Source: an uncultured Prochlorococcus sp. (GTDB lineage: Bacteria > Cyanobacteriota > Cyanobacteriia > PCC-6307 > Cyanobiaceae). From it: a stretch of DNA of 64,000 bases. Position 1 is the first letter of the stretch; each line of letters opens with the position of its first letter. The stretch lies in assembly GCA_902521995.1 (NCBI GenBank), contig CABYTO010000005.1:1-64000 (forward strand), read 5' to 3'. The position numbers were made by a program, and so were the translations under genes. Of this stretch, positions 1 through 64,000 are shown piece by piece. The notes below the pieces were generated by a model. That model was not told the DNA's origin. It worked only from the letters and a program-made list of their open reading frames with translations, and searched no databases.

Positions 1-732
1 CTTGGAGTAAGAGGATTTTGGTTCACAGATGCACAGTTTATTCCAGCCAAAAAACATATTGAAGATGCAAAAACACTCTTGCAAGCTATCAAGAATCAAG
101 GCTGGGACGATATTAATTGGGCTGCATACATTAGAGCAGATAATATTGATGCCGAGTTAGCTCAGCTTATGGTTGATACAGGCATGAGCTATTTTGAAAT
201 AGGTATCACGTCGGGGTCTCAAGAACTTGTTCGAAAAATGAGATTAGCGTATGACCTTGAAACTGTATTAAATAATTGCAGAATGCTAGTCCAATCAGGT
301 TTCAAGAACCATGTTTCAGTCAATTATTCATTTAATGTTTTTGATGAAACACCAAGTACCATAAGACAAACAATTGCTTACCATAGAGAATTAGAAAATA
401 TTTTCGGTAAAGGCTTAGTTGATCCAGCTATATTCTTTATAGGTTTGCAACCACACACTCTTCTTGAGCAATATGCGTTAGATCACAAAATTTTGAAGCC
501 GAATTATAATCCAATGAGCATGATGCCTTGGACAGCAAGAAAACTTCTATGGAATCCAGGCTCATTAGGGAAAAAACTTGGTCAGGTTTGCTTAGAAGCT
601 TTTGATAATAAAGAAGATGAATTTGGCAAAACTGTTATCAACATTCTTGAGAGAGAGTATGGAAAGTCTTCATTAAAAGAATCCTTAAAAGTCCGTCCAT
701 TATCAGAAAGGAAATTAGCTCATTCTAAATAA
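1..732 (+). CDS. B12-binding/radical SAM family protein, C-terminal part (5' truncated by window edge)
   Basis: Frame is open from base 1 (LGVRGFWFTDAQFIPAKKHIEDAKTL...) into the 79..732 ORF; D-AxWAAYIRAD...G(M)SYFEIGITSGSQELVRKM resembles the radical SAM TIM-barrel C-terminal half. Confidence 0.6.
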   Translation, partial: LGVRGFWFTDAQFIPAKKHIEDAKTLLQAIKNQGWDDINWAAYIRADNIDAELAQLMVDTGMSYFEIGITSGSQELVRKMRLAYDLETVLNNCRMLVQSGFKNHVSVNYSFNVFDETPSTIRQTIAYHRELENIFGKGLVDPAIFFIGLQPHTLLEQYALDHKILKPNYNPMSMMPWTARKLLWNPGSLGKKLGQVCLEAFDNKEDEFGKTVINILEREYGKSSLKESLKVRPLSERKLAHSK

Positions 733-749
733 AAAAAATTGAACCATTA

Positions 750-1067
750 TTAATCCTCTTTCTCAATTGAACTAGAAATTCCTTTAGATTTTAATGATTC
801 TGAATAGAATTCTGCTGGCTCTAAGTCACAAACAATTACCAATCCTACACCCGTATTGTGTGCCTCAAGCATTATGGCGATAGCATCTTGTTCGCTTAAT
901 TGCGGCACAACCTCTCTTAGCGCAATGGTGACATACTCCATAGAATTAACTTGGTCATTATGAAGTAAAACCTTATATTTTGGAGATTTATTTTTTAATT
1001 CAGCAGGTTTCTTTTCAATCACTGCTGAATTGTTACTTACACTTTGTCCTAACTTAGTAGATAGCAT
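750..1067 (-). CDS. clpS: ATP-dependent Clp protease adaptor ClpS
   Basis: YKVLLHNDQVNSMEYVTIALREVVP...A..IMLEAHNTGVGLV core typical of ClpS. Confidence 0.9.
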   Translation of the reverse strand: MLSTKLGQSVSNNSAVIEKKPAELKNKSPKYKVLLHNDQVNSMEYVTIALREVVPQLSEQDAIAIMLEAHNTGVGLVIVCDLEPAEFYSESLKSKGISSSIEKED

Positions 1068-1099
1068 TAAATTGTTAATAATTTAAACTTTACTAATAA

Positions 1100-2326
1100 T
1101 TATATATTAATTATTCTTTCCATTGCATCAACGACATTTGATCGTGAGTTAAATGCTGACAAACGAAAATAGCCCTCTCCTGAGAGTCCAAATCCGCTCC
1201 CGGGTGTTCCCACTACACTAACTTTTTGGAGAAGGAAATCAAAAAAGTCCCAAGATGTCATTCGATCAGGAACTTTAATCCAGATATAAGGAGCATTGCT
1301 GCCACCATAAACTTTATATCCTGCATTCTGAAGTTTATTTTTCATGATTTTTGCATTTTCCATATAAAAATCAATTAAACCTTTAATCTGTTTCTTTCCT
1401 TCAAGGGAATAAACAGCCTCTGCTCCTCTCTGAACCACATAACTTACTCCATTGAACTTTGTAGATTGTCGCCTATTCCAAAGAGGCCATAAATCTATTT
1501 CTTCATCTGTAGAGCTCAAACCTTTGAGATTTTTTGGTATTACTGTAAAAGCACATCTAACTCCAGTGAATCCTGCATTCTTTGAAAAAGATCTAAATTC
1601 AATAGCACAATCCCTTGCTCCCTCAATCTCATATATTGAATGTGGAATATCATTATCTTGAATAAATGCTTCATAAGCTGCATCAAAAAGTATTAAAGAT
1701 TTATTTTGAAGCGCATAGTCAACCCACTTTTTCAATTCTTGTTTATTAATCGTTGCTCCGGTCGGATTATTAGGAAAACAAAGATATAAAATATCAACCT
1801 TTTTTTCAGGTAGTTCTGGCAGAAAGTTATTCCCCTCGTTTATTGCAAGATATGTTAATCCTTGATAAGTGCCATTTTCAAGAGCATCACCAGTTCTGCC
1901 TGTCATAACATTACTATCTACATAAACAGGGTAGACAGGATCCGTTACAGCAATTGAATTATTTTTGCCAAGAATATCTAAAATATTGCTACTGTCACAT
2001 TTAGAACCATCAGAAACAAAGATTTCTTCAGGTGAAATTTGACAACCCCTCGAAATAAAATCATGCTCAGATATTTTTTCTCTGAGCCAGGAATAACCTT
2101 GTTCTGGGCCATAACCTCTAAAACCATCTATTGTGCCCATATCGTCTAAAGCTTTACCCATAGCCTCTATGCATGCTCTAGGTAATGGTTCTGTAACATC
2201 TCCTATGCCAAGTTTAATAATTTCAGCACTATTATTTGATTGAGAATATATTTTTACCCTTTTAGCAATTTCGGGAAATAAATAGCCTGCTTTGAGTTTT
2301 AAATAATTTTCGTTTACTTGAACCAC
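1100..2326 (-). CDS. dapL: LL-diaminopimelate aminotransferase
   Basis: Class I/II aminotransferase; N-term [51 protein letters not shown]-lysine region. Confidence 0.93.
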
Positions 2327-2619
2327 TTTAGATAAAAAATTTCACCAATATTAGAATAATGTATCAACGTGCTTTAATGCTGATTAGATGTTAATATTAT
2401 CTTAGTTATGATAAATCTAAGAGATAGTCATAGCTATGAATTCAATTTCAATTTTTTTTGAAAATCGTTTAAAATTTTATAAATAGCAGAATTCAATCAC
2501 TTTTGACTTAATTATTTTTAAGAAATAATCATAGCTTTAAAAATTGCTTTATTAAATGAAAAAAATCTAATTCTTAATTTAGATGATTTTCAAAATCCAA
2601 ATCACTTAGAATCAATTAT

Positions 2620-4434
2620 ATGTCTCAGCAAATTATCATCGCTGAGCAGGCTCGAATTGCAGCACTACTCACAGATGATCGAGTTGATGAATTAATCGTC
2701 GCACAAGGTCAATATCAAATTGGCGATATTTTTTTAGGAACAGTTGAGAATGTTCTCCCTGGCATTGATGCAGCTTTCATAAATATTGGTGAAAGTGAAA
2801 AAAATGGATTTATCCATGTTTCAGATTTAGGTCCATTGAGACTCAAAAAAGGGACATATGGAATAACTGAGTTACTAGAACCAAAACAAAAAGTTCTAGT
2901 TCAGGTAATAAAGGAACCCACAGGATCTAAAGGGCCTAGACTAACAGGTAGTATTTCAATCCCAGGAAAATACTTGATATTACAGCCATATGGTCAAGGA
3001 GTTAATATTTCAAGAAAAATAAATACAGAAACAGAACGAAGCCGTTTGAAAGCTCTTGGGGTTTTAATAAAACCACCCAGCACAGGCTTATTATTTAGAA
3101 CAGAGGCTGAAAAGATAAAAGAAGAACTTCTAATTGAAGATCTAGAACATTTAATTCAACAATGGGAAAATGTACTTAAAATTTCTGAGGCTTGTAACCC
3201 GCCAAATTTAGTAAAAAGAGATGAAGATTTCTCTCTTAAGATTTTAAGAGATCATATTAAAGAATCTACTAAAAGCATAATTATCGATAGTAAATTTTCA
3301 GTTGCAAGGGCAAAAGATTTTTTAATAAATTATGAATCTGATATAGATATTGAATTTCACGATAACACTTTAACCCAACATATTTTCGAGAAATATGAAA
3401 TTAAGAAAACAATTCAAAAAGCCCTCCAGCCAAGAGTAGATCTTCCTTCGGGAGGTTATATAATTATCGAACCTACTGAAGCTTTAACAGTAATCGATGT
3501 AAACTCAGGATCATTCACGAGATCAGCCAACTCAAGACAAACCGTTTTGTGGACGAACTGCGAAGCAGCAGTTGAAATCTCAAGACAAATGAAATTAAGA
3601 AATATTGGTGGAGTTATAGTTGTAGATTTTATTGATATGGAATCTAGAAGAGATCAATTTCAGTTACTTGAGCATTTTACCTCAGCAATAAAAGATGATT
3701 CTGCTAGACCTCAAATAGCTCAGCTTACTGAATTAGGCTTAGTGGAGTTAACCAGAAAAAGGCAAGGTCAAAATATATATGAATTATTTGGTAAAAAATG
3801 TTCTACATGCGATGGTACAGGACATATAGAAAATATATTAATTCAAGAAATTTCTAACTTAAAATTAAAAAATGTTGATAATAAATCTAATCAATCAAAC
3901 AAACTAAAATCTTTAGATTTAGATACTTCACAATCAACTGATGAGCAAGAAAAAATAATTGACAAGGAATTACTAAATTCCAAAAACCTAAGTAAAGAGA
4001 ATCCCTCTATTAAAAAAGAAAATGATCATGAAAATTTGAACAAATCTAATTCAAAGGAAAAAAATGTTATAACAGTTGATCTTACGAATGAAGAAAAAAT
4101 TGTTTTCAGTCAATTAGGTATAAATCCACTTATAAAGTTAGGTAAAGAATATCTCACAAGCAATAATTTTGTGCTTCTAAAAGAAAGTAATAAGGAAACG
4201 GAAAAAACCTTAGATAATAAAAAAACTAAAGCAAAACAAATTAAAAAAATCTCAAAATCGAGTGAAGACAAGATTCAAATTGAAGCAAATATAAATTCTA
4301 AAGATAAATCATCAGATAAAACTAATGTAAACAATGATGTTGTATTTACAGATAAAAAAGATGAAATTACACTTACAGATGAGCTAAACACTTCAAGAAA
4401 AAAAAGAAGAAGGTCATCAGCAAGCATTGAATAA
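2620..4434 (+). CDS. rne: Ribonuclease E/G family
   Basis: RNase E/G catalytic domain (S1-like [53 protein letters not shown] Zn-link) plus disordered C-tail ending [12 protein letters not shown]. Confidence 0.95.
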
Positions 4435-5008
4435 AGTATCGGAAGTTGGAATAGACGAAGTTGGAAGGGGATCAATTTTTGGTCCAGTTTTTTCAGCAGT
4501 TGTAGTATTAACTGAAAAAAATAAATTTACCTTAAAACAATTTGGAGTAACAGATAGTAAAAAACTAACTCCAAAAAAAAGAGAATTACTTTTACCAAAA
4601 ATTTTATTACTCTCTTCAGATTATGGAATTGGGCAATCTTCGGCTAGAGAAATAGATAAGTTAGGTATCAGAGTTGCGACAGAACTTTCAATGATAAGAG
4701 CTTTAAAAAAATTAAAAGAGAAGCCATCTAAATTGATAATTGATGGCCCCTTATTATTAAGGCCATGGAAAGGAATTCAGAAAAACATAGTTTCTGGAGA
4801 CTCCAAGTTTATCTCAATAGCTTCAGCAAGCATAGTTGCCAAAGTTTTTCGCGACAATCTAATGAAGAGGCTAGAAAAAAAATACTCAGGATACCTTATT
4901 TTTAAAAATAAAGGCTATGGTACCAAACAGCATCTTTCTTTAATCAAAAAACATGGAATAACTCAACTTCATAGGAAAAGTTTTTTAAAAAAATCAAATC
5001 TTTTTTAG
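4427..5008 (+). CDS. rnhB: Ribonuclease HII
   Basis: [22 protein letters not shown] and TDSKKL..K.R motifs; TTG start overlapping the rne stop. Confidence 0.93.
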
Positions 5009-5512
5009 TTCACACCAATTTAAGAAATCTTTTACTAGTTGCTGTTGAACTCTTGACTTTATACCCAAGAGAATCCCATTTAATACTGAATGACCAGTAG
5101 ACTCCAAAATTTTCTTTGGTACCAACTTAAGTAGAGGAGGTTGGCTTACAGATACCCCAAGAAGAGCCTCACCTTCTAAACCAATATCAGTTGCTTCTAA
5201 ATTCGCTTTCAAAATAAGATTAAAATCATCTATCATCCCCAAACCATCCAATGTACTTTCAAGTGCACTCATTTTTAAAATTCCATCATTATTTTCTACA
5301 GCAATTGAAACAACAGGATTAATATCTAATTGAAAAACCTTAAAACTTGTTACTGTATACTTATATCTACCTTTGCCTTCCGATACTAATTTCTTGGAGT
5401 CAAGCATTGCTCCAACAACTCTTTCTTCTTCCAAAAGATATTTAGAAAGATATTCTTTATTACGCATTACAGAAAGCTTTAGTTTCTGTTTAGCATCAAA
5501 AGATAACAGCAT
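4994..5512 (-). CDS. DUF1997-like cyanobacterial conserved protein
   Basis: Intact 172-aa ORF convergent with rnhB; family call from overall resemblance only. Confidence 0.6.
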
Positions 5513-5564
5513 TTTCTATATTCCTCCAATGCTTATATGATCTCTTTTTTTTTCCCGATTAATC

Positions 5565-6410
5565 ATGAGCAAACAAGTCGCATATTTAGGTCCTAAAGGA
5601 ACATACGCAGAAAAAGCAGCTCATATATTATCAAAGCTTGCAAATTTTCAGACACCTATATTTGTACCATGTAATGGGTTATATTCAGTTATTAAATCAA
5701 TAGCGTACAACAATTGTGATGCAGCCGTAGTCCCTATCGAAAATTCCGTAGAAGGGGGAGTTACGGCTACTCTAGATGCCCTTTGGAAATTTCCTGAAAT
5801 ATTTATAAATAAAGCAATTGTTTTACCTATAAAACATGCATTAATCAGTAATGGAAAACTTTCAAACATTTCAGAAGTATTATCTCATCCTCAAGCATTA
5901 GCTCAATGTTCAGAATGGTTATCTGAAAATCTTCCAAATGCAATTCCTCTTCCAACGAATTCAACATCAGAAGCTGTCAATATGGTGAAGGGGAGTAAAT
6001 TCAGAGCTGCTATCGGTTCAAAATCATTAATTCAAATCGAAGGACTTAAAGAATTAGCCTTTCCTATTAATGATGTTCCAGGTAATTGCACTAGATTTGT
6101 TTTATTGAGCAAGGAATTAAATTCAAATTCAGCTAATATCGCAAGTTTTGCTTTCTCATTAATATCAAATAAACCCGGTGCACTGCTTAAAGCTATAAAT
6201 AATATTGCAGATTTTGGTTTTAATATGAGTAAAATCGAATCTCGGCCATCAAAAAGAGAATTAGGAGAATACATAATCTATATTGATTTAGAAATAAATA
6301 ATCAAAATAACATTAATAATTTACTTGAATTAAAAAATAAGTTAAAGCCACTTTGCAAGAATTTTGTAGATTTTGGAAATTATTTTTCTGAAAATATTGA
6401 ACTAGATTGA
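5565..6410 (+). CDS. pheA: Prephenate dehydratase
   Basis: VAYLGPKGTYAEKAA, VVPIENSVEGGVTATLD, C-terminal ACT domain (KPGALLKAINNIADFGFNMSKIESRP). Confidence 0.95.
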   Translation: MSKQVAYLGPKGTYAEKAAHILSKLANFQTPIFVPCNGLYSVIKSIAYNNCDAAVVPIENSVEGGVTATLDALWKFPEIFINKAIVLPIKHALISNGKLSNISEVLSHPQALAQCSEWLSENLPNAIPLPTNSTSEAVNMVKGSKFRAAIGSKSLIQIEGLKELAFPINDVPGNCTRFVLLSKELNSNSANIASFAFSLISNKPGALLKAINNIADFGFNMSKIESRPSKRELGEYIIYIDLEINNQNNINNLLELKNKLKPLCKNFVDFGNYFSENIELD

Positions 6411-6411
6411 T

Positions 6412-7347
6412 TTATCCTCTGCATTTATAAACTCCAAACTCCATTAAACCTTTCCTAAATGCCCAATTCATCAAGATTATTGTTGGAATCTCTCTAATAG
6501 ACTTCACTATCGCAAATGGGCCAAGCGACAAAATTGAGAAAGGCCTTCGAATGCCTTCAATAATGGAATCGTACCATGAAGGATTAGTGTAGGAATTCCA
6601 ATTTTCAGAAATAACTCTTCCTGAACTATTTTTGTTAGTTCTAAGAATGTTACAGAATTCGTTAATGCTAATAAAGTTAGGATGTACCCATTGTTCAAGT
6701 AATTGTTTAATAACTAATTTCTCTAAAAATGATGGGGGGTGTGCTTTGAGGTCTCTTGAGTTCCAATCAGCCAATGCTAAATAACCTCCAGGTCTTAGAG
6801 TTCTCAGCATTTCATCTGCAAACCTAGTTTTATCATTCATATGTGCACCTGCCTCAACACTCCAGACCGCATCAAATGATCCATCTTCAAATTTCAAATC
6901 CAAAGCATCCATAACCTGGAAATTGCAATTCAGCTCATGATGAGTAAGTTCTCTTGCTCTTTTAACTTGAGCAGGACTAATTGTAATACCAGTGACATTA
7001 AACCCATAGTATTTAGCAAGAATCCTAGAACTTCCCCCTATTCCACAACCAACATCAAGTATTCTTGATCCTTTTGGCAAATTATCTAAACCACTCCATT
7101 TGACTAATTCATGAACAAACTGAACTTTAGCCTCTCTAAAATCAACATTTTTTTTTCCTAAGGCATAAAAACCCAAATGTATATGTTCTCCCCACAATCT
7201 TTCAAGTAATTTATCCTGAGTCCAAGCATCATATGCAGAAGCTACTGTACTGGAAGAAATATATTTTCTAGCATTAATTCTCCAGATTATCGATAGGACT
7301 AGAAAAAATAAAAATATTAAAAAAAAGGGGGATAAAAATTCAAACAT
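6412..7347 (-). CDS. SAM-dependent methyltransferase, MPBQ/MSBQ or gamma-tocopherol methyltransferase-like (plastoquinone/tocopherol type)
   Basis: N-terminal membrane segment followed by ILDVGCGIGGSSRILAKYYGFNVTGITISPAQVKRA. Confidence 0.8.
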   Translation of the reverse strand: MFEFLSPFFLIFLFFLVLSIIWRINARKYISSSTVASAYDAWTQDKLLERLWGEHIHLGFYALGKKNVDFREAKVQFVHELVKWSGLDNLPKGSRILDVGCGIGGSSRILAKYYGFNVTGITISPAQVKRARELTHHELNCNFQVMDALDLKFEDGSFDAVWSVEAGAHMNDKTRFADEMLRTLRPGGYLALADWNSRDLKAHPPSFLEKLVIKQLLEQWVHPNFISINEFCNILRTNKNSSGRVISENWNSYTNPSWYDSIIEGIRRPFSILSLGPFAIVKSIREIPTIILMNWAFRKGLMEFGVYKCRG

Positions 7348-8004
7348 TTAATTTTCTTTTATATCAGGAAAACTTTCTTTCAATGCTGTTCTTGCTGCAA
7401 GTTGTTTTCTTGTATGATCAAGCATTTCATACTCTCTTTGCAAACGGGTAAAAGTATTTCTTTCCTCAAGAAGTCTTTGCTGTTCATCCGCAACAGGACC
7501 GCCCAAATGTGCTCCTATCCAAAATGATAAATCCATTGGGTTGTCAGGTAATTTATCAGGTAGGTTTTTCTTAGTATTTGTCAATTTACTTGTTAAATTA
7601 ATAACATCACTAAGAGCTTGTTTTACTGAATCTTTTAGAGAATCTAATTTTTGAAAATCGTTAATATTATTATCACTAATCCAACTAACCATCGCAGAAC
7701 AAAATGGTGTTGACCGCATAATTTCTAAGACTTGAAATCTTTGTTGCCCAAGAGTAATAATATTACTTCTCCCGTCCTCTGCAGTTTGATGTTTTAAAAT
7801 TTGTGCGCAACATCCCACGTTAGCCATAGTTTTAGTAGTTGGATCCCACTTAATAACTCCAAACATAGAATCACTTTCAAGAACAGATTGAAGCATGATT
7901 CTATATCTCGATTCAAAAATATGTAGAGGCAACACTTCTTGAGGAAAAAGGACTACTTCTGGCAAAGGAAATAAAGGTAATTCCCTTACTGAGAGTTCTC
8001 CCAT
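7348..8004 (-). CDS. LON substrate-binding domain protein (no AAA+ or protease domain)
   Basis: ELPLFPLPEVVLFPQEVLPLHIFESRYR, stand-alone 218 aa. Confidence 0.85.
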   Translation of the reverse strand: MGELSVRELPLFPLPEVVLFPQEVLPLHIFESRYRIMLQSVLESDSMFGVIKWDPTTKTMANVGCCAQILKHQTAEDGRSNIITLGQQRFQVLEIMRSTPFCSAMVSWISDNNINDFQKLDSLKDSVKQALSDVINLTSKLTNTKKNLPDKLPDNPMDLSFWIGAHLGGPVADEQQRLLEERNTFTRLQREYEMLDHTRKQLAARTALKESFPDIKEN

Positions 8005-8060
8005 TTAAACCTCATTTAATTTTCTCTATTTTAATCAATTTATGGCGATTTCGGGATTTA

Positions 8061-8381
8061 TTAAAGTTTAACTTCTATATCTACACCACTAGGAAGATCA
8101 AGTTTCATTAAAGCATCAATAGTTTTTGCGGAGGGACTATAGATATCTATGATTCTTCGATGTGTTCTTGTTTCAAAATGTTCTCTAGAATCTTTATCAA
8201 CATGTGGTGATCTTAGTACACAATAAATCTTTCTCTTTGTAGGTAAAGGTATTGGACCTATCGCTGAGGCAGAAGTAGTATCTGCAGTTTGGATTATTTT
8301 GTCGCAAGATAGATCAAGCATTCTTCTATCAAATGCTTTCAGTCTTATTCTTATTTTTTGTTGTGCAATTGATGCTGTCAT
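8061..8381 (-). CDS. rpsJ: 30S ribosomal protein S10
   Basis: [29 protein letters not shown]...; the ORF-track start at 8411 adds 10 unlikely residues inside a hairpin, so the start is placed at 8381. Confidence 0.95.
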
Positions 8382-8402
8382 AATGTTGAATAACTTATAG
8401 TA

Positions 8403-8427
8403 AAGGGTCATTAATTAAATGACCCTT
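8403..8427 (-). terminator. Perfect 10-bp inverted repeat between tuf and rpsJ; terminator- or attenuator-like hairpin
   Basis: AAGGGTCATT-aatta-AATGACCCTT read on + strand; only a weak T-tract follows on the - strand. Confidence 0.5.
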
Positions 8428-8482
8428 ATCCATATAAATATATATTAGATGATTGAGGTTAATTTTTTAAAATTCAAATATA

Positions 8483-9682
8483 TTATTTGAGTATTTTAGA
8501 AACAACTCCAGCACCAATAGTGCGTCCACCTTCACGGATTGCGAATCGCATACCTTGTTCAATAGCTACTGGACAAATTAATTCTCCAGTCATCTTAATT
8601 CTGTCTCCTGGCATAACCATTTCAACATTAGAGCCATCATCAGAAGTAAATGCAGTTATTTGACCTGTCACATCAGTTGTTCTGATGTAAAACTGAGGTC
8701 TATATCCTGCAAAGAAAGGGGTATGTCTTCCGCCCTCTTCTTTTTTGAGAACATAAACTTCTCCTTCAAATTGAGTATGAGGGGTAATAGATCCTTTCTT
8801 AACAAGAACCATTCCTCTTTCGATATCTTCTTTCTGAACACCGCGTAAAAGTAAACCAACATTATCACCGGCCATACCTTCGTCAAGAAGTTTTCTAAAC
8901 ATTTCAACTCCAGTGACAGTTGTTAGTCTTGTATCTCTTATTCCAACTATTTCTACTTCTTCTCCAACCTTTACTTTACCTCTCTCAATTCTTCCAGTAG
9001 CGACAGTTCCTCTACCAGTAATAGAGAAAACGTCTTCAACTGCCATCAAGAAAGGTTTGTCAACTTCCCTTTCTGGTTCAGGAATGCTCGCATCGACTGC
9101 TTTCATTAATTCTTCAATCTTTGATTCCCAAGTAGAATCTCCTTCGAGAGCTTTTAAACCTGAAACTTGAACTATAGGGATATCATCGCCTGGGAAGTCA
9201 TAACTATCTAATAATTCTCTGATTTCCATTTCGACAAGTTCAATAATTTCTTCATCATCGACCATATCGCACTTGTTTAGAGCGACTACTAGAGCAGGGA
9301 CTCCAACCTGTTTAGCTAGAAGAATATGCTCTTTAGTTTGTGCCATAGGGCCGTCTGTGGCTGCACAAACTAGGATAGCTCCGTCCATTTGTGCTGCCCC
9401 TGTAATCATGTTTTTTACATAATCAGCGTGTCCAGGACAGTCAACATGAGCATAGTGTCTGCCTTCAGTTTCATATTCGACGTGGGCTGTATTAATGGTA
9501 ATACCACGCTCTCTTTCTTCAGGAGCACCATCAATGTCTCCATAGTCTTGAGCTTGAGCTTGACCTTTTTTGGCTAATACGTTTGTAATAGCAGCAGTAA
9601 GTGTTGTTTTTCCATGATCAACATGGCCAATAGTACCTATGTTGACATGTGGTTTGTTTCTTTCGAACTTCTCGCGAGCCAT
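8483..9682 (-). CDS. tuf: Elongation factor Tu
   Basis: [55 protein letters not shown]. Confidence 0.99.
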
Positions 9683-9727
9683 TTTGAATTAAAGAATCGA
9701 GGGTTTAAGAGTGTTTTAGTTTAGAGA

Positions 9728-11803
9728 TCAGGAGTTGCCCTGATTCTTGGAAATGATAGCTTCAGCAACATTACGAGGAACTTCCTCATAATTTGCGAAC
9801 TCCATTGAAAATATACCCCGACCTTGAGTCATTGATCGGAGTTGAGTGGCATAACCGAACATTTCGGCTAAGGGCACTTTGGCCTGTACCTTAGACAATC
9901 CATCATCAACAGATTGTCCTTCTACTTGACCTCTTCTGGAAGAGAGATCACCAATTACAGATCCAAGAAAGTCATCAGGACTTTCGACCTCAACTTTCAT
10001 CATAGGCTCTAAAAGGACAGGATTGCATTTTTTAACCCCGTCTTTAAAAGCCATGGAACCTGCAATTTTGAAGGCCATTTCAGATGAGTCTACATCGTGG
10101 AATGAACCATCGACTAGTGTTACTTTTACATCAATGAGTGGATAACCGGCAAGAACACCAGATTCACAGGTCTCTTTCATTCCATTAGATGCAGGACCTA
10201 TATACTCTTTTGGTACAGCTCCACCAACAATTTTGTTTACAAATTCAAAACCTTTACCAACTTCAGCAGGTTCCATTTCAATAATTACATGACCATATTG
10301 ACCTTTACCTCCAGTCTGTCTTGCGTATTTACCTTCACCTTTGGAACTAGACCTAATAGTTTCTCTATATGAAACCTGTGGAGCACCTATATTTGCTTCA
10401 ACTTTAAATTCCCTTAACATTCTGTCAACAAGGATTTCCAAGTGCAACTCACCCATACCTGCAATAACAGTTTGATTTGTCTCAGGATCTGTACTTACCC
10501 TAAAGGTTGGATCCTCTTCAGACAAAGCAGTTAAAGCTTTTGATAATTTTTCCATATCACCCTTAGTTTTTGGCTCAACAGCTACTGAGATAACTGGTTC
10601 GGGGATAAACAATGTCTCCAAAACTATTGGATCTTCTGTGTTACACAAGGTGTCACCAGTTGTAGTGTTCTTAAGACCTAATACAGCTCCTAAATCCCCA
10701 GCCCTCAATTCATCAACCTCCTCTCTTTCATCAGCCTTAAGAATTACTAATCTAGAGATTCTCTCTTTAGCATCCTTAGTAGAATTCATTACATAACTTC
10801 CCTTAGAGAGAACACCTGAATACATTCTTACAAAAGTTAATTTTCCATAGGGATCTGACATAACTTTGAAAGCTAGGGCACTGAAAGGAGCATTATCATC
10901 GGAGGGTCTTACATCTTCTTTGCCACTTGGCAAAACGCCTTGTATTGGTTTCACATCAACTGGAGCTGGCAAGTAATCGACTACAGCGTCTAATACAAGT
11001 TGTACACCTTTATTCTTAAAAGCTGAACCGCATAATACTGGCACCAATCCATGTTTTAAAACTCCTTCCCTAATACCTTTTTTAAGTTGTTCTTCAGATA
11101 ATTCTCCTGTTTCGAGAAATATTTCTATTAACTCTTCATCATTTTCTGCAACACTTTCCATTAGCTTTAATCTCCACTCAGCAGCTTCCTCCTCCATGTC
11201 AGATGGTATTGGTGCTTCTTCAATATCAGTACCTAAATCATTTTTGTAAAGATATGCTTTGTTGGCTACTAAATCAATAATTCCTGTGAGATCACCTTCA
11301 GCCCCAATAGGTAACTGGATTGGAAGTGCATTTGCCTTAAGTCGATCTTTAATTTGCTTATTAACCTTTAAGAAATCGGCACCAGTTCTATCCATTTTAT
11401 TAACAAAAACCATTCTTGGAACAGAGTATCTATCTGCTTGACGCCAAACCGTTTCAGATTGCGGCTGCACTCCACCAACTGCACAAAATACAGCTATAAC
11501 TCCATCCAACACACGCATTGATCTTTCTACCTCAATAGTAAAATCAACGTGTCCTGGAGTATCAATAATATTAATCCTATGATCTTGCCAGCTAGTAGAT
11601 ATTGCAGCAGCAGTGATAGTTATTCCTCTTTCTCTTTCTTGAGCCATCCAATCGGTTACAGCAGCACCATCATGAACTTCTCCTATCTTATGAACTACAC
11701 CTGAATAAAACAAAATTCTTTCAGTCGTTGTGGTCTTCCCTGCGTCAATATGAGCGGCTATACCTATGTTCCTTACTCGTTCTAGGGGAAAATCGCGTGC
11801 CAA
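9728..11803 (-). CDS. fusA: Elongation factor G
   Basis: [49 protein letters not shown]. Confidence 0.99.
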
Positions 11804-11900
11804 TTTTAAAGCTCCAAATAAAATAAATTTTGATAAGTATAGTTCACCCTAAAAGCAAACTTTAATAATAATAAACTACTTAAGTACCTTTTTGATGAAA

Positions 11901-12371
11901 TTAATATCTGTAATGTGCAAAAGCCTTATTAGCTTCTGCCATTTTATGAGTATCTTCTCTTTTTTTAACGGCACTACCAGTTTCATTTGCTGCATCCATC
12001 AATTCACCAGCAAGTTTTTGCGACATACTCTTGCCATTTCTTGCTCGTGAGAATGTAACAAGCCATCTTAATGCCATAGCTGTACCCCTCTCTTGGCGAA
12101 CTTCCATGGGTACTTGATATGTCGCACCACCAACTCTTCTAGCTCGTACCTCCACAAGAGGAGTAGCATTTTTTACAGCTGTTTCGAATAATTCCACTGC
12201 ATTCCCTCCTGTTCTCTCACTTATTAAAGAAAACGCATCAGACAATATTCTTTGAGCTGTAGATTTTTTACCATGCTTCATCAATCGAGAAATCATCATT
12301 GAAGCAAGACGACTATTAAATTGAGGATCAGGAAGGACTGGTCTTTTTACTGCTGCATTACGACGTGACAT
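11901..12371 (-). CDS. rpsG: 30S ribosomal protein S7
   Basis: Canonical S7 sequence and str-operon position. Confidence 0.98.
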
Positions 12372-12396
12372 GTTAAAAAAAAGTGATGTTTACAAA

Positions 12397-12771
12397 TTAA
12401 TCTTTTGGAGCTTTTGCTCCATACTTAGATCTGGATTGACGTCTATCTTTGACTCCAGCCGTATCTAAAGTTCCTCTTATTATATGATATCTAACTCCTG
12501 GTAAATCCTTTACTCTTCCACCCCTAAGAAGTACTACAGAATGTTCTTGCAAATTATGTCCAATCCCAGGGATATAAGCAGTTACTTCGAAACCAGAAGT
12601 TAATCTGACCCTAGCAACTTTTCTCAAAGCTGAATTAGGCTTCTTTGGTGTTGATGTATAGACTCTTGTACATACCCCTCTTCTCTCAGGGCAAGCTTTT
12701 AATGCAGGAGATTTTGTTTTCTTTGTCAGACGTTTTCTTTCTGAACCTACTAATTGTGAGATTGTGGGCAT
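12397..12771 (-). CDS. rpsL: 30S ribosomal protein S12
   Basis: [13 protein letters not shown]...[34 protein letters not shown]. Confidence 0.99.
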
Positions 12772-12967
12772 CTATTAAAACTTAGATAAAACTAAACATT
12801 TAACTATCATAACCTTTTAAGAGCACTAACTAAAAGTTTTTAATTATATTTTTTTTAAAATTTGTCAAATTAAAATTATTTGGTAAATATTCATTATCTT
12901 TAGATTTATTTTCATATTTATTTTTATAATAGAAATATATAAATAACTAAATAGAATTAAATAATCT

Positions 12968-15900
12968 ATGGGAGAGAGTATCAAAAGAATCGTTGGCCCA
13001 TATCAAGATAGTTATTCCCCAAATGGAATAATTGGGGAAAAAGATGCGTGTGGAGTTGGATTCATAGCAAATGTTGAAGGTATAGAAAGCAACTGGATCC
13101 TTAAACAATCTCTAAAGGGCCTCAACTGCATGGAGCATAGAGGAGGTTGTGGAGGAGATAGTGACTCAGGAGATGGAGCAGGCATTTTATGTTCAATTCC
13201 GTGGGGATATCTAGAAGAGAAAATTAATCTAAAAAATACTCAAGAATTTAATAGAGGTTTAGGCATGATTTTTATGCCTAACAAAAAAGAAAAAATTGAA
13301 ATATGTAAATCAATATGTGATGAAGAAGCAGAAAAATTAAAAGTCAACAAAACATCTTGGAGAACAGTACCCGTTAATAATGAAATCTTAGGTCCTTTAG
13401 CTAAAGCAAATGCTCCATTCATCTGTCAGTGGATTTTATATATTGATAAAAAAGATCATAAGGATGTTGAAAGGCTTTTATTTCAATTAAGGAAAAGAAT
13501 TGAGAAAAAAATAAGAGAAACTTTCAAAAACGATGTTGGGGATTGTGAATTTTATTTTGCCTCATTAAGTTCTCAAACAGTTGTTTACAAAGGTATGGTT
13601 CGCTCTGAAATATTATCCGAGTTTTATCAAGATCTAAAAGAAGAGAGTTTTAAAGTTTCATTTTCTGTTTATCATCGTAGATTTAGTACTAATACACTTC
13701 CAAAATGGCCACTAGCTCAGCCCATGAGATTTTTGGGTCATAATGGCGAAATAAATACTCTCTTAGGCAATATTAATTGGGCTAAAGCTTCAGAAACACA
13801 TATAGATGATTTTTGGGGAGAGTTATCTAGTGAAATTAAGCCCATTGTAGATGTTAACAAAAGTGATTCATCAAATCTTGATGCAACCCTTGAAATCAAT
13901 ATTCGTTCAGGTCAGCCCATTACTGACTCATTATTAAAACTTGTTCCTGAAGCATTTAGAGATCAACCAGAACTTGAGGAGAGAGATTATATAAAAGCTT
14001 TTTATGAATATTCTGCAAGCCTACAAGAAGCTTGGGATGGACCAGCACTCCTTGTATTTGCTGATGGAAATTTTGTCGGAGCAACGCTTGATAGAAATGG
14101 CCTAAGACCAGCAAGATATTCAATCACAAATGATGGTTTTGTAATAATGGGTTCTGAAACAGGAGTAGTAGATCTTGAAGAAGAAAGAGTAATAGAAAAA
14201 GGTCGATTAGGACCTGGACAAATGTTGGCAGTTGATTTTCATCAGAATAGAATCCTAAGAAATTGGGAAGTAAAATCTGAAGCCGCTCAAAGGCATGATT
14301 ATAAAAATCTTCTCAGTAATAGAATTATCAAAATTGAAAATAATGAATGGGTTAAAGACTGCAAACTAAAAGATCTTGAGTTGTTGCAACAACAAACTGC
14401 ATACGGGTTTTCAGCAGAAGATAATGACCTTATCTTAGACTCAATGGCTTCATTAGCTAAAGAGCCTACTTATTGCATGGGCGACGACATCCCATTAGCA
14501 GTTCTTTCATCTAAGCCACATACTTTATACGACTACTTTAAGCAAAGATTTGCGCAAGTTACTAATCCTCCTATTGACCCTCTGAGAGAAAAACTTGTAA
14601 TGAGTTTAGAGATGCATCTAGGAGAAAGATGTACACCATTTGAAATTAAAGATGCTAAACCTTTTATTCATTTACAAAGTCCGATTCTAAATGAAGAAGA
14701 ACTTATTTCCATCAAAAAATCAAAAATTAAAACTCAGACAATTTCAAGTTTGTTTGATTTAGAGGAAGGTATTAAAGGCTTAGAGAACCAATTAAAATTT
14801 ATCTGTAAACAGAGTGAGCTGTCTATAAAAGAAGGTTGTTCTTTAATTATCATTTCTGATAAGGGAATTAATCCTAAAAAAACTTTCATACCTCCTTTAC
14901 TTGCTGTTGGAGCAATTCATCATTATCTTCTTAAAAAAGAAATCAGGCTAAAAGCTTCTCTAATAATTGAGACCGGTCAATGTTGGAGTACACATCACTT
15001 AGCTTGTTTAATTGGATATGGAGCAAGTGCAGTTTGCCCTTGGTTGACCTTCGAAGCAGGTAGACACTGGTTAAAACATCCAAAAACACAAAAACTCATT
15101 GATAGCAAAAAAATAAATCCATTATCAATAGTAGATGTTCAAGAAAATATTAAAAAAGCTCTAGAAGACGGTCTAAGAAAAATTCTCTCAAAAATAGGTA
15201 TCTCCCTTTTATCTAGTTACCATGGTGCACAAATTTTTGAAGCTGTAGGCCTTGGATCTGACTTGATAAAAATTGCTTTTGATGGTACGACAAGTCGTAT
15301 CGCTGGCATAACATTAAAAGAATTAACCAATGAAACACTTTCAATACATACGAAAGCCTATCCAGAGATCGATTTAAAGAAATTAGAATTTTTAGGATTT
15401 GTACAATTTAGAAATAATGGAGAATATCATTCCAATAACCCAGAGATGTCCAAAGTTTTACATTCGGCGGTAAAACAAGGGCCAGGATACGATCATTTTG
15501 AAACTTACAAAAAACTTATTAGTAATAGACCGACAACATCTCTTAGAGATTTACTAACAATTAATTCAAAAAGAAAAAGTATTCCATTAGAAGAAGTTGA
15601 AAGTGTTGAATCAATTTGTAAAAGGTTTTGTACTGGAGGAATGAGTTTAGGTGCTTTATCCAGAGAAGCGCATGAAGTTTTAGCAGTTGCAATGAATAGA
15701 ATTGGTGGAAAAAGTAATAGTGGAGAAGGGGGAGAAGATCCAGCTCGTTTTAATTTTTTAAATGATATAGATGAAAATACTCAGTCAGCGACGTTGCCAT
15801 TTATTAAAGGCTTAAAGAATGGAGACACCGCATGCTCCGCTATTAAACAAATAGCATCAGGAAGATTTGGAGTGACACCTGAATATCTAAGAAGTGGCAA

Positions 15901-17539
15901 ACAACTCGAAATTAAAATGGCTCAAGGTGCAAAACCCGGAGAGGGGGGACAATTACCTGGTCCAAAAGTTGATTCTTACATCGCAAAACTAAGAAATAGC
16001 AAACCTGGAGTAGCTTTAATATCTCCTCCCCCGCATCATGATATTTATTCAATTGAAGATTTAGCTCAACTAATCCACGACTTACACCAAGTCCATCCAA
16101 AAGCTAAGGTGAGCGTAAAACTTGTTTCTGAAATTGGAATAGGTACTATTGCTGCTGGAGTAAGCAAAGCTAATGCAGATGTAATTCAAATATCAGGCCA
16201 TGACGGAGGTACAGGTGCTTCACCCCTGAGTTCTATTAAACATGCAGGTTTACCTTGGGAACTAGGTGTCGCCGAGGTCCACAAATCTCTTTTAGAAAAC
16301 AATTTACGCGAAAGAGTAATTTTAAGAACTGATGGAGGTCTTAAAACAGGCTGGGACGTTGTTGTTGCAGCTTTACTAGGTGCTGAAGAATACGGTTTTG
16401 GTTCTGTAGCGATGATTGCTGAAGGATGCATAATGGCTAGGGTTTGTCATACAAACAAGTGTCCTGTTGGAGTTGCCACTCAAAAAGAAGAATTAAGAAA
16501 AAGATTTAAAGGTATTCCAGAAAATGTCGTCAATTTTTTCTTGTATATTGCTGAAGAAGTAAGACAGATAATGAGTAGTATCGGTGTTTCTAATATGGAA
16601 GAACTGATTGGTAATCAAGAATTTCTTTCTGCAAGAAATATCGATCTTCCAAAAACTTCTAATATTGATCTTTCTTCTTTAGTAAATGAACACTCAACCC
16701 CTGATAGATCATGGTTAAAACATTTAAAAACTGCCCATAGTAATGGTTCTGTATTAGAAGACGAGTTTTTGTCTGATACTAAATTTATAGATTCAATTAA
16801 AAATCACGAAATATTAACCAAAGAAATTTTGATAAAAAATACAGATAGAAGTGTTTGTGCGAAAATATCAGGCGAAATCGCAGAACTTCACGGCAACACT
16901 GGCTTCAATGGCGAACTCAATTTAAATTTCAAAGGATATGCAGGACAAAGCTTTGGTGCCTTTTTATTGAAGGGTATGAATGTTCAATTAATCGGAGAAG
17001 CTAATGATTATGTCTGTAAAGGAATGAATGGAGGAATACTCACAATAATTCCACCAAAAATAAATGAAATCTCCTCCGAACAAGTCATCCTAGGAAATAC
17101 TTGTCTTTATGGAGCAACAGGTGGAAAATTATTTGCATTAGGAAAATCGGGAGAAAGATTTGCGGTTAGAAATAGTGGTGCCATAGCGGTAACAGAAGGA
17201 GCAGGTGATCATTGTTGCGAATACATGACTGGTGGGAAAGTAGTTATTCTTGGTTCCACAGGAAGGAATATTGGTGCTGGCATGACTGGTGGAATAGCTT
17301 TTATAATCGATGAAAATAATGATTTAAGTAATAAAGTAAATAAAGAAATAGTAAGCATCCATAAAATAACTTCATCAAAGCAGGAAAATATCTTATTGGA
17401 AATTATTAGAGAATATCAAGCAAAAACAAATAGCTTAAAGGCTGCCAAAATAATTGAAAATTGGTCTCATTTTAAGAGTACTTTCAAATTGATTGTTCCC
17501 CCAAGCGAAGAAGAGATGCTTGGTATAAAAAAGATGTAA
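12968..17539 (+). CDS. gltB: Ferredoxin-dependent glutamate synthase
   Basis: N-terminal Cys (DACGVGFIAN) GATase II domain, GGKSNSGEGGEDPARF, C-terminal GXGXG domain; no adjacent small subunit. Confidence 0.96.
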   Translation: MGESIKRIVGPYQDSYSPNGIIGEKDACGVGFIANVEGIESNWILKQSLKGLNCMEHRGGCGGDSDSGDGAGILCSIPWGYLEEKINLKNTQEFNRGLGMIFMPNKKEKIEICKSICDEEAEKLKVNKTSWRTVPVNNEILGPLAKANAPFICQWILYIDKKDHKDVERLLFQLRKRIEKKIRETFKNDVGDCEFYFASLSSQTVVYKGMVRSEILSEFYQDLKEESFKVSFSVYHRRFSTNTLPKWPLAQPMRFLGHNGEINTLLGNINWAKASETHIDDFWGELSSEIKPIVDVNKSDSSNLDATLEINIRSGQPITDSLLKLVPEAFRDQPELEERDYIKAFYEYSASLQEAWDGPALLVFADGNFVGATLDRNGLRPARYSITNDGFVIMGSETGVVDLEEERVIEKGRLGPGQMLAVDFHQNRILRNWEVKSEAAQRHDYKNLLSNRIIKIENNEWVKDCKLKDLELLQQQTAYGFSAEDNDLILDSMASLAKEPTYCMGDDIPLAVLSSKPHTLYDYFKQRFAQVTNPPIDPLREKLVMSLEMHLGERCTPFEIKDAKPFIHLQSPILNEEELISIKKSKIKTQTISSLFDLEEGIKGLENQLKFICKQSELSIKEGCSLIIISDKGINPKKTFIPPLLAVGAIHHYLLKKEIRLKASLIIETGQCWSTHHLACLIGYGASAVCPWLTFEAGRHWLKHPKTQKLIDSKKINPLSIVDVQENIKKALEDGLRKILSKIGISLLSSYHGAQIFEAVGLGSDLIKIAFDGTTSRIAGITLKELTNETLSIHTKAYPEIDLKKLEFLGFVQFRNNGEYHSNNPEMSKVLHSAVKQGPGYDHFETYKKLISNRPTTSLRDLLTINSKRKSIPLEEVESVESICKRFCTGGMSLGALSREAHEVLAVAMNRIGGKSNSGEGGEDPARFNFLNDIDENTQSATLPFIKGLKNGDTACSAIKQIASGRFGVTPEYLRSGKQLEIKMAQGAKPGEGGQLPGPKVDSYIAKLRNSKPGVALISPPPHHDIYSIEDLAQLIHDLHQVHPKAKVSVKLVSEIGIGTIAAGVSKANADVIQISGHDGGTGASPLSSIKHAGLPWELGVAEVHKSLLENNLRERVILRTDGGLKTGWDVVVAALLGAEEYGFGSVAMIAEGCIMARVCHTNKCPVGVATQKEELRKRFKGIPENVVNFFLYIAEEVRQIMSSIGVSNMEELIGNQEFLSARNIDLPKTSNIDLSSLVNEHSTPDRSWLKHLKTAHSNGSVLEDEFLSDTKFIDSIKNHEILTKEILIKNTDRSVCAKISGEIAELHGNTGFNGELNLNFKGYAGQSFGAFLLKGMNVQLIGEANDYVCKGMNGGILTIIPPKINEISSEQVILGNTCLYGATGGKLFALGKSGERFAVRNSGAIAVTEGAGDHCCEYMTGGKVVILGSTGRNIGAGMTGGIAFIIDENNDLSNKVNKEIVSIHKITSSKQENILLEIIREYQAKTNSLKAAKIIENWSHFKSTFKLIVPPSEEEMLGIKKM

Positions 17540-17833
17540 ATGCCTTTCTTTGTAAAAACTGAAATTATAAAAAAAGAATATTTAATTAATAATGATTTAA
17601 AACGAAAAATAATTAACGAACATATTGATTGGATAAAAAAATTAAAAAAAGAAGGACTTAATATAAAAAGTGGCTTTTTGGTAGATGAGTTAAATAGGCC
17701 AGGTGACGGCGGATTACTTATTCTTGAGATGAATAATTATAGAAATGCACTAAAAATAATTAAGAATGATCCAATGATTAAAAATGAACTAGTTGAATGG
17801 AAATTAAATGAGTGGGTAGATCCAAATAAATAA
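17540..17833 (+). CDS. YciI-like family small protein
   Basis: 97-aa ORF abutting the gltB stop with no spacer; YciI-like dimeric alpha/beta pattern. Confidence 0.6.
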   Translation: MPFFVKTEIIKKEYLINNDLKRKIINEHIDWIKKLKKEGLNIKSGFLVDELNRPGDGGLLILEMNNYRNALKIIKNDPMIKNELVEWKLNEWVDPNK

Positions 17834-17839
17834 ATATAA

Positions 17840-18733
17840 CTATCTTGGATACTTTTTCATAAGTTTTTGAATCTCTTCAGCATGGTAGCTACTACGAGTT
17901 AAAGGAGAACTAACTACTTGCATGAAGTTTAAATCTTTTTCCCCGAACGCTTTAAAGTAGTTAAATTTTGAAGGACTTACAAATCTTTTAACAGGTAAAT
18001 GATTAGGGCCAGGAGATAAATATTGGCCAATAGTAACAATATCAACGAAATTACTTTTTAAATCCTTAAGCAGACTTAAGACCTCCTCGTCTTTTTCCCC
18101 TAAGCCAAGCATGAAGCCTGACTTTGTGTAAATTTTGGGAGAATAGTCTCTGGTTCTTTTAAGCAACTCAAGAGTTCTTTCATATTTACCCTGAGGTCTT
18201 ACTTTTTTATATAGCGAAGGCACAGTCTCAATATTATGGTTTAAAACGTTTGGATTTGCATCAAGAACTTTTTCAAGAGCTTTCCAGTTTCCACAAAAAT
18301 CAGGAATTAAAAGCTCAATAGTAGTTTCAGGAGATTTTTCTCTTATTTGATGAACACATTGAAAAAATTGAGATGCGCCACCATCCTCAAGATCGTCTCT
18401 ATTAACTGATGTGATTACAACATGCTTAAGCTTCATTCTAAAAACAGCTTCAGCTAGACGATATGGTTCAGTTGGGTCTAAGTCTCTCTTAGATCTATCA
18501 AAATCAATATCGCAATATGGACACGCCCTAGTGCAACCAGGACCCATTATGAGGAAAGTTGCAGTTCCACTAGCAAAACATTCGCCAATATTTGGGCAGC
18601 TTGCTTCTTGACATACGGTATTGAGATTTAAATCATTTAATAAATTTGCAGTACTACCAATTCGCTCAATTTGTGGAGCTTTGACCCTTAACCATTCAGG
18701 TTTTGAAATTAAACTATTAGGATTATTAGTCAC
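17840..18733 (-). CDS. lipA: Lipoyl synthase
   Basis: [13 protein letters not shown] and [12 protein letters not shown] cysteine motifs. Confidence 0.97.
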
Positions 18734-18995
18734 ATTAAATCTTCTTGACCTGTAATTTTATTTTACTAAAAACAAGATGAATTAACTATTTATATTTTCA
18801 AAGATGACGCTCATTCAACAGAAGTCAATAAATAAATCCTACTAATCCTTCTGCAATTTAAAAATCTTAATTAAATTTACTCGTTACACAAAAATCTTGT
18901 TTCATTAACTAAAATTGAATCAGATTTCATAACATTATTTTTAATACAGATATCAGAACGTATTAATTTTAAAAATATAGGCTAAAAAAGATAAA

Positions 18996-19694
18996 TTGCT
19001 GAATTTTTTTGTACTAAAAAGTGTTTTTCTAATAATATTTGATACAGTAAAAAATATATGTAATAAAACATTGACTTTTAAATTTAAAAGAAAACGTATT
19101 TTATTATCTGAAAAAAATAAAAACTCTAAAGCAATTGGTTATGCTAGAGCTACTAATAACGAATATGAATATTTAGAAGAGCAAATAAAAATTTTGAAAG
19201 ATGAGGGTTGCAGTTTAGTGTTCTCTGAATTTATAAGTTTAGATGAAGAAATCAAACCCCAACTCAATAAAGCTATAAATTCCTTATCAAAAGGCGATCA
19301 ATTAATAATAACTCAGCTTGATCGAGCATTTAAAAATAAAAAAGAATGTTTGATGACAATAAATAAACTTATTAATATGGATATACAATTGCGAACTTTG
19401 ACTGGTTTTTTTGCTGCCAATGAATCTTCTAATTCAAATTCTTCAATTTTTAAGATTTTATATGAATTAGATAATTTAGAAGAAAAAAGCTTAGGTGAAA
19501 GAAAAAAAGAACAACTATTACGCAGAAAATTATCTGGAAATAATTTGGGAGGCAGGCCCAAAATAAGTCCTTTAAAAGAATCTTTAGTAATCAGATTGCG
19601 TAATGAAGGATATTCATATCGATCAATCAGAACACAAACTGGAATTGCATTATCAACAATTAGGAGAGTGATTTTAGAGGGAGAATTAACATAA
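18996..19694 (+). CDS. Serine recombinase (resolvase/invertase)-family protein with substituted active-site residues and C-terminal HTH
   Basis: AIGYARATNNEYEYLEEQIKILKDEGC, GDQLIITQLDRAFKNKKE, GRPKISPLKESLVIRLRNEGYSYRSIRTQTGIALSTIRRVI; no ATG upstream of the catalytic-like domain, so the exact start is uncertain. Confidence 0.8.
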   Translation: MLNFFVLKSVFLIIFDTVKNICNKTLTFKFKRKRILLSEKNKNSKAIGYARATNNEYEYLEEQIKILKDEGCSLVFSEFISLDEEIKPQLNKAINSLSKGDQLIITQLDRAFKNKKECLMTINKLINMDIQLRTLTGFFAANESSNSNSSIFKILYELDNLEEKSLGERKKEQLLRRKLSGNNLGGRPKISPLKESLVIRLRNEGYSYRSIRTQTGIALSTIRRVILEGELT

Positions 19695-19695
19695 A

Positions 19696-19908
19696 ATGAT
19701 GAAGAAAGAAATTGAAAATTTAATAAAAGAAAATTTTAAAGATACCGCATTGCGTATTTATGAATTAGATAATGAAGATAGAAAAAGTTTGTTAGCAGAA
19801 TATAGAGAATGGATTATGAATGATTTAGATTTTGAAGAAGTAATGATGCTACCTTATGAAGCATATACTGACAAATTAGATTCTAATTTCTTAGAAGATT
19901 CACTTTAG
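19696..19908 (+). CDS. Small acidic hypothetical protein
   Basis: 70-aa ORF beginning just after the recombinase-like gene; no recognised domain. Confidence 0.65.
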   Translation: MMKKEIENLIKENFKDTALRIYELDNEDRKSLLAEYREWIMNDLDFEEVMMLPYEAYTDKLDSNFLEDSL

Positions 19909-20813
19909 CCCTCAATAGTATATTTCTTATTAAAATCGTACACTTCTTTTGCTATAAACGGTAAAAGGGAAGCATCTTTGGAATATTTTTCTCCATTACA
20001 AAAAACTACTAATAAAGTTTGAAGAGATTGATTATTAATCCACCAAGCTGAATCATGTCTAACTTCAGACATTAAGCCTGCTTTACTCCAAAGATTAATG
20101 CTTTCTGGTAATCCTTCACCCAAAAAACCATCTATTTGATTAAGAGAATCCTTTTTAAGAACAACTTTATTTAAATTTCTTTTTAAAAAACTTCGCAAAT
20201 TTAAATTATTTTTTTGATAATCAATATGAATCATAATTTCCTCCAAAACTCTTGCAGCTGAATCAGAGTTCATAGCGTTTCTATTTTTATTATCATATCC
20301 ATAAAATTCTTTATCACGACCAAATGGTCCATCATCCCAAGTCTTCTGACAGCAATTTATACCAACCATTTCTTCCCAATTTAAATCATGTAGCCAATCA
20401 TTTATTATACTTCTTTGGTATTTCCAATTTTCCCATAGTTCCCCTTCAATACGAGGTCCACTTGTTGTTCCAGTAAGTAAGTCAATTAAAAAGCTTGTTG
20501 CATTATTACTGGAGAAAGACAACATTTTCCCTACAGCATCAATAATTTCATCTGATAATAATAAACTTCCTTTTTTAATCCAATAAAATGCAGCCAGGCC
20601 ATAAACTAACTTGACTATGCTGGCAGGGTAAACCATTTTTTTGTTATTAATGCCAGTTCCAAAACCTTTAAATACACTTTTATTTTCACTTTTATAATTA
20701 ATCCAAGTTATCGAAATATCTTCTCTTGAAAAATCTTTATTATGAGAGCATACTCTCCTTAAAATATCATTTAAGGCTAGACCCATCTCCTGACTTAAAT
20801 AGTAAAAGGACAT
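19905..20813 (-). CDS. Serine hydrolase, class A beta-lactamase/PBP-like fold
   Basis: PASIVKL (SxxK), SFSSNNATSFL (SxN-like), WSKAGLMSEVRHDSAWW (KTG-like box as KAG). Confidence 0.75.
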   Translation of the reverse strand: MSFYYLSQEMGLALNDILRRVCSHNKDFSREDISITWINYKSENKSVFKGFGTGINNKKMVYPASIVKLVYGLAAFYWIKKGSLLLSDEIIDAVGKMLSFSSNNATSFLIDLLTGTTSGPRIEGELWENWKYQRSIINDWLHDLNWEEMVGINCCQKTWDDGPFGRDKEFYGYDNKNRNAMNSDSAARVLEEIMIHIDYQKNNLNLRSFLKRNLNKVVLKKDSLNQIDGFLGEGLPESINLWSKAGLMSEVRHDSAWWINNQSLQTLLVVFCNGEKYSKDASLLPFIAKEVYDFNKKYTIEG

Positions 20814-20816
20814 TGT

Positions 20817-21575
20817 ATGGAAATTTATAAAAATCCTATCTCACTATTTAAACAAACTAATTTTTCAAAAACTATTTGGTGGCAATTAAAAGTTAATATT
20901 TCGGGGTATCAAAATGAAACTGAAGATAAATTAGTTACTGAAATATTTAAAAATAGAATTTTTAGGCTTATTTATCCAAATATTTATCAAAAAGACCATA
21001 AATTTTCAAGAATACTAGTTCAACTATATGAAGATGGTTACGTCTGTTGGATAAATTTATATGGATTAATTATTGAGAAATACGAATTCAAAAAAAATAA
21101 CAATTTAGAAAATAAACACTTCTTTATAAAAGATAAAGTTAACTCAATTTTAAAATGGATCAAGGATCAATCTGAGTTAAATAATGAATATCTTTGGGGA
21201 GGTACATTAGGACCCAATTTTGATTGTTCTGGATTAATTCAGACTGCTTTTTTAAAGCATCAAATTTATATACCCCGCGACTCTTTTCAAATAAAAAGTT
21301 TTTGTAAGCACCTTTTTTATTACAAAGAATCGTATGCGGCTCTACGACCTGGCGATCTTTTATTTTTTGGAAATGAAGAAAAATGTGATCATATTGGAAT
21401 CTACAAAGGGAACGGATTCTATTACCATAGCTCTGGAATGGATTTTGGCAGAAATGGAATAGGATTAGATACCCTAAAACATTCTAATGATAAAATCTCG
21501 TTGCATTATAAATCAAAACTAATTTCGGCAGGCAGAGTAGTTAGAAATTATAGATGGGACCGCACTATACGTTAA
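20817..21575 (+). CDS. NlpC/P60 family peptidoglycan hydrolase
   Basis: EYLWGGTLGPNFDCSGLIQTAFLKHQIYIPRDS and DHIGIYKGNGFYYHSSG (Cys/His catalytic motifs); AAAAGGA upstream of ATG. Confidence 0.88.
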   Translation: MEIYKNPISLFKQTNFSKTIWWQLKVNISGYQNETEDKLVTEIFKNRIFRLIYPNIYQKDHKFSRILVQLYEDGYVCWINLYGLIIEKYEFKKNNNLENKHFFIKDKVNSILKWIKDQSELNNEYLWGGTLGPNFDCSGLIQTAFLKHQIYIPRDSFQIKSFCKHLFYYKESYAALRPGDLLFFGNEEKCDHIGIYKGNGFYYHSSGMDFGRNGIGLDTLKHSNDKISLHYKSKLISAGRVVRNYRWDRTIR

Positions 21576-21638
21576 TAAATAGAGCTCACCATTAAATTTT
21601 AGATTAAATTAAAATATTACTTATTCTTTGATTAGAAA

Positions 21639-22238
21639 TTAGCCAGCAGTCCAAATATTTTTAATGATTGGCATTATGGTATCTAAGTGTAATGTCCCAA
21701 CAAGTAACCAAGCAAAAACAGCTCCTCCACATCCTCCTAACCAAAATCCACTTGTAAAATCAGCCCAACCTGCTCTTGTAAATAAGTCCTTTGGAGGATT
21801 ATTAACAGTCGCATCTGGAGGTTGAACATTAGGTGCTTTACCAGGTGCATTGTATAGAACGAAAAGTGCTGTCAAAATATGAACAGCTCCAATAGTAGCG
21901 AGAAGTCCAGCTGTTAGAGCAAATTCAGAATTTCTTAATGGGCCAGTCATGGTAAAAGGTCCGTATAGAAGATATCCAAAAGCTGCTCCAGTTTCTAAAC
22001 CTCTAAAATTAGGGGAAATACCTTCTCTGTAAAAAGGTAAATTATTTATAAAGGCTTTTGTAAAATAACCACTATTAACTGGAGTAGCTAAATTACCAAC
22101 ACAAGGATCAGCAACTGTTTTTACTGCCCATTGTTCTGCTACACCAATATCATTTGGTTGAACAGAAGTATCGATGTATTTCTCATCAAACTTAATAGAA
22201 CTTGTTGATTCAGAGAATGATTTTTGAAAGTCGCTCAT
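21639..22238 (-). CDS. psaL: Photosystem I reaction centre subunit XI
   Basis: [38 protein letters not shown]. Confidence 0.97.
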
Positions 22239-22266
22239 TTTTTTTAATAGTTTAGTGTTTGATAAT

Positions 22267-22380
22267 TTATTCAGTTGCTGTAATTAATCTTCCAATCAAT
22301 ACGATAAAAACAGCAGGCATTGCTATACCAATTAAAGGAACAAAAATTGAAGGTAAAAGACTTGGTAAATCAGATGGCAT
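22267..22380 (-). CDS. psaI: Photosystem I reaction centre subunit VIII
   Basis: Read manually; absent from the ORF track. [37 protein letters not shown], 37 aa, immediately upstream of psaL. Confidence 0.92.
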
Positions 22381-22472
22381 AGTTCTTTAAACATCTTTAA
22401 ACACTTTAGTATTTATAAGCGAAATAATGTTAATTTTATTACTGGATGATATAAAAATTATTAACTTTTTAC

Positions 22473-22865
22473 ATGTTAAATTTTTTCGCAATTTTACTTA
22501 TTATTTTTATAGGAATATTACTTCTAGTTTTTAAAAAAAGAAGCTTTAAAAAGTTAATAAATCAAAGCAATTTAAATTCTATTAAATTAAAGAAAAATAA
22601 GAAAAGTAATAATAAATTTTTATCTAAAAAAAATAGTTATTTATACAATCACGAAGAAAAAAAATACTCAGTAATTTATAAAAATTCTCAAAGAAATAAA
22701 ATGATTAGTCTTTTTAAGGGTGATACAGAAAATAAATTAAAGGCACTAAAAATTGCAGAAGAATTGGCTGATAAATCAACATTACCAATTTTACGAAAAG
22801 GCTTAAGAGATATTTCTCCTGAAGTCATTGAAATTTCAGCTTTATTAATAAGACAGTTCAAGTAA
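22473..22865 (+). CDS. Small membrane-anchored protein with HEAT-repeat-like C-terminus
   Basis: N-terminal TM segment MLNFFAILLIIFIGILLLVF; basic linker; KALKIAEELADKSTLPILRKGLRDISPEVIEISALLIRQF. Confidence 0.6.
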   Translation: MLNFFAILLIIFIGILLLVFKKRSFKKLINQSNLNSIKLKKNKKSNNKFLSKKNSYLYNHEEKKYSVIYKNSQRNKMISLFKGDTENKLKALKIAEELADKSTLPILRKGLRDISPEVIEISALLIRQFK

Positions 22866-22869
22866 ACAA

Positions 22870-23832
22870 TCAATTTTGCTTAGCACTGTTTATTGATCTA
22901 ATTCTGTAAATTGGACGACTTTGACTTTCATGATATGTCCTTATTAAAAGTTCGCTCAATAATCCAAAGCTAAATAATTGAACACCAGCAATTCCTAATA
23001 TTAATGCAAACATGAGCAAAGGACGATTTCCAATATCCTCACCCATTATTTTTAAAACTATCAAATAAGAACTTATCGCAAGACTAAAGAAAATACTTAT
23101 AATTCCAACAAAACCAAATCCATACATCGGTCTTGTTAAAAATTTAGTCATAAACCAAACAGTAAGTAAATCCATTAACACTCTAAAAGTTCTATCAATT
23201 CCATATTTACTTGATCCATATTGCCTGCTCCTATGATTTACTTTAATTTCTTTGATTCTTGCACCTTCAATATTTGCTAAAACAGGCAAAAACCTGTGAA
23301 GTTCCCCATATAACTTTATATCTTTAATTATTTCTTTCTTAAACGCTTTTAATGAGCAACCATAGTCATGCAAATTCAAACCTGTTACGTGAGCTATTAA
23401 CTTATTCGCTATTTTTGATGGTATCTTTCTATTAATTAATTTGTCTTTTCTATCAAACCTCCAACCACAAACCAAATCATAACCATTATTAATTTCTGAA
23501 ATTAATAAAGGAATATCATTTGGATCATTCTGTAAATCACCATCCAAAGTAATAACAATATCGCCATTGGAATTATCAAAGCCAGCTGACATTGCTGCAG
23601 TTTGACCATAATTTTTGCGTAGGGAAATTACTGACAATTCTTTAATTTTGAGAGTTAGTTGCTTTAATACTTGATGAGTATTATCTTTAGAACCATCATT
23701 TACAACAATCAATTCAAAATTAAATTTATGAGATGACATCACATTTATAACTTCATCCAATAAAAGACCAATACTATCGCTTTCATTGAAAACGGGGACG
23801 ATAATAGAAATTAATTGTTTTATATCTGACAT
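22870..23832 (-). CDS. Family 2 glycosyltransferase (polyprenyl-phosphate sugar transferase, DPM1/GtrB-like) with C-terminal TM helices
   Basis: ISIIVPVFNESDSIGLLLDEV, VVNDGSKDNT, GDIVITLDGDLQNDP, YGCSLKAF. Confidence 0.9.
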   Translation of the reverse strand: MSDIKQLISIIVPVFNESDSIGLLLDEVINVMSSHKFNFELIVVNDGSKDNTHQVLKQLTLKIKELSVISLRKNYGQTAAMSAGFDNSNGDIVITLDGDLQNDPNDIPLLISEINNGYDLVCGWRFDRKDKLINRKIPSKIANKLIAHVTGLNLHDYGCSLKAFKKEIIKDIKLYGELHRFLPVLANIEGARIKEIKVNHRSRQYGSSKYGIDRTFRVLMDLLTVWFMTKFLTRPMYGFGFVGIISIFFSLAISSYLIVLKIMGEDIGNRPLLMFALILGIAGVQLFSFGLLSELLIRTYHESQSRPIYRIRSINSAKQN

Positions 23833-23883
23833 TTATATTTAATAATAATTACACAATTTTAACTTAATTTAGAACATTAAAAT

Positions 23884-23917
23884 TAAACAAAAAAAATCAC
23901 CACAAACGTGGTGATTT
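23884..23917 (-). terminator. Intrinsic terminator downstream of psaB
   Basis: Perfect 10-bp stem AAATCACCAC-aaac-GTGGTGATTT (23894-23917); T-rich run follows on the - strand. Confidence 0.85.
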
Positions 23918-23935
23918 AAATTATTTAAAGGAAAT

Positions 23936-26164
23936 TTAACCAAACTTACCTGAAGTGGATGCAATAACAAATGCCCCAAATGTAAGTATGTTTCCAATCG
24001 TGAAATGTGCTAGTCCAACTAATCTAGCTTGAACAATTGAGAGTGCAACTGGCTTATCTCTCCAGCCAACAAGGTTAGCAATTGGAGTACGCTGATGGGC
24101 CCAAACTAATGTTTCAATTAACTCTTGCCAGTAACCACGCCATGATATTAGGAACATGAAACCAGTAGCCCAAACTAAGTGACCGAATAGAAACATCCAA
24201 GCCCAAGGAGATAGAGAATTTACTCCAAATGGATTATATCCATTAATAAGTTGAGCAGAGTTTAACCATAGATAATCTCTGAACCAACCCATTAGATAGG
24301 TACCTGATTCGTTAAATTGTGCTACGTTACCCTGCCAAATTGCTAAATGTTTCCAATGCCAGTAGAAAGTTACCCATGCTAGTAAATTTAATGCCCAGAA
24401 CATTGCTAGGTACATAGCATCCCAAGATGAACTATCACAAGTACCTCCACGTCCAGGTCCATCGCAAGGGAAAGCATAACCTAAATCTTTCTTATCAGGA
24501 ATTAATTTTGTTCCTCTAGCATCGAGTGCACCTTTGATAAGGATTAATGCAGTTGTATGAAGACCTAAAGCGATAGCATGGTGAACCAAGAAATCTGCTG
24601 GGCCAATAGGCAAGAAAGCACTTAATGCATCTTGTCTATTGATAAGATCCATCCAATAATGATTACCTGGTAATGAATTAGCTGCTAGAGTTGCTGAACT
24701 TGTTGGATCAGATAATAAAGCGTTAAAGCCGTACATCATTTTACCTTGAGCAGCTTGAACGAATTGAGCAAATACTGGCTCTATTAAAATTTGCTTTTCA
24801 GGATTACCAAAAGCTACAACGACATCGTTGTGAACATAAATTCCAAGAGTATGAAATCCTAGCAACATGGTTACCCAACTAAGGTGGCTTATCAAAGCTT
24901 CCTTTGTTCCAAGTACTCTTGCTAGTACATTGTCCTTGTTTAATTCAGGATCATAATCTCTCACAAAGAAAATGGCTCCGTGTGCAAAAGCACCGACCAT
25001 CAAGAACATAGCTATGTACTGATGATGACTGTATAGAGCAGATTGTGTGGTGTAGTCCCTGGCAATAAAAGCGTAAGAGGGAAGTGCACCCATATGTTGG
25101 GCTACAAGAGAAGTTGCAACACCAAGTGATGCTAATGCTAATCCAAGTTGGAAATGTAATGAGTTGTTTACAGTTTCATATATTCCATCGTGGTTAATTC
25201 CGAAACTACCTTTATGAGGATCATTAGGGTGTCTTGTGTTATGAGCTTCTGTAATTTCTTTGAGGCTATGACCAATACCAAAAGTATTTCTATACATATG
25301 ACCAGCAATTACAAAAACTGTACCAATCGCAATATGGTGATGTGCAATGTCAGTAAGCCATAATGCTTCACTTTGAGGATGAAGACCACCCAAGAAAGTG
25401 AAGATTGCTGTTCCAGCTCCCTCAGCTGTTCCAAATACTTGGTCTAATGAATCAGGATTCTGAGCATATGCTCCCCAATTTAAAGTAAAGAAAGGCGCTA
25501 ATCCTGCAGGATGTGGAAGCACTGTTAACCAGTTATCCCAACCTACATGTTGACCTCTTGACTCAGGTATTGCGACATGAACCAAATGACCTGTCCAAGC
25601 AATACTACTAAAACCGAATAAGACTGCTAAATGATGATTTAATCTTGACTCTGCATTTTTAAACCAAGCCAAAGATGGTCTGAATTTTGGCTGTAAGTGT
25701 AACCAACCTGCAAATAGAGTCCAACAAGCCAAAATACTCATGAATATTGAAGCTTGAAATAGTTGCTCGTTAGTTCTCATTCCAATTGTGTACCACCAAT
25801 GGTAAAGGCCTGAATAAGCTATGTTTACTGGACCACTAGCTCCAGCTTGTGTCATTGCTTCTGTGATACCAGATCCAAAATGAGGATCCCAAATAGCATG
25901 AGCAATAGGACGAACGTGGGTTGGATCAAGTACAAATTGCTCGAAATTTCCTTGCCAAGCAATATGAAATAAGTTTCCAGCTACCCAGAGGGCAATTATT
26001 GCTAGATGCCCAAAATGTGTTGAGAAAAGCTTCTGGTAAAGCTTTTCTTCGGTCATACCATCATGACTTTCAAAGTCGTGAGCGGTAGCTATTCCGTACC
26101 ATATTCGTCTAGTTGTAGGGTCCTGAGCTAGACCCTGGTTAAATGATGGAAATTTTGTTGCCAT
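23936..26164 (-). CDS. psaB: Photosystem I P700 apoprotein A2
   Basis: [54 protein letters not shown] Fe-S motif. Confidence 0.99.
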
Positions 26165-26191
26165 TGAATTAAAAAGGTGAAGTTCAGGTAA

Positions 26192-28495
26192 TTAGCCCAG
26201 ACCAAAAAGGCGAGCATGGAAGAAAGCCCATGTAGTGGCAATACCACCGACAAGGAAATGTGTAACACCTACTGCTCTACCCTGAGTGATGGATAAAGCT
26301 CTTGGTTGAATTGTTGGAGCAACTTTAAGTTTGTTATGTGCCCAAACAATTGATTCGAATAATTCTTGCCAATATCCACGTCCACTAAATAGAAACATTA
26401 AACTAAATGCCCATATAAAGTGAGCCCCTAAGAACATCAAACCGTACATGCTTATGGATTGACCATAACTTGTTAATACTTGAGAAGCTTGAGCCCAAAG
26501 GAAATCTCTTAACCAACCATTAATAGTGATTGAGCTTTGTGCGAAATTCCCACCAGTAAGTCCCCAAACATCACTCTGCATTTTCCATGAGAAGTGGAAG
26601 ATAACTATTGATAAACAGTTATACATCCAGAAAAGAGCTAAGAACACATGATCCCATGAAGAAACTTGACATGTACCACCTCTTCCGGGACCATCACAAG
26701 GAAATCTAAATCCTAAAGAAGCTTTGTCAGGAATCAACCTTGAACTTCTTGCATAAAGAACCCCTTTGAGAAGTATCAAAACAGTTACATGGATTTGGAA
26801 GGCATGAATATGATGAATCATTAAATCAGCTGTCCCTAATGGAATTGGAGCTATAGCAACCTTTCCACCAACCTCTACTAAACTTCCATTAAAAACTTCA
26901 CTTAAGGCCTTATGAGGTAAAGCTTCTGCAGTACCTGCCAAAAGAGAAGTTCCAACAGCAGATGCTTGAATACTTTGTACCCATTGAGCAAAAATAGGCT
27001 GAAGTTGAATTGCAGAATCACTAAACATATCTTGAGGTCTACCCAAAGCTCTCATAGTATCGTTGTGAATATAAAGTCCAAAACTATGGAATCCTAACCA
27101 CATACATACCCAGTTTAAGTGACTTATTAAGGCATCTCTTGCTTTAAGAATTCTGTCTAATACATTATCAATGTGCTTTGCCGGATCGTAATCTCTAACC
27201 ATTGCAATTCCAGCATGCGCACCTGCACCTACTATGAATAATCCACCTATCCACATGTGATGAGTAAATAATCCAAGAACTGTCATGTAGTCAGTAGCTA
27301 TATATGGATATGGAGGCATGGCATACATGTGATGAGATACAAGTATGCTTATAGATCCAAGCATTGCTAGATTAACCGCAAGCTGAGCATGTCTACTTTC
27401 AGCCATGAACTCAAAAAGACCTTGATGACCTTTAGGAGCAGGGAATAATATTGGATCTCCTTGCTGCGAATCTAATATTTCTTTCATACTATGACCAATA
27501 CCATAATTGGTTCTATACATATGACCACCAATAATTGCTATGACACCGAAAGCTAAATGATGATGAGAAACATCAGTCATCCATAAGCTTCCTGTCACAG
27601 GGTTAAGTCCACCTTTAAAAGTAAGGAAGTCTGAGAAAGCTAACCAGTTTAAACTAAAGAAATTACCTGTACCACTTGCTAATCCTGGAAATATCTGACC
27701 GATAATTTGGGGATCACAGAGTTGATGCGGCATAGGCATGTCTGCAATAGTTGCTATTTCTTTACCATTGATGACTAAAGGAGAGCCTGCATCAATTGCA
27801 TCTAGAAGGGCTGCAGTAGGAGCTCCAATATGGATACAATGACCAGCCCATGCTAAAGATCCTAATCCTACTAAACCAGCTATATGGTGATTAAGCATAG
27901 ACTCAATATCTTGAAACCACTCCATTTTTGGAGCTGCTTTGTGATAATGAAAAATTCCAGCATGAAGCATCAGAGCAGCCATTACTACGGCACCTATTGC
28001 TAAAGCCATCAGTTCACTCTCGTTTGTAATTCCCCATGCACGCCACATGTGGAATATTCCTGAACTAATTTGAATACCGTTGTAGTTAGCACCAAGATCA
28101 GCATTTAGCATTTCTTGACCAACAATTGCCCAAACTTGCTGAGCTCCGGGTTTGACATGAGTTGGATCAGCTAACCAACCTGAATAATTAGAAAATCTTG
28201 CTCCATGGAAAAATGCAGCACTCATCCATATAAAAATGACCGCAAGATGTCCAAAATGAGCTGAAAAGATTTTTCTTGTTGCTTCTTCAGCATCGCCTGT
28301 ATGCACATCGAAATCATGTGCGTCAGCATGCAAATTCCAGATCCAAGTTGTAGTTTTTGGACCTTTAGATAATTTACTTGACCAGAAACCTGGCTTATCT
28401 AATTTGGCAAAATCAATAGGTCTTGGATCGGCCTTAACAGGATCCTCCAAAACTTTTTTGTTTTTTTCTCCACTTTCTGGTGGGCTGATGGTCAT
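26192..28495 (-). CDS. psaA: Photosystem I P700 apoprotein A1
   Basis: [47 protein letters not shown]. Confidence 0.99.
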
Positions 28496-28829
28496 CTAGC
28501 ACCTCGAAAATAATTGACATTAAAGCCGATTGATCTGATCTTGAACTTATTTTTAATGATAATGTTCAAGAAACGAAGTCCATCGGAACTTTAGATATTC
28601 GTTTCAAAAATAATAAGACAAAGATTCTTTCGTTATGCATTAACGTAACAAATGTTCTAATGATTGTTACTATATGAATATTTTGTTAAATTCTCGTCTA
28701 TGACTTAGTTATGAGTAATTTTACTCAAATTTTATCTATATTTCTTAAATTTTTTTTTATATTTCAAAGAAAATTTTTTAAATCCAGCGACAGGATATAA
28801 TTTTTACGTAACTATCAATAGTTTCTGAT

Positions 28830-30632
28830 TTGAAAGGAATTGCTATAGGTCTATCTAATAATTCAAAAGAAATTTTAAAAAGGCTTAAAAAAACTGAATT
28901 TGTCAAAGATATATTTATTGCAGGTTCTTCAAAAGATGATGGAAAGAACAATGAATTTATTCAAGTACAAAATTCTAAAGAAATCTTAAATAAAAAATGG
29001 CCGGAGATAGATTTAATAATTTTTATAGGCTCAATTGCTGCAGCAATACGCATAATAAATCCATTTTTAACCTCTAAAGAGCAAGATCCAGGTGTAATCG
29101 TTATAGATAACAAAGGTTCCAAGATAGTTCCTTTGATTGGCTTACATCAGTCAAATGCACAAAATATTGCATATCAAATTGCTAATTTAATTGGTGGCCA
29201 AATAATAGAAACTAATAATTCCAATGATCAAAGCTTCTTAAATCTTGATGCATTTGGGGATCAGTGGGGTTGGAAAAGATCTGGCAACATAAAGGATTGG
29301 TCAAAAATAGTAATCAAGCAAGCTAAGAACGAAGAAATATTTTGCAAACAACTATCTGGTAATGGCTTATGGAAAACTTCAGAATCAGGTGAGATTATTA
29401 ATCAAATTAATGAAAAAGAAACTGAAAGACCAGATTCAACATTTCATGTGAGTATATTCGAAAATCATGCAACAATTTGGCACCCGCCCGTATTATGGAT
29501 TGGTATTGGATGTGAAAGAAATACAAGCAAAGAATTAATTACAAATTCTTTAAATAATTTTTTAGAGTCAGAAAATTTATCACAGCAATCAATTGCGGGA
29601 TTTGCAACTATTGATATTAAAAAAGATGAGAAAGGAATTTTAGAACTTGCTAAAGAAAAAAACTTGCCTATAAAGTTTTTTAGTAAAGAAGATCTTTCAA
29701 CAATAAATGTTCCAAATCCATCAAATGTTGTGAAAAATGAAATTGGCACCCCTTCCGTAGCAGAAGCCTCTTGCTTACTAGCAGCAGGAAAAGAATCAAT
29801 ATTATTAGAAGAAAAAAGAATTTTTAAAAATCAATCTAGTGCATTAACTATCGCTGTAGCAGAATCTAAAAATCAATATAATCCAACCAATGGCGAAATT
29901 CATATTATTGGAAGTGGGCCTGGTGATATATCCTTTCTAACTAATAATGCAAGAAAAGCACTTTCAAGATGTACTGTTTGGATTGGATACAAAATGTATT
30001 TAGATTTAATAAAACCCTTAAAAAGAAATGATCAGGTTTTAATTGAAAGCAAACTTACTGAAGAAAAAGAGAGATGCAGTAAAGCAATTAAACTAGCTGA
30101 GGAAGGCATAAAAGTAGCTTTAATTTCTTCTGGGGAATCTGGATTCTATGGAATGGCTGGTTTACTTTTGGAGTTACTTCAAAAAATCAAAAAAGAATAT
30201 AGGCCATACTTTGAAGTACATCCAGGTATAAGTAGTGTTCAATTAGCAGCTGCGATTAGTGGAGCACCACTAATGAATGACTTTTGTTCAGTAAGCTTAA
30301 GCGATAAATTAACTCCATGGTCTTTAATAGAAAAAAGAATTGAAGGAGCTATTGTGGGTGACTTTGTAATAGCTTTATTTAATCCTCAATCCATTGAAAG
30401 AAATTGGCAGCTAAAGAGTGTAATAGATATATGTTTACAATCTAGGCATGGTGATACTCCAGTTTTAATAGCAAGACAAGTAGGGAGAGAAAATCAAACC
30501 AAAAAATTTTGCACTTTAAACACCATTCCTTTTAAAGAGATTGATATGTTATCAATCATTATTATTGGCAATTCTCAAACAACCTTAGTTGACGAAATAT
30601 TTCTCACTCCCAGAGGATATTTACAAAATTAA
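28830..30632 (+). CDS. cobJ: CbiG-like + precorrin-3B C17-methyltransferase fusion
   Basis: C-terminal half IIGSGPGDISFLTNNARKALSRCTVWIGYKMYLDLI (CobJ/CbiH); N-terminal half resembles CbiG (VPLIGLHQSNAQNIAYQIANLIGGQIIETN); TTG start. Confidence 0.9.
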   Translation: MKGIAIGLSNNSKEILKRLKKTEFVKDIFIAGSSKDDGKNNEFIQVQNSKEILNKKWPEIDLIIFIGSIAAAIRIINPFLTSKEQDPGVIVIDNKGSKIVPLIGLHQSNAQNIAYQIANLIGGQIIETNNSNDQSFLNLDAFGDQWGWKRSGNIKDWSKIVIKQAKNEEIFCKQLSGNGLWKTSESGEIINQINEKETERPDSTFHVSIFENHATIWHPPVLWIGIGCERNTSKELITNSLNNFLESENLSQQSIAGFATIDIKKDEKGILELAKEKNLPIKFFSKEDLSTINVPNPSNVVKNEIGTPSVAEASCLLAAGKESILLEEKRIFKNQSSALTIAVAESKNQYNPTNGEIHIIGSGPGDISFLTNNARKALSRCTVWIGYKMYLDLIKPLKRNDQVLIESKLTEEKERCSKAIKLAEEGIKVALISSGESGFYGMAGLLLELLQKIKKEYRPYFEVHPGISSVQLAAAISGAPLMNDFCSVSLSDKLTPWSLIEKRIEGAIVGDFVIALFNPQSIERNWQLKSVIDICLQSRHGDTPVLIARQVGRENQTKKFCTLNTIPFKEIDMLSIIIIGNSQTTLVDEIFLTPRGYLQN

Positions 30633-30727
30633 GAATATAAAATCTATAAATTATAAATAAAATGTTTTTCTTTGCTTTTTCTTTATAAGAGTACTAATCT
30701 TTTAAAATAACGAAGTAATAAATTTAA

Positions 30728-31516
30728 TTGAAAAATATTGGTTTAATTTTGTTTGACATTGATGGGGTAATCCGCAGCGTAGAAAATAGTTACAGACTTT
30801 CATTAAAAAAAACGGTTTACAAATTTTCCGGATGGGAGCCAAGTTATATAGATATTGATAATGCAAAAAATGAAGGGATCTGGAATAATGACTGGGATTT
30901 AAGTTTAGAACTTATAAAAAGATACATAAAAAAAGAGAACTTAAACCTTAAAATTCCTCGAAGAGAGGAAATAGTAAAATCTTTTGAAGAGTTTTACTTT
31001 GGTGGAGATCCAAATAAAGATAGTAAATATTGGTCTGGTTACATTACTAATGAGGAATTATTAGTTGATAAAAAGTTTTTTGATTTAATTCAAGGTAATG
31101 GAATAATCTGGGGTTTTGTTAGTGGTGCAGAGTCTGCTTCTGCAAAATTTGTTTTAGAAAAAAGACTTGGACTAAAATCACCACCATTAATATCTATGGG
31201 AGATGCCCCTGACAAGCCTGATCCAAAAGGTTTTATTAATTTATCAAAAAAGCTCATTGGAGATAAACTTGGTGAATCAAATATTCCCATTGCATATGTA
31301 GGAGATACTATTGCAGATATAAATACAGTTATAAACGCTAGAAAGGAAATTCCATCTCAGAAATTCATAAGTATTGGAATAGCTCCCCCTCATTTACATC
31401 TAAATTCTCGATTAAAAGAACGTAATTCTTACGAAGCAAATCTTAGAAATGCAGGGGCTGACTTGATTTTAAATTCTATTTATGAACTTAAAGATATTAA
31501 TCTTGACTTGTTTTAA
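30728..31516 (+). CDS. HAD-superfamily hydrolase (subfamily IA-like)
   Basis: LILFDIDGVIRSVENSY, SGAESASAKFVLEKRLGL, VGDTIADINTV. Confidence 0.85.
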   Translation: MKNIGLILFDIDGVIRSVENSYRLSLKKTVYKFSGWEPSYIDIDNAKNEGIWNNDWDLSLELIKRYIKKENLNLKIPRREEIVKSFEEFYFGGDPNKDSKYWSGYITNEELLVDKKFFDLIQGNGIIWGFVSGAESASAKFVLEKRLGLKSPPLISMGDAPDKPDPKGFINLSKKLIGDKLGESNIPIAYVGDTIADINTVINARKEIPSQKFISIGIAPPHLHLNSRLKERNSYEANLRNAGADLILNSIYELKDINLDLF

Positions 31517-31551
31517 AGCAAATATTAATTAAAAATTTTCTAAATAAATCA

Positions 31552-31640
31552 CGGAGAGGGAGGGATTCGAACCCTCGACAAAAGTTACCTCCTGTAACTC
31601 CTTAGCAGGGAGCCGCTTTCAACCACTCAGCCACCTCTCC
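31552..31640 (-). tRNA. tRNA-Ser (anticodon GCU)
   Basis: GGAGAGG/CCTCTCC acceptor stem, long variable arm, anticodon loop CTGCTAA, GAGGGTTCGAATCCCTC T-arm, G discriminator. Confidence 0.95.
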
Positions 31641-31701
31641 AGTTCTTATACATTATCAATTTTTATGCAAACATTCAAAATTTTTTATTCAATCGAAATG
31701 T

Positions 31702-32901
31702 CTAACCTACTTGAACTTTCGGTAATCTATTTTTAAAAGAACAAAGAATTTCCCAAGGGATAGTATTAGATTTTCTTGCCCATTCAAGAGGTGAAATTGA
31801 TTTATCTCCATCAGACCCTAGTAATACCATGGTACTACCAACTTTAATTTCATTAGAATCTGTTATGTCTACCATCATTTGATCCATAGTTATAGATCCA
31901 ACTTGAGGATAAAACTTATTATTATAGATAACATTAATTTTGCCTGAAAGATTTCTTGGTACACCATCTGCATAACCAATACTTAATACAGCTAACTTAG
32001 TTTTTCTATTACTTACAAATTTGCCTCCATAACTTACACTTACACCTTTATCAATAGTTCTTATAAAAGCGACTTTGACCTTCAAAGATAAAGCTGGTTT
32101 AAGCAATAAATCTTTATTTAATTTTGACAAAGGTTTATATCCATACATAGATAATCCAACGCGTACCATATGAAAATGGAAATTTTTATCAAGAAGCATT
32201 CCCGCTGAATTAGCCAAATGAATCTTGATATTTTTATTTCTATCAACATTAATTTGCTTTAATAATTCCTGAAACTTCTGCCTTTGTAATTGTGTAATAC
32301 TTTTTGGATCTAATGAGTTGGGTTCATCTGCAGATGATAAATGACTATATATTCCCTCAATAGAAATATTGTCAAAAGATTTAATGTTTTCAAATTGCTG
32401 AACAAATTTGTTGTATTCAAATCCTAATCTTGACATTCCTGTATCAACTTTGAGGTGCAAAGGAAATTTCAATCCAAATTGCTTACCAATGTTATTGCAA
32501 ATTAAACATTCTCTTATACTGCTGATAGTTGGCATAAGATCATTTTTAAAACATATAATAAGATCCCTTTTTGTATAGAGATTTCCGAGGATAAGTATTG
32601 GTTTTTCAACTCCAGAAGAACGAAGCTTCATTCCTTCATTTAGTGTGGCAACACCTAATTGAGACGCTCCACCTTTGATAGCATACTCTGATACTAATTT
32701 CGCATCATGTCCATATCCATCAGCTTTAACGACTGCCATAAATTGACAATTTTTACTTAATTGTGATCTTAAATGTCTAACGTTTATTTCTATTTCTTCA
32801 CCTTTAACTTCAATCCATGCTCTTTGTTTTAAATCTATATCTTTTTCAAAATTTGGAAATTTGTCAAAATTAAATACCTGATTTTTTTGCCTATTTTGCA
32901 T
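31702..32901 (-). CDS. alr: Alanine racemase
   Basis: MAVVKADGYGHDAKLVSEYAI PLP lysine motif; SIGYADGVPR. Confidence 0.95.
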   Translation of the reverse strand: MQNRQKNQVFNFDKFPNFEKDIDLKQRAWIEVKGEEIEINVRHLRSQLSKNCQFMAVVKADGYGHDAKLVSEYAIKGGASQLGVATLNEGMKLRSSGVEKPILILGNLYTKRDLIICFKNDLMPTISSIRECLICNNIGKQFGLKFPLHLKVDTGMSRLGFEYNKFVQQFENIKSFDNISIEGIYSHLSSADEPNSLDPKSITQLQRQKFQELLKQINVDRNKNIKIHLANSAGMLLDKNFHFHMVRVGLSMYGYKPLSKLNKDLLLKPALSLKVKVAFIRTIDKGVSVSYGGKFVSNRKTKLAVLSIGYADGVPRNLSGKINVIYNNKFYPQVGSITMDQMMVDITDSNEIKVGSTMVLLGSDGDKSISPLEWARKSNTIPWEILCSFKNRLPKVQVG

Positions 32902-32969
32902 TAACTTTGCGCAAATATATGCGCTTATTGAAATATACAGTTAGCATGACATGTAAATTGTATTTTGGC

Positions 32970-33476
32970 ATGGGCCAGACTCTAGTTTTAAATGCATCAT
33001 ATGAACCTTTAAACATCACTTCCTGGCGAAGAGCAGTAATTTTGATGATTAAAGGTAAAGCAGAAAGCTTAGAGGAAGATAAGACATATTCAATTCATAG
33101 CGGGAAAAAGTTACCGACAGTTATAAGACTTCGTTACTACGTAAAAGTTCCTTTTAGAGAGGTTTCTTTAACAAGAAAAAATATTCTTCTTAGAGATAAT
33201 AATTCTTGCCAATACTGTAACTATAGGGGTAGTGACCTATCAATAGATCATGTTTTACCTAGAAGCAGAGGTGGAACAGATAACTGGGAAAATGTTACTA
33301 CAGCGTGTCTCAGATGTAATGTACAAAAAGGTAATAGAACCCCCGAAGAGGCGAATATGCCCTTAAAACGTAAGCCTTATCGTCCCTTAAGTAATCTAAA
33401 TTTTGAAGCTACCAGACAAATTGACTCTGGCAGGCATAAAGAATGGAGTAAATACGTAATAGGGGTTGCTATCTAA
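32970..33476 (+). CDS. HNH endonuclease family protein
   Basis: CQYCNYRGSDLSIDHVLPRSRGGTDNWENVTTACLRCNVQKGNRTPEEA; conserved-looking start MGQTLVLNASYEPLNITSWRRA at 32970 (track start 32907). Confidence 0.9.
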   Translation: MGQTLVLNASYEPLNITSWRRAVILMIKGKAESLEEDKTYSIHSGKKLPTVIRLRYYVKVPFREVSLTRKNILLRDNNSCQYCNYRGSDLSIDHVLPRSRGGTDNWENVTTACLRCNVQKGNRTPEEANMPLKRKPYRPLSNLNFEATRQIDSGRHKEWSKYVIGVAI

Positions 33477-33485
33477 TAAAAAATC

Positions 33486-34580
33486 TTAATTTACCTCTTT
33501 ATTAAAATCTTCCATCATTCTTTTTTGTTCTTGCGCTATGCATGCATTAATCACTTCTTCTAATTGACCAGCAAGAATTGGCTCAAGAGAAAAATTGGAA
33601 CCTAATCTATGATCAGTTGTCCTGTTATCTTTAAAATTATAAGTTCTGATTTTTTCACTTCTGTCGCCTGTTCCAACCTGAGAAAGCCTTTGTGATCTCT
33701 CTTTAGCATTAGCTTCTTTTAATTGAATTTCATACAATTTAGCTCTTAAAATTTCCATTGCCCGTTCGCGATTTTGCAATTGTGATCTCTCTTGAGTACA
33801 AAAAACTCTTATTCCTGTAGGCTTGTGGAGTAGATCAATAGCTGTCTCTACCTTATTAACATTTTGTCCCCCTGCACCTCCTGATCTTGCTGTTCCAACC
33901 TCTAGATCTGTTGGATCAATTTTAACCTCAACAGGATCAGCCTCAGGCATAACGGCGACTGTAGCAGTAGAGGTGTGAACTCTACCTTGAGATTCAGTAG
34001 CTGGAACTCTTTGGACTCTATGTACACCAGCCTCAAATTTAAGTTGACTATATACAGAATCTCCCTTAACGGAGATAACTAACTCCTTAAATCCTCCCAT
34101 ATCTGACTCGGAAGCACTAACAGGTTTTACAGACCATCCAATTTTTTGTCCATATCTTTCATACATTCTTGCTAAGTCACCTGCCCAGATACAAGCCTCG
34201 TTTCCTCCAGCACCGGCTCTTATTTCTAACATTACGCTTCTTTCATCTCTTGGGTCTTTTGGCAATAAGGCGATAGTGGTTTTTTGAATTAGTTTATTCT
34301 TGCATTCCTCTAGAGCTATTAACTCCTCATTTATCAAAGATTCCATTTCTTTATCATTTCTATTCTCTTTTAGTAGATTTTTTGAATCTTCGATTTCTTT
34401 ATCAGTATCAAGCAACTTATTAAAATCAATCACTAAGGGTTCCAATTTAGACCGTTCTCTTGCTATTGATTCTAATTTTTTAGGATCATTAGCTATATCA
34501 GGATCTGCAAGTTGCACTTCCAAACTTTCAAAACTTTCTGCAGCAGTTTTCAACCTTGCAATTAATGTTGAGTATTCCAA
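33486..34580 (-). CDS. prfA: Peptide chain release factor 1
   Basis: [42 protein letters not shown]. Confidence 0.97.
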
Positions 34581-34608
34581 TTGAAATTGTGCTTAATTTT
34601 TAAAAATT

Positions 34609-34869
34609 TTATTTTTTAGAATCTTTTTTGTCTTTTTGCTCTTTTGATGTGGCTGAATTGGCTGAACCCATTCCATATTTTTTCATAAAACGATCAACCC
34701 TTCCTTCTGTATCAAGAATCTTCTGAGTTCCCGTGAAAAAGGGATGATTACCACTCCATACATCAACATGTAATTCAGGTTGTGTTGAGCCAGTTGTCAT
34801 TACAACTTCTCCATTACAAATAACTTTTGCATCTGGATACCATTTTGGGTGTATTTCTGATTTTGGCAT
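34609..34869 (-). CDS. rpmE: 50S ribosomal protein L31 (without CxxC zinc motif)
   Basis: IHPKWYPDAKVICNGEVVMTTGSTQPELHVDVWSGNHPFFTG. Confidence 0.96.
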   Translation of the reverse strand: MPKSEIHPKWYPDAKVICNGEVVMTTGSTQPELHVDVWSGNHPFFTGTQKILDTEGRVDRFMKKYGMGSANSATSKEQKDKKDSKK

Positions 34870-34882
34870 AATTTAAATTCCT

Positions 34883-35293
34883 TTAACGTTTGGAGAATTG
34901 AGGAGCCTTTCTTGCTTTTTTAAGACCATATTTTCTTCTCTCCTTAGCTCTAGGATCTCTACTGAGATGACCTTCTGTTTTTAGAGGTTTCCTATTGTCA
35001 GGAGATAATTCACAAAGTGCTCTTGCCGCTCCTTGCTTGATAGCATCTGCTTGACCTGTTAATCCACCACCAAAAACATTTACAAGAATATCATAAGAAT
35101 TTTCAAGGCCTAATGTTTGCAAAGGTGCTTTTATTGAATTTAAGTGGAGAGGATTAAAGTTTAAGTAATCATCTCCTGAACGACCATTAATTTTTATTAG
35201 TCCATTTCCAGGGATCAAGCGTACTCTAGCTACTGAAGTTTTTCTTCTTCCAGTTCCCCAATATACAGCTTTGTTTTTTATTTGACTATTCAT
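34883..35293 (-). CDS. rpsI: 30S ribosomal protein S9
   Basis: [19 protein letters not shown]...[25 protein letters not shown]. Confidence 0.98.
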
Positions 35294-35302
35294 TTTGATA
35301 AA

Positions 35303-35734
35303 TTAACTATTTAATAATACAGGATTCTGAGCAGCATGAGGGTGATCAGCACCTTTATAAACTTTTAGTTTTTTAAATTGCTGTCTTCCTAAAGAGTTAT
35401 GAGGCAGCATACCCTTGACAGCTTGCTCAATGATTCTTTCAGGAATTCTTTCTTGTAGAGACTCAAATTTTTCAATTTTCATTCCTCCTGGTCTTCCAGA
35501 ATGTCTTCTATACAACTTTTGTGATGCTTTTTTACCTGTTACCTCAACTTTTTCGGCATTTACCACAATGACAAAATCTCCAGTATCTAGATGAGGTGTG
35601 AATGTTGGTTTATTCTTACCTCTCAATACAGTTGCAATTTCTGTAGCAAGTCTACCAAGTGTCTTATCTTTTGCGTCAACTAAAAACCAATTTCTTTCAA
35701 TGGTTTCTAAAGATGGAGTAATTGTTCTATTCAT
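35303..35734 (-). CDS. rplM: 50S ribosomal protein L13
   Basis: [38 protein letters not shown]. Confidence 0.98.
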
Positions 35735-35849
35735 TTACCAAATTTATGAAAATAAATTTAAAGTTAGTCCTAAATTCTACCCTATTGGAGGAATATTAAA
35801 CAACATTTTTAAATCATTAGAAAAAAAATTAGCTTAATTAAAATTTGTT

Positions 35850-36656
35850 TTAAGAAAAACCCTTAATTAAGAATACAGGGAAAAAATCATTGTTTTTAAC
35901 TTTTTTAAAAACATTTTTTTCATAAATAGCATTGACAAAACATAACCCCTTAGCTGGAGCAGATTCTTTAACATCATTTTTCTTTTTGTTTACCCATCTG
36001 TCTGTAAAAACTTCTGGCGATATTTTTTTTTCCCCAACTAAAACTAGTTGACCAATAATTAAACGCACCATTCCATACAAAAAACCAGTAGCTTTAATAT
36101 CAACTAAAATCAAATCTTCTACTCTTTTTATATTAATATTTTTTATTTTTGTAACAGAGTTTGTTCTATTACTACCACTTTTCTGAAAAGCAAAAAAATC
36201 ATGTTCTCCTTCCATTGTCTTGGATGCGTTTAACATTAAAACTTCATCTAATGCTTTTTGATATCTGTGCCATGACCAATTATTGATGAACAAATTAGGG
36301 AATTTACTGTTATTAATGACATATCGATAATGTCTATACTTTGCTGAATAGCATGCATGCCAACTGTCTTGAACCTCTACTGATTCCAAGATCCTAATTG
36401 TTGAGGGTAAAATACTATTTAAGACATCAGAATAACTATTTCCTGGAATAACACAATCAGCATCAAAGTGTACTACTTGGCCTGATGCATGAACCCCAGC
36501 ATCAGTCCTTCCTGCTGCAAAAGTCTTTACTTTGTGATTTGTAATTTTTAAGAGAGCACTGTCTAAAATTTCTTGAACAGTAGTTGCATTTTTTTGTTTT
36601 TGCCAACCTGAATAATGAGATCCATCATATTGGACTAGTAAAGCTACCCTTTTCAA
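35850..36656 (-). CDS. truA: tRNA pseudouridine synthase A
   Basis: VQYDGSHYSGWQKQ; AAGRTDAGVHASGQVVHFD. Confidence 0.96.
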   Translation of the reverse strand: MKRVALLVQYDGSHYSGWQKQKNATTVQEILDSALLKITNHKVKTFAAGRTDAGVHASGQVVHFDADCVIPGNSYSDVLNSILPSTIRILESVEVQDSWHACYSAKYRHYRYVINNSKFPNLFINNWSWHRYQKALDEVLMLNASKTMEGEHDFFAFQKSGSNRTNSVTKIKNINIKRVEDLILVDIKATGFLYGMVRLIIGQLVLVGEKKISPEVFTDRWVNKKKNDVKESAPAKGLCFVNAIYEKNVFKKVKNNDFFPVFLIKGFS

Positions 36657-36693
36657 AAGTTATTTTTTATTGAAAGCCTCTTTATTATCTAAC

Positions 36694-37044
36694 TTAAACA
36701 AGCTCAATTATGGCCATCTGAGCGTTATCACCTTTTCTAGATACAGTTCTTACTATGCGTGTATAACCACCATTTCTGTCCCCATATCTTTCCTTTGCTT
36801 TTTCAAATAATGAATGAACTAATTTTTTATCATAAATATATCCAATAGCCCTCCTCCTAGAAGCCAAACTTCCATCTTTGGCGAGTGAAATCATTCTTTC
36901 AGCTTCATTTCTTAAAGCTTTTGCCCTAGCTTTTGTTGTCGTTACCCTACCTTCCCTAATTAGTTGTGTAGTTAAACCTCTGAGAAGTGCTTTTCTCTGG
37001 TCAGCAGGTTTACTTAATAATGGAATTCTAAGTTGATGTCTCAT
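36694..37044 (-). CDS. rplQ: 50S ribosomal protein L17
   Basis: [33 protein letters not shown]. Confidence 0.98.
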
Positions 37045-37058
37045 AATCTTAAAAATTG

Positions 37059-37997
37059 TTAAACAGATGTTCTGCTTTGTGGGATAGAAATGCCTATGCG
37101 TTCGAGAGCTTCAATAACCTCATCTGCAGATTTAGAGCCAAAGTTCTTAATTTCAAGAAGATCTTCATAACTGAAGCCCATTAAGTCCGAAACTGAGTTA
37201 ACTTGCGCCCGTTTCAAACAATTATATGCTCTAACGGACAAGTTTAGTTCCTCGAGAGGAATTTGAGCTTCAGGAGATGGTTCAGGTTCCTCAGGAATTT
37301 CCTCAACCATTGTGACAGTAGCGAGGGGCTGAAAAAGTTCAATTAACTGATTTGCAGCTTCAGCAATAGCATCATCAGGACTTGTTGAGCCATCTGTTAC
37401 TACTTCCATTTTTAATCTTTCTCTTCCTGTTCCGCCCTCTGCTACAGCAGTTTCATCAATCGTAAAATTTACTCTCTTAACCGGCATAAATACAGCATCT
37501 ATTTGAAGCAAGTCAATAGCAGTTGTCTCTTCACTCTTATTGTCTACTGGCTTATATCCAACACCTCTTTCAACATGGATTTCCAACTCTAAGTTATGGC
37601 CCTCTTGAATAGTCGCAATGGGTTTTTCGCCATCAACAATTTCCACTTGAGAGGAAAATTGAATATCATTCGCCTTCACCTCCATTGGACCACTAGCCAC
37701 TAACCTGCCTATTTCAAGCTCTGGATTAGTACTATTTAATGACAGTTGCTTGCAATTGAGAAGAATATCTAAAACGTCTTCTTTAACACCAGGAATAGTA
37801 GCATATTCATGATTAATTCCTGCTATTCTTACTGCAGTAACTGCACTCCCTTCGAGTCCTCCCATAAGGACTCTTCTGAGAGAATTACCCAAAGTTGTAG
37901 CTTGTCCCCTTTCTAGAGGGCCGATTAAAAAAGTTCCTGTTTGGGAGCGATCATCTGCTATTTGATGGTCGATTCTGTCAATCTGGTATTGCAACAC
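37059..37997 (-). CDS. rpoA: RNA polymerase alpha subunit
   Basis: [21 protein letters not shown]-terminal domain [24 protein letters not shown] start. Confidence 0.98.
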
Positions 37998-38046
37998 GGA
38001 AAATAATGAGGTTAAGAGTTTTTTGTGAGGGGGGTTAAGAATGGTT

Positions 38047-38076
38047 AAGACCTAAACGCGTCTCCGTTTAGGTCTT
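38047..38076 (-). promoter_or_regulatory. 12-bp perfect stem-loop containing the rpsK stop codon, rpsK-rpoA junction
   Basis: AAGACCTAAACG-cgtctc-CGTTTAGGTCTT; not followed by a T-tract. Confidence 0.65.
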
Positions 38077-38444
38077 CTACATCCATTATGAGGTAACGGA
38101 GTTACATCTCTTATTAGAGTTATTTCTAATCCGGCCACTTGTAAAGCTCTTATGGCCGTTTCCCTACCTGCGCCAGGGCCTCTAACAAGTACTTCTATTT
38201 GTCTCATACCTTGATCAAGTGCTCTTCTTGCTGCAGCTTCTGCAGCTGTTTGAGCAGCAAAAGGGGTGCCTTTCCTAGCGCCTTTAAATCCACTTGCGCC
38301 TGCAGAAGACCAAGAAATTACATGACCAGAGGTGTCAGAGATTGAGACGATAGTATTATTAAATGTGCTTTGGATATGTACCACACCGTTAGGTACATTA
38401 CGTTTAGATTTTTTTGAACCTGTTTTTTTTGTTGTAGCTGCCAT
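38052..38444 (-). CDS. rpsK: 30S ribosomal protein S11
   Basis: [43 protein letters not shown]. Confidence 0.99.
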
Positions 38445-38488
38445 GATGTTTTAATTTAATACTTCAATTTGTAGATAGATTTAGTTAA

Positions 38489-38854
38489 TTATTTTTTTCT
38501 TCCAGCAACTGTTTTCCTAGAACCCCGTCTTGTTCTTGCATTGGTTCTGGTTCTTTGACCTCTTACAGGTAGACTCATTCTATGTCTTCTTCCTCTTACA
38601 CACCCAATATCTTGTAGACGTTTTAAAGCCATTCCCTCTTTTCTTCTCAAATCCCCTTCTAAAGTGAATTCTTCTGTGGCAACTCTAAGTTTTTGCACAT
38701 CAGAATCTGAAAGTTCTTTGACACGAGTATCTGGGTTTACACCCGTATTAGCAAGAATTAGTTTTGATCTCGTCAAACCAATTCCATAGACGTATGTAAG
38801 TGCAATTTCAACTCGCTTTTCGCGAGGTATGTCAATTCCTGCAATCCTGGCCAC
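38489..38854 (-). CDS. rpsM: 30S ribosomal protein S13
   Basis: [39 protein letters not shown]. Confidence 0.99.
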
Positions 38855-38894
38855 GTGTTTTGATTAAGTAAAAGTTTGAATTTTAGGGTTGATT

Positions 38895-39011
38895 TTAACC
38901 CTGACGTTGTTTATTACGAGGTCTTTTCTTGTTAATAACATAGATTTTACCTCTTCTCCTCACGATCTGATCGTCAGGACTAATTTTTTTGACTGAAGAT
39001 CTGACCTTCAT
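38895..39011 (-). CDS. rpmJ: 50S ribosomal protein L36 (cysteine-less form)
   Basis: Read manually; absent from the ORF track. [38 protein letters not shown], 38 aa, between adk and rpsM. Confidence 0.95.
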
Positions 39012-39056
39012 AGGGGTTTAACAAATAAAACGTTAATACTATATTCTACATCATCA

Positions 39057-39605
39057 TCAAGCCATTTTTTGTTTGATATCAGAGGAAATGGTTTTTAAAT
39101 CTCTATCAGCATCAATATACTCTAACAATGAAAGATCTCTAAAATATTGAATCAATGGTTCTGTAGTTTTTTTATAAATGTCAACTCTTGTTCTAATTGT
39201 CTCTTCCGTATCATCTTTTCTACCTCTTAAAAGCAAACGCTTAATTAATACTTCTTCCGGAATATCTAAATAAAAAACTAATTCCAAAGGTTGATTTATT
39301 TCATTTAAGACTTCATTCAATGAATTTACTTGAGATAAATTTCTTGGGTATCCATCTAGAATCCAACCTTTATTATCCTTGACTAAATTTTGTCTTACTA
39401 TCTTTAAAACAAGTTCATCACTAACAAGTTCACCTCGATTCATAATATCCTTTACCTGAATACCAAGAGCAGTATTCATTTCGATTTCTTTTCTTAATAA
39501 TTCACCAGTAGAAAGGTGTAAATAAGAATTAGTATGACTTAGCAATTCCGCTTGAGTCCCTTTACCTGCTCCAGGAGCTCCTAAAAATAGTATATGTTTC
39601 TTCAT
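39057..39605 (-). CDS. adk: Adenylate kinase
   Basis: [28 protein letters not shown]. Confidence 0.97.
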
Positions 39606-40924
39606 TAATTGTTAATTAGTCCCTCATACCTTTGTGAAATAACATAAGTTTGAATTTGCTTAGCAGTGTCTATAGCAACACCCACAAGAATAAGTAATGA
39701 GGTTGCTCCTAAGCCTTGAAAGGTCTGCACATTTGTAGCTCTTTCTACTGCAGCAGGGATTATAGCTACTGAACCCAGAAATAATCCTCCCAATAAAGTC
39801 AACCTATTTTGTATACCTGATAGATAGTTTGCAGTATTTGTTCCTGGTCTAACTCCTGGTATCGCGACTCCTCCTTTCTTTAAATTTGAAGCTACATCAA
39901 CTGGATTTATAGTAAGAGATGCATAAAAATAGGAGAACCCCAAAATTAAGGAGAAGAATGTAAGAGCATATGGCCATGGATTAGAAGATCCTGGATTTAA
40001 ACTACTGGCTAACTTGATTAAGACTGGATTACCCGTCACATTTGCAATGGTTATTGGTAAAAATATTAAAGCAGATGCAAATATGATAGGCATGACTCCT
40101 CCTGCATTTAATTTCAAAGGTAAATAGCTTTGCCTTGTAGGAAGTAATGTTGAACTTCCTATCTGCCTTTTTGCACTAACAATAGGAATACGTCTTGCTC
40201 CCTCTTGAACAAAAATGATCCCAACAATTGTCAGTAAAAATACTCCAAGTAAAACTGCTATCCCTAAAACATCTCCTCTATCGCCAGTTTGAGCTTTTTC
40301 AATGGTTGAACTTAGAGCCTTAGGTAAAGTCGAAACGATATTCAAAAAAATTACCAGTGAAGCACCTTGACCTATACCTTTCTCCGTAATAATTTCGCTA
40401 AACCACATAACTAACATTGAACCAGTGACTAGAGCAATAGAGGTTTGCAAGACAAATGTAGTTTCACTGATCCCCTGGATAGCATATTGTCTAAGAATTA
40501 AGGAAAAAATTATACTTTGCAGGAAACCCCATCCTAATGAAACATATCTAGTTATTTGAGCAATTTTTCTTCTTCCAGCTTCTCCTTCATTTTTTTGTAA
40601 ATCTTCTAGCACAGGCAATGAAGCTGTAAGAAGCTGAATAATGATAGATGCGTTGATAAATGGAAGTATACCTAATGCGAATATTCCTAAGGTTGAAATT
40701 CCTCCTCCAGTAAAAATATCTAAAAAACCTATTAATTGTCCCCCTTGATCTATAAAACTTTTAAAAGCAACCCTATCAATACCGGGCATAGGGATATATA
40801 TACCAAGTCTTACTAAAAGGAGGAGACCTAAAGTAGTTAAAACTCTACTCCTTAGCTCTTTATTTAAAAATAATTGGGAAAGTATTTCAGAAGCGCTAGG
40901 ATTTCTACTTTTGTTGACAAACAT
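39605..40924 (-). CDS. secY: Preprotein translocase SecY
   Basis: Multi-[42 protein letters not shown]. Confidence 0.98.
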
Positions 40925-40953
40925 TTTGAAGCCTACCTAAATTTTTAGTAAAT

Positions 40954-41421
40954 TTATTTATTGTTAATAAGCTCGCAAGATCCACCTGCGTCCTCAATTT
41001 TTTGTTTTGCAACTTTTGTAAATGCATGAGCTTGGACTGTTAACTTTACATTAAGTTTTCCGTTACCAAGGATTTTTAAAGGAAATTTAGGCTTGAAGAT
41101 CAATCCTTTCTTAACTAGTAAATCTAGGTTAACAGTATCATTATCTTTGAAATCATTTAATTTTTCTAGATTAATTATGGAAAAGTTCTTTTGATTAATT
41201 ATTTCAAAGTGTTTTAATTTTGGAACTCTTCTATAGAGTGGCATTTGGCCACCTTCAAAACCTGGGCGTGTGGGTCTTCCAGAACGTGACTTTTGTCCTC
41301 TCATTCCAAAACCACATGATGCACCCTGACCGGCTGCAATACCTCTACCCTTCCTTAATTTTTTCTTTCTTGAGCCAGAGTTTGATTTAAGTGTATTTAA
41401 TGTTGAAGTCATAATTTTCAA
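40954..41421 (-). CDS. rplO: 50S ribosomal protein L15
   Basis: [44 protein letters not shown]. Confidence 0.97.
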
Positions 41422-42038
41422 GAATAGAGCTGTTCAAGTGAGATGCCTCTCTCCCTTGAAGCGGATTTGTGTGTTCTCAATTGAGAAAGAGCTACCATAG
41501 CAGCTCTTGCATTATTCAAAGGTGTTTTACTACCCAATCTTTTTGCTAAGACATTTTTTATGCCGGCTAATTCTAAAACTGTTCTTATTGAACCACCAGC
41601 AATTACACCTGTTCCAGGGGCAGCTGGTCTAATTAGTACATTAGCTGCACCATCTCTACCTTTAGATAAAGTCGGTATTGAACTATTTGGGGTTAAGGGA
41701 ACCCTAACAAGATTCTTTTTACCATCTGAAACTCCCTTTCTGACCGCACCAATAACATCCCCTGCTTTACCAACTCCAACTCCAACTTGGCCTTTCTCAT
41801 TACCTACAACAACAATTGCTCTAAAACTCATTTTTTTTCCACCCTTAACAGTCTTAGATACGCGTCGAATTTGAACAACTCTTTCTTGCCAATCAGAATC
41901 TCTCTCTAGATTTTTTGAATCACCCCTTCTATTTCTTTTTCGATCATTACGATTATTCTTTTTTTGTTCTTCAGGCATAGCTCCTGGAACGTTATCGTTC
42001 TTGGATTGAATTTCTTTTTTTGTTGGAGTATCAGTCAT
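41418..42038 (-). CDS. rpsE: 30S ribosomal protein S5
   Basis: [32 protein letters not shown]. Confidence 0.98.
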
Positions 42039-42055
42039 AGTAAAAAAAATAAGAG

Positions 42056-42424
42056 TTAGAATTCAAGGCCAGCTTTACGAGCAGCATCTGCAAGTGCCTT
42101 TACTCTGCCGTGATATAAATTACCTCCACGGTCAAAAATTACTTGCTTGATACCTTTTTTTATCGCTCTCTTTGCTAATAATGTTCCAACAATGGAAGAA
42201 GATTTACAATCAGAAGGTAATTTCTCAGATTTTTCTCTTAGTTCCTTATCAATAGTTGAAGCTGAGCAGATAGTTGTTTGAGAGCTATCGTCTATAACCT
42301 GGGCATAAATATGGTTATTAGAGCGAAAAACAGACAATCTTGGACGTGTTGCATCTCCAATTAAGAATCTCCTTAATCTTCTATGTCTTTTTTGGGTTTG
42401 TAATTTTCTGGAAAGTTGGGTCAT
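42056..42424 (-). CDS. rplR: 50S ribosomal protein L18
   Basis: [46 protein letters not shown]. Confidence 0.98.
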
Positions 42425-42438
42425 TTTTTTAATTAGAA

Positions 42439-42978
42439 TTATTTTTTGCCAGATTTACCAGCTTTTCTGAGAATTCTCTCATCATGGTATTTAATTCCTT
42501 TACCTTTATATGGTTCTGGAGGTCTAATTGATCTGATTTTTGCTGCTTCATTACCAACAATTTCCTTATCAATTCCAGATACAGTAACGTTTGTATTACT
42601 CTCAACTTTGTATGTTATACCATCAGGGGGGATCATTTCTACAGGATGACTATATCCAGCACTAACAACTAGATTTTTACCTTTTACTTGGGCTCTTGAT
42701 CCAACGCCTACAATTTCAAGTTTTTTTGAAAAACCTTGACTAACCCCTTCAACCATATTTGCAATTAAAGCTCTGCATAAACCATGTCTTTGCCTGGAGA
42801 ATATTTTGGTAGTAGTAGGACTTACGACAACAGTATTATCTTTCTTATCAAAACTAACTCCCTCTGGCATGAGACGTTTCAACTCACCCTTAGGGCCTTT
42901 TACTATAACCGTTAATCCATCAAAATCAACAGTTACTTTATCTGGTATTAGTACTGGTGTTTTTCCAATTCTTGACAT
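42439..42978 (-). CDS. rplF: 50S ribosomal protein L6
   Basis: [30 protein letters not shown]. Confidence 0.98.
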
Positions 42979-42990
42979 GATTAATCCTCC

Positions 42991-43392
42991 TTAATAAACA
43001 TAGCAAAGTACTTCGCCGCCTATACCTTGCTTCCTAGCATCACGATCACTCATGACACCTTTAGAAGTAGATATTATGGCAACTCCAAGACCACCAAGAA
43101 CTTTTGGTAAAGCTCTAGTATTTTTATAAATTCTCAAACCAGGTTTACTTACCCTTTGCATGGATCGAATAGTAGGGAATTTATTTTTACCACTATATTT
43201 CAGACCTAGTATTATTTGGGACTTATAGCCTTCACCTTCCTCATTAATATCAGAAATGAACCCCTCTTTTTGAAGCACTTTTGCAATACTAAGGGACATT
43301 TTTGAACTTGGGATTGATGTGGATGTATGCTTTTTTTGACTCGCATTTCTAATTCGAGTAAGCATATCTGAAATAGGATCGTGATTTGACAT
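42991..43392 (-). CDS. rpsH: 30S ribosomal protein S8
   Basis: DPISDMLTRIRNA; LGGLGVAIISTSKGVMSDRDARKQGIGGEVLCYVY. Confidence 0.98.
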   Translation of the reverse strand: MSNHDPISDMLTRIRNASQKKHTSTSIPSSKMSLSIAKVLQKEGFISDINEEGEGYKSQIILGLKYSGKNKFPTIRSMQRVSKPGLRIYKNTRALPKVLGGLGVAIISTSKGVMSDRDARKQGIGGEVLCYVY

Positions 43393-43401
43393 GGTTTTAA
43401 T

Positions 43402-43941
43402 TTAATTCTTACTAAAAGGCATTCCTAACTCTTGCAAGAGAGCTTTTCCCTCTTGATCTGATCTCGCACTAGTGACAATAGTTATATCCATACCTCTTAT
43501 TGAATCTATTTTATCAAAAGAGATTTCAGGAAAAATTAATTGCTCTTTCACTCCAACGGTGTAATTCCCTCTTCCATCAAAACTTTTTGGGTTAACTCCT
43601 CTAAAGTCTCTTATTCTTGGTAAAGCTAGATTTATAAATCTCTCTAAAAAGGAATACATCCTGTCACCTCTCAAAGTAACAGTACAACCAATTGGCATAC
43701 CTTCACGAATTTTAAAACCCGCGATAGCTTTTTTGGCTCTAGTTATTAGTGCCTTTTGTCCAGTAATTGTTGCCATTTCATTTAAAGAAGCCTCTAAAGC
43801 TTTTGAATTTGAAGCGGCCTCACCAAGACCTCTGTTAACGTTGACTTTGACAACTTTAGGTACTTGATGAATATTTTTAAGACCAAGGTCTTTTAAAAGT
43901 TTTGGTCTTATTGATTCTTTGTAGCGATTTTTTAGAGTCAT
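43402..43941 (-). CDS. rplE: 50S ribosomal protein L5
   Basis: [34 protein letters not shown]. Confidence 0.98.
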
Positions 43942-44015
43942 AATTTTTTGTTAATTCTGGTCTTTGTCAGAATTGATAAATTAGAAAAAGTTGAAATCTG
44001 GTTTCTGATGAAAAA

Positions 44016-44372
44016 TTAATCAATTACTTCACCAGTTTTCTTCAATCTTCTTTTCTTAACCCCCTCTTTATCAATAAAGTATTCAATCTTACTCGTAAGA
44101 TTTTTATCCTTTGAAAAGAACATTACATTTGATGCATGTAAAGATGCTTCTTCTGTAAGTATTCTTCCAGTTTCTCCTTCCTGAGTTGGTTTGACATGTT
44201 TGGTTCTAAGGTTAATTCCCTTTACAACTACTCTGTTTTCAAGAGGGATGGTTTTTAAAACCTCACCAGTTTTCCCTTTGTCCTTGCCATTAATTACTTT
44301 TACCAAATCTCCAGTTTTAATTCTCATTTTTATTCTCTGGAAATTTTTCTTTTGCTTTAATGAATCCAACAT
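44016..44372 (-). CDS. rplX: 50S ribosomal protein L24
   Basis: [25 protein letters not shown]; true start may be the internal Met near 44327. Confidence 0.95.
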
Positions 44373-44738
44373 TTAAATCACCTCCGGAGCAAGAGAAACA
44401 ATCTTTGTATAATTTTTATCCCGCAGTTCTCTAGCTACAGGACCAAAAACTCTCGTACCTTTCGGATTCTTATCTTCATTAATCAATACTGCCGCATTGT
44501 CATCAAATCTGATTGAATTACCAGTATTTCTTCTCAACGTTGCTTTAGTTCTGACGATAACAGCTTTAACAACTTCAGATTTCTTAACTCCCATGTTAGG
44601 AAGAGCATCTTTTACAGTTGCTACGATTACATCTCCAACATGTGCGTACCTTCTATTAGAGCCTAAAACCCTAATACATTGGAGTCTTTTTGCTCCGCTA
44701 TTATCGGCAACTGTTAAATAAGTTTCTTGTTGAATCAT
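44373..44738 (-). CDS. rplN: 50S ribosomal protein L14
   Basis: [26 protein letters not shown]. Confidence 0.99.
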
Positions 44739-45001
44739 TTTTTAACCTCCTTAGCCTGGCTTGTTTTATTTAGAATTTCTTCTATTGCCCATCTTTTATG
44801 AGCACTGAGCGGTCTAGTTTCTCTAATTTTAACTCGATCACCTAAAACGCATGTATTTTCTGGATCATGCGCCTTATATCGTGTAGTTCTACTTACAATT
44901 TTTTTATAAGTGGGATGTGGATATCTGTTAATAACAGCAACAACAACTGTTTTATCCATTTTGTCGCTGACAACAGTACCAATTCTTTCTTTAAGTGCCA
45001 T
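44735..45001 (-). CDS. rpsQ: 30S ribosomal protein S17
   Basis: [38 protein letters not shown]. Confidence 0.98.
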
Positions 45002-45010
45002 AACTAATAA

Positions 45011-45229
45011 TTAATCAGAGGTTGTTTTAGAAGCGGATTGACTCTTACTAAGAGTGAGTAATTGCGCAACTTGTTTCTTGATAATTTTAAATTTATGAGT
45101 TTCATTGAGCTGCCTTGTAGCTTGCTTGAATCTCAAATCAAAAAGATCTTTTCGTAATTGGTCAATCTTTTCAGTAATTTGTTCAGAATTTAATTTTTTA
45201 AATTCCTTAAGTGACTCTGAGTTTTTCAT
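45011..45229 (-). CDS. rpmC: 50S ribosomal protein L29
   Basis: [38 protein letters not shown]. Confidence 0.96.
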
Positions 45230-45708
45230 TGTTTAACCTCCTCTTGAGATTTTTTACTATTTTTTTCATTTACTTGGGAGGCATTTTCTAGATTTTTATC
45301 AATGGAGATAAATTTAGTTTTTACAGGAAGTTTGTACTGAGCCAGACGCATAGCTTCCTTTGCAATTTCCTCAGTGATATCATCACCACCCATTTCAAAA
45401 AGTATTCTTCCAGGTTTTACAACTGCGACCCAAAACTCTGGATTACCTTTACCAGAACCCATTCTGGTTTCGGCAGGTCTCATGGTTACGGGTTTATCAG
45501 GAAATATTCTTATCCAGATTTGACCACCACGTTTGATATATCTGGTCATAGCTCTTCTACTTGCTTCAATCTGACGTGCGGTTACCCATCCACAGTCTTG
45601 AGCTTGGAGAGCAAATTGACCGAAAGCAATGGTATTACCTTTTGAGGCTACCCCCCTCATTCTGCCTCTATGTTGTTTACGGAATTTAGTACGTTTTGGA
45701 CTAAGCAT
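45226..45708 (-). CDS. rplP: 50S ribosomal protein L16
   Basis: [21 protein letters not shown]. Confidence 0.99.
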
Positions 45709-45719
45709 TTTTACACCTC

Positions 45720-46451
45720 CTATGAATTCTCATTTGAACGATCCTCAAATTGCTGAGGTCTTCTAGTAACTTTCCTCGTAGGGATAGCACCCACTGGGAT
45801 AGTTTGTTCTTCTTTAGGAAGCACTTCACCTTTGAAAACCCAAACTTTAATTCCTAGAACACCGTAAGTTGTATTAGCTTCTCGTGTTGCGTAGTCAATT
45901 TCAGCTCTCAAAGTATGTAAAGGTACTCTACCTTCTCTAGTCCATTCAGTTCTAGCTATTTCAGCACCATTCAATCTTCCCCCTACTTGAATTTTAAGAC
46001 CTAAAACTCCAGCCCTTTGAGCCCTTTGTAAAGCCATCCTAATAGTTCTTCTAAAGGCGACTCTTTTTTCTAGTTGTTGAGCAATATATTCAGCCAGTAA
46101 AAAAGCATCGGCGTCTACGCGTTCAACTTCAACAACGTTTATTCTGACTTGCCTTGTTCTATCACCTATAGTTTTTTGAATCCCAGATCTTAATTCTTCA
46201 ATACCACTTCCTTGTCTACCAACAATAACTCCAGGTCTTGCTGTTTTTAATTCAAGTTCCAGTTGGTCAGCTTTTCTAGCTATTAAAACATCGCTAATTC
46301 CCGCTGCTGCATATTTTTTTTGTATAAATGTGCGAATTTTAAAATCTTCTTGGAGAAGAATTGGATATGTTTTAGAAGTAGCAAACCATTTAGAGCGATG
46401 CTCTTGTGTAATTCCTAATCTTAGTCCAGAAGGATGTATTTTATGTCCCAT
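45720..46451 (-). CDS. rpsC: 30S ribosomal protein S3
   Basis: [26 protein letters not shown] domain [16 protein letters not shown]. Confidence 0.99.
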
Positions 46452-46837
46452 TAGTTTTGTACCTCCGCATTAGTTTGAGTAGGAGCAGATTCAACAGAAA
46501 TACTGATATGGCAAGTCTGTTTTTTAATTGAGAAAGCTCGACCTTGAGCTCTAGGCCTATACCTTTTCATTACAGGACCACTATTAGCCCATGCTGAGGA
46601 AATCACTAGGGTAGATGGATCCATCCCGAGGTTATGTTCAGCATTGGCAACGGCAGATCTTAAAACTTTTGTAATAGGATCTGTAGATCTGTAGGGCATA
46701 AATTCCAACATAATCAATGCATCTCTATAAGATCTACCCCTTATCTGATCCAAGACTCTTCTAACTTTAGAAGCTGATCCTCGAACATAATTCCCATGAG
46801 CAATGGCTGTTTTCGTTGTTTCAGGTGTTTTTGTCAT
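46451..46837 (-). CDS. rplV: 50S ribosomal protein L22
   Basis: [46 protein letters not shown]. Confidence 0.98.
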
Positions 46838-47112
46838 GATTTTGCTCCTTTCTTATCTCTTATATGACCTCGGTAAGTACGTGTAGGAGCAAATTCTCCA
46901 AGTTTATGACCAATCATTTGTTCAGTAATAAATACTGGGATATGAGTCTTGCCATTATGAACGGCGATTGTGTGACCGATCATTAAAGGTAAAATCGTAG
47001 AGGATCTCGACCAAGTTTTGATAACAGACTTATCATTGTCGGTATTTTGTTTTTCTACCTTCTTCAGCAGGCTATCTGCTATAAAAGGTCCTTTTTTTAG
47101 TGAACGTCCCAT
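46834..47112 (-). CDS. rpsS: 30S ribosomal protein S19
   Basis: [20 protein letters not shown]. Confidence 0.99.
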
Positions 47113-47149
47113 GATTATGTAATAGAAATTGAAATAATGAATGAAGTAA

Positions 47150-48013
47150 TCAAGAGTCTCTTCCTCCTCTACTCCTCTTAGAAACGCGACGACGTCTTCG
47201 AACTACTAATTTATTACTTGGTTTGTTCTTTTTACGTGTCTTTAAGCCAAGAGCTGGTTTACCCCATGGCGTAACAGGACCTGCTCTACCAATGGGTGCT
47301 TTTCCCTCTCCTCCTCCATGTGGATGATCACAAGGATTCATGACACTTCCTCTTACTTGAGGCCTTCGTCCAAGCCATCTTCTTCTTCCTGCCTTCCCTA
47401 AGCTAGTATTTCTTATTTCTGAGTTACCAACTTCTCCAAGAGTTGCATAGCATTCTTTTCTAACAAGTCTTACCTCAGTAGATGGTAGTTTTAAAGCAAC
47501 ATAATCTCCCTCTTTTGCCATAACTTGAGCACTTGCTCCTGCAGATCTAACCATCTGAGCACCTCTTCCCGCATATAACTCAACACAATGAACACTAGAT
47601 CCTAGTGGCATAACTGAAAGTGGCATTGCATTTCCATCTTCAATTGGAACACTTTCTCCTGATATGACATTTTGGCCGACTTTTACTCCAGCTGGAGCGA
47701 TAATGTATCTTTTCTCTCCATCTTCATAAAATAAAAGTGCAAGCCTTGCATTTCTATGAGGATCGTAATGTATGGCTGCAACTTTAGCATTAATGTTTCT
47801 TTTATCTCTTCTGAAATCGACTAATCTATATTGCCTTTTGTGACCACCTCCACGATGACGACAAGTAATAACTCCACGATTATTCCTGCCTTTAACTCTA
47901 TGTTTTGAAACTATAAGTGACCTTTCAGGTTTTGCACTTGTTATTTCACTAAAGTCAGTAACAACTCTCTGCCTAGTGCCAGGTGTATAAGGTTTAAATT
48001 TACGAATTGCCAT
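47150..48013 (-). CDS. rplB: 50S ribosomal protein L2
   Basis: [40 protein letters not shown]. Confidence 0.99.
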
Positions 48014-48024
48014 GATAAAACTCC

Positions 48025-48327
48025 TTAAGATTCTGGAAATAGTTGAATTTTGTCTCCTTCAGCAAGACGAACAATTGCTTTCTTGACCTGAGAACGTTTA
48101 CCGGAAAATTTCCCGACTCTTCTTGTTCTTCTAGGAGGATTCATAGTGTTAACTCCAATTACTTTAACATTGAACAAGGCTTCTATAGCTGCCTTTATTT
48201 GTGGCTTAGCCGCTCTATGATCTACCTCAAAAGTGTATTGGTTAAGGTCTAGTGCGTTTGTAGCTTTCTCAGTAATAACTGGCTTTCGTATTACATCGGC
48301 TAAACGAGAATCGAATAATTTACTCAT
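48025..48327 (-). CDS. rplW: 50S ribosomal protein L23
   Basis: [29 protein letters not shown]. Confidence 0.98.
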
Positions 48328-48956
48328 GATGCATATACCTCCTGAATTTTATCTATCGCTGATTGACCTATTACCAATTTATTAGCATTGAGAATATCAA
48401 ATACATTTAATTGATCAGCAGCGATTAATTTTACTTTTTCAATATTATTGATAGATTTTTTTATAACCTCGGAGGGACTGTCAAGAATAACCAAAACTTT
48501 TTCAGTTTTTTGTATTCCTAATCGAGCAAGGCCATTGATGATATCACTTGTTTTAGGCTGCTTTAGAGAAGATCCAAAATCTTCAACAGCCTTCATATCA
48601 GATACTCTGGACATAAGTGCTGTTCTAAGCGCTAATCTACGTTCCTTACGATTCATATCAAGATTGTAAGAACGTGGCTTCGGTCCAAAAATAATTCCGC
48701 CACCAGGTCTTAAGGGTGTCCTTATTGATCCTTGTCGGGCTCTTCCAGTACCTTTCTGTTTATATGGCTTTCTACCGCCCCCACGCACTTCAGATCTTGT
48801 CAAAGTTGATGCTGTGCCTTGTCTTTTATTTGCTAGCTGCCTAAGGACTGCTCTATGGATTAAGTCTGCTGAAGAAGTTTCTTTTGCAACTGCTAAATCA
48901 AAAGTAACTTTGCCGGATTTTTTACCATCCCACTTAAGAGTTTCAAGAGTTGTCAT
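48324..48956 (-). CDS. rplD: 50S ribosomal protein L4
   Basis: [42 protein letters not shown]. Confidence 0.98.
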
Positions 48957-49606
48957 GATTTTTCACCTCCTTTTTTGCCTACAACATTGTTTGGCTTAAT
49001 GTTTACAATTGAGCCTGGCTTACCTGGGACAGAACCCTTTACTACAAGCAAATTTTTCTGATCATCAATTTTCACAACTAACAAACCTTTAGTAGTTATC
49101 TGTTTTCCTCCATATCTTCCTGCCATTCTTTTTCCAGGGTAAATTCTGCCTGGAGTAGTTCCAGCTCCAGTAGATCCAGGTGCTCTATGATTTTTTGAAC
49201 CATGACTCATAGGACCTCTGCTAAAACCATGTCTTTTCTGATAACCAGCAAAACCTCTACCCATAGATTTGCCACTGATATCAACTTTTTGACCAACCTC
49301 AAAATTTTTAACAGTTATTTGATTTCCTATTTCATAAGATGAAGTTTCTTCAACCCTATATTCTTTCAAGTGCTTTAAAAGTTCTTCACCTGATTTCAAC
49401 AAATGTCCCTTTTCAGGTTTACTTACATGCTTCTCTTTAGATAGGCCATAGCCTATCTGAACGGCAGTATAACCATCCAAAGCGGTTGTTTTCAATTGAG
49501 TGACACGGCAAGGACCAGCCTCAATAAGAGTAACAGGTACCGAATTACCATTGTCATCGAAAAGTTGGGACATGCCCAATTTCTTTCCTAAAATTCCTAT
49601 AGACAT
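48953..49606 (-). CDS. rplC: 50S ribosomal protein L3
   Basis: [40 protein letters not shown]. Confidence 0.99.
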
Positions 49607-49885
49607 AAGACTAAATTAGACTAGCTCGTAATAATTTTTAAATTATCTAAACCCTAAATTTATTTAGGTGAAGTTAATAAAAAAACAATTATTAAGGTTG
49701 AGACTTATCTAACAATTTAGATAGTTTCTCATGGGATAAACCCACCTGAATTTTTTAACGAAACGCTAAAAAATGTGAAATTTGCAGAGGCTCGGCTAGC
49801 TTGCGAGCTTAAAAATTCACTGAGTTACAATTGTACATCATCAAGTACCATAAAATAAAATAAAATAGAAATAAAGGAATTTTTT

Positions 49886-50362
49886 ATGCCATTACTTCTC
49901 ACAGGGAAAAAGTTTCATAACGATTTAAAAACTAACAAATGTCTTGCAATCTTTGCTCCGCTTGAAGGTGGTTATGAAACTCGTCTTTTGAGGAGAATGA
50001 GGGCCAAGGGCTTTAAAACTTTTATAACCTCAGCAAGAGGGCTTGGAGATCCTGAAGTCTTCTTACTCAAGTTGCATGGCATTAGACCACCTCATCTTGG
50101 TCATCAAAGCGTAGGGAGAAATGGAGCGCTTGGTGAAGTTCAACAAGTAATTCCACAAGCTTCTGAGTTATTTAATGAAAATGATAAAAATAAATTACTT
50201 TGGTTATTAGAAGGTCAAGTATTGTCTCAATCTGAATTAGAGAGTTTAATAGAGATCTGCAGTAATGATAATAAACTAACAATTGTTATTGAAATGGGGG
50301 GTTCTAGAAAACTTGAATGGAAGCCATTAAGTAACTATATTTTAGATGAATTTGAAAGTTAA
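49886..50362 (+). CDS. ndhN: NAD(P)H-quinone oxidoreductase subunit N
   Basis: [15 protein letters not shown]...[48 protein letters not shown]. Confidence 0.92.
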
Positions 50363-50367
50363 CTTGT

Positions 50368-51375
50368 TTGAATACAACCAAGATTAAAAAAGATAAATGG
50401 ATTAAATTAATTTGTGGTGCCAGTAATGAAGATATTGTTGCCATAGAAGATTTATGTGCAATTTATACTGCTGCTGGTGTCGACTACATAGATGTTGCCG
50501 CAGAAGAATCTATAGTCCATGCAGCAAAAAAAGGAATCGAGTGGGCAAAAAAAATCTTTGATAACTCCCCTGGATTAATGATAAGCATTAGTGATGGAAA
50601 TGATATCCACTTTCGTAAAGCAAAATTTGATCCGCTAAGATGCCCTACTAATTGTCCAAGACCGTGCGAAAAAGTATGTCCTACCTTTGCAATTGATAAC
50701 TCTGGGATCAAAAAAAGTAAATGTTATGGATGTGGAAGATGTTTGAATAGCTGTCCCCTAAATCTAATTAGTGAATATGAATATAATTTGTCAAAAGATG
50801 ATTTAGCATCAACACTTCAAAAAATAAAGCCTAATGCAGTAGAAATCCATACAGAAATCAATCGACTAGATTCTTTTACAAAAGTTGTCAGTATCCTTAA
50901 AAGTTCCGGAACGAAATTAGACAAGATATCTATCAGTTGCGGATTAAATCAATCTTTCAAAAAATTACAAGAGCCCGATGATCTTTTGAAAGCTCTTTGG
51001 GAAAGATATGAAATTCTCAAAAAACTTGATATTCCCCTTATTTGGCAGCTAGATGGAAGGCCAATGTCTGGAGATCTTGCTCCTACAACAAGTAGAGATG
51101 CTGTTAAGTTATTTGAAAAAATCGGTTCAGATCTTCCACCGGGATTAATTCAATTGGCAGGAGGAACAAATGAAAAAACTCATGAATTTTTGAATTCAAA
51201 CAATCTCCCAGACGGAATAGCATTTGGAAGTGCTGCAAGAAAAATTATGCAGCCTCTTATTGAATTTGCTCATAAAAATAACAAAAAACTCTATGATTAT
51301 CCTGAAAGAATGGCTTTAGCGATAAAAAAAGCTAAGAAATTTATTGAGCCATGGAAATCGAGCTCATTCAAATAA
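50368..51375 (+). CDS. ldpA: LdpA-like light-dependent period Fe-S protein
   Basis: Two ferredoxin-type clusters CPTNCPRPCEKVCP and CYGCGRCLNSCP plus DYIDVAAEESIVHAAKKGI; adjacent to ndhN. Confidence 0.85.
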   Translation: MNTTKIKKDKWIKLICGASNEDIVAIEDLCAIYTAAGVDYIDVAAEESIVHAAKKGIEWAKKIFDNSPGLMISISDGNDIHFRKAKFDPLRCPTNCPRPCEKVCPTFAIDNSGIKKSKCYGCGRCLNSCPLNLISEYEYNLSKDDLASTLQKIKPNAVEIHTEINRLDSFTKVVSILKSSGTKLDKISISCGLNQSFKKLQEPDDLLKALWERYEILKKLDIPLIWQLDGRPMSGDLAPTTSRDAVKLFEKIGSDLPPGLIQLAGGTNEKTHEFLNSNNLPDGIAFGSAARKIMQPLIEFAHKNNKKLYDYPERMALAIKKAKKFIEPWKSSSFK

Positions 51376-51469
51376 TATTTTTATTTTTCAAAACTAGCGC
51401 CATGTTTATAAAAACTTTGTATTTTTTGGATAGAAAAAAATCTTTTAATGTATTAAAATAAAAAATCAA

Positions 51470-51541
51470 TGGGCCGTCGCCAAGTGGTAAGGCATCGGGT
51501 TTTGGTCTCGACATTCCTAGGTTCGAATCCTAGCGGCCCAG
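51470..51541 (+). tRNA. tRNA-Gln (anticodon UUG)
   Basis: TGGGCCG...CGGGTTTTGGTCTCG anticodon arm, CTAGGTTCGAATCCTAG T-arm, CGGCCCA-G acceptor end. Confidence 0.96.
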
Positions 51542-51554
51542 TTCTAATATTCAA

Positions 51555-52334
51555 TTGGTGTCTTCTCAAAAAATTTTTCTATTTGATTTTGATGGAGTAA
51601 TAGTTGATGGAATGCAAGAATATTGGCATAGCTCCTTGCTGGCCTGTGAAAGATATTTAAATTCACCCAACATCACTATTGATCAAAAACTTTATCAAGG
51701 AGTACCAAATTCTTTCAAAGAAATTAGGCCTTGGGTTAAATATGGTTGGGAAATGATTTTAATTGTTCACGAAATTATAAAAACAGAAAATCCATTAAAA
51801 AGTGATAATAAAGATGATTTCACTAATAATTATCATCAAAATTGCCAGAGAATATTAAATGAAAATTCCTGGATAGCAGAAGATATGCAAAAAATGTTAG
51901 ATAAGTCTCGCAAGTACCAAATTGATAATGATTTTAAATCGTGGGTAAATTTACATAAACCTTTTTTTGAAATTATAAATTTCATGAAAGAATTAAGCAA
52001 AAGAGGAATAAAAACTGGAGTCATTACAACTAAAGGGAAAATATTTGCAGAAAAAATTCTTAAACAATTAAATATTTTTCCAGAATTTATTTTTGGTTAT
52101 GAATCAGGAACAAAAATCAAAATAGCTGAAAAACTTACACAAACTTATGAAATTTTAGGCTTTATAGAAGATAGAAAAAAAACTCTAATCGATATTAAAC
52201 AAAATTCAGAAACTTCTCACATTCCATGCTTCCTAGCTGATTGGGGATATTTGAAAGAATCAGATAAAAATAAGTTAAGTAATGAAATCAAATTATTAAA
52301 ATTAGGAAACCTTGGAGAATTAGTTGCAATTTAA
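51555..52334 (+). CDS. HAD-superfamily hydrolase
   Basis: IFLFDFDGVIVDGMQEYW; GVITTKGKIFAEKIL; GFIEDRKKTL. Confidence 0.8.
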   Translation: MVSSQKIFLFDFDGVIVDGMQEYWHSSLLACERYLNSPNITIDQKLYQGVPNSFKEIRPWVKYGWEMILIVHEIIKTENPLKSDNKDDFTNNYHQNCQRILNENSWIAEDMQKMLDKSRKYQIDNDFKSWVNLHKPFFEIINFMKELSKRGIKTGVITTKGKIFAEKILKQLNIFPEFIFGYESGTKIKIAEKLTQTYEILGFIEDRKKTLIDIKQNSETSHIPCFLADWGYLKESDKNKLSNEIKLLKLGNLGELVAI

Positions 52335-52348
52335 AGATAATCAGCTAG

Positions 52349-52362
52349 AGTACAGATGTACT
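52349..52362. promoter_or_regulatory. LexA (SOS) box upstream of recA
   Basis: AGTACAGATGTACT, palindromic half-sites, matches cyanobacterial consensus RGTACNNNDGTWCB; TATAGT -10-like hexamer at 52362-52367. Confidence 0.8.
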
Positions 52363-52446
52363 ATAGTTTGTATTTATGAAGTTTGGTTTAAATAAAAATT
52401 TCCAAATTTAGAATAATTACAAGAACTTTAACCGATAAATCAAACA

Positions 52447-53544
52447 ATGAGCCTTGAAGAAAAGAAAAAAACTGAATCAAAAGAAAAAGACAAGGCATTA
52501 AGTCTTGTCTTAGGTCAAATAGAAAGAAATTTTGGACGAGGTTCAATAATGAGACTTGGTGACGCCTCAAGAATGAAAGTAGAAACAATATCTACTGGAG
52601 CGCTCACCTTAGATTTAGCATTAGGAGGAGGCTATCCAAAAGGAAGAGTAGTAGAAGTTTACGGACCAGAAAGTTCAGGAAAAACTACATTAACCCTTCA
52701 CGCGATTGCGGAAGTCCAAAAAAATGGAGGAGTAGCTGCATTTGTAGATGCTGAGCATGCACTCGATCCAGTTTATGCAGCCTCTTTAGGTGTTGATGTT
52801 GAAAATTTGTTAGTTTCACAGCCAGATACTGGTGAAATGGCTCTAGAAATAGTTGACCAACTTATAAGATCGAGTGCGGTAGATCTTGTAGTTGTTGACT
52901 CGGTCGCAGCACTAACCCCAAGAGCCGAGATAGAAGGAGAGATGGGAGATCACGTAATTGGAAGCCAAGCAAGGCTAATGAGCCAAGCAATGAGGAAAAT
53001 AACAGGAAATATTGGCAAATCAGGATGTACGGTAATATTCCTGAATCAATTACGCCTAAAAATTGGCGTTACATACGGCAATCCAGAAACAACCACAGGA
53101 GGTAATGCATTAAAATTTTACGCCTCAGTAAGACTTGATATCAGAAGAATTCAAACTCTTAAAAGAGGCACTGAGGAATATGGCATAAGAGCAAAAGTGA
53201 AAGTAGCAAAAAACAAAGTTGCACCCCCATTTAGAATCGCAGAATTTGATATTCTCTTTGGGAAAGGTATTAGCACAACAGGATGCTTATTAGATTTAGC
53301 AGAAGAGACTAATATCATCATAAGGAGAGGTGCTTGGTATAGTTATGAAGGAGAAAATATTGGACAAGGAAGAGATAATACAATTATTTGGCTTGATCAA
53401 AACTTAGAAATCAGGAATAAAGTAGAATCTATGGTTAAAGAGAAGTTAACAGAAGGAACTGAAGTCAGTTCTAATTCAATGAAAGCATTAAATAGCAATC
53501 CTGCTAATACAATCGCTGTTAATGATATAAAAACAGTAGCTTAG
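52447..53544 (+). CDS. recA: Recombinase RecA
   Basis: [48 protein letters not shown]. Confidence 0.99.
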
Positions 53545-53546
53545 AT

Positions 53547-53792
53547 TTATAAAGAATCAGCTAAAGTCCACCATCCAGCAGCAGGGCCTATAAATCTCAC
53601 TACAATCCATAAGATTACTAACCCTCCGATTCCAAACCAACTGGCCTTAATACTTAATTTAATTAGGTTATCTCTTTGATTGATTGTAAAGGGAAGCCAT
53701 TCAAATAATCTTGGAGACTCATCAATTTTAGTTTTAGTATTATTTTTTTTTGGAGGTAAACCAAGTGTTTTACGTCTTTTTGCTTCTCCCAT
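53547..53792 (-). CDS. DUF2839-like small membrane protein
   Basis: MGEAKRRKTLGLPPKK N-terminus and C-terminal TM segment. Confidence 0.75.
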   Translation of the reverse strand: MGEAKRRKTLGLPPKKNNTKTKIDESPRLFEWLPFTINQRDNLIKLSIKASWFGIGGLVILWIVVRFIGPAAGWWTLADSL

Positions 53793-53820
53793 ATTTCTTT
53801 AGTTATTTACAAATCATAAC

Positions 53821-55269
53821 CTAATCAAAAGGTAGCATATAGTTAATTTGTTTTGAGGGTTGAATGTTTTGCAAAAGGAATCTTCCCCAGTTTCTTTTAT
53901 TTGCTCTTCCATCTAGGATTATTAACTTACCTGAATTTCTTCTTAAAGGAGAAATAGATTTTTCAAGTTTAATTCTAGCTTGAGGAAGAAAGAAGTCTCT
54001 AAACCAATCTTGAGAAAGCTTCTTTTTATGAGAGACAGTAATTGCATTAATGGGTTCTGACATATTCGGAATCGGAAGTAAAGGAATGATAATTTGTTCC
54101 GGAATTTGAATTAAATAAGAATTCATAATCCACCAGTCAAAACTAGAGCAAAGGATTTCATTTCTACCTGAGGGAATTGTCTCTAGCAATACTCTCTTCC
54201 CGTAAGTAGAAGCTAATTCTGTAGCAAGATTAGTTTTTAAATCAATATCATCAGACAAAACTAAAGTTAAACCCTTTCTAAAAAGTATTAATTTTTTGCA
54301 TTTGTCCAAGATTGAATTGGTAAAAAGAGGATTGTTAGGAAGCAACTGTTTAGAGGGAATATATAAAGAAATCTTTTTCTCTTCAAAATTACTCTTAAAA
54401 TTAATAACCAAGTCAATATTTAAACTATGCTTTTTAAAATACATTTGGAAAAAATTATCTTTTCTCAATGCTGATAAAAAAACAAATTTATTATTTGAAA
54501 AAAATTCCTTAATTTGAAAAAGTTCATCTATTGGCTGTAAATACAAATTCCAATCTAAATTTGTATCGTTTAACTTTACCCAGCATGCCCAACCTTGAGA
54601 TAATGCTTTGTTGACGCTTAAAAATTTATCAGAAAAAAAAGAATTTTTATAAAAAAAGTTTGACAAGAAACTAATTTCTTTTTCATCTAAATTGATATAA
54701 CTATTTCCTAAGACCTTTCTCAAGAAGAACTTATTCTTCAACGAATCATATACTTTTATAAATTTTTGATTGATTAATTCAAATTCTTTAAAATTTTTTG
54801 TCCAATCCTTTTTAAGTAAAGAAATCCTAAAATGATTTTTTAAATCCTGTTTTATATCCTCAATTCCTGAATAAACTATTCGATGATTTCTAAGATTACG
54901 AGAATTGGGATCATTTAGAAAATTTTGGATAGTTATCAAGTTAACATGATGATTTGCAAAAATAAATTGATCATTTTTCAAAATAAAATTAAAACCTAGA
55001 TTTTTCAATGAATCAACCTGAAATTGGCTTATAAATTGGATTTTTTCTTTAGATAAAATAAAAGTTGAATCCTCTTCCTTTAAAAATAAAGAAATCAAAA
55101 TTGGAGGTAACCAATCATAGCTAGAGAAAATTTCTGAATTAATTAGATAGGTAGAATCATTTTCAATACATTTGGAAACTATCCTCCCAAAAGAATATAT
55201 GTGCTCCCAATTAATATTTTGATCTCTCAAAAAATTTTTCAAATATTGATGACTTAAAATTTCAAGCAT
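53821..55269 (-). CDS. DinG/Rad3 helicase C-domain-like protein without Walker motifs
   Basis: C-terminus LPFD/WFRDFFLPQARIKLEKSISPLRRNSGKLIILDGRANKRNWGR resembles the DinG C-terminal helicase region; no GxGKT or DEAH found. Confidence 0.5.
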   Translation of the reverse strand: MLEILSHQYLKNFLRDQNINWEHIYSFGRIVSKCIENDSTYLINSEIFSSYDWLPPILISLFLKEEDSTFILSKEKIQFISQFQVDSLKNLGFNFILKNDQFIFANHHVNLITIQNFLNDPNSRNLRNHRIVYSGIEDIKQDLKNHFRISLLKKDWTKNFKEFELINQKFIKVYDSLKNKFFLRKVLGNSYINLDEKEISFLSNFFYKNSFFSDKFLSVNKALSQGWACWVKLNDTNLDWNLYLQPIDELFQIKEFFSNNKFVFLSALRKDNFFQMYFKKHSLNIDLVINFKSNFEEKKISLYIPSKQLLPNNPLFTNSILDKCKKLILFRKGLTLVLSDDIDLKTNLATELASTYGKRVLLETIPSGRNEILCSSFDWWIMNSYLIQIPEQIIIPLLPIPNMSEPINAITVSHKKKLSQDWFRDFFLPQARIKLEKSISPLRRNSGKLIILDGRANKRNWGRFLLQNIQPSKQINYMLPFD

Positions 55270-55364
55270 TTATAATTAATTTAATTTCAAAAACATGCAA
55301 AATTTATGAACCTAATATACAAAAAATTGGTATCAATAAAAGAGGGTCTTGAATTAATTAATTT

Positions 55365-56204
55365 ATGAAAATAGGAATAGTAGGATTAGGATTAATTGGT
55401 GGTTCTTTAGGATTAAAACTCCAAAGTCTAAATCATACAATTTATGGAATAGCAAATAATGAATTTAATGAAAAAAAAGCTAGGGATAAAAAACTTGCAA
55501 ATTTTGTTAGCTGTGATCTGAGCTTATTAAAAAAATGTGAGCTAATAATTTTGGCATTGCCTATCAAAGATTTGATCAGTCCTTCGCAACAATTAGTAGC
55601 ATCAATACCTCAGGAAATAATACTTACTGATGTAGGGTCTGTAAAAGAACCAATTGTAAATACATGGGAAAATTCACATCCTCTATTTATTGGATCTCAT
55701 CCAATGGCAGGGACAGAAAAAAAAGGAGTTGATTCAGGTTTTGAAGGTCTTTTTAAAAATGCAAAATGGATTATTACCCCAACACAAAATAGTGATTTAA
55801 ATTCAGTTAGAACTATTTCCGAGCTCATAAAATCAATGGATTGTGAAATTTGCCAAGCTTCGCCAAAAGAGCATGATGAAGCAGTATCTCTAATTTCTCA
55901 TTTGCCTATATTTTTAGCTTCTGCCCTCATAGAAACTGCGCAAACAAAAAATAATAAATCTTTATTAGATCTCTCGCAAAAATTAGCTGCTACAGGATTT
56001 GCTGACACTTCGAGAGTTGGCGGAGGCAATGAACAACTAGGCCTAGATTTAGCTATTAATAATCAGATTAATGTTTTAAATTCCATAAATAATTTTAAAA
56101 ATAAGCTGAATATACTGGAATCTCTTATTAAAGAAAAAAATTGGGATTTACTTTCTAAAAAACTTGCTGAAGCAAAAGAAAACAGACAAAATTTTATAAA
56201 CTAA
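55365..56204 (+). CDS. tyrA: Arogenate/prephenate dehydrogenase
   Basis: IGIVGLGLIGGSLGLKLQ Rossmann motif; GSHPMAGTEKKGVDSG. Confidence 0.93.
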   Translation: MKIGIVGLGLIGGSLGLKLQSLNHTIYGIANNEFNEKKARDKKLANFVSCDLSLLKKCELIILALPIKDLISPSQQLVASIPQEIILTDVGSVKEPIVNTWENSHPLFIGSHPMAGTEKKGVDSGFEGLFKNAKWIITPTQNSDLNSVRTISELIKSMDCEICQASPKEHDEAVSLISHLPIFLASALIETAQTKNNKSLLDLSQKLAATGFADTSRVGGGNEQLGLDLAINNQINVLNSINNFKNKLNILESLIKEKNWDLLSKKLAEAKENRQNFIN

Positions 56205-57651
56205 AATTTTCTATACCTTTGGAAGCTAAAATTTGCCTTGAAACCATTAATGCAGACTGACTAACACCTGCAGTCCCCTCTCCTGGATAAATCGAATCTC
56301 CACATAACCATAAACCTTCAAAAGGTGTCCTACTTGATAATCCAAATAAACCAAAAATATCTGGATTTTGACCAAGCCCGCCTACTATTCCATTAGGTCT
56401 TTTTGTCCATTTTTCAAAGCCCAATGGAGTTGCTAATTCTCTATGTAGCCATTTTTCAGGATCAATATCAAATTGACTTTCCAATTCAAGGGATATTTTT
56501 TTCATGAAACCATTTTTTTTCTTTAAGTAAGTTTGTTTATCTAGATCAAACCAATCTTTAGTTTTGGTAAAGATACTGGCAATTAAAGTAACCTCACCTT
56601 TTGGCGCTCTTCCATCACCATCATCACTAATTGATACAAATAACGAACAAAATTCTTTTGAAACAAATTGATAATGATTGGAGAATGTTTTTTTAATATG
56701 TTCCTTTTTTAATGCTGAATAAAAAACTACAGCTCCACTTGGATCAGGCAAATTATTAAGTCGATTTTTATAATTTTTTTTTCTTTCTAAAGGATCTTTC
56801 AAATGCTTGAGCAAAGATTGTGGAGGTGCGGTATAAATCACATCTTTTGCTTGATAAATAAATGATTTTTTTTTCGAATTAACTTCTTGTCCAAAAATTA
56901 AATTCACTCCAGTTTTAATTAATGAACTTTCTAATGATTCACTTAAAGACTGCATAGATTTTTTAAGATGCCAAAGACCATGTGGCTGTTGACACATCTG
57001 AAGAACAGTAGATCCATATAATGCTGCCGTACTATAAACGTCCTCTTGAGAATAAAGTTTTAGTTGAAGATTTAAGAATTTAATCAAGCGCTCATTCTTG
57101 GATAATCCACATATCCGCAATAGATCAAAAATAGTAGATTTAAGTAAGATACCTGTGACAAGGTTTGAAGGTACTAGTGCTTTGAGAAGTTGAGAAAAAT
57201 CCCAAAAATTACTTATTGGTAAAACAGGATTATTATTAGCAAATATCCAATTACTTTCATGTATTAGGGTACAAAGCTTCCAAAATCTTTGACTCCCAGG
57301 AAACTGCATTTCTCGTTCAGCAATCCATTTACTTTTTTCATACCAAATAGGTATAGGATTACCACCATCATTTAAATCAACAATGCAAGCAGGGTCTAAA
57401 ATTGTGGCTTCTGGGGATGGAATATCTAAAAAATCAAAAATTCTAGAATGTATTCCTCCCTTCTCTAAACCAGCAACCTGAGTTGCGCCAACATCGAAAG
57501 TATAATTCTTTCTTTTAAAAGTACCGGCACACCCTCCTGCTTGAGTATGAGATTCGATTAAAGTCACTGATAAGCCTTGTTTTGATAAAATCGCTGCAGA
57601 AGTTAGTCCTGCTATACCGGCGCCTACAACAATAACTTCAGACTTTTTCAT
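56194..57651 (-). CDS. crtD: CrtI-family carotenoid desaturase/isomerase, CrtD (C-3',4' desaturase)-like
   Basis: VIVVGAGIAGLTSAAILSKQGLSVTLIESHTQAGGCAGTF; LWLCGDSIYPGEGTAGVSQSALM. Confidence 0.7.
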   Translation of the reverse strand: MKKSEVIVVGAGIAGLTSAAILSKQGLSVTLIESHTQAGGCAGTFKRKNYTFDVGATQVAGLEKGGIHSRIFDFLDIPSPEATILDPACIVDLNDGGNPIPIWYEKSKWIAEREMQFPGSQRFWKLCTLIHESNWIFANNNPVLPISNFWDFSQLLKALVPSNLVTGILLKSTIFDLLRICGLSKNERLIKFLNLQLKLYSQEDVYSTAALYGSTVLQMCQQPHGLWHLKKSMQSLSESLESSLIKTGVNLIFGQEVNSKKKSFIYQAKDVIYTAPPQSLLKHLKDPLERKKNYKNRLNNLPDPSGAVVFYSALKKEHIKKTFSNHYQFVSKEFCSLFVSISDDGDGRAPKGEVTLIASIFTKTKDWFDLDKQTYLKKKNGFMKKISLELESQFDIDPEKWLHRELATPLGFEKWTKRPNGIVGGLGQNPDIFGLFGLSSRTPFEGLWLCGDSIYPGEGTAGVSQSALMVSRQILASKGIENFSL

Positions 57652-57655
57652 TAAA

Positions 57656-58534
57656 ATGCAAAAATTATCTCCTATTGAAATTAACGAAATTTGTGAAGAA
57701 TTAGGTGAAACCTATCCAAAAAGTATTAAACAAGTACATGGTGGCGATATTCATAATGCATGGCGAATAGAATTCTCAAACAAAAAGTTATTCCTTAAAA
57801 GAAACATTAGAAACAAAAACTTTCTTGAATTTGAAAAATATTGTCTACAAAATTTGAGAAAATATATTAATCAAGAAAACTTAGTTATTCCTAAAGTTAT
57901 TGCATATAAAAATATAAAAAATATAGAAATCCTATTAATTGAATGGATAGATATGCATAACTTTGACCAAACAAAGCTTGGAAAAGGTTTAGGTGAATTG
58001 CACTTGAAATCAGCTGAATCTAACCCCAAAATGTTTGGGTTTCCAGTTGAGGGTTTTATCGGAACAACAGATCAGAAAAAAGGCTTGGAAGATAATTGGA
58101 TAGATTGTTTTTTAAACTTAAGGATAATACCTCAATTATTAAGTCTTAAATCGAGAATTTTAGATAAAGAAATTATAAATAAAGTTAAAGAAAAAATTAA
58201 ATCAGAATTGCTGAATCACAAACCAATAAATGCTCTAGTTCATGGTGATTTATGGTCAGGCAATGCAGGAATGGACAAAAATGGAAAGGGGGTTATATTT
58301 GACCCTGCATCTTGGTGGGCAGATAATGAAGTAGATATAGCTATGACAAAACTATTTGGAGGTTTTAGAAAAGAGTTTTATGAAGAATACCATAGAATTT
58401 TTCCTATAAAAAACGGATTTGAAAAAAGAATTATTATTTATAATTTTTATCACATATTGAATCACGCCAATATGTTTGGAGGAGGGTACTTAAACCAAGT
58501 TGAAGATTACGTAAAAGCAATCCTTAATATGTAA
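57656..58534 (+). CDS. Fructosamine kinase-family protein
   Basis: ALVHGDLWSGNAGMDKNGKGVIFDPASWWADNEVDIAMTKLFGGF. Confidence 0.88.
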   Translation: MQKLSPIEINEICEELGETYPKSIKQVHGGDIHNAWRIEFSNKKLFLKRNIRNKNFLEFEKYCLQNLRKYINQENLVIPKVIAYKNIKNIEILLIEWIDMHNFDQTKLGKGLGELHLKSAESNPKMFGFPVEGFIGTTDQKKGLEDNWIDCFLNLRIIPQLLSLKSRILDKEIINKVKEKIKSELLNHKPINALVHGDLWSGNAGMDKNGKGVIFDPASWWADNEVDIAMTKLFGGFRKEFYEEYHRIFPIKNGFEKRIIIYNFYHILNHANMFGGGYLNQVEDYVKAILNM

Positions 58535-58541
58535 TCTTTAA

Positions 58542-58907
58542 CTACCCTAAATATGTCTTCTTAAGATTTTGTACCTTATCTAGAACAGCTTCACGATTTT
58601 CACTTGTACGAAGATTTTGCCAGCTCCATTGACCGACAACAATGACCCCTAGCAGTTCTAGTAAACCAGGAAGAATTGGGAAAAAGTTTATCGTGTCAAT
58701 GACAACTTTAATTATTATCTGAGCTATTACGACAACAGCAATTATGCCTGCCGCCTTGCCGTACTTGCCCATTTGAGTCCAATCAACATTACCAAGGGTT
58801 TCGTTGACTTTTCCCATAACATCAGAGTACTTCTCTGAAAAACTTTTGGTTTCTGAGCTTGTATCGGAGCCGGAGTCTTGGTTTGACTCTGGAGTGTTAT
58901 CACTCAT
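58542..58907 (-). CDS. CAAD-domain (CurT-like, thylakoid curvature) membrane protein
   Basis: Two TM helices and WSWQNLRTSENREAVLDKVQNLKKTYLG. Confidence 0.75.
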   Translation of the reverse strand: MSDNTPESNQDSGSDTSSETKSFSEKYSDVMGKVNETLGNVDWTQMGKYGKAAGIIAVVVIAQIIIKVVIDTINFFPILPGLLELLGVIVVGQWSWQNLRTSENREAVLDKVQNLKKTYLG

Positions 58908-59201
58908 GAATTCAGTAAACTTAATATATGAACCAGACAGTATCGGAAAAAACGTCTATTGACTACCTTTTTGTTGTGCAAAATTCCGAACCGAAACATT
59001 TTGTATTTTTTTAGAGGCTTTGGTATATATGCTTTCTGAAGATATTTAAACTTAAAATAGATTTATAAAAACTTCACATTATGGTCTAGTTCTAACAAAA
59101 ACATTAATAAATTAGAGTAATAAGAAAAATTTAAAAGTCTAAAATTTTTATTTTAATTATTATATTTTCATAGTTTATCTCGCAAAAATTAAAGGATTTC
59201 A

Positions 59202-60365
59202 ATGTCCAAAGATATAAAATTTAATTTCTTAAACTCTGATGAAGAAGAAAGATATCAAAAACATTTGACCCTCAAAGAGATAGGTTATGAGGGCCAACTA
59301 AATCTTAAAAACAGCTCAGTATTATGCATTGGAGCAGGTGGGCTTGGTTCTTCCGTTTTGCTTTATCTAGCTGCAGCAGGAATTGGGAGAATTGGAATAG
59401 TTGATAACGATCAAGTTGAAAAGTCTAATCTCCAGAGACAGATAATTCATGAAACAAATACTATTGGCAATCTTAAAATTGATTCTGCTCGGGAAAGAAT
59501 TAAAAAATTCAATCCTAATTGTGAAATATTAACCTTTTCAGAGAGAATTAATCCTAAAAATGCTCTTGAATTAATAAAGGATTTTGATGTTATTTGTGAT
59601 TGCTCGGATAACTTTGGTACAAGATATTTAATAAATGATTCATGCCTGATATTAAAAAAACCTCTAGTCTTTGGAAGTGTACAAGGCTTTGAAGGGCAAG
59701 TGAGTGTTTTCAATTTATATAAAAATAGTCCTAATTTAAGAGACTTACTTCCAGAATCACCTACAAAAAATGCTGTCCCTAGTTGTGCAGAATACGGGGT
59801 TGTAGGTGTTTCAACAGGTTTAATAGGAATTCTTCAGGTTAATGAAATTATCAAAATCATTTTGAAAAAAGGTGAAATTTTAGATGGGAAAATTTTAATT
59901 TTTGATCTATTTAATATGAATATGAAAAAATTACATCTAAAAAGTGATCAGTTAAATAAACGAATAAAAAATCTATCTCAGTTTGAGAGCTTTTACAATA
60001 GTGATGAATATTGTGGGAAAGTCGATGAAATTAGAAGTATTAATGCTAGTGACTTTAATAGTTTATACAAAACAAAACCTAACAAAATTCTTTTAATTGA
60101 TGTTAGAGAAAATGAAGAATTTTCTAAATCCGCAATAGAGGGATCTATCTCAATTCCCCTGAGTCATTTGAAGCAAGAATCTGACTTAAAATTTATTCAA
60201 AAAGAAAGTTTAAATAAAGAGGTTTTCACTATATGTAAATCGGGGAAACGCTCTAAAAAAGCTTCAATAATCTTGTCTAAATTCAAAATTCAGTCAAGAT
60301 CTATTGAAGGCGGCATTGAAAAAATAAAAAAATATTGTGCAAATAATTTTTTAAGAATAAGTTAG
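59202..60365 (+). CDS. moeB: MoeB/ThiF-type adenylyltransferase with C-terminal rhodanese domain
   Basis: CIGAGGLGSSVLLYLAAAGIGRIGIVDNDQVEKSNLQRQIIH; rhodanese loop CKSGKRS. Confidence 0.88.
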   Translation: MSKDIKFNFLNSDEEERYQKHLTLKEIGYEGQLNLKNSSVLCIGAGGLGSSVLLYLAAAGIGRIGIVDNDQVEKSNLQRQIIHETNTIGNLKIDSARERIKKFNPNCEILTFSERINPKNALELIKDFDVICDCSDNFGTRYLINDSCLILKKPLVFGSVQGFEGQVSVFNLYKNSPNLRDLLPESPTKNAVPSCAEYGVVGVSTGLIGILQVNEIIKIILKKGEILDGKILIFDLFNMNMKKLHLKSDQLNKRIKNLSQFESFYNSDEYCGKVDEIRSINASDFNSLYKTKPNKILLIDVRENEEFSKSAIEGSISIPLSHLKQESDLKFIQKESLNKEVFTICKSGKRSKKASIILSKFKIQSRSIEGGIEKIKKYCANNFLRIS

Positions 60366-61522
60366 TAATCAACTCCTCTTTTTAAATCAACTCCCACATT
60401 TGCATAATGCTTATGACAAACCATTTCAGAGTAAACATCAGCTAGTTCAAAGTATGAAGGTTCATTTTTACACCTCCCAGTAATTACAACTTCTGTATCT
60501 GCTGGTTTTTTTAAAAGCGTTTGATGTATTGATTCCACAGGTAACAACTCTAAATCAACAGTTGGATTCAATTCATCTAAAATGATTGTTTTATACAAGC
60601 CAGACAAAATAGCAGCTTTAGCAATTTCCCATGCTCTTTCAGCCTCAACATAATCAATTGGTTGTTGTTGACCTCTCCATACGATGGCATCTCTGCCTGA
60701 ACGCAAATGATCTACTAAATGAGGGTAACTCTCTCTCAAAGCTTCAATGGCAGCATCTTCGGTATATCCATTTCCACCTTTTAACCACTGTAATATTAAA
60801 ACTCTATGACTTTTATCTTGAGATATTCCTTTACCAATAGCTTGAAGAGCCTTACCTAGTGCACTTGTGGATTTACCCTTTCCTTCACCTGTATAAATCT
60901 CAATTCCACCACTAGAACTACTTTGTTTGGATATTTCTGATAAGTCTCCTATCAAACGTGGTCTCATTTCTGAGTGGAGTTGAGATATTCTTACCAAAGA
61001 GGGTGGGGCTGCCCTTCCAGTAATAATTATTTCTAATCCATCTGGACGATTTTGCAGAGTATCAACTACTTCATTGATATTAAGCATTCCTAAATCAAGA
61101 ACTGGATTTAACTCATCTAATACAACTACAGAATAAAGAGAACTAGCAATTGCTCCTTTAGCAATATTCCAACCTCTTTCGGCCTCACCAACATCAAACT
61201 TTGTAACTTGTTCAGCAGTGAAAAATTCGGATCTTCCTGTCCTTACATGGTCAATTAAATGTGGAAAGCCTCTTTGTAAAGCCTCTATAGCTGAATCCTC
61301 GTCATATGGTCTCTCAGGACCTTTTAAAAATCTTAGAAGTAAAACTCTTGACTGTCTTTTTTCGCATATTCCTAATCCTATTGTCCTGAGAACTACTCCC
61401 AAAGCAGCCTGACTTTTCCCCTTACCCTCTCCATCATAAATATGTAATTGACCTTTTGATCTCTCTTGACTGTCACTTGCTGTGACAATTCCAATTCCTC
61501 TATTTCTACTCGTATTCGTCAA
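60362..61522 (-). CDS. Tandem two-domain CobO/CobA-type cob(I)alamin adenosyltransferase (P-loop family)
   Basis: Two repeats: IYDGEGKGKSQAALGVVLRTIG...VVLDELNPVLDLGMLN and IYTGEGKGKSTSALGKALQAIG...IILDELNPTVDLELL. Confidence 0.85.
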   Translation of the reverse strand: MTNTSRNRGIGIVTASDSQERSKGQLHIYDGEGKGKSQAALGVVLRTIGLGICEKRQSRVLLLRFLKGPERPYDEDSAIEALQRGFPHLIDHVRTGRSEFFTAEQVTKFDVGEAERGWNIAKGAIASSLYSVVVLDELNPVLDLGMLNINEVVDTLQNRPDGLEIIITGRAAPPSLVRISQLHSEMRPRLIGDLSEISKQSSSSGGIEIYTGEGKGKSTSALGKALQAIGKGISQDKSHRVLILQWLKGGNGYTEDAAIEALRESYPHLVDHLRSGRDAIVWRGQQQPIDYVEAERAWEIAKAAILSGLYKTIILDELNPTVDLELLPVESIHQTLLKKPADTEVVITGRCKNEPSYFELADVYSEMVCHKHYANVGVDLKRGVDY

Positions 61523-61609
61523 TTGAACAAAATTAGTAAATTTAATCTAAGATATAGATAAGAATATTATTAAATATTTAATAATAAATTCAACCTATTC
61601 ATAAGTAAT

Positions 61610-62455
61610 TTGAATTTTAAAGTAATTAGCATGTTCAATCAACTAGAAATTCTCTCTGATGAACAAAGTGAAAAGCTTTATACAATTAGAAGATACATTA
61701 AGAATCTTGATAGTGTTTGTATTGCTTATTCCGGAGGAGTTGACAGTACATTAGTAGCATCATTAGCATTCGAGCAATTAGGTAGCAAAGCAATTGCCAT
61801 AACTGGAATTTCTCCTGCATTAGCCACTACTCTTCGTGAAGAAGCAAGAATGCAAGCAAAATGGATTGGAGTAAAGCATGTAGAGATTAAAACATCAGAA
61901 TTAGAACAATCAAGTTACAGTGAAAATCCTAAGGATAGGTGCTTTGCATGCAAAAAAGAGCTCCACAAACATACAACCTACCTCTCAAAAAAACTTAATT
62001 ACAAAATAGTTTTAGATGGAGTCAATCTGGATGACCTTAAAGATTACAGACCAGGTATACAAGCCTCAAAACAAGCAGGAGTTATCTCTCCCCTTGCAAA
62101 ATTTAAAGTCTCAAAACAAGACATTAGGGATATATCAAGAGCATTGGGTTTTCCTTGGTGGGATAAACCTGCTCAACCTTGTTTATCATCAAGATTTCCT
62201 TATGGCCATGAAATAACTAGTGAAAGGCTAAAAATGGTTGAGAAAGCAGAAGAATATCTTAAAGAATGTGGAATATCGGAGGTTAGAGTTAGATGCCAAG
62301 GCTCAACTGCAAGAATAGAAATTCCCCAAGATGAATTAAAGCAATTTTTTAACAAATATAATTTTAATGAGTTAGTTCAATATTTTTCTAATTTAGGATT
62401 TAATTGCACAAGTTTAGATCTTGAGGGACTTGTAAGCGGAAAATTAAATAGGTAA
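61610..62455 (+). CDS. larE: LarE-type ATP-dependent sulfur transferase (PP-loop)
   Basis: SVCIAYSGGVDSTLVASLAFEQLG; DRCFACKKELH; WDKPAQPCLSSRFPYG. Confidence 0.88.
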   Translation: MNFKVISMFNQLEILSDEQSEKLYTIRRYIKNLDSVCIAYSGGVDSTLVASLAFEQLGSKAIAITGISPALATTLREEARMQAKWIGVKHVEIKTSELEQSSYSENPKDRCFACKKELHKHTTYLSKKLNYKIVLDGVNLDDLKDYRPGIQASKQAGVISPLAKFKVSKQDIRDISRALGFPWWDKPAQPCLSSRFPYGHEITSERLKMVEKAEEYLKECGISEVRVRCQGSTARIEIPQDELKQFFNKYNFNELVQYFSNLGFNCTSLDLEGLVSGKLNR

Positions 62456-62461
62456 ATATTT

Positions 62462-62896
62462 TCAAACAACCGTTCTGATCTGATTAGAGACTGCTGTAGG
62501 TGGATTTCGCTCAATGACACGCAAAGAATGTTCTTTAGCCATCAAAGATTCAATTAAATATTGACTAGCTAGTTCAGGCATCATATTTTGACCACATGTA
62601 AAAATATCGACTGCCGAATAATTAGATTCAGGCCAAGTATGTATTGAAATATGAGATTCTGCCAGTAAAGCAATTGCCGTAACCCCCTGAGGCTCAAATT
62701 TATTACTTATCAAATTCAAAACTGTTGCATTTGCCAATTTAGCAGCTCTATTTAAAATACAGCGTAAAAAGGATTCGTCATTTAATTTTTCGCGATCGCA
62801 TCTATAAAGTTCCAACAAAAGGTGTTTACTTTGATGAATTAATTTTTGCTCATTACTTAACGAACTTAAAATTTGACTTTTTTTGTAGATTTCCAT
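62462..62896 (-). CDS. speD: S-adenosylmethionine decarboxylase proenzyme, prokaryotic type
   Basis: ALLAESHISIHTWPESNYSAVDIFTCG. Confidence 0.92.
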   Translation of the reverse strand: MEIYKKSQILSSLSNEQKLIHQSKHLLLELYRCDREKLNDESFLRCILNRAAKLANATVLNLISNKFEPQGVTAIALLAESHISIHTWPESNYSAVDIFTCGQNMMPELASQYLIESLMAKEHSLRVIERNPPTAVSNQIRTVV

Positions 62897-62949
62897 TTAA
62901 GAAATTTATATGAAATTAAGATTAGCTAAAAAAACATGCTTATTAAAAA

Positions 62950-64000
62950 TTATAAGTTAATCATTTGTGAAGAGCCTAAGAAAGACTGATTAAATTTATC
63001 TAAATGTGTCGCACTTATAAAACATTGACTATCTTTACCAACAGAATTTAATAATAAATTTTGCCTGGTTAAATCTAATTCCGCCAAGACATCATCCAAT
63101 ATAAGTATTGGAGGAACATTTAGTGTTTTAGTTAATAAATCGAGTTCAGCCATCTTTAAAGCCAAGATAAAAGTCCTTTGCTGTCCTGAGGAACCATATT
63201 TTCTAACTGAAACATTATTAATTAGAAACTCAATATCATCACGATGAGGGCCAAAATTACATTTACCAGTCAATGCTTCTATTGAACGCTGATTTAAGAG
63301 TTGTTCTGCTATTTTTTTACTAATAACTTCTTCATCTTCTTCTTCTGGACTTATATTTTGTATCCCCGATAGATAATTTATGTCTATTTGCTCTTGAGAT
63401 TTACTTAAATGATTATGCCAGTATTCAACATATGGTTTTATTTTTAATAAAGCTCTTCTTCTGCGCCGAAAAATTCTTGTACTTATTATTGACATTTGAA
63501 TATCAAAGCTTTCAACAATATCTGTTGATTGGATTTTTAAGAAACTTTCCGAACGCCAAAAATGACTTCTTTGTTTTAAAAGCCTATTAAATCTACTTAT
63601 CAGGTCTAAATAGACCGGTTCAAGCTGAGATACGACTTTATCAATCCATGTTCTTCGATAACTGGGTTCACTTCTAACAATATCTATATCATTAGAACAA
63701 AAACATACACTCCGAATATAATTCTTTATTTCACTCTGTTTTTTCAAGATTGATTCATTAACATAAATTTTTTTAGGCCCTTTTCGGAATAAATTCAACT
63801 TTAAATCGTCTTTAAAATTTATCTGTCCTATAACTACAGCCATATCACTATCATTCTCAATTAAGTCTTTATCGCTTAGTGCTCTATTAGATTTTAATTG
63901 ACTTAAAAATTCAACCGATTCAAGTAAATTTGACTTACCAATACCATTGCAACCAAGCACAATTGCTCTTTGCTCTTTTAAATCAATTTCAAAACTTTTA
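62950..64000 (-). CDS. recF: DNA replication/repair protein RecF (5' end beyond window)
   Basis: VLGCNGIGKSNLLESVEFLSQLKSNR; YGSSGQQRTFILALKMAELDLL; ILDDVLAELD; frame open to window end. Confidence 0.95.
   Translation of the reverse strand, partial: KSFEIDLKEQRAIVLGCNGIGKSNLLESVEFLSQLKSNRALSDKDLIENDSDMAVVIGQINFKDDLKLNLFRKGPKKIYVNESILKKQSEIKNYIRSVCFCSNDIDIVRSEPSYRRTWIDKVVSQLEPVYLDLISRFNRLLKQRSHFWRSESFLKIQSTDIVESFDIQMSIISTRIFRRRRRALLKIKPYVEYWHNHLSKSQEQIDINYLSGIQNISPEEEDEEVISKKIAEQLLNQRSIEALTGKCNFGPHRDDIEFLINNVSVRKYGSSGQQRTFILALKMAELDLLTKTLNVPPILILDDVLAELDLTRQNLLLNSVGKDSQCFISATHLDKFNQSFLGSSQMINL

Follow-up and report, generated by a model that had tools for sequence, protein, structure and literature searches.

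RES, a serine-resolvase-family gene of Prochlorococcus, probably encodes a mobile-element resolvase that would have given up strand exchange and that the host would keep as a sequence-specific DNA-binding dimer, acting as an autoregulator or as an architectural protein. Nearly all high-light-type Prochlorococcus have RES at one fixed chromosomal site, and purifying selection is stronger on its helix-turn-helix (HTH) than on its catalytic domain, the latter still being constrained. A first-pass annotation of the letters had suggested a domesticated DNA-binding protein that no longer recombines DNA. This idea gains from the distribution and synteny of the gene, from the drift between Thr, Ile, Ala and Ser at position 10 and from the fixation of Lys45, and further from the selection on the HTH, the loss of catalytic residues in relatives which keep the HTH, and the conservation of candidate binding sites. 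If true, this would be a clear case of an element recombinase turned into a host DNA-binding protein, with exact sites to test. A literature search found no published experiment on the RES gene. The window, that is the whole stretch of 64,000 nucleotides that was analysed, contains the following features:

18899 to 18961, no strand assigned: candidate operator A, a region of GTTCY and RGAAC half-sites, degenerate here, with AGAACGT kept at 18955-18961
19010 to 19028, no strand assigned: candidate operator B, TGTACTAAAAAGTGTTTTT here and TGTTCTATAAAGTGTTTTT in relatives
19034 to 19073, forward strand: most conserved upstream block (86-91% column identity), probable promoter or leader up to the start codon
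19071 to 19694, forward strand: RES gene, serine-resolvase-family protein of 207 aa with the probable start TTG at 19071 (Pfam, HMMER, AlphaFold2/Foldseek, orthologue alignment)
19131 to 19541, forward strand: resolvase catalytic domain (PF00239; Pfam E=2.2e-15, residues 46-182)
19152 to 19154, forward strand: Thr codon at the Ser10 nucleophile position (Thr, Ile, Ala or Ser in orthologues; gamma-delta alignment)
19254 to 19256, forward strand: Lys codon at the Arg45 position (Lys in all 45 same-genus orthologues; gamma-delta alignment)
19332 to 19334, forward strand: Lys codon at the Arg71 position (Ser, Ala, Leu or Arg in divergent orthologues; gamma-delta alignment)
19548 to 19691, forward strand: linker and C-terminal HTH (GGRPK...SYRSIRTQTGIALSTIRRV; dN/dS 0.06)
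19696 to 19908, forward strand: small ORF of 70 aa, directly 3' of RES in same-genus genomes

Fold, active site and chromosomal setting

The forward-strand frame is open throughout from 18996 to 19694, and the protein had initially been taken to begin at 18996. This start had to be given up, as the DNA 5' of 19071 is conserved in the orthologues, yet not as an open frame. The start-codon column at 19071, on the other hand, is conserved: most orthologues have TTG there, L022 and L033 have GTG and L041 has ATG, so the protein most likely begins at the TTG at 19071.

The assignment to the serine recombinases holds, as Pfam, HMMER and AlphaFold2/Foldseek all identify a full-length small serine resolvase, and the RES protein is the sole match to PF00239 in the window's genome. 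In phmmer searches its full length aligns with Gin, Sin, Tn3 and gamma-delta resolvase, and the AlphaFold2 model (mean pLDDT 81.4, pTM 0.55) has the resolvase fold, with Tn3 resolvase on site III and Sin on site II as the best PDB matches in Foldseek (probability 1.00). The Pfam match to HTH_7 is weak (E=0.0018, under its cut-off); taken together, Pfam, phmmer, AlphaFold2 and Foldseek give a resolvase catalytic fold followed by a C-terminal HTH, in agreement with the earlier view that this HTH looks intact.

Alignment with gamma-delta resolvase bears out the three substitutions that had been read by eye, Ser10 to Thr, Arg45 to Lys and Arg71 to Lys, and the retention of Arg8 (19146), Asp67 (19320) and Arg68 (19323). 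The catalytic set of Ser10, Arg8, Arg45, Arg68 and Arg71 is thus incomplete, with Arg8 and Arg68 present and the other three replaced. A displaced Ser nucleophile was considered and rejected, as the alignment shows no adjacent serine (the motif reads YARATNNEY). The Thr at position 10 recurs in 32 of the 45 same-genus orthologues, the window's included, and gives way to Ile (11), Ser (1) or Ala (1) in the remainder. Position 45 is Lys in 45 of 45, and position 71 is Lys, Ser, Ala, Leu or Arg across orthologues.

At E<=1e-20, a homologue is present in 204 of 266 genus genomes and in 82 of the 87 that are at least 90% complete; the figures refer to homologues, some few genomes having distant copies only, and absences weigh little since the genomes of the genus are mostly incomplete single-cell assemblies. 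Named loci of the RES lineage include P. marinus MIT 9201 and MIT 9107, both high-light strains. The order of the locus is gltB, YCII, lipA (opposite strand), RES, the small ORF, a bla-like gene, nlpC and psaL, constant as far as the loci reach, and the whole neighbourhood is common to 44 of the 45 inspected orthologues, the exception being L041, in which lipA was not found. The first-pass annotation had seen neither transposon nor inverted-repeat context. The first part stands, in that the gene lies in a fixed lipA-bla neighbourhood across the genus and the nearby ORFs include no integrase or transposase; the second is incomplete, as conserved half-sites lie upstream of the orthologues. The 70-aa ORF at 19696-19908 is probably co-transcribed with RES. 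It was dropped as a functional clue, since neither Pfam nor NCBIfam has a match for it and it belongs to a loosely related group of small Prochlorococcus proteins; the same genomes hold weak paralogues of about its size at other places.

Relatives in picocyanobacteria and known systems

Relatives of the RES protein occur in 180 of 400 genomes of the GTDB family, and most of those outside the RES lineage retain Ser10, Arg45, Arg68 and Arg71. Of 69 representatives, 43 have an intact active site; the other 26, 10 of them from the high-light lineage, show a change in one or more of the five catalytic residues and keep the HTH. In low-light copies such as L062, L063, L069, L141 and L146, most catalytic residues are gone and the end GGRP...SYR.IR.QT...LSTIRRI is kept. 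Parsimony of the catalytic state on a quick tree gives 10 changes, only 3 of which are forced by strongly supported branches; as several rows also sit on long branches, the number of independent losses is uncertain.

Intact relatives are often found near tRNA-Ser, tRNA-Cys or tRNA-Asn and carry repeated half-sites just 5' of their own start. Several have a tyrosine integrase homologue within 10 kb, and some have AlpA or primase-like homologues. At L131 (1-7476), a unit of 5,943 bp with repeated ends (99.3% identity over 1,533 bp) combines a family member whose active site is intact with a phage-type integrase (PF00589) and an AlpA-like protein (PF05930); its layout resembles that of a mobile element in circular or tandem form, an appearance that redundancy in the assembly might also produce. 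L131 sits in a MAG titled Euryarchaeota archaeon TMED129 and is probably a picocyanobacterial element that was binned wrongly. Within the genus, G375 has two further catalytically intact copies (L043 and L044) near tRNA-Asn and tRNA-Ser with integrase homologues close by. At L071 (3895-4533), two neighbouring open frames make up a split family member, with an intact copy some 6 kb away. A phage or plasmid origin by direct match was not upheld, all such matches being below 60% identity; the matches listed were invertases and plasmid recombinases.

A small serine recombinase is reported to lie often beside a new integrase at tRNA-Phe and tRNA-Cys in Prochlorococcus and Synechococcus, and this island gene might resolve insertions (PMC10187409). 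Matched by description and not by sequence, it is probably of the family of the intact RES relatives, with which it shares the organisms and the kind of tRNA association. It is an island gene, whereas the RES copy lies outside such islands, is genus-wide and is catalytically altered.

Of the characterized systems, Sin of staphylococcal plasmids (PDB 2r0q, 3pkz) resembles the RES protein in fold and domain order, ranks second in Foldseek and is matched by HMMER, but has a Ser nucleophile and recombines, while RES is a fixed chromosomal gene with Ser10, Arg45 and Arg71 replaced. Tn3/gamma-delta resolvase (TnpR) shares the family, the fold, the size and repeat sites close to the gene; RES differs in its altered active site, in lying outside any transposon and in an HTH that is far from that of gamma-delta (30% identity in the gamma-delta row). 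Gin is the best PDB match by sequence, but in comparison with DNA invertases of the Gin/Hin type RES has changed catalytic residues, and no invertible segment was noticed. At regulatory site II, Sin binds head-to-tail half-sites and is catalytically inactive; it binds direct as well as inverted repeats of its half-site and joins two site II copies via its DNA-binding domains (PMC2428073). In Tn3 resolvase, the S10A mutation abolishes catalysis, but recombination still proceeds with S10A domains placed at sites II and III (PMC9943657). These two examples imply that a chemically dead resolvase could keep a binding and bridging role.

Candidate binding sites near RES and tRNA genes

In the orthologues, two stretches of upstream DNA are conserved, corresponding to about 18894-18953 and about 19004-19073 of the window; column identity in the second reaches 86-91%, equal to that of the coding DNA that follows. 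Upstream regions of the family contain 466 GTTCY/RGAAC half-sites against 110 in mononucleotide shuffles, which is to be read as enrichment and not as a probability because many of the loci are closely related. The half-site consensus is about TGTTCTAWWAA in the high-light loci and about TGTTCCAATAA in the others; the window's own upstream half-sites are partly degenerate and among the more degenerate copies. No crossover site was identified among the half-sites upstream of RES orthologues, and a sigma-70 promoter scan returned fewer sites than in shuffles. With both the binding domain and the candidate sites conserved, RES is a candidate DNA-binding regulator as far as sequence conservation can suggest. 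A palindromic 35-bp operator pattern with 2 mismatches was discarded as a regulon screen, its matches, the best ones aside, being no commoner than those of the reversed control; a weak palindrome was seen between psbA and aroC (L191).

For a genome-wide view, the relative G270 was read in stretches with a matrix built from the high-light loci other than L039, G270's own locus; as the training sequences were chosen by their GTTC/GAAC core, only the flanking letters and the phasing are independent. The top cluster (score 88.7) is an array of six copies phased at 12 bp near tRNA-Phe (L280 1501-1580, equivalent to G270:316067-316146), in which two AGAACA/GGAACA triplets lie between a 64-aa ORF and the tRNA gene. 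The RES promoter comes second with 36.2, and three shuffles reached at most 31.9. High-scoring clusters are few in the whole genome of G270, which fits a dedicated regulator better than a nucleoid protein.

The 12-bp-phased direct repeat AGAACAGTATATAGAAC, as in the DNA upstream of RES, is found again next to tRNA-Asn in many of the genus genomes. Arrays of AGAACAGTATATAGAACA and AGAACAGTAATTAGAACA or their variants, usually about 79 bp apart, adjoin tRNA-Asn in 14 of 19 readable loci, with similar spacing in these genomes and variable intergenic DNA around them. The exact pattern AGAACAGTNNNNAGAAC occurs in 89 of 121 genomes, the reversed control pattern having only a handful of matches, and falls on tRNA-Asn arrays, some RES promoters (by position: G397, G345, G459), island sites and a recurrent coding position, which was set aside as irrelevant. 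Matches to AGAACAGTTRAAAGAAC were rejected as sites, as they lie within an open frame of 519 codons and are hence coding. A three-copy phased array is present in only 9 of 121 genomes. The window's genome has a single match to AGAACAGTNNNNAGAAC, of coding-type sequence, and its contig C8 ends inside the tRNA-Asn stretch, so that the array is not seen there. Phased AGAACAGTTTT arrays also occur in the gene-variable stretches L285, L289 and L282, and in L285 and L289 a common motif, AAGCCCGT.ATTGATACTGAAAAATAGG, adjoins the array and may mark an island boundary. LexA is a less fitting binder of the repeats, their spacing being presumably unlike that of the cyanobacterial LexA box.

These sites allow a mechanism to be proposed. 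The high-light lineage would have captured a tRNA-associated resolvase at the lipA locus, which would then have lost catalysis and kept its binding of res-type half-sites. The RES protein would repress or tune its own promoter via the upstream half-sites. It would also bind the array of phased direct repeats that adjoins tRNA-Asn, and a small number of further places, its binding at tRNA-Asn possibly silencing, insulating or bridging the DNA that flanks an integration hotspot. What ties the tRNA arrays to the RES protein is identity of motif. It is conceivable, though distinctly improbable, that RES regulates itself only, the arrays at tRNA-Asn and tRNA-Phe being remnants of old res sites which are unbound or bound by the island's own resolvase. 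In its favour, active family members lie near tRNA genes, and the arrays are sporadic except at tRNA-Asn; against it, the spacing of the tRNA-Asn array is similar in 14 of the 19 readable genomes, in surroundings that vary.

Prochlorococcus exchanges genes through tRNA-linked islands, the control of which is little understood. A dead resolvase could, by analogy with Sin, serve as a synapsis or insulation protein, with dimers on the phased tRNA arrays joined via their DNA-binding domains and controlling the islands. This elaboration is likewise distinctly improbable; if true, the protein would hold or silence hotspots and so set which islands enter, leave or are expressed in high-light Prochlorococcus.

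Selection and the fate of catalysis

By the Nei-Gojobori method, on pairs with dS of 0.2-1.5, dN/dS among the 45 same-genus orthologues is 0.226 for the catalytic part versus 0.057 for the linker plus HTH. Because of these selection data, a regulatory or architectural protein is favoured over a decaying relic, that is a former mobile-element resolvase without function which drifts and has yet to be deleted. The lost catalytic residues, the erosion or splitting of some relatives (L067, L071) and five near-complete genomes without a match would fit such decay; it is made very improbable by the open frame and the neighbourhood conserved across the genus, by the constraint on both domains (0.06 in the HTH, 0.23 in the catalytic domain), and by upstream DNA that is as conserved as coding DNA in small genomes prone to losing unused genes.

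An active recombinase with a Thr nucleophile and Lys in place of Arg45 and Arg71 is just as improbable. Points in its favour are the hydroxyl of Thr, the retention of Arg8, Asp67 and Arg68, the selection on the catalytic domain and the one orthologue with Ser10. Against it, position 10 is Ile or Ala in orthologues of RES and Leu in the related L165, Arg71 turns into Ser, Ala or Leu, and S10A suffices to abolish catalysis in Tn3 resolvase (PMC9943657). The regulatory or architectural reading is preferred to Thr catalysis on account of the Ile and Ala at position 10. The orthologue with Ser10 is L025, which has Lys at 45 and 71; given this orthologue and the purifying selection on the catalytic domain, some residual chemistry is conceivable.
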